A stretch of DNA of 64,000 bases from Scleroderma bovista (taxonomy: Eukaryota; Basidiomycota; Agaricomycetes; Boletales; Sclerodermataceae). Location of the stretch: assembly GCA_037178675.1 (NCBI GenBank), contig JAYMGJ010000406.1, positions 1 through 64,000 of the forward strand. The letters are read 5' to 3'. The notes under the pieces were generated by a model that worked only from the letters and a program-made list of their open reading frames with translations, searched no databases and was not told the origin of the DNA. The position numbers were made by a program, and so were the translations under genes. Positions 1 through 64,000 of this stretch are shown here, in pieces (positions within the stretch are counted from its first letter, which is position 1; every line of letters begins with the position of its first letter).

Positions 1-3000
1 GAATCCATCACTTGTCATACTTGCTGACATTCCCAGCGGGGAGAGCATAGCATCGAGAATGAATTGAAATTCAGCAGCAATCCAGGCTTTATTTTTCACG
101 ATTCCTGTGGATTTGAAGCTGGGAGTGTGGAAGAATTCAACAAGATGAAAGACTTTGTGCTGGACCGGGCGACCACATCACACTTGAAGAAACGGATCCA
201 TGCTATTTGGCAAGTGCATTTTGTGTCTTTCAAAGGAGGTTGTTGCTCATAAGAATTACCATGTGATACAGGTATTGCATCCCTGTAACTGATTACAACA
301 GACCTATTGGTGGCTGCAGAGATAAAATTCTTTCAGGAATGTGATACAAAGAAAGGTATGTAAATTCATGACTGCATGCTTTCTAGTTCATCATATTTTT
401 AGTTCCTGTCCTTGTATTGTTGACAAAGCTTGACACCCTGGAGTCTAATGCTTACAATGAACTCAAGAATGAAGGATGTTCAAAGGAGGAAGCAAGGAAA
501 TTGAGAAGTGAACGTGCACAACAAATGTTGGAGAGGCTACAAGTTCAAATAGAAAGTGAACTAGGGATGACTCAATTCCCTCCTAAAAACTATGTTCAGT
601 TGACTAGTAAGTATAGCCTGCTGAAAATTGCAGTCATAGTCCTAATGTTTGCAGGCATGCATGAAGATAATGCTGACTGTGGACCTCTTTTGGAAAAGAC
701 TGCAACTGCACTGGATGAAGTGGCCTTGCAACTGCTTCTGGTAACTACCCAGCAAACTAATCTGCACCTTTGCATTGAATGGGCTGTAAAAATGTAGGTG
801 ATGATATTAAACTGGAAATTTATGGAAAACTAATGTTGAATAGTGCAATATGGGAGGTTATCTGTGCACAGGATTGTTCAGTGGCATTAGAGACATTGCT
901 TGTTCTGTGGTTTCCACATACAAAGGTATGTTGCATTGCATGGTGATGAAAATACATCAGAACATTGATATTACCAAAAGTTTGTGAGTACATAAATGCC
1001 TTTTAAATTGATGCCTTGCATAATTCTGATTATTCCTCATAGTTGGTGAGCTGTTTTATCTGCAGTCATCTAGAATGTCTCTGAAAATCCTCTTCTGCAT
1101 TGGTGGCTCTGCTCACTTGATAGCTTGTGAGTAACTTATTTACACCTACAAATGCATATCTTTGATTGGTTATCATCTTTTCTTGACAGTTTGTAAGTGT
1201 TGTGTCTCAAGTGCACCTGAAAGTCCTATGACTTGCTTGATAGGATGTGAGTCACTTGTGACAAACGCACTTGCAATGTCTGATGGTTCTGTTCTGCTGG
1301 TGATCTGTACTAAACAGGAGGTGAGCATTAGTGCTCAAGTGGTCCTGCAAGCCCTGATGATGGTTCTCTTGTCTGGATTTCTTGATAGGATGTGAGTTGC
1401 CTCATCACAGGTGCACTTGCACATCATGGCTTTAGTAACCTTATTCCATTGGGCATTGGGTTGGCTTTACAGTATGTGAGTTGCTTGATTTCAAATCATC
1501 TTACAATGTATCTGTCTTGCTGATGATCTCATTGATTTGGTAGCCTGTAAGCTGCTGATCACAAGCACATCTAGATTGTCTAACAATGATAATTGTACAA
1601 ACATATCAGAATGTGGGGTATTTGATTGCAAGTGTGCATCTGAAATATCTCTAACCATCATCTTTGTGGATAACTATACCCACTTGATAGGTTGTAAGTG
1701 ATGTCAAATTCACATGTAATGCCCTGCTGATGACCCCACTTCTTTTCTAGGTTGTGAGTTACTTGCTTCAAGTGCACTCAAAAGTCCTGATAAATATGTC
1801 CTGCTGTAATTTTTATGCACTTAGTATGCAGTGAGTCACTCCACCTTGTTTCAAGTGTGCACCTACAATCTTTCTGATGTCCTTGATGCTCTTGTTTACC
1901 TGACAGAATGTAAGTTGCTTGATCTCATATGACACAATATTTAATTCTGACATTCCTTTATTGCTGATTGGACTGACTTAATAGCATGTGAGTTACCACA
2001 TGGATGCCTGCCATAATACTGTCAATTCTCCCTTACTGGTTATCCTATTCTGTTAACAGGAGGTGAGTTACTTCATCTCACATTTATATGATCAATATTT
2101 ACTGATGTTTTTCAGGATGTAGGTTGCTTGTTGTCAAATAAATCCACAATTTTGCTTACAGCTATATCCCATGGCTGGTGGTTTTAACAGATTGTGAGAC
2201 ACATGATCATAAATGCATACCTGTGTTTATTCTGTCACCTTATGATTCTGCTCACTTGTCAGCTTGTGAGTTGGTTGACCTTCAGAGTGCCAAAATATCT
2301 CTAACAATCTCAATCATTTGGTGGTTTGCCTTAACTGATAGTGGGTGAGATTCTTCCATGAAATGTACTTGAAATGCATATGACAATGCCATACTATTGC
2401 TGTTACTTCTAGAATGTGAGTTGCCTGACCTCAAGTATAGTTTCTAACATTTCAATTCTGCTGATGGCCTGGCTCAACAGAAGGTATGTTTGTTTTCAAG
2501 TACATGTGCTAAATATAATTGGGCCCTCATAATGCTGTTCTATTGATGACACAGCTTGTATGTTGTTTTATCTCAAGTCTGATTAAATTCCCTCTGAAAG
2601 TTCTTCTCTGCTGTTAATCTGGCTTCTGAGATAGTATGTGAGTCTTGATGTCAACTATAAATATGCACAACATCTCACTCTGACATCTTACTTCAATGGC
2701 AAGGGGGTGAGTTAGCTTATCTGAAGCACAAATGCCATGCTTCTAACACTTCCATCTTGTTGATGGTTTATACTCACTTGAAAGATTGTGAGTTACCATT
2801 GCTACTAGTACCATACAATGATAAGGTCCTATTATACACATGACAGTGTGTGAGTTTATGAACTTTCAATGTAACTGAATTATCCCTAATATGTGATTTG
2901 GGTAGGATGTGAGTTGTTCAGTCTCATTTGACAATTTGATTCTGATTCTGATCTGGCTTTGGTAGCATGTGAGTTGTTCAGTCTCATTTGACAATTTGAT

Positions 3001-5488
3001 TCTGATTCTGATCTGGCTTTGGTAGCATGTGAGTTGTTCAGTCTCATTTGACAATTTGATTCTGATTCTGATCTGGCTTTGGTAGGATGTGAGTTGTTCA
3101 GTCTCATTTGACAATTTGATTCTGATTCTGATCTGGCTTTGGTAGGCTGTGAGTTGTTCAGTCTCATTTGACAATTTGATTCTGATTCTGATCTGGCTTT
3201 GGTAGGCTGTGAGTTGTTCAGTCTCATTTGACAATTTGATTCTGATTCTGATCTGGCTTTGGTAGGCTGTGAGTTGTTCAGTCTCATTTGACAATTTGAT
3301 TCTGATTCTGATCTGGCTTTGGTAGGCTGTGAGTTGTTCAGTCTCATTTGACAATTTGATTCTGATTCTGATCTGGCTTTGGTAGGCTGTGAGTTGTTCA
3401 GTCTCATTTGACAATTTGATTCTGATTCTGATCTGGCTTTGGTAGGCTGTGAGTTGTTCAGTCTCATTTGACAATTTGATTCTGATTCTGATCTGGCTTT
3501 GGTAGTATGTGAGTTGTTCAGTCTCATTTGACAATTTGATTCTGATTCTGATCTGGCTTTGGTAGTATGTGAGTTGTTCAGTCTCATTTGACAATTTGAT
3601 TCTGATTCTGATCTGGCTTTGGTAGGCTGTGAGTTGTTCAGTCTCATTTGACAATTTGATTCTGATTCTGATCTGGCTTTGGTAGTATGTGAGTTGTTCA
3701 GTCTCATTTGACAATTTGATTCTGATTCTGATCTGGCTTTGGTAGGCTGTGAGTTGTTCAGTCTCATTTGACAATTTGATTCTGATTCTGATCTGGCTTT
3801 GGTAGGCTGTGAGTTGTTCAGTCTCATTTGACAATTTGATTCTGATTCTGATCTGGCTTTGGTAGCATGTGAGTTGTTCAGTCTCATTTGACAATTTGAT
3901 TCTGATTCTGATCTGGCTTTGGTAGCATGTGAGTTGTTCAGTCTCATTTGACAATTTGATTCTGATTCTGATCTGGCTTTGGTAGCATGTGAGTTGTTCA
4001 GTCTCATTTGACAATTTGATTCTGATTCTGATCTGGCTTTGGTAGGCTGTGAGTTGTTCAGTCTCATTTGACAATTTGATTCTGATTCTGATCTGGCTTT
4101 GGTAGGCTGTGAGTTGTTCAGTCTCATTTGACAATTTGATTCTGATTCTGATCACATTTTAATAGAATGTATGTTATTCAGTCTCCATAATGTTTTTTTG
4201 ACACTTCAATTCTTATCATGGTTTTCCTCACATAATAGCAAGTAAGTTTTTTTCTTCATTCAAAATACCATTTGCTTGTGGCCACTGTATTTCATTGATG
4301 GTAACTATCATGATAGGATGTGAGTTACTTTTTTGAAGCACAGATGCAATTGGGTCAATAATATTTCTTGCTATTCTCTCAATTGACAGCTTGTGAGTTG
4401 CATGATCTGCAGTTTGTATATGTATTGCTGATATTTCTCAAAAATCATTTCTGCTTGGTGATATAAATGGCACAATAGAAAGTAAGTTACCCTTGAGTGC
4501 ATTGCTATTTCCCTGACATACTAATGATGTACCACATCAGCATGTGAGTCAATTGATCTTAACTGTATCTATTTTTGATGATCTCATCTGGCATTCTGTT
4601 CATTTGATAGGCAGTGAGTCACATGCTCTGAGCTGTCATTACTAGTAGGGTACCTCATAACCTTTTGCATTTCAGTTGGTAGGTTGTGTCATTGTACATG
4701 CTCACTCCAAATGCCCATTTCCTTATACCAGGATGTATGTATACCATCTGTTTACAATTCTGGTAATATCTTAAATGTTATGGATATCACTTCCTATAAT
4801 AGCAAGTGAGTCATCAGCCACTATCATTATGTGACATCTTTCTAATGTATTCACATTTCTAGAATGTATGCAATTATTCAGATGTTATTGTTTCCATTCC
4901 AGCTTACCCACCAATTATGTAGCTGGTGTGTCTTCAACCCCTTTCTTAAGGAATGTCAATGTTTTCAACCCAAGACCATGTTCTTTATGATCCATCTAGT
5001 TGGTAAATTCAAGACCTACATCAATTATATCAATACTAAATTTTATATTAGGAGGTCAAGCCTGAACATTCACAATGGAAGAATGTGGAAGCAATTCTGA
5101 AGCAATTATTTTTCTCAGAAAACTGCTGCTTCAGGATCAGCCACTCATATTATCACACAATATGCAATTGGTAATGTCCATTTACTATTTTGATTTTCCT
5201 TTTCTTATTATTACATGTTGTGCAGCAATATTAATTGTACTTGAATATTCCTTCTTTCTGCAGCATGATTCAATGCATCTGAAAGATGCTTTGGAATCTG
5301 CAGTGACAGAGTACAATAAGTCTGGAGCCCAAATGACTGTCAAAACAGCCATTTCAGCCACTATTCCCAGTGCAAAACCACCCCAATCAGCCAAAGATGA
5401 CTTCTGCAAGAAGATCATCAACATCACCCTGAACCACTTGATGTGTAAGGGACACTGCTTTCAATTCAACCAGAACTCTCATTACTAA
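1..5488 (+). CDS. G-domain GTPase gene, 3' part, with a microexon/intron array
   Basis: The gene is cut by the left edge; the P-loop is outside the window. It matches the large Agaricomycete family of AIG1/Era-like G-domain proteins (family knowledge). The G3 motif reads HDSCGFEAG (from about 96) and the G4 motif reads LLTKLD (about 418-435). A conserved block follows (HEDNADC, LLLVTTQQ), then WFPH at about 911. Introns: 210-271 (GC donor), 356-402, 607-654, then the array 926-5051 (separate entry). The last exons begin at 5052, with an intron at about 5170-5224 just before a hydrophobic, probably membrane-spanning segment (AILIVLEYSFF). The C-terminus ends at the stop at 5486-5488. Three single-base frame breaks are visible, near 318 (extra G), 790-795 (A run one short) and 5105-5115 (T run one long). 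Two of the three are in homopolymer runs, so they may be assembly errors or real decay. Local composition is AT-rich, unlike the rest of the window. Confidence 0.75.
926..5051 (+). repeat. array of ~62 intron-like units separated by single-codon microexons
   Basis: Between a phase-0 donor (AAG|GTATGT at 926) and a phase-0 acceptor (TAG ending at 5051), I count 61 places where an acceptor AG is followed by exactly 3 nt and then a donor-like GT, mostly GTGAGT, GTAAGT or GTATGT. One exception, at 1825, has 6 nt. Triplet starts run 981, 1043, 1124, 1190, 1244, 1318, 1389 and so on to 4803, 4863, 4923, 5000. Spacing between them is 54-89 nt, and exactly 60 nt in the central block. Units carry CTGAT/CTGAC-like branch sites and usually end in TTGATAG or similar. 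The diverged units still share a loose consensus, so they descend from one amplified unit. None of the 62 in-frame triplets is a stop. Either this is one 4.1 kb intron full of decoy sites, or a run of single-codon exons or recursive splice points. The spacing rule is seen directly; the function is inference. Confidence 0.8.
2906..4168 (+). repeat. homogenised 60 bp tandem block inside the array
   Basis: Twenty-one triplets sit 60 bp apart from 2906 to 4106, with the next at 4166. The 57 nt intron-like parts that follow each of the first 20 triplets look identical to each other. They begin GTGAGTTGTTCAG, contain TTCTGATTCTGATCTGG and end TTTGGTAG. The 21st begins the same way and diverges at its 3' end. 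All variation falls on the 3 nt between acceptor and donor. In order these are GAT, CAT, CAT, GAT, GCT six times, TAT twice, GCT, TAT, GCT twice, CAT three times and GCT twice, with AAT at 4166. Because 60 is divisible by 3, two reverse-strand frames stay open across the block; these are not believed to be genes. Confidence 0.95.
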
Positions 5489-6019
5489 TAAATATGACTA
5501 GCTTCAAAGCTCTCCAGCTGAGCTATGTGCTGGTTGAAAACTACTAGTTACTGGCAAATATAACACCCCAGCCTTGCCTACTACCCAAGATCAATGGACT
5601 TGTGCCATAACCACTGTGTATGCTGTATTGAAACACCTTGTATGTGCCCCTAGTACATAAAACCCCAATTTGTTGGTTTCGCATGGATTCCACCTTGGTG
5701 GTACGATGAGTCTTAACCACCACTGTTGCAGCCAGTAATCTAGTCGATTATCTTCTTTAGTAGTCCACCTAATAGGGGCTTACTAATTAGAGAGTTCTCA
5801 GAGTGACCCAATGTCACTCAGAGCGTCGGTCGACATACTCGCATCAAAACTCGCCTAACAGTGTTCGCATCGTCTTGTGATGTGTTCGAGAATGTCCTCA
5901 ACCACCCGTGCAGCAAGTCGGCACGGTGACCACTCTGTTTGTCGCTCTAAGCCCATAGACATATGTGCATTCAAAGTACTAGTAGGCCCTTCCCTGTCGT
6001 CCCGGCGCGCTCATTGACA
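5489..6019. other. spacer with no recognised gene
   Basis: AT-rich sequence continues to about 5800, then composition shifts to the GC level seen in the rest of the window. No convincing coding frame or repeat was recognised here. Confidence 0.6.
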
Positions 6020-6925
6020 AACGACGCGTATTGCAGTCGTGGGTAGCAACGGCCGTGGCACGGTTGGCAAAAGCACCGTCGCAAATGCATTTTCTCTAAG
6101 ATGACCGGTTCATTTGTATGCCCCACAGATCTCGCAGTTTCTCTCGCCATGCAGGAGCCCACGTCGCCTGGACAGCGTATATGTATGGGCGTGATATACT
6201 TGTGCCGTCTGTGCCAACACTGATGGGTCTTCGACACACCGACGAGCCGCCGTTGACATCTGGTATGCCCCTACTTCTCCCCCCCCCCACATCCTGACCA
6301 ACTGAGCCCTTGTTTTCAGCGAGTGCGATCATTCCCATCACCAGCCATGCGAACCGGCCATGTCCATAGGCTACCTCCTTCCCAAGTCTGCGCCAGGTCC
6401 GTCACGCCAAGGTGTATAGCAGTTACTATTTGAAGTGGACTGGCGCGATGGTGGAGAGGGTTCTGGACTAGATGTGCGCCAATTCACAAGGTTGGTATGC
6501 TTTAATGCAATGTGTTTTCCAATAGGCAGTGCGGTGATTTCCTCTACGTCTCAGGATGTTGCTTTGACGGACGTCCACTGGGGTAATCCATGTTTTGCAA
6601 AGTCGCCGTACCGGTGCGTGATGTACACGTTGCTGTATTTCCTGCATCTTAGTACCGCATTGAACGATTACAGGAATGATCCTGAATCAGTCGTATTTTG
6701 TCTGCCCCTCTTGTGCCACCCCCCACTACTACCTCTTCGGATCGCCGACAGCCTTTTGCTCCATTGCTGCCTCGCTCGATGTTCTCGTCCTGGGTGAATT
6801 GCCCCTCGTGAAGGGTGTCAGTCTGGGCGGAGATAATAGCATGCCCTATGTGCTTACCTCAAGCAAGGAGCAGGGGGGGAGGAGGATAATGCAGGTAGGC
6901 GAGACATCATGCAAGAGATAACAGG
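6020..6925 (+). pseudogene. decayed NUBPL/Ind1-type (Mrp/NBP35) P-loop ATPase
   Basis: Family members load Fe-S clusters into mitochondrial complex I (established knowledge). Fragments in different frames follow the family order. A P-loop-like GTVGKSTVANA lies near 6050. A block ending VPTLMGLRHTDEPPLTS (to about 6260) is followed by a plausible intron to about 6319. Then come IIPITSH and, in another frame, MSIGYLLP; VDWRDGG with GLDV near 6470; VALTDVHWG near 6560; and a C-terminal block with SYFVCPSC, LFGSPTAF, LGELPLVKGVSLGGD and a final frame to about 6920. The reading frame changes several times, and expected segments, including the middle ATPase core, are degraded. A relic rather than a working gene is the simplest reading. 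An intact copy elsewhere is expected but cannot be seen here. Confidence 0.7.
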
Positions 6926-7557
6926 AACAGTATGGCAAGCATTGAAGGAAAAATTAATTGTCGCTCAGATCCTGATGCGAAAAGTACGGGAATTGGTGCT
7001 GTTCGTGCTCCCGGGTCTTATTCTGCGCCGTTTTCCATTGGTCGCTGACCATTATGTACGCTCCTGAACTGATGTTGCTTGGCTTCGGAGCAGGAAATCC
7101 CTTTGTATGCCAATAAGACTTGGACATACTGATCATTACCAACGGCAAGGAGCGCCATCTGGGTGACTGGATTGCTAGATCTTGCGTAAGACGCTTGTGA
7201 CTCCACAACCTAATGCGTATAAAATAATCTTAGTGCCGCAGCTGGTTTGGGCCTCGAGAAGGCATACGATCTTTGTGACACCGCTGTCCTGGATTTCAAA
7301 ATGGCTTAGTGCGGGGGGACCATAACAAACCCCAGTGAAGTCTGTGATCGGTTGTGTATAAGATACAGGTCGTCAAGCTAGTGTACAGTATGCGTGCAAG
7401 ATATCATTGTTGAGTGAATAGGTTAGATCGAAACATATACTTTTGGTTCTCCCTGCTGATGGCCCATAAATCATTAAAATAAAAGCATACTACCGCGTTC
7501 GTCCATTCTTGGATCCTGCCGGCCAATGAAACCAGTCGATGTAAAATATTATAGGGT
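6926..7557. other. spacer downstream of the NUBPL relic and the PPR gene
   Basis: Short overlapping reverse-strand frames at about 6954-7208 do not resemble a family I know. The rest up to the PPR stop codon shows nothing supportable beyond likely 3' untranslated sequence. Confidence 0.5.
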
Positions 7558-10500
7558 TCACTGTGGTTGTGAGGCAGGTGACTGTACCCAGGGCGAAACA
7601 GAGTCGTCGAGCATGATTCCGCGTATCCTCTCATACACTGCCTCTGGGAATCGTCTGTGGACATAGGCATGAGTAAGACCGTATATGTCCTTCTAGCGGA
7701 CTGCCACGTACCTTTCTTGTAGCCGGTGTAGGAGAGCGACGGCGAGATCGCGATTCCCATTACCAAGTTCAGCACGGAACATGGCTTCCCACGTCGATGG
7801 CTGCAACGAAAAGAGCCATCAGAACGGAGCAACTCATTTGTTTAGTCGAAACCGACGTACCTCTCTGTACGAGGGCCCAGGCGATAACAGGGGAGAGCTG
7901 GATGCGGAATTGTGAGGGACGTGGTTGTTGGGAGCAGCAACGCCGCTAGGCGGATCCTCTAAGCTCTCAAATACCCTCCGTGCCTCCTCGATATCGCCTG
8001 CAGCGGCGTAGCCCTTGATCAACAGGTTCGCAATGTACGCCGTCATGTGCACGCCCGTCGCTTGCAGCCTTGCGAGGTAGCTAGGAACGAGATCCATACG
8101 CTTGTGCGTGACGAGTACATTGATAAGTGATTCGTAAGTGACGGCGTCTGGGAGGGTGCTACGGCGGGAGGAAGGACGCGACGAGATGGATTCGAAGATG
8201 TTAATGGCTTTGTCGAGGTCTTTGCAGACGCAGCCGTATGCGTTGATGAGCGCTGACCAGTGGGTACCTTGAAGCGCAACTTCAGTAGACGACTCGATCT
8301 GCTTGAATGTTTTTTCCATAGCCTCTACGTTGATCGGCTCTATGGTTCCATATGCATCTATCAAGAGCTGAAAGGGGTGCGTCAGAAGCATGCCACCGTA
8401 GTTCATTAAGGACCGTCACCTTGTAGGTATGCGCAGAAGGCTTGATTCCCGCCTTCAACATCAAATCATAATAATGCAACACGCGCTCCCTATCCGGCTT
8501 GGTGTGCGTGTACATCTGCATCATAGTATTGTACGGCGGGATCCGAGGCCGGAAATTGTGCTGGCTCGCCATCTCCTCGAAAAGTTGCTCGGCGGTCTGG
8601 TAATCACCTACACGGGCACACGCCGCAATGACCGCACCATACGTGATCGACGAAGGACGCAACTTGTCGTCTTTCATCTGCCGGAACAGGACCAGCGCAT
8701 GATCTGCCTTGCGTGCTTTGGCAAGCTTGGAGATGATGGTGTTATAGAGGTACACATTTGGCTTTACCCCGAGCGACAATGAGTCAGTGAAGAGGTCCAG
8801 TGCATTGGATGTGTCGTCAGTGGTGTCACGCATACACTCAATAAGAGATCCGAATGCGTCAGGAGAGGGGACGCCGCCAGCTGCGGTGATGCGGTCGCGG
8901 TGCATATAAGCGGCCTCCATATCACCGGCGTGAGCATGCGCGACGATCATCTGGTCCTCGATCTGGAACCACGCCTCGGTCTGCCAGGCGGGGTTGGCGA
9001 AGAAATAAGGCGAAAAGAGGACTTGTTGGGCAATGGAATAGACCGATTCGAGCGCAGGGATGTCGTGTGTGCGGCCAAGGCCGTTGATGAGGCGGCCGAG
9101 GACAATGGGGTGAGGGTACCTTGTGGAATCCGCCGATAAAGCTGATTGGAGGCGCGCGTAGCCATCATGCACAGTGAGCGAACGATGCGTTGGAGACCAT
9201 TCGTCGACGTGGCGACTGAGTTCGGAGTCGATGATGACCTGTGCAGGGGGAGGGGACACGGCGACAGACGGTGGGGTGGGGGTGGGGGTGGGAGAACGAG
9301 GTTTAGAGCGATGAAGGTGAGGTAGGTCTCCGAACAAAAGGTCGACTATTTCACCATCGTCAGTTGCGTAGAGCGCCTCTGCGACAGCTGTGAGTACTCC
9401 ATCCGACACACGGGTCACCTGGCTAATGGCGTCAGCGGTATTTATTGCTTGGAGTAACCCTGCGAGGGACTGGTATGCACACCCCTGGAAAAGGTCGTCG
9501 TGCGAGAGTTGAGTGGGAAGCACGAGAGCGCAAGACAACAGGATCTCGTAGTCGTTCGTCGTCAGTGACCGTTTTGCCTCCTTCGGAGCAACGATGTAGG
9601 CATGAAGGTGATACGGAGCCATCAAAGGCGTCGGGACCACACCCTCGGATACAGTGTACCGCATTAGTTCTACAGTCTCCAAGAGAGGTTCCTGAGACGA
9701 GGAAACAACCGCCTCAAGAGCGAGCGGGACGACATTGGTGAGGAGGTGTGAGGAAATCCTGGCCGCGGATTTATCATCCTCCGTCAACGATTTTCCGATC
9801 ACCGCCGACTCCTCGGCCACCAATGTCTTCGCTAGCTTCCACGCCTGCTCAGCCATTCCAAAACGCACGAAGTGATGGTATAAGCGGGTCAGATTATTCG
9901 AGCACTCTGCGATGTGAAGGATATAGGGCAAGATGTCCTTGTTAGGTGAGATTTGTTGCGCAACAAACGCAAGTGAGGAGCGAGCGAGTTCCTCGTCGTC
10001 CAGCAAAACTGCTTGCTCCAGGAAACGCACGTTGGCATCAAGTACTATTGACCGTAGGGACTTGGAGTCCAACTTGTCTTTGGGGGCACATTCAACCAGA
10101 GTTTCGAATAACTTGTTGAGATCGTGGATGCGAGATTTGTCCGAGGTAGATGCTTGTGAGAGTGCGTCAAGCATCACATTCCAAGTTGTTTGGTCTGGTC
10201 GCGTCGGTTCAGGAGTAGAAACGAATGAGTCATGGGCCGCGGTAGGCTGTAGAAGCAGGCGATTGAACCAAGAGAGCGCAGTGGCAATGTCTGGCTCGGG
10301 TGGCGATCCGGATGCGGTGTTTGGGGTTGGATTGCAGAAGCCGTTGATGATGGTCGTGAATGTCGACGATGCAGGACTTGGAATGACAGTCTTTTCCGCT
10401 GCAGGAATTAATGGGTGAGCTATAAATTCGAAGCACGGGGAATTAAATACCTTGGGTATCAGTGCTTTTGGCGTCCATCATGGTCTCGAGGAGACGCAGA

Positions 10501-11730
10501 GCCCCAGCGGGCTGTCCAGCCCTGAAATAGGCTTCCATCATCCTGTTCCATACCCTTACCGCCGGCCCCGTCTCTAAGTGGCCAATTTGGCCCCTAGCAC
10601 ATAGACTGTTGAACTCGGCGAATACTTCTTTGGCCCCATCAAGGTCGCTGGCGTTGACATAAGTGCTGAGAAGGTAATAAAATACCAACGTGGTAGGGTA
10701 GAATGACTTCCCCTGCGAGCGTGACGAACGGGCGCGGGCTTCGAGGAACGAATACATACGAATGGCACCGTCGATGGAAGAGTGGTGCGAACATGAGCGA
10801 AGAAGGGTATGATACACAGCAGTCGGGAAACAGGAAGCGAGGGAATATCCAGGCGGGGAGGAACCCTGCTGGACGTGTGTCGTGCATGCAACGTCGAATA
10901 TGGACATAGCTCTGCGGAAGTTGTCCTCTGCTAGAAGTTCTTCCCTCTGTTTCGCATCCGCTGCCTCCAACGCTGCATCGTCTGGATTACGTGCACGCAG
11001 TCTCCGTCGGCGTGTGCGTCCCTCGAGAGCACGCAAACTCTTCTGTACCTGGTGGTCACGATCTGCAAGTTGTGTGATTATCTGCGCTATTCGTGGGACA
11101 TCTTTTGCAGCCAGTGCTTCTTCGACGGTAGCCTCGAAGGGTTGATTTGACGAATGATCCTCGGTAGCAGGGGGCCCTAGTTTCCCTCGGTGCTGCTCCT
11201 GTTCTGCTGCCGGAGCAAATGTATGCCGTGCACGGAGATGTGTCTGGACTGTCTGCAGGACGCCCGCACCAGTTTCCTGTTCATGATCGCGACGGCCTGG
11301 TGGAAGAGAAAACGAATGACGGCGAGCGAGGGAGCGTGAAGACCGCGAGGGTGGTTGGTGCGACTTGATGGATGATGATGGGGTGTCTTCTCTGTCGTCG
11401 TCCTTGGCGAGTTCCTGGCTAGTGGACGTGTTCGCTTGTGTAATTGCGCGACCCGCGCCCTGTATGCATGTTAGCGTACAAAAGATATGGACAGAGAGCA
11501 CCGACCGTGTATCCGGTGTAGAATTTACTACCAGCATTGAATTTTGCTCCGCCAGGACCGGCTCCATGACCAGCGCTGCCCCATGACGAGCCTGCGCCTG
11601 CACCCCATGAAGCGGTCGAGCCAGATGACTGGTATTGAAGGACGCTACGAAGTGTGCCCGACTGGTTCTGAACCAGTGCGACTGCACGTGAGGTGTGCAG
11701 AAAGAGATGGTTGGCGACTTTGGGAAGCAT
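7558..11730 (-). CDS. large mitochondrial-type pentatricopeptide repeat protein
   Basis: Exons 11506-11730, 10451-11459, 8420-10398, 7861-8367, 7712-7800 and 7558-7654 join in frame to about 1301 aa. The start at 11730 (MLPKVANHLFLHTSRAV) gives an Arg/Ser-rich, acid-free N-terminus typical of mitochondrial import. PPR-like helical pairs are visible: the block with VWNRMMEAYFRAGQPAGALRL near the end of exon 2; VYLYNTIISKLAKARKADHALVLF with ITYGAVIAACARVGDYQTAEQLF in exon 3; and HWSALINAYGCVCKDLDKAINIF in exon 4. The last two exons carry a conserved tail with TWEAMFRAELGNGNRD and FPEAVYERI. Fungal proteins of this size and layout act in mitochondrial mRNA stability or translation (Pet309/Cya5-like). 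That assignment is inference. The first donor is GTCGGT, weaker than usual. Confidence 0.85.
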
Positions 11731-12290
11731 TGTCGTCGTTGTCGTCGTCGAGGCTGTCGTCCACGACGGGCTCGGAGGTAAATTTGTCGGCGGGGAAAAA
11801 TAGAATCGGGTTATTATAAATAATTAATTCGGGAGTATTCGGGCCGTGTTCTCCCAGATGCCGACCAGAGACGCAGCCTTGCTGTGTGAGTGAGTCAGCT
11901 CAGGGGAAGCGAGTTCACCCGAACGTACTCGAAGTTCGAATTCAAGCGGACCCCTCAGAGCAAGCTCTAATTGAGCCACGGGCTTGTGTAGACGTTGTGC
12001 TAATGTCTATTGGCTGGTTATTTGATTCGGTCTGTTACAGGCCTGTTTGTTGATTCGAAAGAACCTATGACTCACTGGCATCTGACGACCTGCACAGCAG
12101 CCTTACTTAAATACCGGTCAAGTGATAGTAGTCATCGCATGTACTACTGAACTTGGCAAGTGAAGCCGGTAGCATGACCTATCTGTCCACAGCATTCCAT
12201 GTTGATATGAGGACTAGTAACTAGTCTCTATGAAGACCTCTATACATGCACACTGTTTTCAGGCGGTTCAACCCTGCTCCTGGAGTCACT
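11731..12290. other. spacer sharing sequence with the downstream duplication
   Basis: No gene recognised. Segments near 11980-12060 and 12120-12260 recur, diverged, near 14965-15050 and 15225-15385, and the first recurs again near 17565-17610. They mark the outer parts of a tandem duplication that carries the two F-box-type genes. Confidence 0.6.
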
Positions 12291-12378
12291 TGATGCATCT
12301 ACCCCCACCGCGAAAGAAAAGCTGCTTGGAATGAATTGTCACATTGCCAGGTAGGCAAATACCTCACGTCCTTCCTGA

Positions 12379-14130
12379 TCATGGAGTCATCAATGGGGAA
12401 ATGGCACGGATTGTGGATCCACTCACCAGGATCAATACAATGTGATCCTCAGTGATCATGGCACCTTCCCAACCAAGAAAGCTCGTCCGTGGCAGTAAAG
12501 CATATGCTTCACGTCCTGGTAAAGACGTAACCATATCGATTTTGAACGGCTTGCGCCTACTTCTGATCTTCGTCTCCATCGGCAGGGGCTCCCAGGGTAA
12601 AAGAGCACAACTGGCACTACTATTCGCATCCTTTGTCGTTGCGTAAGGATTAAAATCGAACACGCGCGCGTACTTCCCGCCAATCGGACAATAAATGAAT
12701 TTCATACCGTAGGAAAGGCATGTCCAAACATTTGACGGGTTTAACTTGAGCATGCGCGATCCTTCGGGTCCCCAGGACTTCCAATTCCGATACTTTCGAG
12801 AGCTAGCGGCGATAGAGGAAAGTTGATTGAGAATGGTCGAACGTGGAACCAAATGAACGACAGTATCAGTGCGTGAATCTACCTCGTACTCAAATATCAC
12901 CGTGATTAAGACGTCGAGTGGGCGAACGGAACTGAGGGGATGGAGGGAACAGCCGAAGTTGTTAAGGGTGCCGAGGAGATCAATACGTCATGAAGGCTTG
13001 ATCGAAGTCTAGGATATCGCAATTTGCATAGGTATTCAACGTCCCTTGCAGAAGACACAGAATTTCCAGGGGGCACTGCAAAAACCCTGAGTGACACTTG
13101 CTTATCATTATCTATGAATGCCACTAGGACCAGCTCCTCCGATAGGAAGGTGAACGAGGTATATTCGGGGTCCTCAAGGAGCTGGCCCAAGGCTGAAATG
13201 AGTTCAACGTTCCACGAAGTGAGTTTTAATTACCATGATTTGATCACCATTTCTCCAATCCCAGATGACAAAATTTGACGTTTGGCGCCAAGCCCAATTG
13301 TCACCAAAAAAGATGCCCACGTATGGCCCACAGACACTTATCAAAACATAGGTTTCACTTTGTTCCTCGAAAAACGTCTGCGTAATCCGGGGACGCGTCG
13401 CCCTGGGATGCACCATACCGGTGGAAAACGAACGTAAGTGAACATCACATCGTATTACGAGGATCCTGCATTATTAGTGACATTGAATTTGGGGCTTCAA
13501 GTAAAGAAAGACAGATATCTCACTGGTTTTCATCCTCGACGAACTCAACGGCAGCAAGTAGATCCTGGCTTACATCAATTGCGAACTCGGCAATTGAAAA
13601 TTCGGTCAACACGTCCCATCTGCGCTCCGGAATGCCCTTGATATAACACGGCATTTGGACACAGGATATCCCACCGTTGGGCCTAGCTTGTGCCAAAATA
13701 CCATTAACAAGATCCCATGCTAGACCATCTCGTGTCACTCGACCATCTTCCATGGGTATCTGTTTGCAAATTGGAAATTGTAGGTTGTTCCATGCGTCAG
13801 TGTGCCTTCGTATCGCCTCCAACCGGGATGGCAAATCCCAATCACAATGCTTGACGTCGAACATCTGCGCAGAGAATAAAGACACTTTGTACAACAAAGC
13901 AGAGCTTTCTTGTATAATGGATTGAAACTGCTTGCAGACCTAGAATAAACGTTTGATAACTGACCACAATCGTGGATGATCGATGGTTACCTGCATACAT
14001 CTCAACAAAGACAGGTCGTCCAATGACTCCAGAATCAAGATTATCAACTCGGTCGGAAAAGGGATCGATGACATTGTCGAAGCTTAAAGTAGTATGGGTC
14101 CAAGGATTGGATGTGAACAAGGAACACCGT
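12379..14130 (-). pseudogene. F-box-type/beta-propeller-like protein, broken tandem copy A
   Basis: This copy is closely similar throughout to the one at 15412-17325. A segment just after an intron (VCKQFQSII, about 13890-13945) matches the region that normally follows an F-box in Agaricomycete F-box proteins. A long C-terminal part is full of short beta-strand-like blocks (GPYVGIFFGD, WDWRNG, LVPRSTILNQ). Compared with copy B, a short deletion near 12905-12915 shifts the frame. A TGA near 12379 then ends the protein earlier than B. The helical F-box itself is not recognisable, and no ATG fits the first exon. The copy is probably non-functional. Confidence 0.65.
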
Positions 14131-14520
14131 CTGCCTTGGAGTCTTTGGTCGTTATAAAGTCATTGTTTGGTTTTTTTTGTCTCATGTACTTGCCGCATGG
14201 TCCAAGTCGTGCATGCAGCATGGCTGCTAAAGTTATGTCCATACAGTGAGCTGCACTCCCAGAGGTTCGCCGCACTGTACAGCCACACGCAAATACGCCA
14301 CGTGTGTCGCGCCAATCCATCCTTCTAAAATTCCTTATCATCTTCGTTCTTCTTTGTTTTGATTGTCTCCGTCCGATCTTTATCCTCATCTCTGCGGGCT
14401 GACGAGGTATTTACCTATGTATGTTCCTGAGCTCTCGTAGCGTAATCAGCCAATCTAGTCTTATTTTCATTCCCTTGTCCTTAATTTCACCTACCTCGTT
14501 CATAGCTCTGTTCCTCCTCG

Positions 14521-14683
14521 TAGTATCCCAAAGCCAGACTCTTAGGGGAAGATAGTCGTTCCTCCTCACGGGCTACCCTGCAAGTGTTTACTGGGACCCA
14601 CGCAATTTTGGCTCATGTGCAGCATGGCTTCTAAATTTAGTGGAACGACTATCTTCCTTTTAGAGTCTAGCTTTGGGAGACTA
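14521..14683. repeat. fold-back inverted repeat
   Basis: Arms at about 14521-14562 and 14642-14683 are inverted copies of about 42 bp with a few mismatches, separated by 79 bp. Each arm contains the core GGAACGACTATCTTCC or its complement. A related single arm lies near 60863-60913. This could be a small MITE-like element. Confidence 0.6.
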
Positions 14684-15411
14684 AGGCTGCTACTTTGAGC
14701 CTCGGCCTGCACTGGGTTCGCCGCATGCAGCCACACGCAGTACGTGCACTGGGCTGCCATGTCCTTACTTTCACGTAGGGGGACAAATAAACTCGTATAG
14801 ATCTGCTCCTTCTCGCAGGCTACCCTGCAAGTGCTTACTCATTTCTGGGACCCGTTGGACAGCGCAATAGTCCAATAAACCACATGGATCTAGTACTCTG
14901 GATTGTGCAGTGCAGACAAATGGCTCAGCTCATCTTACCATCTCTTCAGATCATAGAATGGAGCAACGGGCTTGCGTAGACGTCGTGCGTTTCTGCATTT
15001 GATTTGGTCTAACAGTTACAGGCGTGTTCCAGGTCGATTCGAAAATAAATCAGGAAATATCACTAGCCTATCTGGCGTCACGGCCTGTGCAGCAGCCTTA
15101 ACCTAGAGTAACATATCTGCCACTACGTTACAGTAAGCATTATCTTCTTCCAAGTACAACCTCGGATCCATATGACCCCGGTGAGATCGATGGTACGTTC
15201 AAACTCCCAACACTTTTGCCCGCCACAGATAAATGACCATCGCATGTAATTAAAGTACTCGTGAACTCGACAAGTGGAGCCGGTAGCATGATCCATCTGT
15301 CCACAGTATTCCGTGTCGATTCATCTCCATGAGCTATCACCATTAGGTATCTATGAAGACCTCTGTATCTATACATGTATGCTTCGCTTGTCCCGTCTCA
15401 TTTTCGGCGGT
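14684..15411. other. spacer between the tandem F-box-type genes
   Basis: No gene. Short phrases such as TACCCTGCAAGTG recur at about 14575 and 14824, with a weaker copy near 17452. Together with the 14965-15385 block that matches 11980-12260, this indicates repeated local duplication. Confidence 0.55.
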
Positions 15412-17325
15412 TCAGCCCCGCTCCAGGAGTCGCTTGATGCCTCTACCCCCACCACGATGCTTGGAATGTATGGTCACATTGCCATGTAGGCAAATATCGC
15501 AGGCACATATTCTGACTGATCGTGGAGTCAGCAATGGGGAAATGGCACAGATAGTGAATTTGCCTACCTGGACCATCACAATGTGATCCTCAGTGATCAT
15601 GGTACTTTCCCAACCATTGTTATTGGGTGTTAGCGGAATAGATGCTTCACGTCCTGGCAAAGACGTGACCACATCCTTATCGAACGGGCCGCGTCTTCTT
15701 CTGATTTTCGTCGCCATTGACATGGCTTTCCAGGGTAGATGAGGACAACTGGCAGTGTTCACGTCCTTTCTTGATGCGTAAGGATTAAAATCGAATAGGC
15801 GCGCGAACGTCCCGCCATCCGGACTATAAATGAATTTCATACCATGGGAATGGCATGCCCAAATATCTGACGGGTTTAACTTGAGCATGCGTGACCCTGC
15901 GGGTCCCCAGGACTCCCATTCCAGATACTTTTGTGAGCTACCGGCGATAGAGGAAACTTGATTGAGTATGGTTGAACGTGGAACCAAAAGAACGACGGTC
16001 TCGACGTCTAAACCTGTGGCGTACTTGAATATCACCGTGAATAAGACATCCGTGGACGAGTGGGCAAACGGAACTGCAGGAATGTCGAGGACGGCCGAAG
16101 CTGTTAAAAGTGCCGTGGTGATGAATACATCATTCACATTACAACTTGCTCGAAGTCTGGGGTATCGAAATTCGCATAGGTATTCAACATCTCCTGCAGA
16201 AGACACAGAATTTCCAGGTGGCACTGCTTGAAGAATCCTGAGGGAAACTTGCTCGTCATCATCTACGAACGACACTAGGACCAGCTCATCCGATATGAAA
16301 GTGAACGAGGTAAACTCGGGAAGTTCAATGAACTGGCCCAAACTGAAGTGAGTTTGACATTCCACGAAGTGAGTCATAATTACCATTGTTTGATTACCAT
16401 TTCTCCAGTCCCAGATAGCGAAAGCTGTCATTGTATGCGAAGCCCAAATATCACCAAAAAAGATGCCCACGTGTGGCCCACAGACACCTATCAAAACGTA
16501 GGATTCAAATTGTTCGTCGAAAAACGTCGGTGTAATCCGGGAACACGTCGCCCTGGGATGCACCATACCGGTGGTAAACGAACGTAAGTGAATATCACAC
16601 CGCCTTGCATGCGTCCTGCATTATTAGTGTCATTGGGGTTTCAAGGAAGTAAAGACAGATATCTCACGTATCATCAAAGAGCTCGATGGCGACAAGTAGA
16701 TCCTGGGTCACATCAATCGTGAAGTTGAAAATAGGAATTTCGGTCAACGCAACCCATCTGCGCTCCGGAATGCCCTTGATACTACACGGCATTTGGACAC
16801 AAGATATTCCGCCATTGGGCCTAGCTTGTACCAAGATACCACTAGCAAGATCCCATGCTTGACCATTGTCTATTACTAGACCATCTTCCATGGGTATCTG
16901 GTTGCGGGTTGGAAATTGTAGGTTGTTCCATGCGTCAGTGTGTCTTCGTATCGCTTCCAAACGGGATGGCAAGTCCCAATCACAATGCTTGACGTCGAAC
17001 ATCTGCGCAGAGAATAAAGACACTTTGTACAACAAAGCAGAGCTTTCTTGTATAATAGATTGAAACTGCTTGCAGACCTAAAATAGATGTTAGATGTTAG
17101 ATAACTGACCACGGTCGGGGACGATCGAAGGTTACCTGCATGCATCTCAACAAAGACGGGACGTCCAACGCCTCCAAAATCAAGATTGTCAACTCGGTCG
17201 GAAAAGGGAACGATGTCATGGAGGCTTAAGTAGTATGGGTCCAAGGATCGGATATGGACAAGGAACGACCATCCTCCTTGAAGTCTTTGGTCGTTCAAGT
17301 CATTGTTTGGTTGTTTTTGACTCAC
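15412..17325 (-). CDS. F-box-type/beta-propeller-like protein, tandem copy B
   Basis: Exons lie at 15412-16615, 16668-17077 and from 17136 to about 17325. The frame is open throughout, unlike copy A. The second exon opens with the VCKQFQSIIQESSALLYKV block that in this lineage follows the F-box helix. The long last exon holds short repeated beta-rich segments (CDIHLRSF, GPHVGIFFGD, WDWRNG, LVPRSTILNQVSS) ending in an Arg/Lys/Gly-rich tail. Such proteins usually serve as substrate-binding parts of SCF ubiquitin ligases (family knowledge). No canonical F-box and no in-frame ATG were found at the 5' end. A further upstream exon or a lost start is therefore possible, and the ubiquitin-ligase role is inference. 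Confidence 0.6.
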
Positions 17326-17685
17326 GTACTAGCCGCATGGCGCAAGCATGGCCGCTACTTACAGTGAGCCTGCACTGGGGTTCGCCGCATACAGCACGCT
17401 GTCCTTTTTCGCGTAGGGGGGAAAAATAACCTCCCTCGTTCATATCGGCTGCCCTGCAACTTGCAGTTGCAAGTGTATACTGGGAGTCTGGGGCTCACGC
17501 AATATTAGCCAATAAACCACATCCAGTGCAAACCTCTCATGGCCCAGATCTTTTCAGATAGCAACGGGCTTGTGTTTCTGCATTTGATTCGGTGTTCCAG
17601 GTCGAGTCGAAACATCTCTGAGATGATAAGTTTCCCACGCATCACAGTATATTAGTGGGTCACTCGAAATAGGCATAGCCAAGTG
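17326..17685. other. spacer with a third partial copy of the duplicated flank
   Basis: The ACGGGCTTGTGT...TTTGATTCGGTG phrase near 17565-17610 is a third, shortened version of sequence at about 11980 and 14969. No gene is visible before the TSC10 start. Confidence 0.6.
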
Positions 17686-19027
17686 ATGATCTCCCTCGAA
17701 CACATATCCGCGGTCAACATCTTCTTCGCTCTTCTATTGCTATCATACTACATGCTTTTTGGAAAGAAAAGGTGGAACCCCGAGGGCAAGGTAAGAATGT
17801 CGCGCCTGTCTAATGTCACGTCATTCAAGGACACGCACAGCATGTGTACATCACGGGTGGCAGTCAAGGTCTTGGTCTCGCGCTCGCAAAAGACCTGGCC
17901 AAGAAAGGAGCGAGCATCTCGATTGTAGCGCGTACACAGAGCAAGCTCGAAGCTGCATTGAAAGAACTCGAGGTGCGGAGGTCAACAATTCAACCGGGCT
18001 ATGGTTATTAACATTACGCCTAGTCCCTCCGCCAGTCACCATCTCAGTTTTTTGACTCATTTTCATTCTCCCTCGATACTGCCGATGCGTCTGCTGCTGC
18101 CTTTGCCGCCGTGTGTGCCGCACACAATGGTCAAGCGCCTGATGCTGTGTTTGCGTGTGCTGGCGCTTCCAGGCCAATGTATCTCGTGGATATGACGGCG
18201 GAGGACTTCGAGCGAGGAATGAAAGATGGGTTCTGGGTCCAGGCATGGACCGCATTTGTGGGTTCATCTAATTATTTTCACCTCCCCACCTGACTTCATC
18301 TACTTCGTGCCGCAGGCTGCTGCAAAGGAAATGGCGAGACAGGGAAAGAAAGGGAAAATCATACTTGTCTCGTCGACTCTCGGATTCATGTCCTTTGTTG
18401 GTTACGCTTCATACTCCCCCGCAAAGCACGCCCTTCGCGGTGCGTTTCTCATTCGTATCCGACCTTCGTCTTACTTACACCGCACATATATCCAGGTCTC
18501 GCCGATTCCCTTCGCTCGGAACTCTTATTGTACGGCATCGATGTCCACGTATTTTTCCCTCCTACAATGTATACCCCTGGATTCGATGAGGAAAATAAGA
18601 CAAAACCTGCCATCACACGTAAGATCGAGTCGACAGACGAAGGTCTGACCCCAGAACAGGCCGCTGCTGGGCTTCTTGCAGGTAAAGTCTTCCGGCTATG
18701 AAGCATCTCCATTTCTGAAGCAAACGGTCCAAAACAGGCGTGCAACGCGGGGACCATCACATTACCGCTGATCTTATAACGAGCTTGTTCTGCGCCTCGA
18801 CCAGAGGGTCCGCACCGAGGCGCAATGTTTTCATCGATACCGTTCTGGACTTTATCGCCTTGGTGAGTCCGTTATTTGTGCTTTACACTTCTATTACGAA
18901 TGTCACCTTCTGCACGCAGATCGGCGTTCCCATCTGGAGAATCTCGGTTGACAAACAAGTTATCAGCCATCGGCAAGAACACAGGGCATACTTGGAAAGC
19001 AAGGGGTTCTTTACTACGTCGAAGTGA
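17686..19027 (+). CDS. TSC10: 3-ketodihydrosphingosine reductase (TSC10/KDSR)
   Basis: This short-chain dehydrogenase reduces 3-ketodihydrosphingosine to dihydrosphingosine with NADPH on the ER membrane, an early step of sphingolipid synthesis (family knowledge). Seven exons (17686-17790, 17841-17972, 18048-18257, 18316-18439, 18496-18681, 18738-18862, 18920-19027) give 329 aa. The protein starts with an N-terminal hydrophobic segment ([14 protein letters not shown]). The Rossmann motif TGGSQGLG follows, then ACAGASRP and VSSTLGF. The active-site YSPAK lies at about 18414. A C-terminal hydrophobic stretch comes before WRISVDKQ. The start ATG at 17686 sits directly before the membrane segment. 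Six introns for 990 coding bases is typical of the region. Confidence 0.9.
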
Positions 19028-19237
19028 TTCCATTACATTCTCTACTTAACCTAATTGCACATCTATTGAGCGAGAGTCTTCGGGCTGTAAAACGGGGCAC
19101 ATATAGATATAGAACAAGTGTCCAGATCCACATTTGCTGGCCAGGTAACAGCGCCACGACCATGCAAAGAAAAATCCGTACTCTAATTATATTACACTGT
19201 GGCTGTGCATCATTTGCCTGCTCTCAATCCACCCACT

Positions 19238-21420
19238 ATGAACTATGGCCGAAACGCATCTAGGCTACTAAGAACCATACATTCTGCTGCAGTCACCGTA
19301 GCACCAGTTCCAGTTCCCGCACCCATACCAACACCCACGCGAGGTCAAGCCCACCACATCCCCTATCCACCGCACGCGTTTAGCTTGGACCTGCACGAAA
19401 AAGTTGAATATTTGCGAAATGTCAGTCTACAGGCCACCGAAGTCGAGGTCAGTCAGCCGCAGGTGACGCATTCTGACGCAGAACTTCATGCGTTCTACGC
19501 CGATGTCCTAAATGTTGATCCCGAAGAACCATGCACGGATCGTTCTATCAAAGGTATACGGCCATTAAGCCCACCAGAATTGTCACTTATGCTTTTACAA
19601 GATTCACCGACGGACGACCACATTGACCGCCACATCAAAGCGCATCTCACCAGCACACTCAAGGTCGACCCCTCTGATCCTACCGTCCATCACGCCTTTC
19701 CGACTTCCGCACTGGAGGCATTACACGCCTACGAAGCAGCTGGGTCCGTCGTCCCTATCAAGTCCTACACGCGAGTCATCTCCGCACTCCTCCACGTCCG
19801 TACGAGCCCCTCGTCAGATCCTCGCCTCGGTGCCTCCGCAGCCTACTCCCAAGCCTGGGACCTCTTCTCGCACATGCGGTACGTCGCGCATCCTACACCC
19901 GACGCCCATCTCTACGCAGTCATGATCCGCGCATGCGCGTCCGCCTCCAGCTCACGCGCCGCAGAACCGGAGCGTGCACTCGACCTGTGGACAGAGATGC
20001 AAGAGAACCGGATCGAGCCTACGAGAGCAGCGTACGAGGCCATTGTTTTGGTGTTTGGACGGGCGGGGAGGGAATGGCTCGGAGAGAGTGTGCGGTTTGC
20101 GAAGGAGATGAGGGCGAGGTATTGCACTTCGCCGTCGTCAGTAGCGAGTGAGAGGAGGATATGGTGTGCCCTGCTGGAGGGATGTAAGCGCGTCGGCGAT
20201 CTGCCCAGGGCACGGTGGATTCTCGCGGAGGCGTTGCGCTTGGACCCGGACTCCGGGAAGGAGGGTCCGCAGGTCGGAATGGAGACAGCGGAAGGTACTG
20301 TGGATGCGAAAATGATGTGTCATCTTTTCCACACCTATACGTCTTATCAACCGCCGTTCAGCAGGGGTGCGACGAGGCTCGTAGATGATCCCTCCGCTGC
20401 GCATGGCGAGTCTTCCTCTAGCTCACCAGTGGAAACACATGACGGCCACACTGACACACCAACATTTTCGCGCCTTCCCCCTCAGACGGCGTCGGATGTC
20501 CTTGCGGAGGTTGAGTTCCTGTTCAAACGGATTGCACGGGATGCACAATCCCCACTGCAGCAACGAGAAGATTCTGACGACCCCCTCTTGGGTAAATTCG
20601 CGAATGTGCAGCTAACACCCCTTCTGTTAAACGCGTACATGTCCGTGTTCTACAAACATGCGAGCATTGAGCGTTCTCGGGAAATTTTTACCTCCCTTTT
20701 TGGACCGTCACGGATCGCAACCCTCCCAGGTAACACGCATACATTTCTAGAAGCGCTCGAGAGGTGCGCATTGGCGTCCAAGGACGAGAGGCTCATTGCT
20801 GGGCAATGGGCACAAGAATTGTGGGTACAGTGGGAATCTGTGGAGGCGAAGGGAGTCGCGACTGGACACGAGGATGTGGGGATATTCGCAAGGCTGATCG
20901 AGAGGGCGCATACAGCTATGAGAAGAATTTTAGTATTGTACGTGATTCCTACTTTCCTGCCTTCCTCGTCTCTCATCAGAATTACAGGACTGGTGATATC
21001 GACGGCGCGCTTGGTTTATTGCGCAAATTTGTGAACCGCTACCCTCCCAGTACATTGATCCAACCCCGTTTCTCCTCACTTGCAAGTTCGACATCGGACA
21101 CGTCCTCCGTTCCAGCTCCGGCACCCCCCACGATCACCTTATTTGCGAAACCGCCGATCCTATCTACCCGTGTGACACTAACTAACCCCAAGCTCTCTGA
21201 TTCAGCCACGGCCCATGCGAAGCCCTTAGTTCGACTGTCATCAGCCGTGGGACCTCGGGACGACCGTGTTCCGCCTATCATCGCCTTTTCTGATATTGAA
21301 CTTCTGCATCATCGGCTTGTCGCGCTGAAGCGCATCAAGGACGTGGGGTATCTGAAGTGGGTGTGTGAGGCGTATAGGGGGACGCTGAGGAGGAGGAGGG
21401 AGGCGGTGCTTCATGGGTGA
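19238..21420 (+). CDS. PPR-like mitochondrial protein
   Basis: Two exons (19238-20937 and 20988-21420) give 710 aa. The ATG at 19238 yields MNYGRNASRLLRTIHSAAV, a basic, amphipathic, import-like N-terminus. Weak PPR-type helical pairs are visible: SYTRVISALLHVR, LYAVMIRACASASSSRAAEPERALDLW, IEPTRAAYEAIVLVFGRAG and IWCALLEGCKRVGDLPRARWIL. The C-terminus ends in a basic helix (YRGTLRRRREAVLHG). The exact mitochondrial role is unknown. This is the second PPR protein within 14 kb but it is not an evident duplicate of the first, since size and sequence differ. Confidence 0.8.
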
Positions 21421-21470
21421 ACACTACTACTGCTGGTGGTTGGCTTCGTGTGCAGTTCATTTTTTAGGTA
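21413..21470 (+). repeat. downstream repeat, copy 1
   Basis: Sequence starting CATGGGTGAACACTACTACT, overlapping the PPR stop codon and ending TTTTTAGGTATAAA, recurs downstream of GRC3 at about 23909-23960 in the same orientation. Two of the shared blocks are exact. It lies just past the coding end of the gene upstream in each case. Confidence 0.7.
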
Positions 21471-21618
21471 TAAATCTACTCTTAGACTAGGCTAATGGAC
21501 TAATGAGGGCATGGAGTCAAGTTATGAGAGTGCAGAAAAAGCCGGGGCGCAGCAATGGAAATGCAGACAGGAATGCGATGACCCGCGATGCGATAGTATT
21601 CCTTTCCTTACACGGTTT

Positions 21619-23821
21619 ATGTTGAGCGCCATTGCAGCACGCAAGGCTGCTTCAAAAGACACCCCGAGGCCATCGCCGCCGCCTCTTCCAACACGAGAGT
21701 GGAGTCCATCGCGGCCTAACGACTCTGAGGACCCACAGCAAACAGGCAACGCCGAATGTCCCGCCAGTGCGATATCCAACTTTACGCCTGTCATTGGCCA
21801 GAACACCTTTGTTTTAACTGCCGGCGATCTCTCTAGTCTCGGGTTGCAGGGCGAGCATGCGGTCCTTCTGACTGTAAACACAGGTGAATCGTTGGCCCTT
21901 GTCGGCGTGTACCTCGTCGCCGTTCTCCGAGGCAGCATATCCTTGTGCGGCGTCACACTCCGGCCTTCCTTGACGCGACATCGCGTATTCGCACCTCGTT
22001 CATCACCCATCCCGGTGATTTCTTGGGTTCCTCTGCAAACTGACTCGTCGACCCATATACCACTGCCATCCGACGTTCACGCGACTCCAGATACCTCCAT
22101 CATTTTGATCCAACACGAGAATACTGGCGTGCACGGCCTGGGTCGCGCATGCAGAATATTCGACCATGTCTTTGAACCGCCACGAGACGCCACAACAGTC
22201 GACATTGGAGTGCCCGAAGTACACCTCGTACGTGATTGACAAAATTTGTGACTAGTCTCACTAACTTTGCTTGCTCCTGAGATATCGCACAGCAGCAAAG
22301 CGGTCTTACCTTTTATTCTTCCACCGTCATGGGATGCGGCACTCGCTCAAGTCGATCCTTTGCCTTGTTCCGATACTGACACCGACTTGGCGTCGGTCCC
22401 AATATGCATCGTCAAAGGACCGAAGAAATCTGGCAAAAGTACCTTTGCGCGGACGCTGGTAAACCGTCTGTTAAACCGGTCCGCTAAGAACTCGTTTTGT
22501 CAATCCGTTGATTGTCCTGATCACTTTTATTCCCAGCTATCGACGTGTCGCGTTCCTCGAATGTGACGTTGGCCAGTCCGAATTCACACCGGGCGGGATG
22601 GTTGCGCTCAACGTCGTGGAGAATTATATTTTTGGTAAAGTCGTTCATTTTGCTATCGGTGGGTCTTCGTGACTGGTTTATTTAGGCCCTCCCTTCACTC
22701 ATCCGACGTTACCGTACCGTGCGCATTTCGTTGGGTCCACCACCCCTCGTACAAGCCCATCGTTCTATATCTCTTCCATTCAATCACTCGTGGAGACATA
22801 CAAACTCGAGGTACACATCCCCGTACCACCAAACTCACCTGTATCCGACGACGACCGAATAGAGGACGCCATCCCACTTGTGGTGAACACGATGGGCTGG
22901 ACCAAAGGCCTCGGGCTGGACCTCAACGCTCGTATCGAAGAGTTATTGGAGGCCTCGCACGTCTTCGAGATGGAGGGCTCGGAGGAACGGGGCTGGCCTG
23001 CCCCGTTGCCCAGTGCGCAAAACGATACATTCTTTCCCTTCGGGATTGCCAAAAACATTGTACACACCATGCTCGAAGCAATATCACCCGAGGCGACAAA
23101 TGCACACGCATACACGGCAGCCGACCATCGAAGCCTCAACGTCCTATCTTACTTCTATACTGTCTTCCCGCCACCTCCTTCCGACCAACCTTCTACGTCC
23201 CCTTACTTTTTGACATCTTCCCCGCTTATTCCCCTTGGACAAATCACAGCGGAACGTTGGGACGTTACGCTTCCACTCTGCGCCCGGTACCCATACGAAG
23301 TTGCCTGCGACAAAGCATTCGACCGCGTATACCTCGTCGGAGCGGGACATGAGGACGTCGTCCCCTCCGAATTGATCCATGTCCTCAACGGCGCGGTGGT
23401 TGGCCTTGTCGCGTACGATCCTGGGGCCGATGAAACAGAGCACGAGCTAAGCGAGGAGGCCGCCTCAGGACCCGCAGCGGCAGGACTACCCTACACACCT
23501 GGTCAAGCCGCTCCGCGACCGTCCTCGTCGAGTTGTCTCGGCCTTGGCCTCATACGCGGCGTCTCGTCTCTCTCGTCTTCAGTGTACCTACACATTTTAA
23601 CCCCTCTCCCTCCGTCGATCCTGGCACATGCACGCGTGCTGGTCAAGGGCGAACTCGAGCTCCCTATTTGGGGTATGCTCGACTTCAGGGAAGGCGAGGA
23701 GGGCGGTGTGGCTGGTGTCGAGAGGGGTCAGGTGCCTTACCTGCAGTGGGGCAAAGGAGAGGGACTGGGCAGTGAGCGAAGGCGGGTCAGGAGAAACCTC
23801 ATGCGGAAAGGACAAATGTAA
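21619..23821 (+). CDS. GRC3: polynucleotide 5'-hydroxyl kinase GRC3/NOL9
   Basis: Grc3 phosphorylates RNA 5'-OH ends during pre-rRNA ITS2 processing, together with Las1, in the nucleolus (family knowledge). Exons 21619-22227, 22282-22478, 22537-22634 and 22686-23821 join to 679 aa. The Walker A motif GPKKSGKST (about 22417) is followed by FLECDVGQSEFTPGG, the CLP1/GRC3 hallmark, and later by VVNTMGWTKGLG. A long N-terminal low-complexity region precedes a beta-rich domain. The start at 21619 (MLSAIAARKAA) is preferred over an in-frame ATG at 21511 because the 36 upstream residues are Cys-rich and unlike the family. The second intron uses a weak GTCCGC donor. Confidence 0.9.
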
Positions 23822-23908
23822 AATATGATTTTAGACCCGCTCCCATCGTTTCTGGGAACGGCGAGTGAGTTAGCTCGGCTCAAAAACAGAACTCTCGGGC
23901 GGAACGTT

Positions 23909-23960
23909 CCATGGGTGAACACTACTACTGCTAGTGGTGCAGTCACTTTTTAGGTATAAA
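23909..23960 (+). repeat. downstream repeat, copy 2
   Basis: This is a second copy of the element at 21413, placed about 90 bp after the GRC3 stop and just beyond the end of the convergent FolB gene. It shares the starting CATGGGTGAACACTACTACT and the TTTTTAGGTATAAA end. Confidence 0.7.
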
Positions 23961-23971
23961 GATGAGATTTA

Positions 23972-24848
23972 CTACCATGATGGCCCCGCCTCCCGCCTCC
24001 TCGTCATTTCTACTCCTGAAGCATGGGCGAATGCGATCGCGCTGGGCTTCTCACACCGGACTGTGACAGCGTCAACAAGGGGAGGAGTGGCCAGGAGACA
24101 GGCATGGCAGAGCTCAAGTACGAGCTTTTCTAGGGTCAGATAGGACGAGGCATTGATCAACTGTAGTAGTTATGTAGCAGTGCTTCTGATAGTGATATCT
24201 GAATGAACATACCTGGTACAAGGATTGCACTATTTCTGGGTAATCTATCTCGCTCTGATGAAGTCCAGGACGCACAGAGCTAGTATAGGAAGGACGCTCA
24301 GAGAACATGATGTTGGTGATGACGCGCTGACGAGCAAGACGCTCCGGTGGGTTAACGCCGATAAGAACGGGCAGGACGAGGCCTTTGACACGCACAATTG
24401 CGGGGGGTCCAACAAGGCCACTTGCAGTCTCCTTGTCCGCTTTTGAGGCGTTGGATTCCCCCACCTTTGACGTCGTAACCTCGATGGAGAACCCTGATGC
24501 AAGCAAGATCTGCTTCGGAAGGTCAACGACCACGCGGACTGCGTCGGCACTTTCCCCAGCGAGTCCAAACGCAACCCTCGTCACATCTTCAATTAAAGCG
24601 TGCACACCAAAATAATGGACTCCAGAGCGTGTTTTTTCATCAACAATTGCTGTCACTGCCTTGGCAAGGTGTCCATAGTGTACCGAGTCCGCCACGTCGT
24701 CTGATGTGCCACAAGCATCGAGGAAAAATGGGCTGAGATGAAGATAGACACTCGCGAGAACTTGCTGGGGCTTCGGTCGCTCCCAGCAGTCTATACCAAC
24801 CGCGGCCGTAAGCTGGATGGAGTCCACGAAGACAGTGTCAGTCGTCAT
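23972..24848 (-). CDS. dihydroneopterin aldolase (tandem FolB domains)
   Basis: Exons 24213-24848 and 23972-24160 give 274 aa. Two FolB domains are arranged in tandem. The first (about residues 4-115) begins DTVFVDSIQLTAAVGIDCWER and contains HYGHLAKAV. The second begins VRVKGLVLPVLIGVNPPER and ends VRCEKPSAIAFAHASGVEM. FolB converts 7,8-dihydroneopterin to 6-hydroxymethyl-dihydropterin in folate synthesis (established). In ascomycete yeasts the same domains head the trifunctional Fol1 protein with HPPK and DHPS. Here the protein stops after the FolB pair, so those activities must lie elsewhere. The gene is divergent from aldolase. Confidence 0.85.
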
Positions 24849-25004
24849 TGAAGTTGACCATTACGTAATAAACGGTATGTAATCGGAAATCGACGGAACG
24901 TTACTGGAACGTTTGCTGTGATAAGATCGCAATAAATCCGACGCTCAGCTTTTCACCTCCACTTCGCTTCTCTTTTCTTAGATTTCTATCCGCAAATTCG
25001 AACC
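24849..25004. promoter_or_regulatory. shared divergent promoter, FolB / aldolase
   Basis: Only 156 bp separate the two start codons. The aldolase side contains a pyrimidine-rich tract (CGCTTCTCTTTTCTTAG) of the kind found just upstream of strongly expressed fungal genes. The TTACGTAATAAACG stretch is a possible regulatory site, not recognised as a known one. Confidence 0.5.
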
Positions 25005-26673
25005 ATGGGCCTCCTCGACATTGTCCCTGTAGGTCCTTTACCTTCTGGTCAATCCCGATCTCATCTATCCCAAAGGCTGGTGTATTGACCGGAAACAACG
25101 TTCGCAAGTTGTTCGACTACGCAAGAGAGAACAAGGTACGATTCTTGGTCCCATCGGAGCGCAGACGATGCTGAACTCGACCGGCCCCTGCATACAGTTC
25201 GCTATCCCTGTGAGTTCCTTTGGGGTCCTTTTTTGAACTCCCCAATCTGACCCACACTTTTAGGCCATCGTAAGTATTTCTGTCTTGCTCCCCACCGCCA
25301 GCCGCTCATTCACTGTTTTAGAACGTCACTTCTTCTTCCAGTGCCAACGCGGTGTTGGAAGCTGCCCGGTTCGCTCGATTTCGCTTGCTTTCGTAGGATC
25401 GTACTGATGGACGCATGCACAGGGATATCAAAGCACCGATCGTGCTCCAGGTTTCACAGGGCGGCAGTGCATTCTTCGCCGGAAAGGGCCTTGCCAATGA
25501 CAAACAGCAAGCATCCATCACCGGTGCGATTGCTGCAGCCCACCATATCCGGACTGTCGCAAAGTCGTATGGCGTGTGCGTACAAGCTCTCCCTTTTCAT
25601 ATCCAGATCGCAGTACTTAAACCTTATTCACAGTCCAGTCGTGTTGCACAGCGACCACTGTGCCAAGAAACTTCTCCCCTGGTTCGATGGCATGCTCGCA
25701 GCAGACGAAGAATACTTCAAAGCACACCAGGAACCTCTATTCTCCTCGCACATGCTTGACCTCTCTGAAGATCCCAAGGCGGAAAACATCGAGATCTGCG
25801 CCAAGTACTTCAAGCGCATGGCCCCACTCGGTCTCTGGCTCGAGATGGAGATCGGCATCACCGGTGGCGAAGAAGACGGCGTCGACAACACCGGTGTCGA
25901 CAACGCCGCTCTGTACACTCAGCCCGATGACGTATACGATGTGTACCAGGCATTGAACCCCATCAGCCCCAACTTCAGTATCGCAGCTGCGTTCGGCAAT
26001 GTGCACGGTGTGTACAAACCAGGGAATGTGAAGCTTCAGCCGGAATTGCTTGGGAAGCACCAGGAGTACACGTGCGCCAAGCTTGGTGGTTCGCCCGCGC
26101 AGCCCTTGTACGTTCTCTCGTCGTTCGAGCGCTGCATCTAATATCGTGGATAGGTACCTTGTCTTCCACGGAGGCTCTGGTTCAACCAAGGAGGAAATCA
26201 GAACTGCGGTCAACCACGGCGTTGTCAAGATGAACGTCGATACTGGTGAGGTCATTTTGTAGCACTTGATGTTTCATCCTTTAATGCCCCTTGGCAGACA
26301 CTCAGTTTGCCTACCTCGTTGGTATCAGGGTACGTTATCCCGCTGATCAATCTGTTTTCACTTCAACGTGTGTGATGTGATACAGGACTACGTCTTGAAG
26401 AAGAAAGATTATCTCATGACTCAGGTTGGGAACCCTGATGGAGCCGACAAGCCAAACAAGAAGGTCCGTTCGCGTGTCATGATATGTATCTTCGATCTCT
26501 CATATGCATTCAGTTCTACGATCCCCGTGTCTGGGTTCGGGATGGTGAAAAGACCATGGCTGAACGTGTCAAGGAAGCATGCAAGGATTTGGGTAATGTC
26601 GGTGAGTAGTCGGTCCATGCTCTGAGTGCTAGATGGATCTCATACATTCTGTCCTTGCACAGACCGTTTGTAA
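25005..26673 (+). CDS. FBA1: class II fructose-bisphosphate aldolase
   Basis: This zinc-dependent glycolytic aldolase cleaves fructose 1,6-bisphosphate. Twelve exons give 358 aa: 25005-25028, 25076-25135, 25198-25209, 25264-25269, 25322-25368, 25423-25575, 25634-26107, 26154-26245, 26298-26329, 26386-26463, 26514-26601 and 26663-26673. Visible motifs are MGLLDIVP, FAIPAINV, HSDHCAKK (zinc and catalytic region), EMEIGITGGEEDGVDN, FGNVHGVYKPGNVKL, FHGGSGS and KMNVDTDTQ. Exon 3 is 12 nt and exon 4 only 6 nt; both are needed for the conserved FAIPAINV block. The last exon adds just a few residues before the stop. Confidence 0.95.
25264..25269 (+). other. 6 nt microexon of the aldolase gene
   Basis: GCCATC, flanked by TTTTTAG and GTAAGT, encodes the Ala-Ile of the invariant FAIPAINV motif. 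Leaving it out deletes two conserved residues. Confidence 0.9.
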
Positions 26674-26944
26674 AAAGGATGCTAGATTGCAAGGGTGCAC
26701 AAACTTGTATTTTTATTCTAGACAAAGCCTCAGTTCCAATACGTGTGTTGCAATTGTTCATATCACTTCTTTTATAACATCTACCTCCGTGGGCGTGGTG
26801 ACTCATGAACGGGATTCAAAGGCTCGCACCAAGAAATACACAGATTGATATTCATAACGAACAAATAAGTAGAAAGTAAAGCCAAAAATACTTCGGTCCA
26901 CCATACCAACTATATTCTAGGATCTCCTGTCATAAGTCCAATGC

Positions 26945-29347
26945 TCAATGGGGAACTTCAAACAACAAACACTTGGTGTTATAGTGCTTCGTGATGGCAT
27001 GTCTGACTTCATCTCGCAACGCCGAACGGACGATCAACCCCCCGCAGGCATAGCAAAAATGCGTGTTGCACCTTGGTACAATGCACTACACACCGAATCA
27101 CAAATGAAACACAGAACGAATACCGTGAAGGGGGGAAACCTACCATCAAGTGATTGCATCCAGACACTTTCTGGATTGGCGTTTTGCAACCTGGAAAAAC
27201 AGGTCGCATTTCAAGATCGTCGGAAACCGAGGGATGGCGACATACTTGGGCAGTAGCGCCAGCCTTTGCGTCTGACCAGGCGGTCCAGTTCGGCAGACCC
27301 GTCGCAGGAATGTGTCGGACCTCCGGCGATAATCGTCTGTTGACATTCCTTGCACCAGACATGATTGCAGTCACGCAGGGGACAGGAGATGTTCCGCATA
27401 ACATCGTAGTCTTGTCGGTCGACGAACGCGGATCGCTTGCATCTGTTCACTGCCAGTAAGCGATACTGCATAGACACGTAGTTGGAAGATATACTTTTGG
27501 CAATGGAGCACCACAGAGAACTGCGCCAATTCCATTTCGGTCCATTTGCGATAGTGTTCCTCTGAGATGCCAATCTGCTCAACGAGGGACCGACTTATCG
27601 CTAAGAGAAACGTCTTCAGTTCTCTGGGCGTCTAAAAGCGAGCGAACAAAAGCTCACTTGCGGGTTCCTGCCGCCCACCACCACTCGCGAGACAGATGGG
27701 GCATGAGATAGGAAAACGGTGTTCCTCGATCTTCGTACAGATGAAATCCCGCAAACAATTCCTGCATATCAAATGCGCACAACCTTCCACCTGTGCAACG
27801 TTCTCTTTGGGCACGTCGTCTAGACATATCCCGCATCGGAAAATGCACTTTATGTGTTGGTGTGGTTCCACTTGGGGCCGACTGGGCTGGACGTCCTCGC
27901 CGTCCAAGATGCAATGCAGCTTCAAGGCGCGTTCTATCGACTCACTTAGATCCTCCGATGTACGCATCCGCGGAGAGGTTGGTCGCATCTGAGGGCTCTG
28001 TGGAGCGTCGTTGACAACGTTACGCGAGTCCTTTGGTTTCACGCAGCGCTTGATGTATGGCAGCTTCGGCGAATTAATAGCATTGCTGGCTGGGGGGCTG
28101 ACAGAACTGAGTCGCCGGTCTTGCCCTTGTTCTGCCAACTCCTTGGCGCGTTTGACAGCCTGTTCAGCTTTAAGCCTTTCCTTCCTTATTACATCCACCT
28201 GTGCTTCGAGACGCTGGATCTCTGGAGTGAGGTTTATTGTCTGTCGTTTGAGCTCGACGACCTCGGCCCGCAGGGTCCGCGGCGGAAGACTCGAATCGGC
28301 CGTGGCCCTTCGAGCTTCCAATCGTTGCCTCTTCGGAATAAATACATGGCCCGTGGCAAGAAGCTGGGGCTGCAGTCCACCACCTACGGGAGAAATGTAG
28401 TCGTCAGAACGAAGAATGCGGCTCAGGTTCAGCGCAGTTTGGGTCATGGAAGTGCTGAAGATGAGGCCAGAGCCGTGAGGGTGAGAACGGCGCGGTTGTG
28501 GGTCGAACACCACGAAAATTGTCTTGTCAGACAGCGCGTCTTGTATCTTGAAGCAAGCGATTATTTCTGGTGGACAAGTGAAGACGACAGCAGCACAGGA
28601 TTCGAAGGATCTTAGCTCCCTGAACAAACGTCATTAGATCAATCCATTGGGACGGTCGGACAGACACTCACTGTAGGATATGCTTAAAGTTGTCTGGCCG
28701 GGGAGGTTCATGCTTGGTAGAAATAGGCCGAAGGGACGCGTCGAAGAGTGGTGCGCGACAAATATCTTCGACATCAAGATGAATATCGCTCGACCACCCA
28801 GCACGGATAGACATGATTTCCTGTGCACGAGGTCACCACGTGAACTGGAAACAAGACAACCTGTGTCCGCTGGGCTCTCCAACCCATACCGTCCCACCAG
28901 GACAGCCCAACATTATTTTGCTCTAAGGTCTACACTTACCTCCACCATCTTGCGTGTGGCCAATGACGTGAGGATATCGGAGATGTTGCCTTGGTAACGC
29001 TCGGCTTGATGGAAAGTAATTCTGGCGAAATTCAGGGCCGCGAGGCTGCATGCCGAAACATCACCTGCAGCGAACTGGGGTGTTCCAGCAAATGAAACGA
29101 CGCGGTCTCGCCCAAGAAGGACATCCGAAGCGAGCGTGTCGGTGCATGAAACTGCACATTTGTCGTTGAATAGCGGCAGCGCCTTGCGCCGCGGGGACTG
29201 AACATGATGAAAGATCGGCTCAGTGGGCTTTGGTGGCTGAATTAGGCCTGCTAAGATATCCGAAGTGGGTTCCGGTGCAGCTGGTGTTTGACGGAAGCCA
29301 GTCCGAAAAGCTCTCAGACGGTCGAATTTGGGAAAGGAAGGTGTCAT
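26945..29347 (-). CDS. RBR-type (RING1-IBR-RING2) E3 ubiquitin ligase
   Basis: Seven exons (28940-29347, 28672-28820, 27658-28619, 27495-27600, 27246-27442, 27144-27190, 26945-27085) join to 669 aa. RING1 reads CGICLDDVP...GCAHLICRNC...CPIC. The IBR reads HCQKCKRSAFVD...SCPLRDCNHVWCKEC...HSCDG. RING2 reads WRYCPSCKTPIQKVSGCNHLM, then C, then CNTHFCYACGG; the Cys directly after HLM is the expected catalytic thioester residue. A coiled-coil-like stretch (about residues 300-345) precedes RING1. RBR ligases take ubiquitin from E2 onto the RING2 Cys before passing it to substrate (family knowledge). The substrate is unknown. The gene is divergent from actin with a roughly 500 bp gap. Confidence 0.85.
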
Positions 29348-29864
29348 GATGCGCAGTTCGTAATTATTATGCTCCTGTTCTGCGAAAACGTCAGAAATGT
29401 GTCGAGGAGAGGCATACAGGGCGCACGGTGTGGAGTGTGTTGGTACAAACCGTCCAAGCGGTCCTAAAGAAAGAGAGACACGAGTAGAAAACGAGGCGTG
29501 CCATCGCCTTGAATGAGAAGCACGGTGAAGAGAGATGCTGCGAGTCTCGTGCGTTCGTCGCTGCGACCCCTGGGTGAGACTTTAGTTGCGGGCATAGTTG
29601 CAAAGGTTCCGACGATGTACAGCCAGGAAATTCAGCTGTGCAAACTCCAGTCTGTCCGCATCATGATCCTGTTGCTCCTTGTCAATGCCTGCGCCGCATT
29701 CTCCACAGACGGACTGAGGCTGCGGGCACAGCAGAGAGATGTTTACGTTTGTTTCGTTACGTAAGTCACTGCCTCTGGGTTTGAACTAGTCAAATACTCC
29801 GACAGACTTTCACTTCTTCATTGCCAACCAACACCATCTACCTAACATCCCTTTGACATACACA
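29348..29864. promoter_or_regulatory. divergent region between the RBR ligase and actin
   Basis: No convincing gene is present. The actin side has a CT/CA-rich leader (CACTTTCACTTCTTCATTGCC) running up to the ATG at 29865. That is usual for highly expressed basidiomycete genes. Confidence 0.5.
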
Positions 29865-31478
<1,614 letters not shown>

Positions 31479-32665
31479 GAGTATGGGCGCGGTGCAGTAG
31501 ATTAATGAAAAGACGTCGATGTAGTAGAATGTCATCCTGTTGGATTTCCTTTCTTTGGGGAAATTTCGATTTGCCCACCTATGATACAATTGACCATTAT
31601 ATCTCCTAAAAACTTTTTACTCTTAACATCCATCCAAAGAATAGCTGTTGCGAACGATTTAGTGTTGTCAGGTATGTAGCCTAGATTGGGGTGATCCGGA
31701 TATCCTTCTCCTGGCACTGGCAAAGTGGTATCAACCGATATGATGATCCTTGCCAAGCGATTTTGATCCACTGTCTCTTGGTCGTCAACTTGTCGAGTCT
31801 GCTAGCACGTCGACAATAATGTTCTATGTGCTCCCGGCCGTCGGTATCATTCGGGACGGTATACAAGTACTTGACAATGGACAATTCGTACTTCGCAACG
31901 GAATAATAATCTCCGAGCAGTGTATCTAGCGGAGTTACTTTCAAACGGTCAAGCGGACCATTCGGAAAGTCTGCGCCTGTTTGCGCCTGCGTGTGTAGCC
32001 GGGGTGGAAGAATATGACCAAGATCATAGTCGTGAGACCTTAGTACGAGCGCAAGAAGGTAATTACCGTCTCAAGGCCATATCATAGCAGAAAAGGCAGT
32101 GCGGAACTTCACGGGACTGGTTAACTGGTGCAATGAATAACTGTAGCCCGTGGACAGATCCTAGTAGGTTTCGGAAGATAGTCGCTCCTTCTCGACGTAC
32201 AGGTTGGTGCTTTCAAGTCGAGTCCTGTTGAGAAGCACTCCAGCTACTAACAGCACTTCATATAAATGTGAACGATGTGCACGACGTACGTTGAATTTGA
32301 CCAACAATCTAGGGACACCGGAGTGTGTGCGTATTTCCGACTTCCATCGATTTTACTCATTTCCGCAGTGATCGAACGACATTCCTTTAGTAGAATGGGT
32401 GAAAAACGTGGATGAAATTACCAAGCAGACAATACGCAGAGGTGTAACGCACAAAGCAAAATACGGGAAGCATTACATAGAGGAGATGTGATATTCACAT
32501 GTTCTTGAGGGTGAAGCACCGCACAGAAGCCTTGGCGCTTACGGAAATCCTGTTGGCATCCATTCCCAAGTCCAAATGTAGTTCCAGTAGACTTGGTCAA
32601 TCTCATGTGATTGGCGGGGACGGGTGCAGATACAAAGCACGATGCACAGTTGGACTTAGTCATGT
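31479..32665. other. spacer between actin and the YR retrotransposon
   Basis: Reverse-strand frames at 31532-31944 and 32418-32663 are open but resemble no family I recognise. The latter ends just before the element insertion and might be a cut gene. Confidence 0.4.
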
Positions 32666-32835
32666 CTTTGCTGGTCGTAGGAGCTCAGAGGAGTGAGGCC
32701 GAAGGCAAGGGATAGATAAAATGAACTACTACGGACAATGATGATGTGCTATGAATGCTATGCAGGATGTGGGCGAGGGCGCGCAGCGCCTTCCGGCCGC
32801 GAGGCTGGGTCCTGGACGGGCGAGGTCAGCTGCGG
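32666..32835 (-). repeat. YR retrotransposon split repeat B2
   Basis: 170 bp, nearly identical to B1; about three differences are visible. It begins CTTTGCTGGTCGTAGG and ends CAGCTGCGG on the plus strand. It forms the left end of the element. Confidence 0.85.
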
Positions 32836-32980
32836 GGGCGGGCGGGGCCCCTCGCGCTGAAAGTGAGTGACCAGGTGAACCGGCAGTCCACGGCAACTGG
32901 AGCGAGACCGTAGCGAGGAAAGCAGACAGTCAGTGGGGTGAGAGGAGGTGCTGTCTGCTCCTAGGGAGTGGTGGGGGGGC

Positions 32981-33130
32981 GAAAAACGAGCGCTGAGTAG
33001 CGCAGGACTTACGAGCAGCCGGGGTGATGACGGGCGTCGAGAAAGAGAGACGACGCCTGCTCCAGCTCCTCCTGCGAAGACCATAGTTCTATCCCTACAC
33101 TCATGCCTCCTTACGTACTAGAATGTCAAT
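32981..33130 (-). repeat. YR retrotransposon split repeat A2
   Basis: Matches A1 from GAAAAACGAGCGCTGAG to CTAGAATGTCAAT with few differences. It joins B1 without a spacer at 33130/33131. Confidence 0.85.
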
Positions 33131-33299
33131 CTTTGCTGGTCGTAGGAGCTCAGAGGAGTGAGGCCGAAGGCAAGGGATAGATAAATGAACTACTATGGAC
33201 AATGATGATGTGCTATGAATGCTATGCAGGATGTGGGTGAGGGCGCGCAGCGCCTTCCGGCCGCGAGGCTGGGTCCTGGACGGGCGAGGTCAGCTGCGG
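33131..33299 (-). repeat. YR retrotransposon split repeat B1
   Basis: 169 bp copy of B2 lying next to A2, 83 bp from the end of the polyprotein frame. Confidence 0.85.
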
Positions 33300-33381
33300 T
33301 TCCCGGATTGTAGTCGCCTGACGCGTCGAGCTGGGACTCAGCCGCCCAGTCTATAGGAGGGAGACTCACTGTAAAAGGAGT

Positions 33382-36300
33382 TCAACGCACGGGCGGCATC
33401 GCAAGCCTGGCAAACTCCGTTGCCATGCCCGCTGGCATGGCTTGTATGTACGGTGCGAGAATCTGATTATGTCTGCGCAAATACAAATGGAACGCGTCAC
33501 TGGCCCAGCGGCCCTTGACTTTCATGACTTCGAAGGGGACCCCCCTCAGGAGGTATTCGAGAGTCGCGCCTATCCTGATCCCATGGCCTTGTACAGCATG
33601 GTAGCCAGCTGCCCTAGCCGTATTCTTAAGGGTCTTAATGAAGGTGGATTTCGTTAGGGGTTTGTGCCAGTCACCATCCTTGTATGCAAAGAGTGGTCCA
33701 TTGGTTGGCGGGTTGTTGATGGCCAAGTGGGCGTCAAGCGCTGCCTGTGGGTCTGTTGGGCCGTTCTGTGCAGCCCATTGAACCTCTTCTCCTGATAGGC
33801 TTGACTTTGTGCGAGGGAGAGAGAAAACTGTAGTTTTAAGATTATTCCGGTCTGTCTCTACCCGGATTCCCGCGGGTGTGATGTTCTCTGCCGGGTTGAA
33901 TGAGTCGCGTCGGCGAACTGTGAATTCACCAACCCTGGCGGCGGTATAAAAAAGGGTGGTGAGGCAAGCGTAGAACGCTGTGTCTAAAGGGCTGTTGGTG
34001 AGGCGTGAGTGGATGGCTGCGATGATTTCGACAGTGATCGGCTGCCGAAGGTCTTGCTTTGTGGAGGGGGGCACGAGCTTGATGGCCCCTTTCAGGATTG
34101 CGGTGATGTGGTCCTCGTGGAGGGACCAGGGCAAGCCGTTCAGAGTGTGCCATGCCCGAATGCCATAGACATATCCTTGAATCGTTTGCCCTGAATAATA
34201 GCCAGCTAGTGATGAAATAAAACGGGAGATGAGCGCCGAGTTGGCTGGCGCTCTTTCTCGCTCAGGGATGTCATGGCTGTCACAGAAAACGTGGAAAACT
34301 AACAGGCCGGCACCATAAGATGACTTGGTTGAGTCTGCCCAGGCATGCAGGGTTACCGCTCGAACTTTGTCTCTTGCTGCTGCAGGGATTTGGGGGCCAT
34401 GCATCATGATGGAATTGGGGTGGGGAAGCCACAGGGTGATGCGGTCTCGGGCCGAACAATGAGGGCGCAGGTCGGATGGTTTAGGTGTTAGATTGGGGGG
34501 ATAAGCAGTAGGGTTGGTCACATTGGCGGCTGGTGGCTGGGGAGCTGGCTGGTCAAAGTTGATTCTGGATGCCGAGAGGGAGGTGTTTGGTGTCATCGTA
34601 GTCGCAAATGAAACATTTGATGTCGGGGGGGATGGGAAACCAGGGGAGCGATGCACGGGAGGTGGGGTAGAGGCCACGGGAGGGGCCGTCGGCTGGATTG
34701 TGTCCGCTAGGAACATATTTTGCAAAGACACGACGCGGGGGGACCGCAGTGCAGCGTGAATCCGTTTGAAAGTTGTGTTGGTAGGTTTGTTCCTGCTGCA
34801 TCCTGCCCGCCATGCTTCGATGACCCCTTGATTGTCTCCATAAACCGTAAGCGGTGTGGTGGAGCTGTCGAGTATTAGCAGCGTGCGGATTAGGAATTCA
34901 AAACCGACGCTTTCTGCCCACCCGATATCCCGGCTGTCTGAATCCCAGCCTGGGAGCAGATGCCAGGCCCACCATCTGCCTGTGATTGTGATCGCGATGT
35001 CAAAGGAGGTACAGGCATCGGAGAAAGCGTTCAAGTCGAGGGATGTGGGAGCGTGAGGGATGGGGAGGTGGGTGGGGTTTTCCAGTGCGTGGAGCCACCA
35101 GCCCAGGTCTTTTGTAGTTTCGCGTGGCTGTGTGCGTGGCATAAAGGGCCTGTCACCAAACATCCCTAACATGGCCTGCAGGGACATGAGGTACGCGCTG
35201 CCCTCAGGGATTACTAAAGCTGCGTGAGACAGCTTGCCATACAACTTCTCCACATCGCTGAGTGGATGGCACGGTGATTGTAGCCACTGGTGGATTGCAG
35301 TGGTGTACTTCTGCCATTTGTGTTCTGTTAGGCAAACCGTCTTACGCTGTAAATCCCATTCGAACCCCAAGTAGACTGGTTTGGAGGAGAAGGGGGTGTC
35401 TTTAGATGCTTCCCAAGGGATCCCCAGCTGGTAAGAGATCGAATTGATGTCGCTAAAATTGTAGGCATACTGGTCATCATCTGAGTCCGCTGCTGGCTCC
35501 TCAGGACGGGGGAAGTCTCTCAGTGGCCTGGAACAATCCTCAGCAAACTCTTCGTGAGTCCCGTCTGCAAGTTCACGTCCTTTGAACCATATCCTGCATC
35601 TTTCATGGGTCCGTCCCCCATTCTGTGTGATTATATCAGCGGTATGGGTTCGCCAAGAGTTGTAGGCTCTGATTGAGGTCCTGGGCAGACGGAAGAAGAG
35701 GTGGTCGTCCACCCATGCAATGATAGGGCCGATCCCCTGGGCACACATTATGTCTAAGCCTGCATCACATAGTTCACCATATACGCCAGCTGAAGGGCCA
35801 TAACCAAAGCATAATGCTGTATCTACCACAAAAGTGGGTGGGTCGTCATCAATACGAACTACTAAACTTGACCACTGGGAGGGATGGAGGGGTATGGTCC
35901 GATATGCTTCAGCTACATTGCGGGTTGCTCCTTGTGTGCCCAGGGGGAGCGAGGCGATGAGGGTACATGTTGTCACGAAAGTTCCCCACGCACAGGGGAA
36001 GAGGTGAGAGTCCACCAGGGTGTTTATTGTGGGTGAATCTTGTGGTGTGGGGTTGCGAGGATATGAGAGATTCTGAATGAGACAAAATTTCCCAGGTTTC
36101 CCGGGCTTGGGGATTATGGATAACGGAGAGGATTGGAAAGGGCCTATTAGGCTCTCGAGTGCGGTCGGAGAGAATGGGCCAATGTAGCGCCCTTTGGTGA
36201 ACTCCGCCTCGATTATGCTTCGGAAAGCGGAGTAATTTAAAACAATGGATGGGTGGTTAGGGGGGGTGAAGGTAGTAGCTATTGCTGGGGCGCGAACAAA

Positions 36301-37080
36301 GAAGCCATTAGTTAAAGAGAGTGGGATATGTGCATATAGGCCAATTAAATTGTGTAAGGTAACGAAATGCTTCCAAGCCTCTGGATGGTATGGTATTTGC
36401 ACTCTACTGCGAAGCCGGGTTGCGAGCTGGTTGTGCGGATGGGCAGTTATTGGCCCCGTGTTGGGAGCTCCCACATCCCGCACATTTGTGCCTGTGGTTT
36501 CTGCTGCGGCAACCTCCTGGTCGCTGGAAATCCCAGCATAGGGTTTTTCCATCTGCGTTGACGAGTCCGCCCTGTTGGTTCCAGGAGCTGACTGTGCTGG
36601 CCGATTTGTCCCACAATTCGCGAGCCTTGCAAGGGAGTTCGTGATCTTTGCGACTGAGACAGATGGGGCATGGTGGCCTGGCTTGGGCACGAAATCGCCG
36701 TGATCTCTTGGGTGACCTCGAGTTGTTCTTCCTTGATCGGGAGCGGCTACGGTTGTGAGGGGAGGTCCTCCGGAAACGTCCTTTTCGGCGCGACTCCTCA
36801 GGGGAGAGGTCACCGCGTGAGAGGGAGCGTGACCGTTGACGCCTGTTGGGGCGGCGGTCATTTGTCCTGCCTCTGTCATACTGGGGCTGGGTGCCGCCTT
36901 TAGAGCTGTGTTCCAGGCTGTGCGTGTCATCCAGTGTGTTCGACATGAGGTCATGGTGATGCATTTTATTTCATTTTTAAATTCCGTTTGAATTTGTGGG
37001 GGGGCAACATTGCCATATGACGCAGGACGCAGAGTGGGAAACACATAATGCACGCAGGAAGAAGGAGAGGTGGAGGGCAA
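33382..37080 (-). CDS. reverse transcriptase-RNase H-tyrosine recombinase polyprotein
   Basis: An open frame of 1232 codons; its N-terminal part overlaps the Gag zinc-finger frame, so the true start is lower than 37080. The RT core has LIQNLSYPRN and the WVDD active-site box (IAWVDDHLFF, near 35720). An RNase H-like region follows (NAFSDACTSFDIAI, LTVYGDNQGVIEAW). The C-terminal recombinase has a first Arg in AARVGEF, HxxR in GHGIRIGAT, then GRW and a Tyr in HLYLRRH. That is the R-HxxR-Y set of tyrosine recombinases. Together they copy RNA into DNA and integrate a circular form by recombination (established for the DIRS order). All key residues appear present. Confidence 0.9.
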   Translation of the reverse strand: MPSTSPSSCVHYVFPTLRPASYGNVAPPQIQTEFKNEIKCITMTSCRTHWMTRTAWNTALKAAPSPSMTEAGQMTAAPTGVNGHAPSHAVTSPLRSRAEKDVSGGPPLTTVAAPDQGRTTRGHPRDHGDFVPKPGHHAPSVSVAKITNSLARLANCGTNRPAQSAPGTNRADSSTQMEKPYAGISSDQEVAAAETTGTNVRDVGAPNTGPITAHPHNQLATRLRSRVQIPYHPEAWKHFVTLHNLIGLYAHIPLSLTNGFFVRAPAIATTFTPPNHPSIVLNYSAFRSIIEAEFTKGRYIGPFSPTALESLIGPFQSSPLSIIPKPGKPGKFCLIQNLSYPRNPTPQDSPTINTLVDSHLFPCAWGTFVTTCTLIASLPLGTQGATRNVAEAYRTIPLHPSQWSSLVVRIDDDPPTFVVDTALCFGYGPSAGVYGELCDAGLDIMCAQGIGPIIAWVDDHLFFRLPRTSIRAYNSWRTHTADIITQNGGRTHERCRIWFKGRELADGTHEEFAEDCSRPLRDFPRPEEPAADSDDDQYAYNFSDINSISYQLGIPWEASKDTPFSSKPVYLGFEWDLQRKTVCLTEHKWQKYTTAIHQWLQSPCHPLSDVEKLYGKLSHAALVIPEGSAYLMSLQAMLGMFGDRPFMPRTQPRETTKDLGWWLHALENPTHLPIPHAPTSLDLNAFSDACTSFDIAITITGRWWAWHLLPGWDSDSRDIGWAESVGFEFLIRTLLILDSSTTPLTVYGDNQGVIEAWRAGCSRNKPTNTTFKRIHAALRSPRVVSLQNMFLADTIQPTAPPVASTPPPVHRSPGFPSPPTSNVSFATTMTPNTSLSASRINFDQPAPQPPAANVTNPTAYPPNLTPKPSDLRPHCSARDRITLWLPHPNSIMMHGPQIPAAARDKVRAVTLHAWADSTKSSYGAGLLVFHVFCDSHDIPERERAPANSALISRFISSLAGYYSGQTIQGYVYGIRAWHTLNGLPWSLHEDHITAILKGAIKLVPPSTKQDLRQPITVEIIAAIHSRLTNSPLDTAFYACLTTLFYTAARVGEFTVRRRDSFNPAENITPAGIRVETDRNNLKTTVFSLPRTKSSLSGEEVQWAAQNGPTDPQAALDAHLAINNPPTNGPLFAYKDGDWHKPLTKSTFIKTLKNTARAAGYHAVQGHGIRIGATLEYLLRGVPFEVMKVKGRWASDAFHLYLRRHNQILAPYIQAMPAGMATEFARLAMPPVR
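36404..36964 (-). CDS. Gag zinc-finger segment of the YR retrotransposon
   Basis: An Arg/Ser-rich region is followed by a Cys/His cluster (CPIC...HELPC) and then CAGCGSSQHGANNC, a CX2CX4HX4C zinc knuckle that binds nucleic acid. It overlaps the RT polyprotein in another frame. It probably belongs to the Gag protein encoded at 37253-38140 by splicing or frameshift; the joint could not be settled. Confidence 0.65.
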   Translation of the reverse strand: MHHHDLMSNTLDDTHSLEHSSKGGTQPQYDRGRTNDRRPNRRQRSRSLSRGDLSPEESRRKGRFRRTSPHNRSRSRSRKNNSRSPKRSRRFRAQARPPCPICLSRKDHELPCKARELWDKSASTVSSWNQQGGLVNADGKTLCWDFQRPGGCRSRNHRHKCAGCGSSQHGANNCPSAQPARNPASQ

Positions 37081-37252
37081 AGGCAGAGTGTATCGGAGAT
37101 GGCAAAAGCATCAAGAAAAAAGGGGGGGGAACCGGTGTCCGAAACACATGCACACACGCATGCCATGTGAGGCATCCACAGGGGAAGGGTGGGGAGAAAA
37201 GAGGGAGGGAGCGCTGTCAATGTCCAGTCTTAAATTAGGCGATTCAAAAAGC

Positions 37253-38140
37253 TCACCGTGCTACACCTCTTCCAACATCTTTCGAGTCTAGTTCACGAGC
37301 AATTGAGTTCATGAGGTTCTCGTTTATCGCTGCTATATTGAAGCGTTCCGCAGGGGAAGCATCGTGCCAGTTGGTTCTGACACGACTGGCATAATGTAGT
37401 AGGACCCTCTCTCCTTGGCTCTCTTCTTGCCAGAGCACATGAGTTTCTAGGTTATAAAAGAACCAGTTGAAGGAGTCGACTACTGGACCCGGCCACTTGG
37501 CCCGCTCAATATGGGTCAGAAAATTATTCTTTGCGAAGAGAAATTCAGAGAAAGTTAAGTTGTGGTCATACTTGGCAAACTTGGAGGCGGATATTGACAG
37601 GGTAGGGCGGAGAGACAGGCCGGTTCCTGTTTCCTGAGTTAGTGCTAGAGATTCTTTGGCGTCGTCCTGGCGTAGGACTCTCGCCGCTTCTGCTAGGCCT
37701 TCTAGCGTGAAATACCACAGTGGCACATATTTGAAAGCTTCGAGATGCTTGATGGCGTATTCGGAGGGGCACCGCTGGATGGAGGAGGCTACAGTCTTGT
37801 CTGGGTTGAACGTGAGGGCTTCTGCCTCCTTCGCCGCCGGTCGCTCCTCGGGCGCAGGTGGAAGGTGGGGAGGGGCTGGAAGAGGGTCCGGGGGGGGCCG
37901 CTGGTCTGGGCCCTGTCCCTGTTCTGGGGGAGGTTGACGTTGGTCTTCTTGTGGGCCGTGCCCGTTCTCACCTCCTTGGTTTTGTTGCTCTGGTTGCTGT
38001 CCTGCTCTCTCCATTCGTTGTTGCTCCCACTCCTGTTGAAGCGCTGCTGCTGCTTGGGCTGGGTTAAAGTCTGGGTTTTGTAGCAGTACTTGGAGCAGCC
38101 TGTAGAAGTCCGGCTGTATGGGATTGAGTGGCGCATCCAT
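37253..38140 (-). CDS. Gag-like protein of the YR retrotransposon
   Basis: 295 codons. A Gln/Pro-rich N-terminal half is followed by a structured region with AFKYVPLWYFTLEGL and ERAKWPGPVVDSFNWFFYNLE, ending in LLHYASRVRTNWH. Its place upstream of the RT and its composition fit ORF1 of fungal DIRS-order elements. The last codons run into a GTGAGC donor, consistent with a splice to the zinc-finger segment. Confidence 0.75.
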   Translation of the reverse strand: MDAPLNPIQPDFYRLLQVLLQNPDFNPAQAAAALQQEWEQQRMERAGQQPEQQNQGGENGHGPQEDQRQPPPEQGQGPDQRPPPDPLPAPPHLPPAPEERPAAKEAEALTFNPDKTVASSIQRCPSEYAIKHLEAFKYVPLWYFTLEGLAEAARVLRQDDAKESLALTQETGTGLSLRPTLSISASKFAKYDHNLTFSEFLFAKNNFLTHIERAKWPGPVVDSFNWFFYNLETHVLWQEESQGERVLLHYASRVRTNWHDASPAERFNIAAINENLMNSIARELDSKDVGRGVAR

Positions 38141-38223
38141 CTCGTGCGATCCTAAAGAGAGTAGAGAGTTGGACGGAAAGGAAAAAGGAAATAACGTCCT
38201 GACTGCGGTGCTCGAGGTGTGTC

Positions 38224-38373
38224 GAAAAAACGAGCGCTGAGTAGCGCAGGACTTACGAGCAGCCGGGGTGATGACGGGCGTCGAGAAAGAGAGACGACGC
38301 CCGCTCTGGCTCCTCCCGCGAAGACCATATTCTATCCCTACACTCGTGCCTCCTTACGTACTAGAATGTCAAT
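38224..38373 (-). repeat. YR retrotransposon split repeat A1
   Basis: About 150 bp, matching A2. It forms the right (5') end of the element, about 95 bp from the KDZ left terminus. Confidence 0.85.
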
Positions 38374-38468
38374 ATGCGTGGAAGCAACCTCACCTTAGCA
38401 ACCGGTGCTTTGTAAGAGGTGATATGGTATACGATAGTGTTCGTTTCTTGATTGACTGCTGGATACAT

Positions 38469-38968
38469 CACCTGTGACTCCCACGTATACTATACTAATT
38501 AGACTTGCTATCGCGTGCGGTGTGCCCCTCTAATACGTAGTAGATAGAACAAAATACAGCATCCTTCAATATCTCTTCAGTATGGGGGGTCCTTATCCTA
38601 CAATACCAGTCGTGCTCGGAGCCAATCCCCTCACACGTGATGTTGACAGGCACGTGTCCAGCTGTCAGTGGGGCGCTGCCGATGTCGGGCATTGCGCCCG
38701 CTGTCTCCTGCCATCGTGCTCGCTGTGTCCGACGATGAGCTCACGTTCCGCCCCAAATACTGCGATTCAGAACTCCGGGCTTTTTGCGCCTTGTGGGTTA
38801 TCACTAGTATGCTTATATTACGAGTACAACACTACATAAAACCTAGTTTAACTTTGCTGTACTTGTACAGATTACAAATCAATGTGCGTGACGGGACGGT
38901 ACTGCGCGGTCCGGCTGTCCGTGCGCTGTCACATGCTGACGTCAGCATTGCCCCGCCCATGCGTGCTC
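38469..38968 (+). repeat. KDZ left terminal inverted repeat
   Basis: Pairs with 50136-50635. Matching runs from CACCTGTGACTCCCA to CCCATGCGTGCTC with scattered single-base differences. Confidence 0.93.
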
Positions 38969-39164
38969 ACCGTGCTCGATAACGAACCAACGCTGTGCGC
39001 TCCGTCCTTCGCGTCCAGATATTTCATTGTATTGTTAGTCACCAATTCATCACCGATACATTGTGTGGTAGTAGTGAATAAGCCACCATAAACAGCTAAA
39101 ACTACTACAATTGTGTGCACTGCAATATGCACAAGGATACGATAAATGAATGTATTGCCTAGGT

Positions 39165-40998
39165 TTATTCCTCGTCGCCCAACTCCACATGCTCCGCACT
39201 CTTGGGTGCAGTCCTCCTAGCTCTTTTGGCAGGCCTTTCTGTTGTCGAAACCCTTTTTCCTTTGCGGATGCCAGAGTCAGAGCGTCTCTTTCGCGGGACC
39301 TTGATGACTTCGCCAGCTGCTTGACGAGCTTGGAGGTTGGCCTCGTGTGCTTGGAGCTCACTTGCTGAAAGTGCTTCCCATTTGCAAAATTTCGATTTCA
39401 GTGCGTCACAAATCTTCCGGAGCTCCAATACCATGCCTAGATGGCTTGGGCTGACAAACGGGATACCAGTGGGCCATCCAATGAGCCTCACACCCCATGC
39501 TCCGATGATAGAAGTCTCGTAGTTGCGATAATTCATCACAATGTCTTTTTTCCCTGTAATGGCAACTAAAACAAATGAGTTAAACCTAACAAATACTTGT
39601 TATAACATACTGAGACCCCAGGATACCATGCGTGTGATTTGCTTGCGTAGATTCGGTGGTGAGTCCCGTTCCACAAGGTCTGGACAACAGTCAGTGTAGA
39701 GTTAAAATTTACTGAGTGATCACATACTTTTTCCTTGGGCACAAGCCCACTGCTCGTATTGATGGCAGATATCTGCCAAGGGACGGTGAAGGTGGTCCTC
39801 CCAAAAGTCTTCCGAATCATCGGACGTGTACATAGTTCCCTGAGTCGTATCGTTCACGTGTCCACGGACAACGAACAGGGTGGCATAAATTCCAGTGCGG
39901 CTGCGCAGATTTTCTAGCTGTGTCATTCCAGAATAAATAAGTAAATATTGAAGGATAATAGAACAGGTGAATGCATACCTCGGTCTGAATTCTATCGACA
40001 GTCTTGAGCACGTCCCGTGCAGCGGCAGCATTGTTTGCGCGGACACCATGCGTCTGCATGTTCCTTGTATTCGAAAGCGCGGAGATATATTCTTGTTTTT
40101 TTTCCTCAGTTAGGTTCTGCATCTTCGGGTCTTCCGCGACCATTTTCTGGATCTTGATCAGGGAATGGCGCTCCCCAGCCTGAAGAGCTAGGGGGAGAGT
40201 TAATAGTTGTAAATATAGATGACAAAAACTTACCAGAGTTGACTTCCTGCGCCTTGGCGCTCACAAGCGCGTTGTATAGCTGTGACTTGCGTTTGGACCC
40301 ATAGTTTGTACCGCCAACAATGAGTGCCTTCACCCGTTTCGACTTGACACTGTGAGCGTCTGCAATCGCATCGGCCTTGATGGCTTGTTCAGCGATTAGG
40401 TCGGTGACCACCTTTTTAAGCTGCTGGGTAGCTTCTTGCCTTTGAAGCCTTGAGATTTGGCGTGAATGCTTCGCCACTTGAGTAAGGGGTCGGCAAGGCG
40501 AGCGGGGCTGGATAATGGGGCGTGAGGCGTTGCATCCAGCCCAGGTCGCTTGATTAGAGCCTCGAAGAGGGATATTCTCATCCTCGTTTGCGTGGCCAGT
40601 GCCCTCCAGGATTGACGGAGGCGTCACTGTGTGGTGATCAGCGTTCAAGCGACTGGATTGAAGTAGACCTCGCTCCTCCGTTGAATACGCAGGTGGACTC
40701 CGGTCCCCCAAGTCGAAAGTGCCTTCAAATGTCGAAGCTTGTTCTCCTGGGATGTCCCGGTCATCTGCGAGTGTAGGCAGTGGTAAAACGGGCCCTAAGA
40801 AAAGGTGTTATTTTCAACGCATTTGATTGAAGAATCATACGTACATGGATTGTACCCCACTCCTTGAGGGAGATGATCACCCCCATTGTTGTGGCCAATG
40901 TTGTTGAATGGTCCTCCAGAGAACGCTTCTCCTTGAGGGGTATAATCACCCCCAGTGTTGAGACCGCTGTTGCTGAACGGTCCAAAGATGTAGTCCAT
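39165..40998 (-). CDS. KDZ cargo gene 1, conserved protein of unknown function
   Basis: A multi-exon gene. The start at 40998 gives MDYIFGPFSNSGLNTGGDY with Gly/Asn-rich internal repeats. Later blocks read RQISRLQRQEATQQLKKVV, KSKRVKALIVGGTNYGSKRK, NTRNMQTHGVRANNAAAARD and MTQLENLRSRTGIYATLFV. The C-terminus is basic (KVPRKRRSDSGIRKGKR, RPAKRARRTAPK), resembling a nuclear localisation signal, and ends in acidic ELGDEE. Relatives of this protein are common in mushroom genomes, often beside KDZ elements, as far as I recall. The function is unknown; nuclear DNA binding or transposition support is inference. Exon edges were not fully resolved. Confidence 0.6.
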
Positions 40999-41422
40999 AA
41001 TGTCATGATACCAGACTGCTATGTTTCCGGTGAATCCTTTATGACATATGTAAAATTAGTGGCCATCAAACATTTATTTGAGAAGTATACGAACCATAGA
41101 CCTATCAATCATCGGGCGACATTCGGTATTGCGTTCGACAGTGGCTACATTCGATATTTTCCTACAGCTGTGTCATTCGATATTGCATTCGGCAGCATGC
41201 GATTTAAAGAGGCCGTCAGCTATGGGATAAGCCATCAAGGACATACCTTCGTGCCTTCAAAAAATTGTGAATGCAAGATGCATGGGATAAAAGAAAATTA
41301 GCCTCCTGTGATGACATGAGATCAAGGGATTGAGTGCTGAGCGCTGCCCCACGAAACATTAGTTTCGGCAGTTTTCGTGCAATTCGCTAGCTTGTACACT
41401 GGCATTAAATAGCATACACGAG

Positions 41423-42145
41423 TGTCAGAACCGTTTCCTCCGACGAACTCCGACGCAAGCGGAGTTAAGTGCGAAGGGTTGTCGACGACAGGTGGAGGAG
41501 ATGCGGAAGGGTTGTCGACGACAGGTGGAGGAGATGCGGAAGGGTTTGAGGACTTGGCTTCAGCGTATGTGCTGCGCCCTTGCGATACCTGCGTCCTCGT
41601 ATTTCGGAGGACTAAGGGACAGAGAGACGGAGGTCCGACGAAGGTCGGAGTTGCCAGAAGGCAGAGGAGACAGAGGAGGGCAGAGGAGAGTTCGCGGGAG
41701 GTATTCAAGCTGATATTCGAACTGAGGGACAATCCCCTCAGCGTGCGGAGTACTTATACTTTACATCGGGAATGTACAGTAACCGAGAAGCGGAGAGAAA
41801 CACAGCGGAGACGTAGGTAAGAGTCTGCGGATGACAAACAGATGAGTAACATACACGGAACGGAGATCAGTGATAAGCGTAACGGATCAAAAGGTTAACG
41901 GATCACAGCTATGAGTAATCATATCTAATCTAAAACGGGAACAAAGGAAACAGGAACAGAGACGGAACGGAAGCATACGATAACCGGAGGCATAGGCGCG
42001 GAACTATATACCAAAAGGAGACGGAGCGTCAATAGTCGGAGCGGAGATGGATACATAGCGTCGGAGGTGTGCGATTACGATCGGACTTGAGTTTACAACA
42101 GACTAGAGGCCTTGCGGAGTCACGAGGCGTCACGCGGTCGTGACA
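41423..42145 (+). mobile_element. solo LTR 1 (723 bp)
   Basis: Starts TGTCAGAACC and ends GTCGTGACA, with a 5 bp target duplication ACGAG at 41418-41422 and 42146-42150. The body is rich in CGGAG motifs and holds a 33 bp tandem duplication at 41473-41538. No internal retrotransposon genes are present, so it arose by recombination between two LTRs. Confidence 0.9.
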
Positions 42146-42984
42146 ACGAGGTACCTTCGAAGATGAATCCGATATCAGCCGGTAGTGCTTGATGACGGTG
42201 CATCTCGTCCCAAGGGATACCCTTGATATGAAGAAGAGAAGATCTAAAAACTAGGATCAGCTATCCAGTCAAGTACAAACTTACCCTCCACCAAGGCATA
42301 CATTGCGGTGACATGATGCGGTGGAGTCAGTGTTTTGTGGCGCACGGCTCGACTTCAAATTTCAAACTCCACTACAACTTGTCTTTCGCTTCACGACTAC
42401 TGCCGGTATTTTGGAGCAGGGGTGGGTTCGCCATCAAGTAGGTATTTGACACCTTAATATCTCTCTCATATGCAAATGACAGCCTCTACTCCCAGGTGCA
42501 ATGCTAGAATTTGTCATCGGTTCGACATGCGCCGGGGATTCCCTTCATCGACACACCACCTCAATAATAATACTCGTTCTCTGACTACGATTAGCTAGCA
42601 AAGCAGAAGCTCCAGCACCTGGGTAAGTATGTGAGTTCTTTGACATCAGCTTGCAAGTTTTGATCCTCCAACCGTTTGGAGCTCCATGGCTCATGGCTGC
42701 GACTCTTGCAAACCAAAGTCCAGTCGGTCTGCTAAACAGCGTGAGGCGACAAAACAATGGCTCGCAAAGCCAGGGTAAGTTCTTTTGACTATGACCTATC
42801 TTATGCTCACTTGACGGCCTCATCAGGGTGAAGGAAGATCAGCTCAAAAAGGCACGGCTCCGTTCAGCGTGGTAAGTCATTCCTGCCAACATGAAGCAAG
42901 TACTCATCCCTTTCATAAGAAATTGTGCCAAGTTCGCATTCTCCTTATCCCCGTTCCACCTACTAAACATCTACCAGGAAGAAA

Positions 42985-43820
42985 ATGGCCGCCTTTACAA
43001 TAAAACAAGAGCGTGGTGTTGATGTCGTGGACCTGACACGTTCACCTTTGTCATCAAGGTCTGCGACGTCTGGAGATGACAATGGTATGTTCACTTTCGT
43101 GACCAAACTCTGGTTCCTGATACATTCATAAATATTCTGTAGCCAACCGATTGATCGTGTTAAACCAGCAGAATGACGTCGACATCGACTTGACTTGTTC
43201 GCCTTCAAAATCTGCAAGCTTGTCGGATAACCAATCCCTGGATCTATCAACAATGGAATGTGGGTTCACTCGCTGTTTGTAGCTATGGACATCAATGTGC
43301 TGATAAATGCGCTTAGATAGCCGTCTTTCCAGCGGCGGGCGTTGTGGACTTAATGTCTTCACCTTCACCGCTGAACCATGGAACGTCTATAGATGAAGAC
43401 TCATTCCGTCCATCGCCTACACCAGATGTTGGAATCATGCGCTTTCCTGACAACCTGCCGTGCAATTGCAATGGACCAATGCTGGTCAGTATGCAACAGA
43501 CTATTGGGGAATGGGCGCGCTTATATAACCGGAAAGCCGAGAGACACTGGCTCCCTTATTACGAAGAAGCACTCCTGGCTGCATTTGATGCCCCAGGCCG
43601 TGTGGTGGATGAATTCTATGCTGATGTTACTTATCATGTGGAAGAAGGGCGTGCCATCTTGCAGTCAGTTGAGGAAATCATGCTGACACCGTGTCAGCGG
43701 TGCAGCGCCAGCTTGAAATATGATATCAGGCTACTTTATGATGTATTACTTTCGCTTCTTCCCGAGCTCAAGTTCTATGAAATCATGCTTGCACTGCGTG
43801 ATGATTCGTCATCCAAGTAG
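42985..43820 (+). CDS. KDZ cargo gene 2, protein with three SUMO-interaction-like motifs
   Basis: Exons 42985-43084, 43143-43259 and 43321-43820 give about 238 aa. The N-terminal half holds three spaced copies of an acidic-hydrophobic motif, VDVVDLTRSP, VDIDLTCSP and GVVDLMSSP. These match the SUMO-interaction consensus (V/I-V-D-L-T) as known from SUMO-targeted ligases. The C-terminal half is a compact Cys-containing domain (CNCNGPMLVSMQQTIGEWARL, LTPCQRCSASLKYDIRLLYD) that I do not recognise. The start at 42985 is chosen because upstream ATGs give frames that stop or do not join. A SUMO-binding role is inference. Confidence 0.6.
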
Positions 43821-44349
43821 AAAGTACATAGTTGACTACTGGTAAATAGTAACAAATGATGACTAGTAAAATTGATGTTGCAACAATGGTAGTGAAAGAC
43901 TAGTTGGAATGGTGAACGTTCTATATAATGCACTTAATAACGAACTGATGTTGACTGTTGCAAGTCGATAACGAATATAGCGGATTGATAGCGAACGTAG
44001 CGAAACTGATAACGAACATAACAAACCATGGCTGCTACGTATGGATTACAGGTTGATTGGATGTGCAATATGTTCCTGTCGAGTTGTAGACCGAGGATAA
44101 GTGAAAAACCGATGTATTGTAAGGAGGTTCAGTGGTATGTTGTAATATTGAGACTTGAGAGCACAATTCTTAGTTGCATATGAAGTATTGTATGGCACAT
44201 AGCATTCTCTATACATATAGCGAACCTCAATAACCGACTAATACACTCATCCATCCTGAGTATAGCATACATATAAAGCATTTATTCAGCATTCATTGGG
44301 AGCATGCAATGGACATCAAATTTTATAGAGATTGCGATACATGAGTATA
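43821..44349. other. AT-rich spacer inside the KDZ element
   Basis: Contains short imperfect phrases around GATAACGAAC/GATAGCGAAC (about 43965-44025). No gene recognised. Confidence 0.5.
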
Positions 44350-46493
44350 CTAATGAGCGCCCATCCCCTCTTCCTTCTCAATCTGCACCCACAACTCATC
44401 CTCGGACTCGGTGGGATCAGGCAGGGTCTGGGTCTTCTTTCTCAACTTCCAGAACGGGCCTCCAGGAATCGGCTTTGCCTCGAGTGACCCTTCATTGTAT
44501 TTTGTAGTGTAGAGATTCAATGCTTGAGCGAAAGTAGGCCGGCGTTTCTGAATGCTGCCACTGACATAGTTCGTATGCCATGTAACATCGGCCCTGCAGT
44601 ACTTAGTTAGCATAAATAATAGACTCATAGGAGCACTTACCAGCGAAAAAAATACCGACTTCTTGTCCAACTGTCATATCCATACTTTTCCAGTCGCAAC
44701 TCCGGTCTAACCATGGCCCGCCTGACCTCTCCTTAGGCATAGATGCAACTCCGGATCTAGTCCGGCCATCTCCAGCCCTATAGCTGCACTCCAGCTCAAC
44801 TCCGGTCACTACGTCCATCTCCGCCTCAGGACTAACCCCTGTCTTCTTACAGACAGATCCATGGTCTAACTCCTCCATGTCGGACCTGTACCTACCCCTA
44901 GTCGCTACTCCGGTTTCAGTCCGGCCACTCCCTTAGCCTTGTCTGCGACGTAGCCCAACTCCGGCTGGTACATCCAACTCCGGCTCAGTTCTGCTCCTGC
45001 TCCTGCTCCACTTCCTCTGTCAGGTCCACCAAAGGCTTAGGACATTTCCATGTCCAACTCCGGACCTTCCTCCGGCTACTCCGCCCTTCCTCCACTCGTA
45101 CACTTCCTCCGCTCGTACACTCCCTCCGCTCTTGCACTTCCTCCGGTCCTGGACATCGCTCCGGACTTAACATTAGTTAAGTCCACCTCTGACCCTTACC
45201 TGTCCTCTTCCGACCTAGTTCCCTTGTCCCTGCTTTTCCTCCGTCGTCCCTGTAACTCTAGTTCCCCGTGTCTGCTTCCGCTCCAGTTTATTTTCCTGTC
45301 CCTGCTTTATTTTCTTGTACCTGGTTTATTTTCCTGTCTGCTTCTGCTCCATCCCTTGTCTCGACATTAAGGTGTTTACTTGTCACCATATATACTCACC
45401 TTAGTTTCATTACTATATAAACTACCATACTCCGGCCTAGTAGTCCTTAGATCAAATCTCGACTAAGATACTCTGCACTCTGTACTACCCATTATGCTCT
45501 CCTAATCCATCTGTTCATCTGAACTCCTGAACTCCGGCCAACTCCGGCCTCCGTCCTATCTCGTCCCCTTGGTCCTATGTCCGATCCTAGCAAGTCTCCT
45601 ACTTGCACGAGGGCAAAAGCCACCTCTGTCCCAGACTCGATGCTAGACCTCTCAGGACTTATCCCACCTCTGGGATGTCCTTCGTCCGGACAAACTGTGC
45701 TTTACTCCAGTCCACTTTCCCGCGGTCCAGACTAACTCCGCAAAACCCGGACTTACTTCCAGTGCTCCTCCAGCGCCCGGACTTGACTCTCTGCACTAAG
45801 TAGCACATACTAGTGTCAGGACTTACCTCCTCATTAGTTCCCTGCACCCCTGGACCTCCTAGTAAGATCGTTGAGGAGAACTGGTCTTGACACCAACAAT
45901 GACCACCCAATATCCCTCAACCTCATCACTGTGGGACAGAAGCTTGATTTTGTGTGGGTGTGGTATGAGAGGATTTGATCCATAGGGATCACGGGAAGAT
46001 GCACCTGTAGCCAGCGGCTGTTGTGCACTGGAGCTCACGCGGAAAGACGTAGACATAGGTGCGGCTGCGCCTTGGCCCTGGCAGGAAAACATAGCTGTTG
46101 ACGCCTTAGCCGCTGCAGTGGGCGCTGTCTGGAAAAATGTAGCCATAGACTCGGTGGGCACACTGGAGCTCAGCTGAGAAGACATAGCCATTGAAGTAGA
46201 CGATGGGGTTGGTGATGACCTCTGATTCCGGTTGCTGCAAACACGATGGTGTCCATTTTGTGGCGGGGTTGTGATTGTTATGGTCTCCTCAACAGTCTTG
46301 CGCTTCCAGGTAATGGTTGTATCAGGGACGTCTGGCGAGCGATCAGAGTTGTGTACAAGCCGGAGAAATAAGACTTACCTGACAACCTGAGATTGACAAG
46401 AAGTTCTCTCAACCCTGAGTTTGGCTCATCCTGCACACCATCGTCAGGGGGGACCGATACGGTGCTAAGTGTAGTATCCGGTGAGTCTGACAT
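44350..46493 (-). pseudogene. KDZ cargo gene 3, RNase H1 N-terminal-like domain protein, split by an LTR
   Basis: The upstream part begins at 46493 (MSDSPDTTLSTVSVPPDDG) and runs through a Ser/Thr-rich linker to GYWVVIVG near 45897. There solo LTR 2 interrupts it. On the far side the frame resumes with QEVGIFFAG, then after an intron WHTNYVSGSIQKRRPTFAQA and LYTTKYNEG, ending EEGMGAH at 44350. The pattern YWVV-VG...PGIF...W...V...S...F..F..AL..Y is that of the small RNA/DNA-hybrid-binding domain at the N-terminus of RNase H1. The 1.2 kb insertion lies inside this domain, so the gene is probably dead in this copy. No catalytic RNase H domain is seen. Confidence 0.65.
44672..45892 (-). mobile_element. 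solo LTR 2 (1221 bp), inside cargo gene 3
   Basis: Read on the minus strand it starts TGTCAAGACC and ends GATATGACA. The 5 bp target duplication CCAAC lies at 44667-44671 and 45893-45897. It is filled with AACTCCGG-type motifs, the complement of those in the other two LTRs. Open frames inside it are by-products of the repeats. Confidence 0.88.
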
Positions 46494-46650
46494 GGAGGAG
46501 ATGAACGGCTAGGGCTGGATGACAGTGCAACAGCTCGAGATTTGGTCACGTGTATCATCCTGGGGGAGCACACACGCTTGTCAATATAATATATCATATA
46601 TCATATAACAATAACGATACTTACAACTTAGACTTCTGCTTCAGTGTGAG

Positions 46651-49600
46651 ATGGGAGGGAAAGGATTTCGAACAAACCTATCGCTCCGCAAGGTGTGGCA
46701 TCTGAAGTCAACGAGTACAAGAGATGGTCCTCCCAAACGCAAGTGCGAAATACTCACCCACACGGCCTTGGTATGGCTCGCAGAGACGGCTGAAGCACGT
46801 CGGGAAGCATGTCTACTTGGTGAGTCATTGTAATAGAAAAAAGGTGAATTTACTCACCACCTTTGGCAGCCAAAAGTCAGGACGAACGTGCTGTACTGAG
46901 AAGCCTTCAGGCGATGGAGGAAAGTACACGGTTCACAGATGACATTGAAATCGGGCTGGACGATGTCCTGCATGGAACAGAGGTCTTGCCATACAGTCAT
47001 GGCGGCAAAGAGATTGAAGAGATAGGGAAGGCTATCATGGGGGACATATGGAATAAGTAAGTCCAATAATGTGGCCAGTTGTCAGTTCACTCACCGTCGT
47101 TCTTGAAGGCCGAAGACTCGGCGCCCCGACCAGCGAACACGTCGCGATAGAGTTCTACGTCAGAATCAGGCATTCTGCAAGCAAATGCCTGCACTTACCG
47201 ACAGTTATCTACAGTGGTCGTTAGAAAGCAATGGAAAGGCCTTCAGAAGATGCTACGAGATAGCCCCAGACAATGAGTCATCAGCGTGGGCAATTACCGT
47301 GGTAGACGTCTACTGTAGGTCTTTGTTTGGACTATGGCGTATCCACCTAACCAGGGTCTAGGTGTGGAGAAACTAGGCTGCACCATCTTGCCAACCGATG
47401 CATTCATCGCGTCAGCTTTGGTGCGCCAGGGCATGGTCCCATGCTCTCCAATATCTCCCTCCGTAGTGGTAACAATCGATGCGCTGGAACTTTACCGTGT
47501 TTCACACCTTAGATGTCCCCACTTGTCGATACAAGTGTTTATCAAGACTTTGTCCGATTTACATGGGGTTAGTTCTTTCTTCTGAATGTCTATTCACATG
47601 ATGAGATGGCTTTGTCAGATCGAGTTCCATCGCCATTTGTCTCGTCAATTTTCCATTGCCTTCGATATATATCTTCAAATTCTCGCTGACGTGGACGCAC
47701 TCATCGCTGAAGCCCTCCATCGGGACCGACCAGATTGGCGCATAGAACACATGTGCCCAGCATGTACTTATGTGCTGAAGAATGAAGACGCACTCAAGTT
47801 CAAACTACTCTATGCGATGGACGGAAATGACTCATTGAAGCATGTGGCACGTCGAGAGGTGGAAGAAGATGAAGAGGCAAGTACACCGGCACGAAGTATC
47901 GAACTTACAACAGGACTTACAGTCCCTGTTTCTGGTTTGTACCTTTCTCGTTCGGACGTCATACAGAGGTATATTGCTCCTATTATATATTGACATAACA
48001 TGCTCATGTTTGTAGGATGTTGGTAGTGAAAGCACGTGCACTGGTCGCTGGAAGAATATGGACGAACAGAAGACGTCCAAGGCATGGGGCATTTACGATG
48101 AAACGGGGTTGTTCCTGGCTGTTTGTCGGCATGGTTTCACCTTGGTTCTGGCAGATATGGTTCAAAGCGGCGAGCGGTGAGTGAATATTCTTGCTACTGA
48201 TACCGATCCCCTGATGGACCTTTTCCAAGGGCAAAGTACCCTTTGGCCGCTGTATCAAAGCTACTGGAGGTCTTCGGTGAAGATCTTGGAGGAGGATATG
48301 ATATTGGCTGCAAATTTAAGACTACGTTAGCAGGCAGTTCCGTTGGTCCGCGCACCGAACTGATGCGTCACACATGTCTGGTGGGCGCATTCCATGGCCA
48401 TGCCCATAGCCGCATCTGTCAACTGTCACATCTAACCACGTATGTGGAAGGCCTTGGGATAGAAGATCTTGAAACTTGCGAACACGTATTTTCAAAGTCC
48501 AATGCTCTCGCGTCGGCCACACGCTATGCGAGCGTTTTTCATCGGCAGCAAGCTATTACAACATACTTTCAACACAATGATGACTTCGAAACATACGCAA
48601 ACTTAAGTAAGTACTATCTAATGTCTTGCTTCAGTGGTACTAACTCTAGAGCAGGTGAATTTTTGTACAACAACTACAAGCAAGCACTAGATATTTTGTC
48701 CGATGGCGAGCACGTTCTTCCTGGACTCATGCAAGACCTTGGGGTCACGGATGTGGTGACGTTCAAGATGTGGCTAAAAGAGGAAAAATTGTACCTTGAA
48801 GGTCTGCAACATGAACCAGAGGAGGAGACGGTCACAATGGAGTATTGGCAAAGACTTGTAAAACTAAATACAAGCAAGTAAGTTTACTGCGCCTGTCAAT
48901 TACCCATGAACAGCATTAATTCTTTGCTTGGCAGGGAAACCCTTGACCAAGTAATGGGACTGTGGAGCCAAGCCACACCTCAAGACATCACCTGCTACAA
49001 TACCGACATGCAGGGTACAAGACGGGCTGAAACTACACGTCGTCACGCACTAGAGAACTATGAGAAGAACCTTCATGTTGTGCAAGAACTTGAACGTAAG
49101 CTCGAAATTTCCCGGTGGGTGCCTGGAGATCCCGAGTGGGAAAATGCGGCACGTTTGGTGAGCAACCGAAAGTATCAGCGTGCCGTCGACCATCTCGAGA
49201 GTTTGGTCGTTTCCCGAATCTTTGAGCTTACTAGGATGAATAGAGCTGGCACAGGTTTGTATAGAGCGGTCATTTTTATTTTTATTGACTTGTTTGATAG
49301 GTTATAAACTACGGAAACACATCGTGAAGGCATTGCAGGTGCGATCGATAGCCATCCAAACGGCGCTCGAGAAGTACAATGCGATAGCGGTAACTATGCA
49401 GCCTTGTCGTCGCACCCTTAAGTGGGAAGAAGTTGTTGAATATGCATTTCTCGCAGACTTCGACCTTCTACGCAATGCGCGTCAAGATGTCTCAAGGTTC
49501 CCCTGGGTGTCACCCGTGGCGCGACGTGCAATGGACCTTTATTTTAAGGTATGTCGCGCGAAAGAAGAACTCAAGCGTCTCAATATTGAGACTCGTCGAC

Positions 49601-50043
49601 TTGTCACATATATGCGCGACGAGGACAGGTTTCTTCGCGAATGTGAAGACAAGTTGAAGGTGTTACACCCCGGCCTCGCATATCAGGTCTTGCGAAAACG
49701 AAACATTCGCGGTCGTTTCACCCTTAAGCACCTTAAACGCCTGGGTGACCTTGCTGGTCTCGCTGGCTTCTCTGGAATGCTTGTCCCCGGGGAAAGCATG
49801 AAGACTGCTCCGGGAGAAAGTGCAAGTCATGCGTCCGTACGCATTCCCACACGGATGTTGAGAGACTCTACAATGTCTACGGCGGATTCTTTAAGCGGCA
49901 TTAATGATCTGGAGACCCAGAAGGACCTCGAGGATGAGGAGGACGCGGATGACATGGCAGAGGTGGTATCCCGTGCCTTTGACGACGTTCTGCATATTGC
50001 TGAGGACTCTGGATGTATTCTTCCTCAGGCACCCAAAGATTAA
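46651..50043 (+). CDS. KDZ transposase
   Basis: A spliced gene with about ten exons. It includes an N-terminal region with LTHTALVWLAETAEARREA, then MPALTDSYLQW. A core follows with YLQILADVDALI, CPACTY and AMDGNDSL (first catalytic Asp, about 47815). Next are GGYDIGC (second Asp, about 48295) and AFHGHAHSRICQ (about 48390). The GLGIEDLETCE..FSKSNALA block (about 48450) supplies the Glu and zinc-associated residues of KDZ enzymes. A helical C-terminus ends DSGCILPQAPKD. No disabling change was found in the core, so the element may be autonomous. The N-terminal CxC cysteine cluster typical of many relatives was not clearly seen. Confidence 0.85.
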
Positions 50044-50135
50044 TGTTTCCCCCTTGCACACTATCCATTACATTATTACTGTCTTGTATGTATTTACTTG
50101 ACATGTGTTAGTACAACAGTGTTAGTCTTGTTGTC

Positions 50136-50635
50136 GAGCACGCATGGGCAGGGCAATGCTGACGTCAGCATGTGACAGTGCACGGACGGCCAGACCGCGC
50201 AGTACCGTCCCGTCACGCACGTTGATTTGTAATCTGTACAAGTACAGCAAAGTTAAACTAGGTTTTATGTAGTGTTGTACTCGTAATATAAGTGTACTAG
50301 TGATAACCCACAAGGCGCAAAAAGCCCAGAGTTCTGAATCACAGTATTTGGGGCGGAATGTGAGCTCATCGTCGGACACAGCGAGCACGACGGCAGGAGA
50401 CAGCGGGCGCAATGCCCGACATCGGCAGTGCCCCACTGACAGCTGGACACATGCCTGTCAACGTCACGTGTGAGGGGATTGGCTCCGAGCACAACTGGTA
50501 TTGTAGGATAAGGACACCCCATACTGAAGAGATATTGAAGGATGCTGTATTTTGTTCTATCTACTACGTATTAGAGGGGCACACCGCACGCGATAGCAAG
50601 TCTAATTAGTATAGTATACATGGGAGTCACAGGTG
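50136..50635 (-). repeat. KDZ right terminal inverted repeat
   Basis: Inverted copy of 38469-38968, immediately followed by the target duplication GGATACAT at 50636-50643. Confidence 0.93.
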
Positions 50636-50855
50636 GGATACATAGCAGCTGACAAGTGATATTTCCAAAGATGATAAAATACCTGCGACCCTCAGAGGTT
50701 GTATTTGGAAATTGCATTCGTATGTTAGAGGGCCAGCAAATCCATGGGCAATGTCAACCGCCAACATCGTGAGAGCGTTTGAGACTCCATCAAGCAGAGG
50801 AGGTAGATCGGCTGCGGAATGCACTGTTGGCCAGTCGGCTCATCATTTTAGGGCC

Positions 50856-51498
50856 CTGTCAAGTCCGGGTCTACTCCGGTAGGGGGTCCGGTCAAGTCCG
50901 GACAGAAGCGGACGAAGGGGGAGAGCAGAGGGCTGGACAAGAGATTAGTCCGGCCGGAGTTGGTGACCGCTTGGATTCAACGACTAAGGACAACGAGCGT
51001 TGATCCCTTGCGTAGGTTCCGGTCAAGAAGGGGAGACGGAGACAGAGACGGAGACGGGCAAGATCAGGAGTAGAGACTATGGTTGATTTCAGACTGAGGA
51101 GTACAGGATAATCTACAGAGTACTTATACTAAGTGCAAACTAGGGGCGAGTATATACGGTGACAAGTAAACGGCCTAATAGCGGACAAGGGACAACCGGA
51201 GAAAGTACTAGGTCAGGTCCGATGAAAATAAAGTCAGGTCCGGGTAAAATAAATCAGGTCCGGTGAAAATAACACAAGGCAGGAGATATAACAAGTACAC
51301 GGAGAACTCACGACCAAGCAGGGTTGACGGCGAGGTGTGGTAACGAACGAATAGAGCATAGACCAAGGGTCGTGCTTAACGGAAGGTTATCTGCGTGAGC
51401 GCGACCGGAGTAATTGGTGGGCGACCGGAGTTCAGCTGTAAAGCTGCGAAGCGACCGGAGTGACCGGATAGGACCCGGAGTTGGGCATGGTCGTAACA
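50856..51498 (+). mobile_element. solo LTR 3 (643 bp)
   Basis: Starts TGTCAAGTCC and ends GTCGTAACA, with a 5 bp target duplication GGCCC at 50851-50855 and 51499-51503. It is rich in GACCGGAGT motifs and related to the two LTRs within KDZ. It lies 213 bp outside the KDZ target duplication. Confidence 0.9.
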
Positions 51499-51650
51499 GG
51501 CCCTCTCAGTGTTCAGCTTCCCGCAGCAAGGTGGCGGGCTGGGTACAATGTGATTACTTCTTGCCTGCGTGCAGAACTATTAGCGACCCATCAGGAAGGC
51601 TCGTGTAGCTAGTTGGACATACATTGTGGCATTAGGCAGTGATAGCCCGA

Positions 51651-53410
51651 CACTGCGGGAAGTAAAGTCACTACTAATCAGTGACGGGGACGCTGATGTG
51701 ACCAAAATCAGTGACATTGACACTGAATTGCTGGTCACATCTTTTCAGCGTCTGAGTCCTGATGCTGATTTTCACTGCCTCGATTCCGGTGACGCTGATT
51801 TTCACTACCTCAATTTTGGTGACACTGATTTTCAGTACCCATCAGAATACGGCTCAGTTGTGTATATCTATCAGTATAGTGCTCATTTACTAGTAATTCT
51901 CCACAAATATACAAACATTTATCATTCCATCAAATATTGTATCGCTGTTCCTGCCACCATCTGTGATGGATACAGCTGTCCATATAATCACTGGTGATTG
52001 TACAGGCACTCAACTCACTGCCTGCATCATGTCATCGTCATTAATGGTCACAGTGAGGCAGGTTGTCCTTGTCCTCACTACGTCCAGGTTGTCGTCATCA
52101 GGTGTGTGGTTATCCTGAATCCTGATAGTGCTAGTTGTCTTCGACTCTTCATCAAGGTGGCCATGGTTGTTGAGGTGGCTGTGTAGAGTTGAGGCAGAGA
52201 GGTGGTCATTGGTAAGGCTGATGGTGGACACGGTCGAGTGTTCAGGTAGTATGTAGTGGCTGTTGTTGAGGCTGGGACGTGGTGGCCATGGTTGGGTGGC
52301 AGTGGCTGTGGTGATTAGTAAGGTCACGTGGTTACGCAAGTTGCGTCGTGCATTACTGTGCAGAAATTCAATCTCCACTTGATTACATCTTGTTCTCGTA
52401 CCACAACCATGCCTCACGATGTCCGTTCAACAGCCCAGTTCCATGACTGGAGCTCGCATCGTTTGGTGATGTTTCCACCTTATTTATGGAATCTAGCGTG
52501 ACTCTACAGGTTTGAACCCAGCTTTTGGCTTATAAGTGTGTCGCTGTTATTGCTTACATAAACATTGAAGTTGGAGCCACTCCCTTTGACTCGTGATCAC
52601 ACTTGTCTCCGCTATCACTGACGTAGTATTTCTCGTGCAGAGCTATGCACTCCATGATTGTATATCAAGATCGTGCCATCAACGTGAACTTTCCTCGTTT
52701 GCCATACGAATCCTGCCGAGGGAATACATCTGACCTGGCGGTGTTTCGAGGGTGCCCTTGGGGGTGTAGGTCATAGTATGTAAGTGGATGTCATCCCGTT
52801 TGACATCCAATACTTACACTGGATCTATGTTGAATTCAACAATGTTTGAACATGAGGATGGGGGGAACGATAGTGGTCTTTGTTTGCGTTGGAGCGATAC
52901 AGTGACACAATTTGGTCAATCAGCACTGCCGCAAGCAACAGACAATGTGACTAAGAACGTGAGTAACCAATGCCACCTTGGACCTGTGACGATTATGGCA
53001 GCACTGTTTCAGTGATGACGTGGTCGGGCAGCCAGTATTGCTATGACCATGATGCGTGGGTGTAATCTGTTGCAGTGTATATCCCTACTGTTGTAGACTA
53101 CACAAATACATCACTTCCATGCAGTTACTAAGGGCCAGTGTTCCCCAATGAAATCCAATGGCATCTGGCTGGAATTAAGTAACTTTTACACCGAAAAGTA
53201 GTGCTGACATGTCTGATAATAATTGCCAAAGACACTCTAAATCAGTGCCATGGACGCTGACTCGGACACTGAATTTCAATAGCAAAAATGAGCACTCAGT
53301 GTCACCCAGGGACACTGATTTTCAGTACTTGGTCACTGATATGTAATGCGGTTGACATTGATTAGAGGTGATTCAATCACTGAATACTGGTGACTTTACT
53401 TCCCACAGTG
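51651..53410. mobile_element. non-autonomous CACTG-ended DNA transposon
   Basis: Termini at 51651-51671 and 53390-53410 are inverted (CACTGCGGGAAGTAAAGTCAC, with one mismatch on the other side). They are flanked by CCGA at 51647-51650 and 53411-53414. The ends carry subterminal repeats of the GTGACnCTGATTTTCA type (51770-51840, 53245-53340), a habit of CACTA/Plavaka elements. No transposase is encoded in its 1.76 kb. Assignment to CACTA/Plavaka rests on the ends only. Confidence 0.7.
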
Positions 53411-53695
53411 CCGATCGATTCATGACAACAGCACTAGTGATCAACCTTCAATCAGACACTGACACGTGTTTTTTTTTTCTGTACAGAATCAGCCTCGATA
53501 CGCAGCTGGTCGGTGCTCAGCGTTGCTTTCGTGAGTTGATGAGTTGAGTTTTCTAAGGGAGCACATTCAAATTCCTTACATAACAAATGTCGCATTTCAC
53601 CTGAAATTCATATGGAAGCAACCTCGGCGCTCGAGTGGAATATAAGAGTCAAAGTCTGTTCCAGAGGCTGTACAAGTTGGAACCCACCATCATCC

Positions 53696-56312
53696 ATGGA
53701 GATCCCCCCTGGTATCGTCTACCTTGCACGCCGTCTCCACCACGTTGTCCTCCCCCCGGTTCTTGTTTACATTGGGACTCGAGCGTGGGCTGTCGTTTTC
53801 ACAAGATCCCTTCCAGGATGGGTAAAGACCCCCGCATACATTCTCTCCATCCCCGTGGCGCTCGCGTGTTCCATCCTCTACAAGGATCTTCGGGATAAGA
53901 GGCAAGCAGCCATTCGCGGTGCTGTCCTAGCACCAAAAGTGAAGAGTAGCTGGATCGGAGGCATCGATATTCTGCTTTCCTTAACGAGGGGCTTTGGAAA
54001 GAGTTGGATTGGTACGTGCATCGTGATGCGCTCGCTAATTCCCATTTTGTGCTTTTGTTTACCTTGCCTGACGAACGACCTTTCAGGATCACCATTTGAC
54101 AAATACTGCGAGGTGTACGGCCCGGTCGTAAACATGAGGTTCCTTTTCGAGAACAGAGTAGGCGCGCTTCTCAGTCTGCCCAGTGTACACTAATTGTTAG
54201 CAGATCCTTACGACAGAGCCCGAACACATCAAAGTAAAACCGTTTTGATGCTATCCTTGTTGTACTTACCAATTGCGTCAGGCCATTCTTGCGACTCAGT
54301 TCAAATCATTTGAAAAAGGCGCGATACAGTTTGATCACAATGCCTTGGTTCTGATGGGGTCTTAGGCTCATCACTTTGGGACCAATTCCACACTCTCCTT
54401 GGAACTGGAGTGTTTAATTCAGATGGTGGGCGATTGAAAAGATTCATTTGATGCTTCATAGGCTGACGAGAACTCACAGGTGAAACATGGAAGTAAGTCG
54501 ACTGATCTGATCAGCAGGCGGTTATTGCCCACCATACTTCTCCAGGTTCCACCGCTCGATGACACGACCATTCTTCAGCAAAGAGCGCATTAGTCACTTT
54601 GATATTTTCGAAACACACGTCGATGATGCCATGAACCAAGTCAAAAACAGGTTGCAGGAAGGCCACCCGGTGGATTTCCAAGTACGTTGTTTGGCTTGCG
54701 AGCGTTTCCGATAGTTGATCGTCTGAAGGATATGGTTTTCCGATTCACTCTTGACTCGGCGACTGAGTTTTTATTTGGGAGGGATGTCCGTTCGCTCTCT
54801 GCAGGACTAGTTTACCCAAAGAGTTCACCGCTTTCTGGCGATGCTACATTCATAAACCATCCTGCCAACTTGTTCGCCCATGCATTCTCAGAAGCGCAAT
54901 CCCTAGCTTCTTACCGAGGCCGTTTTGGACCGTCGTGGCGGTTGGCAGAATTTTGGAGCGATCAAGTCGCTAAGCAAATGGATGTTTGCTACAAATTCAT
55001 CGATCCCATTCTCAAGGAGGCTTTGGAAAAGAAGAGGTTGGCAAATAAAGTCAAAGTTGATGATAAGGCCCATGGAGAGGTCGAAGCGGAGACACTACTC
55101 GAGCATCTTGTGAATTATACTGAAGGTAGGGCGCTTTCGGTTTCCTGGTTATGCGCTTATCATAAGTCACAGATCCTATTATCATTAGGGACGAAATCCT
55201 GAACATCATGATAGCAGGTCGTGATACCGTGTGTCTGTTTTTCCTGTTGATTGACAACTCGCATAACAATCTACCAGACGGCAGCCACCCTGACATTCGT
55301 AATCTACCAATTGTCCCAGAATCCCGATGTCCTCCAGCGTCTTCGAGCGGAGATTCTTAACAAAGTTGGGAACTCAAGAAGACCTACGTACGACGATCTG
55401 CGTGATATGAAGTACATGAGGGCTGTCCTTAACGGTATGTCACATCTCTTCTTAAACATAAATGATATGTACTGATGCTGTACAGAAATTCTCCGGCTGT
55501 ATCCCGCTGTGTAAGTTGATCGTGGAATCATTTATATTTGGTGTTCTCATCAGACGACGTGTTAGACCTTTCAACGTTAGGTTAGATTTGCTACGGTCAT
55601 CTATGTGGCAGTGGATCATCTGACAAACTTACACACTACAGGTCGAGCGTGGAGCCCACAGTATGGGCGGGGGTGAACGGCGGTCCTCCCATCTACATTC
55701 CACCCAATACTCGGTAAATACGTCCCATAACTGGCTTTGCGCAGATCACTGATGCAAGAGTTCAGGGTTCCATACTCTGTATTCCTCATGCATCGTCGGA
55801 AAGATTTGTGGGGTCCTGACGGTCAGTTTATGTCTTCTGATCGGTGACCAAACTGACATGAAGTCGGTTTCAGCGGAGGTCTTTGATCCAAACCGTTTCC
55901 TTGATGAACGAACGAAGTACCACACCAAGAACCCTTTCATCTTTGTTCCCTTCAATGCTGGGCCGAGAATTTGTCTTGGTCAACAAGTGGGTGGCCTTTG
56001 TCTCTTCCATCGAAGCTGATTGTTGAGCTCGCATTCGCAGTTCGCATACAACCAAATGTCATACTTCCTTGTTCGCTTTCTACAGACTTTCTCTTCAATA
56101 ACATTGGCAGAGGATGTGCAAACAATGCCCCCCGCGGGCTGGGCGGAGGGATCTAATGCACAAGAGAAAGTGGTCATCAAACACCACCTCACACTTTATG
56201 TTTATGTGAGTATTTATTCCCACATGAACTTCACTCGATGCCTGATCATTGTACCAAGGATGGGCTATGGGTGAGGTTGGAGGAGGCGAGCTATTGTACC
56301 GAGGTGATTTGA
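53696..56312 (+). CDS. cytochrome P450, CYP63-like
   Basis: An intron-rich gene for a membrane-bound heme monooxygenase. The start at 53696 gives [16 protein letters not shown] followed by a hydrophobic anchor ([15 protein letters not shown]). Conserved points are [12 protein letters not shown] near 54550, the I-helix IMIAGRDTT at about 55206, ILRLYP (K-helix ExxR) near 55490 and the heme loop [10 protein letters not shown] at 55951-55980. The last exon is 56259-56312. The order and the DIFETHVDD and [20 protein letters not shown] blocks point to CYP63, a white-rot and mushroom family acting on alkanes and other lipophilic compounds (inference). One intron near 54322 has no clear GT donor and would need a GC start. 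Confidence 0.85.
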
Positions 56313-57548
56313 GAAAATGTATCTATGTTTGCAATGTGGGTGAGTATTGTGAGTGATTCAGTGCCATGTATGATTTAGGTGTACTGTATTGAGATGGACT
56401 TCTTTATTATGGGAGAACAAATATAACATCGTTGGTCTTCTATAACACTATGCGACGCTGAAGTATTGCAAGTGCCAACGACCACTTTCCTTCTCGTTGG
56501 GTCTGCCTGCTACGGAGAGTTTTTTTTTAATGCACTTTTTATTATGGGGGGACGAATTGGTGCAATTACTGTGATGGAATCAAATGACCCTGCGATGATG
56601 AAGTGTTGCCACTAAACAAATGAAACCCAGAAGTGATCCAAACTGCCTGCAGCCTGCACCAAGGAGAATTAAATCAAGGATAGCGAAGCAAATGCCAGGC
56701 CAAGGACGTGTCAGTGGGCTGAGTGGCATTTGTTTGGCATTGTTTTTATTTTTTATGTCCATGTTAGGCAACAGCAAGTCTCTCAACGTGGAAACTGGCT
56801 AAAAATCACGAAAAAAATGCTTCTGCTGGCCTGTGCATGGGCTCTGGACATATAAAAACTCTTCCTCGACATTCTAGATCCTTACCACTCTGGCCTTTTG
56901 GCTTAGATCAAGTGTAGTATCTGTTCTTAATAGTTTAACCACTATTATGGAGGCACCGCCTCCATTCTTTGGTTATCAAATTTTTGCCGCCCTTGTCCTC
57001 GCGAGCTCTGCTTGCAACTCCGGGGATGTGATGACCTTGCTATTGCAGTACAGGCTTGTGTTGTCAGGGGATCCTTTTTTCCTTGCTTTTGCTCTCTTTT
57101 TGTTGGGCTACTATCCCATTACCATTTGGTAATGGCTGGTGTCCAGCAAATGGCTTGCAAATTGCAAAATAATTGTTTTAGGCCTAGTAAATAGGGGTAT
57201 TTGATTGCTTATATAATGTGGTATAGATGACTTCTATTTTGGGTCCAACTTGCATAACTGCTTTACTGCTTGATAAGTGTGTAATAATGTAAAGCTATTA
57301 CTATTCTTAAACCACTGTTGAGTGTCATCAAGTCCCTAATGTAGTACAACATAGCCACTCACCAAATAGATTAAACCCTTCTGTGGACTATATATTTATT
57401 TGTCCATACTTTCAGAGTTAACCTCTGGCATACACTTCTGGGCAGTATTTTATTCATGGCAACCTGCAGCATTGCTCTAACACAGTTATACAGTATATAT
57501 TCCCTTTGATGCAGATAAACAGTGATATTATATTTCTTCAGAAGTCTG
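56313..57548. other. spacer, P450 to dipeptidyl peptidase III
   Basis: About 1.2 kb, AT-rich in its right half. It contains poly-T runs near 56520 and no convincing coding sequence or terminal repeats. It may hold both 3' ends of the convergent genes. Confidence 0.5.
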
Positions 57549-60500
57549 TTAAATGTCCCTCTCAATCAAGCTCTCAATCACACCAGCTGAGGTAAGTGGG
57601 TATTCCTTCAATACCACTTCACCACCCACAACAAAGGTATTCGATTGCAACATGATCTTGCGGGGCTGCTTCATCTTCAACACAATATCCCGGACTTCTC
57701 CAGTCCAACCTGGAAGTGGCGTGGTCAGCTTGGTATAAAATGCCCTCGCACCACGACCATCGGCAGTGCTCTTGCGGACTTGGAGCTCAAGAAGAAGCTT
57801 CGCGACAATGGATTGCCCTTGAGTGAGCACCTTTTCACGGTCGACCTTTTATAAAGACGGGTTGGCATGAAATGATGAGTGTAACCTGAGAAGGGATGGA
57901 CACACCCTGACGTAGATATTCTCCAACACCCCATTGTCTCCACGGACTTCCTCGAGGCGAACAAGACCTTCATCGACCATGAATGATGTGATCCCCAGCC
58001 TGTTAAAAGGCACAGTCAACTCCCAGTCGGCGACTTGATCAGCCGGAATCTCCTTTCTTACCGAGCCTGCATGTGAGCTTGCCCATGTTTCTTCGTGGCA
58101 GGGTTGTAATATTCTAAAGCGCGAAGGCCAGCACGCGCCATGAGAAGGAAAGTAATATAGACGATATCATCTATTTCTTGCTTGTCCGTATACTAGAACC
58201 AATAAAGGTCACCGACCCCTTCTCAGAGTATACAAGAAAGAATACCCACGCCAAAGATCTTGAGGATAGTGGGATTGTTCGCCACTACAACGGATAGTCA
58301 TTCCCCAGCAAAGAAATATTTTGAGCAATATACTGACAGTACAGTGCTACAGTTTCGGCACGGCATTCCTCCATGGAGGAAGAAACCTCCCCGAGGACAG
58401 AGTCCGGGGTTTGGCCAGGCTTATACCATGTCTCACTGTAGCGGCATGAATCTACTGGAACCGGTGAAGTACAAGTCACTTACATGGGCTTTCCGGTGAG
58501 CGGATTGATAACCTGCCATAAGGTCCATTGGCCCGATATTTCAACACATCGAATCCAAGCTAAGCTTACCTTCTCTGGAACGAAATTTTTCGAACCATCC
58601 GCAGCCTCTTGGAACAACTTTCCAGACCCGTGGCCTAACAATTCATGGTTGGCAACTTGCAGTTCGAAAGCCCTCGAATCCCAAGCGTTGTACAGATCGA
58701 GATCATCGGGGTGAATAAACGTTACGACTTCATCTGAAACAAAGACTCAGGATGACAAGTCATTTTTTGGTCGATCTGGTCTTACGTGGTGCTTTGGCGC
58801 GAAGGATATTCTATGCGGCGCGTAAGTTTCTCTTTGCAATGGGCAGCAGAAAATACCTACCGAAAGAGAAACGTTTTTGAAGCCAGTCGACTCTCGGATG
58901 TTGTAATAATTCTTAGTCACGAGTATAAAGCCCAGTATATAGAAAATACAACATAGAATTTACCGGTATCTGGATGTCTACATGTCAGTCAAATGAATAA
59001 AACACAAAGATATTGCTTACATTGATTCCAACAGGTATACCTGGTATCAATGACGTGTTTCAGAACCCCTGCTAGTACATATCTGAGAAATCAATATTTA
59101 CCTCCCGTAGCAAACTGGACGATCTCCAGAGCAGTAAAATCAGGCTTGCGGAACACGTCAACTTCGAAATCCTTTCCCCATGGAAGAACTTTGATAAGCT
59201 CGGGTGCATTTTCAACCAGTACGTCGTATTTGGCGCTCAATGCCTTGTTAACAATGGCAGTGAAACCTACCAGAGCGTTAGGATTTGTTTCCCCCTTGTC
59301 GTGGGGACTTACCTTCCCATTCGGCACGTCCTCCGTAAGGATCAACGTAAGTCTCGATGAACCCTATGTAGCTCTCGACAACTGGACCAATATCCTTCAC
59401 CCAGTACGTGGAGCCTTTCTTGTGTTCTTCGATCGAACCTGTCTCAAAGCTGTAACGACATTAAATACAAAACAAGAACTACAAAAGAAAGGTACTCACG
59501 ATCGAATATAATGCCCCAACATAGCTGTCTGTGTCTCGTTGGCAGTGTATTTCTTTGCCTGCCAGAAGACGCTCAGGAAAAAGATGAGAAAGGGACAAGG
59601 AGAGAACACACCTCATGTAACGCAGCGACGACTTTGGTGAGTGGCTCCGAGAAGTCACCATATTCAATGGTCAACTTCCCAGTTCCTGAAGAAACGCCGA
59701 TATCATGAAAAGATGGTGGCTGCCGGTTGGCAGAAGCAACAAGGAGGGTGAAATCGCCGGGACCATTCTTGCGCACCCTGTGACGAAGTCAGTATTCGAA
59801 AGTCCAACAAATGAATCTCATAACCGTGTATTGAAAACATCAACGCCGATCTTCTCCGCTGCCATTTGGACTGCTTCTACATCTTCATCTGTAATTACCT
59901 CGCCGAGATAATAGTTAGACACTTGGCCTTCGCTAGGTTTACCGATGGACAATGAGCCCTCTGGCACTTGGGAATAAATATGACCCTCGAGCTAATCAAA
60001 GCGGTTATGAGCAAAAGACAATAGAAAGTCCCTAATAGAAACATGCCTCTTTCCACAGAGGTACAGCATTGGCCGCATTAGTCGAGGCTTGTACGATTCT
60101 TGCGAACTCGTTTGCTGCAACGCGCGGGATGAACTTCGTAAATCCGAAACTTTTGTAGTTAACCAGGTTGTGCATAACCTAGTAGACGGCACGACTGAGC
60201 ACAGTGACGGAAATCTCCCGAGCTTGACAAACCTGCGAGGTATAATCGAGTGCATCATCAAAATCCTGTTGACTGACACCAGATCTCTTCTTGAGAGCTT
60301 CCAGGTCGGCGAGTTTTCCGTTGGCGCTGAAGGTAAGGATCAGAAGATCAAAGAGCTGCTGGGCTTGGGGTGTCCATTGACCCTGGATAATACGCCCTCC
60401 TGCCCAAGAAGCTCGCCCAATGTAATGGGCATAAAGCTTCTCCTTTGACCTATGCAATATGATCAGATGGGTTTACCTCCACAGCACGAGACATACGTCA

Positions 60501-60690
60501 ACTGGCTAAAAGCTTCCGCAACCTCTACTCTGCATATTGGAGGAGACTTGTCTGCCAGGTATCTTTCGGTCATGAGGGAAGCCATTGCTCTTCGTAAAAC
60601 AATATTCTGTCGTGGCAGCACGGAAAGTGATGATGGTGCTATGAGAGAAGATCGCGATAGAAGACCACGCCGAAGAGCGCCACAGATCAT
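57549..60690 (-). CDS. dipeptidyl peptidase III (peptidase M49)
   Basis: A zinc metallopeptidase removing dipeptides from N-termini. The hallmark HELLGH is encoded at 58630-58647 within [19 protein letters not shown], and the second zinc motif EECRAE at 58354-58371. Other family blocks are [21 protein letters not shown] (about 59110-59190) and the C-terminal [20 protein letters not shown]. The first exon, from 60690, joins through an intron (donor GTATGT near 60508) to [19 protein letters not shown]. An in-frame internal ATG at 60588 gives [16 protein letters not shown], the usual start. The longer start adds 34 residues rich in Arg, Leu and Ser that look like a mitochondrial presequence. More than ten introns are present; not all were resolved. 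Confidence 0.88.
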
Positions 60691-60742
60691 CGATCGCCCA
60701 CCAACTTGCCAAAATCTAGAAAGGGGGAAAAAAAAGCCAAGT

Positions 60743-60832
60743 AGCCCACCGCGAGGGTCGAACTCGCAGCCTTCAGATCGCCTAATAGCTTTGGTAAGAG
60801 TCTGACGCTCTATCCGATTGAGCTAGGCGGGC
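60743..60832 (-). tRNA. tRNA-Lys (CTT) with a short intron
   Basis: Read on the minus strand, acceptor GCCCGCC pairs with GGTGGGC (one G-T pair). The D arm is TAGCTCAATCGGATAGAGC. The anticodon stem and loop is CAGACTCTTA...TCTG with anticodon CTT, and the T arm is GCGAGTTCGACCCTCGC. A 16 nt intron (CCAAAGCTATTAGGCG) interrupts one base after the anticodon, the canonical place. Discriminator and CCA are not encoded as CCA, as expected in eukaryotes. Confidence 0.9.
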
Positions 60833-61658
60833 GCCACTGCTGCACTCAAATGTTGGACTCACAATGACTATCTTCCTCTACGAAGAGAGTCTGGCTTAGG
60901 GAGACTACAGCTGGCCTCCTTGAGTCTCAGGCTTATATCCACAGCATTGAAGTCTTAAGGCGCACATGAGGAAACAGGAATTGAAAAGGATTCAGGCAGG
61001 ACCTGGATTCCGTTCCATTGAATTCACCTGGCAGCCTATGTGAGAGGTAACCGACGCTGGCCCGGTGCGTGATCTCATGATGGAGTCATGGAGTTTTGCC
61101 AGCATCCCCTATCGTACGCTCATGATGCTATACCGGAAAGAGGGATCTATAGACTATACGAAGGTTGGGGAGGTTGGGACGGGGCCTGTGGTACTGTGGA
61201 ACAGGAGCAGGTCAGCTCAAGCTTCCAGATAATTGGCATGCGTTACAGCTCAAATGGCCAGTATTTCTCTCAGAGAGCAGTGATAGAGCTGACTGATAGA
61301 TGCACAAGTCGATTATCAACAATACATATCTCTCTGCCACATTTACCTGCTATCATCGCACTCTACCTTACGCTTATTCTGCTGGAGACCAGGCTTGCAC
61401 ATTCTGCGAGGCTGCGAGTCGGCGTAACAAGACGTCAATGGAGACATAGATTGCCGAGTGAACTCAATGGACAGGAATGTAAACTGAATCCTGCCTAAGT
61501 CCTTTCCAATTCCTATCATCCATACGCGCCTTGAGGCTTCAGACTTAAGTTGGCCAACTGCACCAGCTATCAGGCTCAAAATGTTGACTTCTTTGGAAGC
61601 ACGAATTAGTACTTAAATATTCATTTGCTGACTACGTTCTCGCAATCGGCTACAACTT
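60833..61658. other. spacer holding a copy of the fold-back arm
   Basis: The sequence around 60863-60913 resembles one arm of the inverted repeat at 14642-14683. An open forward frame at 61088-61498 has no recognised family and is not called. Confidence 0.5.
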
Positions 61659-62130
61659 TCAAGTAAAACAACTAGGAAGCCCGCTTCGTTCATTGAAGCC
61701 TGATTCGGCGCACTTCGACGCGTCGAACCCCCACGGAACTACCACCTCTGGCTTGATTCCCTTGGCGACAACATTATGCCCTGCAAATACCCTTGCCTCC
61801 ATCGATCGCGCAAGTAAAACCGATGTAACAGCCTGAGGTCTGTTGTAAGTAACAAGTAACCGATTCGCTATGGAGTCCAAGGTCTTACATCCATGCAGCG
61901 AATCGTTGCAACAATAGGTATCCTCAGGGCAGCACGATGCGTCTGTGCACTGAGCTGTGCATAGGTGAGTAAGAGAGTTGGTTGAGTTGAATATCATATG
62001 ACTCACACATGCCATCGCTAGTATCACAAGTGGCTTGACTCAGCGTTGTGATGCGGGAAGTTCTACGCGCAGATACAAGAGCGATATGCGAAAAGAGCAG
62101 CAAGGATGCGACACCGAGGACACGGACCAT
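61659..62130 (-). CDS. small secreted cysteine-rich protein
   Basis: Exons 62007-62130 and 61659-61954 (intron 61955-62006) give about 139 aa. The N-terminal signal peptide MVRVLGVASLLLFSHIALVSA is followed by a short Cys-rich segment, CDTSDGM and then CTDASCCPEDTYCCNDSLHGC. This granulin-like density of paired Cys probably forms disulfides. The rest is a plain C-terminal domain ending SGLPSCFT. It is secreted by prediction. It belongs to the general class of small secreted proteins that mushrooms use in wall or host contact, but no specific role can be given. Confidence 0.7.
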
Positions 62131-63857
62131 TTTGCTAGTCGGGAGGAGAAAAACTGTCTGAAGAATGGGTCCCTATCCGTCTGCATTTTATAACAGGAGG
62201 GAACGCATCTTTCCATTCATCATTCCTACGAGCTCGGTCATTTCATTCTGCACATATATTTTCCCCGCCTTAAGTGTTTTTGCCTGGAATTCTCGTCCGG
62301 TGATCTCGTAGAATGAGTCATTCACATGTAGGGTCGAGAGTTAGAGGTGAATTATATTTCTGATCCGATGGTCAGTGACTGGAATAATTTCTTCGGCTTA
62401 CTTGCAATTGACGGCTAGAAACCCGCTCTTGATTGCAGACTTGGCGTCGCAACAAGTTCCGCCATTATTGGGACCAGATGACCCTTGAGGCTCGTACAGA
62501 AGACATTAGACATTTCGCGCTCTCTTCACTCACAACTTTCATTACCCAAACTGGGGAGAGCCAAAGCTGGTCCTACTCCAAAATACTAGTGTGGTTTGCA
62601 CCCCAACGCATCTCATTTTGTCGACTGCTACCCCGATCATACCTGGTGGTGAGCATCCTGACGTTCCCTTGCATTATAACCTACATATGGTGAGAGTAGT
62701 ACATATAGCACGTAAAATAGAACGAGCACCATTAAAGGGATAACTTCACGTCCTTGTGTGGAAAATATTGGCGTGGAATGGATACAGCCAGACCGAGGCC
62801 AAGGCAAGGGATCCGCATAGTAAGGTGGCACAAACTGGCCGCAAGAAGCTGACGGCCGCCATGCCATGCCCCTCCAGACTCGGATATTAACAGAAGATCG
62901 CGAGAACATACAGATACAATGATCCAAATTGTTGACGCGGATGGTCCAGATTCGATAATTCGGGTACCCTTGAAATCCGTCCGTCATCTTCGCATCCCTG
63001 TCCTGTCATGTAATAATAATTGATCCATTTTGCCAACCTGGAAGTTCTGGATGCTTGGATCCGCATTGGTGGGTCTTGCGTGCATTGAGTCAAAGAACGA
63101 CAGCGAGCATGAGCACAACGTCATGTCCTGGATGCGGGCTGCAACGATAGCATGCGCCGTGCCTGGAAACCAACGGCAGAGAGTTGACGTTAGGATTGCA
63201 GTAAAGTTCGTTGTCTTCGGGTAAATATCCCCTAGCATCGGGAGCATGAGGAAAGAAGATGTCGGAGAAACTGACCTTGATGAGGCGTGGAGTACGACGC
63301 AGAGCATCTCACTTCACTGATCGCGCGGATACCAGTATAACGGGTTTGTCAAGGGTCTCGTAGGTCGAGGGGTTGGCTTAGTGAGGAAGTAGGGGCAGTT
63401 GCAGATGCAGATGCCTTTGACGGAGCCGGTGATCGTTTATCCCCGTTCACATGGGAATAGACACTGTTTCCCCACGTAGTGTTAGTCGTAAGCCAGAATT
63501 CTGTGCAGCAGGTTTCCTCGTCAGCAATGCCCAGACTACCCCCTTCGAAGGGGGGTAGTGTATAGTCTGTGTGCGAAGAGAGGTATCCCGGGCAATCAAA
63601 TCTGTTTGTCGTGTCCGTCGGACGCCCCTCTCCTAAGATCGGGGCCGCGTACAGTACACACAGGGACAGGTAAAGGGGCGGGTTTGGGCGTGCGGTTTCG
63701 AGCCTGCGAAAGCTCTCGTCAGGGGGCTTAAACCGCTACCCCGACCGCCGCCCTTCCGGGGCTGTTTAGGTGAACTACCATCTACCACATACGAGGGGAG
63801 TAGGCCGAAGCGTGTGAGCTGGCAGCGACCCGACGCAAGGATGGTCTGAAAAACTGG
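62131..63857. other. spacer turning into a GC-rich element
   Basis: 62131-63300 holds scattered open frames on both strands with no recognised family. From about 63380 the sequence is GC-rich with C/G runs and resembles the 5' leader of an element continuing beyond the window. Confidence 0.45.
63533..63558. repeat. near-perfect palindrome
   Basis: ACTACCCCC-TTCGAA-GGGGGGTAGT folds on itself with at most one unpaired base. Flanking GACTA/TAGTC extends the symmetry weakly. It could be a strong hairpin at the start of the element to the right. Confidence 0.8.
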
Positions 63858-64000
63858 ATGAAGGCGGGTGGGGACAAGGAGGCTTCTTTGTCAGCGAAGC
63901 CAACAGCGCTCGAGGCTGTTCCCACAGGCCAGCCGGGCGAGAACGTCCCTTTCGGGAGCGCGCCAGCACTTTTCTCGTCCCCGTGCAGCACCACACTGGT
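63858..64000 (+). CDS. partial open frame at the window edge
   Basis: From the ATG at 63858 (MKAGGDKEASLSAKPTALEA) the frame stays open to the window end. Its Pro/Ala/Ser-rich text and the GC-rich leader before it would fit ORF1 of a non-LTR retrotransposon, but no domain is visible. Confidence 0.35.
   Translation, partial: MKAGGDKEASLSAKPTALEAVPTGQPGENVPFGSAPALFSSPCSTTL

Follow-up and report, generated by a model that had tools for sequence, protein, structure and literature searches.

Tandem arrays of putative single-codon exons in a GTPase gene family of the fungus Scleroderma bovista

A GTPase gene with a chain of three-nucleotide units

The window analysed here is a stretch of 64,000 nucleotides from a Scleroderma bovista contig (locus C406; other C numbers denote contigs or loci of the same 51.8 Mb genome), and it opens inside a GTPase gene that extends upstream of position 1 (Table 1). 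The donor of the first exon listed was inferred from homologous proteins to be of the GC type (GCAAGT). Once joined by hand, the G domain matched only Arf and MMR_HSR1, both below curated cut-offs, and a search of the PDB with it returned no match at E <= 0.1. Purifying selection was evident in one G-domain exon, with dN/dS of 0.08-0.48 across the six pairs compared. Among the best 120 of 1,205 matches to annotated proteins, the closest came from Scleroderma (top identity 83%), followed mostly by Pisolithus and Rhizopogon, and no annotated protein contained the post-array C-terminus at E <= 0.001.

Compared with the near-identical copy C208, the window gene contains two 1-nt indels: an additional G near 308, in the second exon listed (a frameshift or an assembly error), and an additional T near 5108, in the post-array exon. 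It may accordingly be a pseudogene, or the assembly may be wrong at these places. A sequence-only reading of this DNA had placed the array in phase 0 between two coding exons of one GTPase gene. Upstream this holds, the preceding exon ending in phase 0 at 925; downstream it holds for three of four copies, in which the exon at 5052 is open, and for the window apart from the extra T. We retained the exon at 5052 because it is open and conserved in C208, C69, and C448, and for the same reason rejected a reading of 5055-5120 as one further intron. In C448, the C-terminal exon contains a stop.

Elsewhere in the window, a C-homopolymer at 6278 differs in length (14 nt) between C406 and C208, possibly reflecting assembly trouble in homopolymers. 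Downstream of the GTPase gene, open frames at 8282-11810 and 19187-21034 match pentatricopeptide-repeat proteins, and another at 22673-23821 is CLP1/NOL9-like.

Table 1. Predicted parts of the GTPase gene in the window
Feature	Position	Strand	Basis
G-domain exon, G3-like DSCGFE	37..209	+	homology to Scleroderma/Pisolithus GTPases
GTPase exon (YCIPVTDYNRP...)	272..355	+	sequence reading, comparison with C208
GTPase exon with G4-like TKLD (VPVLVLLTKLD...)	403..606	+	
GTPase exon (MHEDNADCGPLL...CIEWAVKN)	655..793	+	
Last ordinary pre-array exon (DCSVALETLLVLWFPHTK), phase 0 end	872..925	+	
Single-codon exon array, 62 introns, 60 three-nt exons, one six-nt exon (1825-1830)	926..5051	+	
5' diverged arm, spelling FLLFDEDYPNVV-YA-NHEDILWNKLYGICD; its units align one to one with those of paralog C69	926..2908	+	
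Central homogenised part, 21 units (57-nt intron + codon), codons H/D/A/Y vary	2909..4165	+	
3' diverged arm, final codons NQDLKHALDQNLL	4166..5051	+	
Post-array coding exon (EVKPEHSQWKNVEAILKQL...), phase 0 open in C208, C69, C448	5052..5170	+	
C-terminal exon (ILIVLEYSFFLQHDSMHLKDALESAVTEYNKSG...), resembling post-array exons of other paralogs	5226..5488	+	

Within the array, direct reading of the sequence gave 60 AG-NNN-GT junctions and a single AG-6 nt-GT junction, whose exon is TATGCA. From the first donor GT (926) to the last acceptor AG (5050-5051), the putative introns measure 49-86 nt, and their donors are mostly GTGAGT or GTAAGT. With consecutive acceptors and donors enclosing exact 3-nt exons, the segment is, in descriptive terms, a putative spliceosomal single-codon exon array. 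We parsed it by dynamic programming with generic fungal splice signals, hand-set weights, and introns of 45-100 nt, leaving exon length free from 0 to 40 because the answer must not be built into the method. This free parse recovered 61 introns and an exon length of 3 in 58 of 60 cases, with a score of 143, passing over one weak junction (AAT, then the donor GTGGGG at 1613). By comparison, 100 dinucleotide shuffles of the array scored 8.7 at most and yielded no more than one three-nucleotide exon. Taken alone, the diverged arms (926-2905 and 4166-5051) each scored above their own 100 shuffles, and the remaining window, on both strands, scored no higher than 9.4. When plus-strand chains were collected by exon size from 0 to 20 nt, size 3 gave a chain 40 long and the other sizes gave chains of 1-2. 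Direct reading, free parse, and shuffles together confirmed the 60 single-codon units and one 6-nt unit originally described.

The centre of the array adds something that the sequence-only reading had not reported. The first 20 of its 21 introns are identical, and their triplets alone differ (GAT/CAT/GCT/TAT); the 21st departs from the others at six positions. This part is a near-perfect 60-bp tandem repeat arranged head to tail, in other words a minisatellite, a nature that accounts for the behaviour of the DNA without accounting for the coding signature described below. Two reverse-strand open reading frames of 421 and 430 amino acids cross the centre, an effect of the 60-bp period being divisible by 3; we rejected them as genes, since the arms vary in length and the period is not common to the units of C69 either. 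A reading of the introns as coding was also rejected, as 58 of 61 introns would, if retained, bring in a stop or shift the frame.

Arrays recur across the GTPase family

A genome search with the GTPase exons gave 91 exon matches, which we assigned manually to 47 loci, allele pairs among them. All 47 were examined, each over part of its DNA, and an array was called where a chain held at least eight 3-nt exons. Arrays were present in 42 of the 47; the other five (C708, C513, C427, C838, and C472) had none in the DNA examined. Such counts are not independent, given the common descent of units within an array and the allele pairs among the loci. The array is thus a family-wide feature of the S. 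bovista genome, which also goes beyond the first description; the question raised there, whether relatives would carry the array, was answered on paralogs of the same genome, where it is neither absent nor random.

Between the first and last triplet of the 42 arrays, 1,100 of 1,149 exons are 3 nt long, and the remaining 49 comprise 17 of 6 nt, 12 of 7 nt, and 20 of other lengths. Exons of 1, 2, 4, 5, 7, and more nucleotides occur, and including some of them would disrupt the reading frame. Those of 2 and 4 nt lie in C298m, C127m, and C333, although the adjoining introns stay exactly 78 nt, and could be errors or frameshifts. A scan of exon sizes 0-9 over the loci first retrieved found chains of at most 2 for every size other than 3, at each locus listed. 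The commonest intron length is 78 nt in 36 of the 42 arrays, with a sequence unlike that of the window intron.

A further genome search covered the window's central intron type. A 29-base junction (end of the central intron, any triplet, start of the next intron) had 66 exact matches in the genome—20 in C406, 39 in C208, 6 in C448, and 1 in C69—confined to the four closest GTPase loci. The first 30 bases of the 78-nt intron were found in no viral contig. Two structural features were observed at individual loci: in C448, about 3.5 kb of G+C-richer (0.52), low-complexity-looking sequence (14741-18214) splits the first eight array codons from the rest, and in C127, from about 109,000, C127p matches C298p at 99.9% over 1,983 bp, the match stopping at an intron start and giving way to other sequence.

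We also searched the genome for three successive units of the AG-NNN-GTRAGT type, obtaining 614 + 603 matches versus 4 + 1 for the reversed pattern. Part of these matches belong to an unrelated satellite (GTAAGTCAGACAGTGTGTCAGACC..., about 61 bp) that fits AG-NNN-GTAAGT and occurs in C19 and C37, and probably also in C39 and C54. Because this satellite matches too, we rejected the pattern search by itself as proof of arrays. In 11 satellite units, the triplets are TCA, TTG, CCA, and TGA, with stops in two of the 11; between neighbours, 13 of 30 triplet sites differ versus 30 of 578 body sites, so here, too, the triplet is the more variable part.

The triplets carry a coding signature

Across the 1,100 triplets, positional composition predicts 103.9 stops, versus two called; with each codon counted once per array, the figures are 37.3 and one. 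Both calls are TGA in C534, one resulting from a lost acceptor and one genuine. Codon usage also sets the arrays apart from the G-domain exons of 14 loci: NNC codons make up 5 of 1,100 array triplets versus 112 of 971 G-domain codons, and CGA accounts for 30 of 82 arginine codons in arrays versus 0 of 56.

Array endings are shared as well. They are of the QDxNL, QDxAL, or LDQNL type in 18 of the 42 arrays, though introns differ between groups; 19 arrays reach within 100 nt of the end of the examined DNA, and five end otherwise, one of them in QDNHLF. In some paralogs, the QDxNL ending is written with a fused 6-nt exon (AACTTG, AATTTG), and in others with separate AAT and CTG. Beyond the array, C333 and C244 continue in frame 0 with a KDSDVDL(R/T)SGALPLMHPLF-like exon, and these two loci, like C216 and C534, also have a C-terminal exon similar to the one in the window. 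By these measures of sequence, the triplets look like translated codons. We also inspected 131 annotated proteins (11 plus the best 120 of the 1,205 matches, the latter mostly from Scleroderma, Pisolithus, and Rhizopogon). A WFP-type motif is reached by 45, and V[SR] occurs within ten residues in 29 of these, as gene models reading into a GTRAG donor would show; this is suggestive only.

Codons vary on homogenised introns

To see how triplets change when introns do not, we took neighbouring pairs of units with 100% identical introns (n = 173). The codon was the same in 43 and different in 130; all 130 differences were nonsynonymous and none synonymous, and the number of changed bases was one in 32 pairs, two in 47, and three in 51. 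In a control set of 255 neighbour pairs picked on identity of the 5' intron half only, the 3' half differed at 139 of 9,515 sites (1.5%), and triplet positions 1, 2, and 3 differed in 153, 180, and 134 of the 255 pairs. Over all pairs of units in ten homogenised arrays, 4 synonymous differences (CAA/CAG in C217) stood against 2,059 nonsynonymous ones. These arrays use almost one codon per amino acid and have 4-10 residues per array on one intron type.

Near-identical copies of a locus likewise differ in their codon strings. C406 and C208 agree at 898 of 899 and 1196 of 1199 aligned flanking bases, with 2 and 1 gaps; their outer codons are the same, and their central codons differ, numbering 20 versus 39. 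C127m and C298m, apparently two haplotypes, agree at 572 of 586 and 467 of 480 flanking positions and have 30 of 35 and 35 of 43 introns exactly in common, with different codon strings. The same holds for C333/C244 and C101/C181. Near-identical repeats are hard to assemble, so the codon order within arrays may contain mistakes.

Codon and intron variant were significantly linked in C244 (p 0.004) and C769 (p 0.001), and not significantly in C208 (p 0.052), C468 (p 0.62), or C69 (p 0.94, only 6 units). In the diverged arms, aligned bases of codons and introns change at similar rates: in the 5' arm, compared between C406 and C69, 12 of 75 codon bases changed versus 261 of 1,613 intron bases (gaps uncounted), although length was kept in 26 of 26 exons and changed in 20 of 26 introns. 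The sequence-only proposal that the units are single-codon exons generating sequence diversity is supported by the 3-nt exons at 42 of 47 loci, the rarity of stops, the unusual codon use, the common endings, the phase-0 flanking exons, and the variation of codons between near-identical alleles on homogenised introns. Variation in length through exon skipping, also raised there, is a possibility that the frame would allow.

Interpretation and alternative explanations

From these patterns we infer splicing, a recombination mechanism, selection, and function together: very probably, the triplets are real one-codon exons in units shuffled by recombination, with homogenised introns and codons under selection for diversity, forming a hypervariable domain of the GTPase. 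The repeat unit would be one short spliceosomal intron plus one codon. Introns would be removed one by one through intron definition, in steps that are presumably sequential because each acceptor lies only 3 nt from the next donor, and the joined codons would make up some 20-80 residues linking the GTPase domain to the C-terminal part. Between such closely similar units in tandem, unequal crossing-over and gene conversion could duplicate, delete, or swap codons as wholes and leave the reading frame intact. Recombination would act on the introns, which would thereby become homogenised, and identical introns on both sides would let codons be exchanged cleanly. The linkage in C244 and C769, together with repeated blocks, points to copying of whole intron-plus-codon units; the persistence of 4-10 residues on one intron type with almost no synonymous variants would in addition call for selection for diversity, which would maintain the codon differences. 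In this way, an expanded GTPase family would have gained a hypervariable domain.

Two alternatives deny the triplets a place in the protein. A non-coding minisatellite within one 4.1-kb intron, with 925 joined to 5052 and the triplets meaningless, would fit the repetitive centre and the AG-NNN-GTRAGT repeats elsewhere in the genome; yet it has only a slim chance, faced with the near absence of stops, the lack of synonymous changes among 130 neighbour differences, the avoidance of NNC, the terminal codons common to arrays, and an exact 3-nt gap that persists where units have diverged and where paralogs have other introns. Much the same evidence bears on a chain of recursive splicing, in which the triplets are splice-site context, removed or transiently used while a long intron is excised stepwise. 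Acceptors and donors 3 nt apart suit this idea, and splicing alone can yield avoidance of C at position -1, but the scarcity of TGA, TAA, and TAG and of synonymous changes, and the QDxNL endings, fused or separate, are left unexplained, and we rate its chance as marginally lower.

The other two concern the origin of codon variation. A dedicated machine that rewrites the triplet and leaves the intron untouched, in the manner of diversity-generating retroelements or somatic hypermutation, draws support from the 51 of 173 pairs in which all three nucleotides changed and no intron base did, and from the 2- and 4-nt exons beside exact 78-nt introns in C298m, C127m, and C333. It is nevertheless doubtful, as the 130 differing neighbour pairs include no synonymous products, homogenised arrays use almost one codon per amino acid, and the codon travels with the intron variant in two of five arrays tested. 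Copying of existing units plus selection explains the triplet variation better, although hypermutation could also supply variation within that scheme. Finally, insertion of mobile introns (introners) between all codons of what was once a continuous exon would leave near-identical introns and different codons within an array; the exact codon spacing, the repetition of blocks of units, and a codon usage unlike that of the G-domain exons (NNC nearly absent, CGA frequent) make this the least probable of the four.

If the arrays are indeed recombining one-codon exons, their most likely role is in non-self (allo)recognition or immunity. Such a role is suggested by the array-less paralog C427, where (10166-12170) the second G-domain exon runs into TPR-like repeats (TPR_12, E 0.0016, below the curated cut-off) that are followed, in a different frame, by a HET domain (PF06985, E 7.9e-13). 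Tens of single-codon exons between recombining introns would allow alleles to differ by arbitrary strings of amino acids at little risk of frameshift. A bolder reading, on which our judgement is evenly divided, is a DNA-encoded repertoire generator in a eukaryote that shuffles single codons at dozens of GTPase loci, the strings acting as self/non-self specificities and the skipping of units perhaps adding isoforms. Were the triplets spliced in, this would be an extreme gene architecture, with up to about 80 consecutive one-codon exons, and a direct test of how the spliceosome handles 3-nt exons; it would represent a new route to diversification of recognition genes, with introns as the homologous scaffold and codons as exchangeable letters, and standard gene finders would overlook the stretch in which a large gene family varies most.

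Comparison with known systems

In a library composed largely of freely accessible journal articles, our literature searches turned up no description of such arrays or of this gene family. Very small exons are known individually: Drosophila homothorax is said to contain a 3-bp micro-exon, and Trichoderma Xlr2 reportedly has a microexon. These resemble the array exons in size, but are apparently single rather than tens in succession with variable codons. Recursive splicing uses zero-length exons, in which an acceptor adjoins a donor and the intron is removed stepwise with no codon retained, whereas in the arrays one codon with a coding signature lies between acceptor and donor. Introners, or introner-like elements, provide genomes with many near-identical introns in dispersed positions; array introns instead follow one another inside a gene, spaced exactly by codons. 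Diversity-generating retroelements diversify a recognition domain at the level of codons, but the changes in the arrays are not confined to adenines.

Among fungal recognition genes, two reports describe Podospora het-d/het-e (HNWD) as carrying 42-residue WD40 repeats with concerted evolution and variable copy number, exchange within and between loci, high internal conservation, and strong diversifying selection on four codons of each repeat (PMC1805685, PMC12222747). The S. bovista arrays are similar in being homogenised tandem repeats with hypervariable codons and an excess of nonsynonymous change. They differ in that the body of the repeat is an intron with a coding content of one codon, where HNWD has a 42-residue coding unit; the NTPase family is also different, and the window gene shows neither coding WD40 repeats, the unit bodies mostly bringing a stop or frameshift if retained, nor a NACHT domain, the G domain matching only Arf and MMR_HSR1 below their cut-offs. 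The likeness to HNWD lies at the level of sequence evolution, and on the side of function it extends only to the HET domain in the array-less C427.
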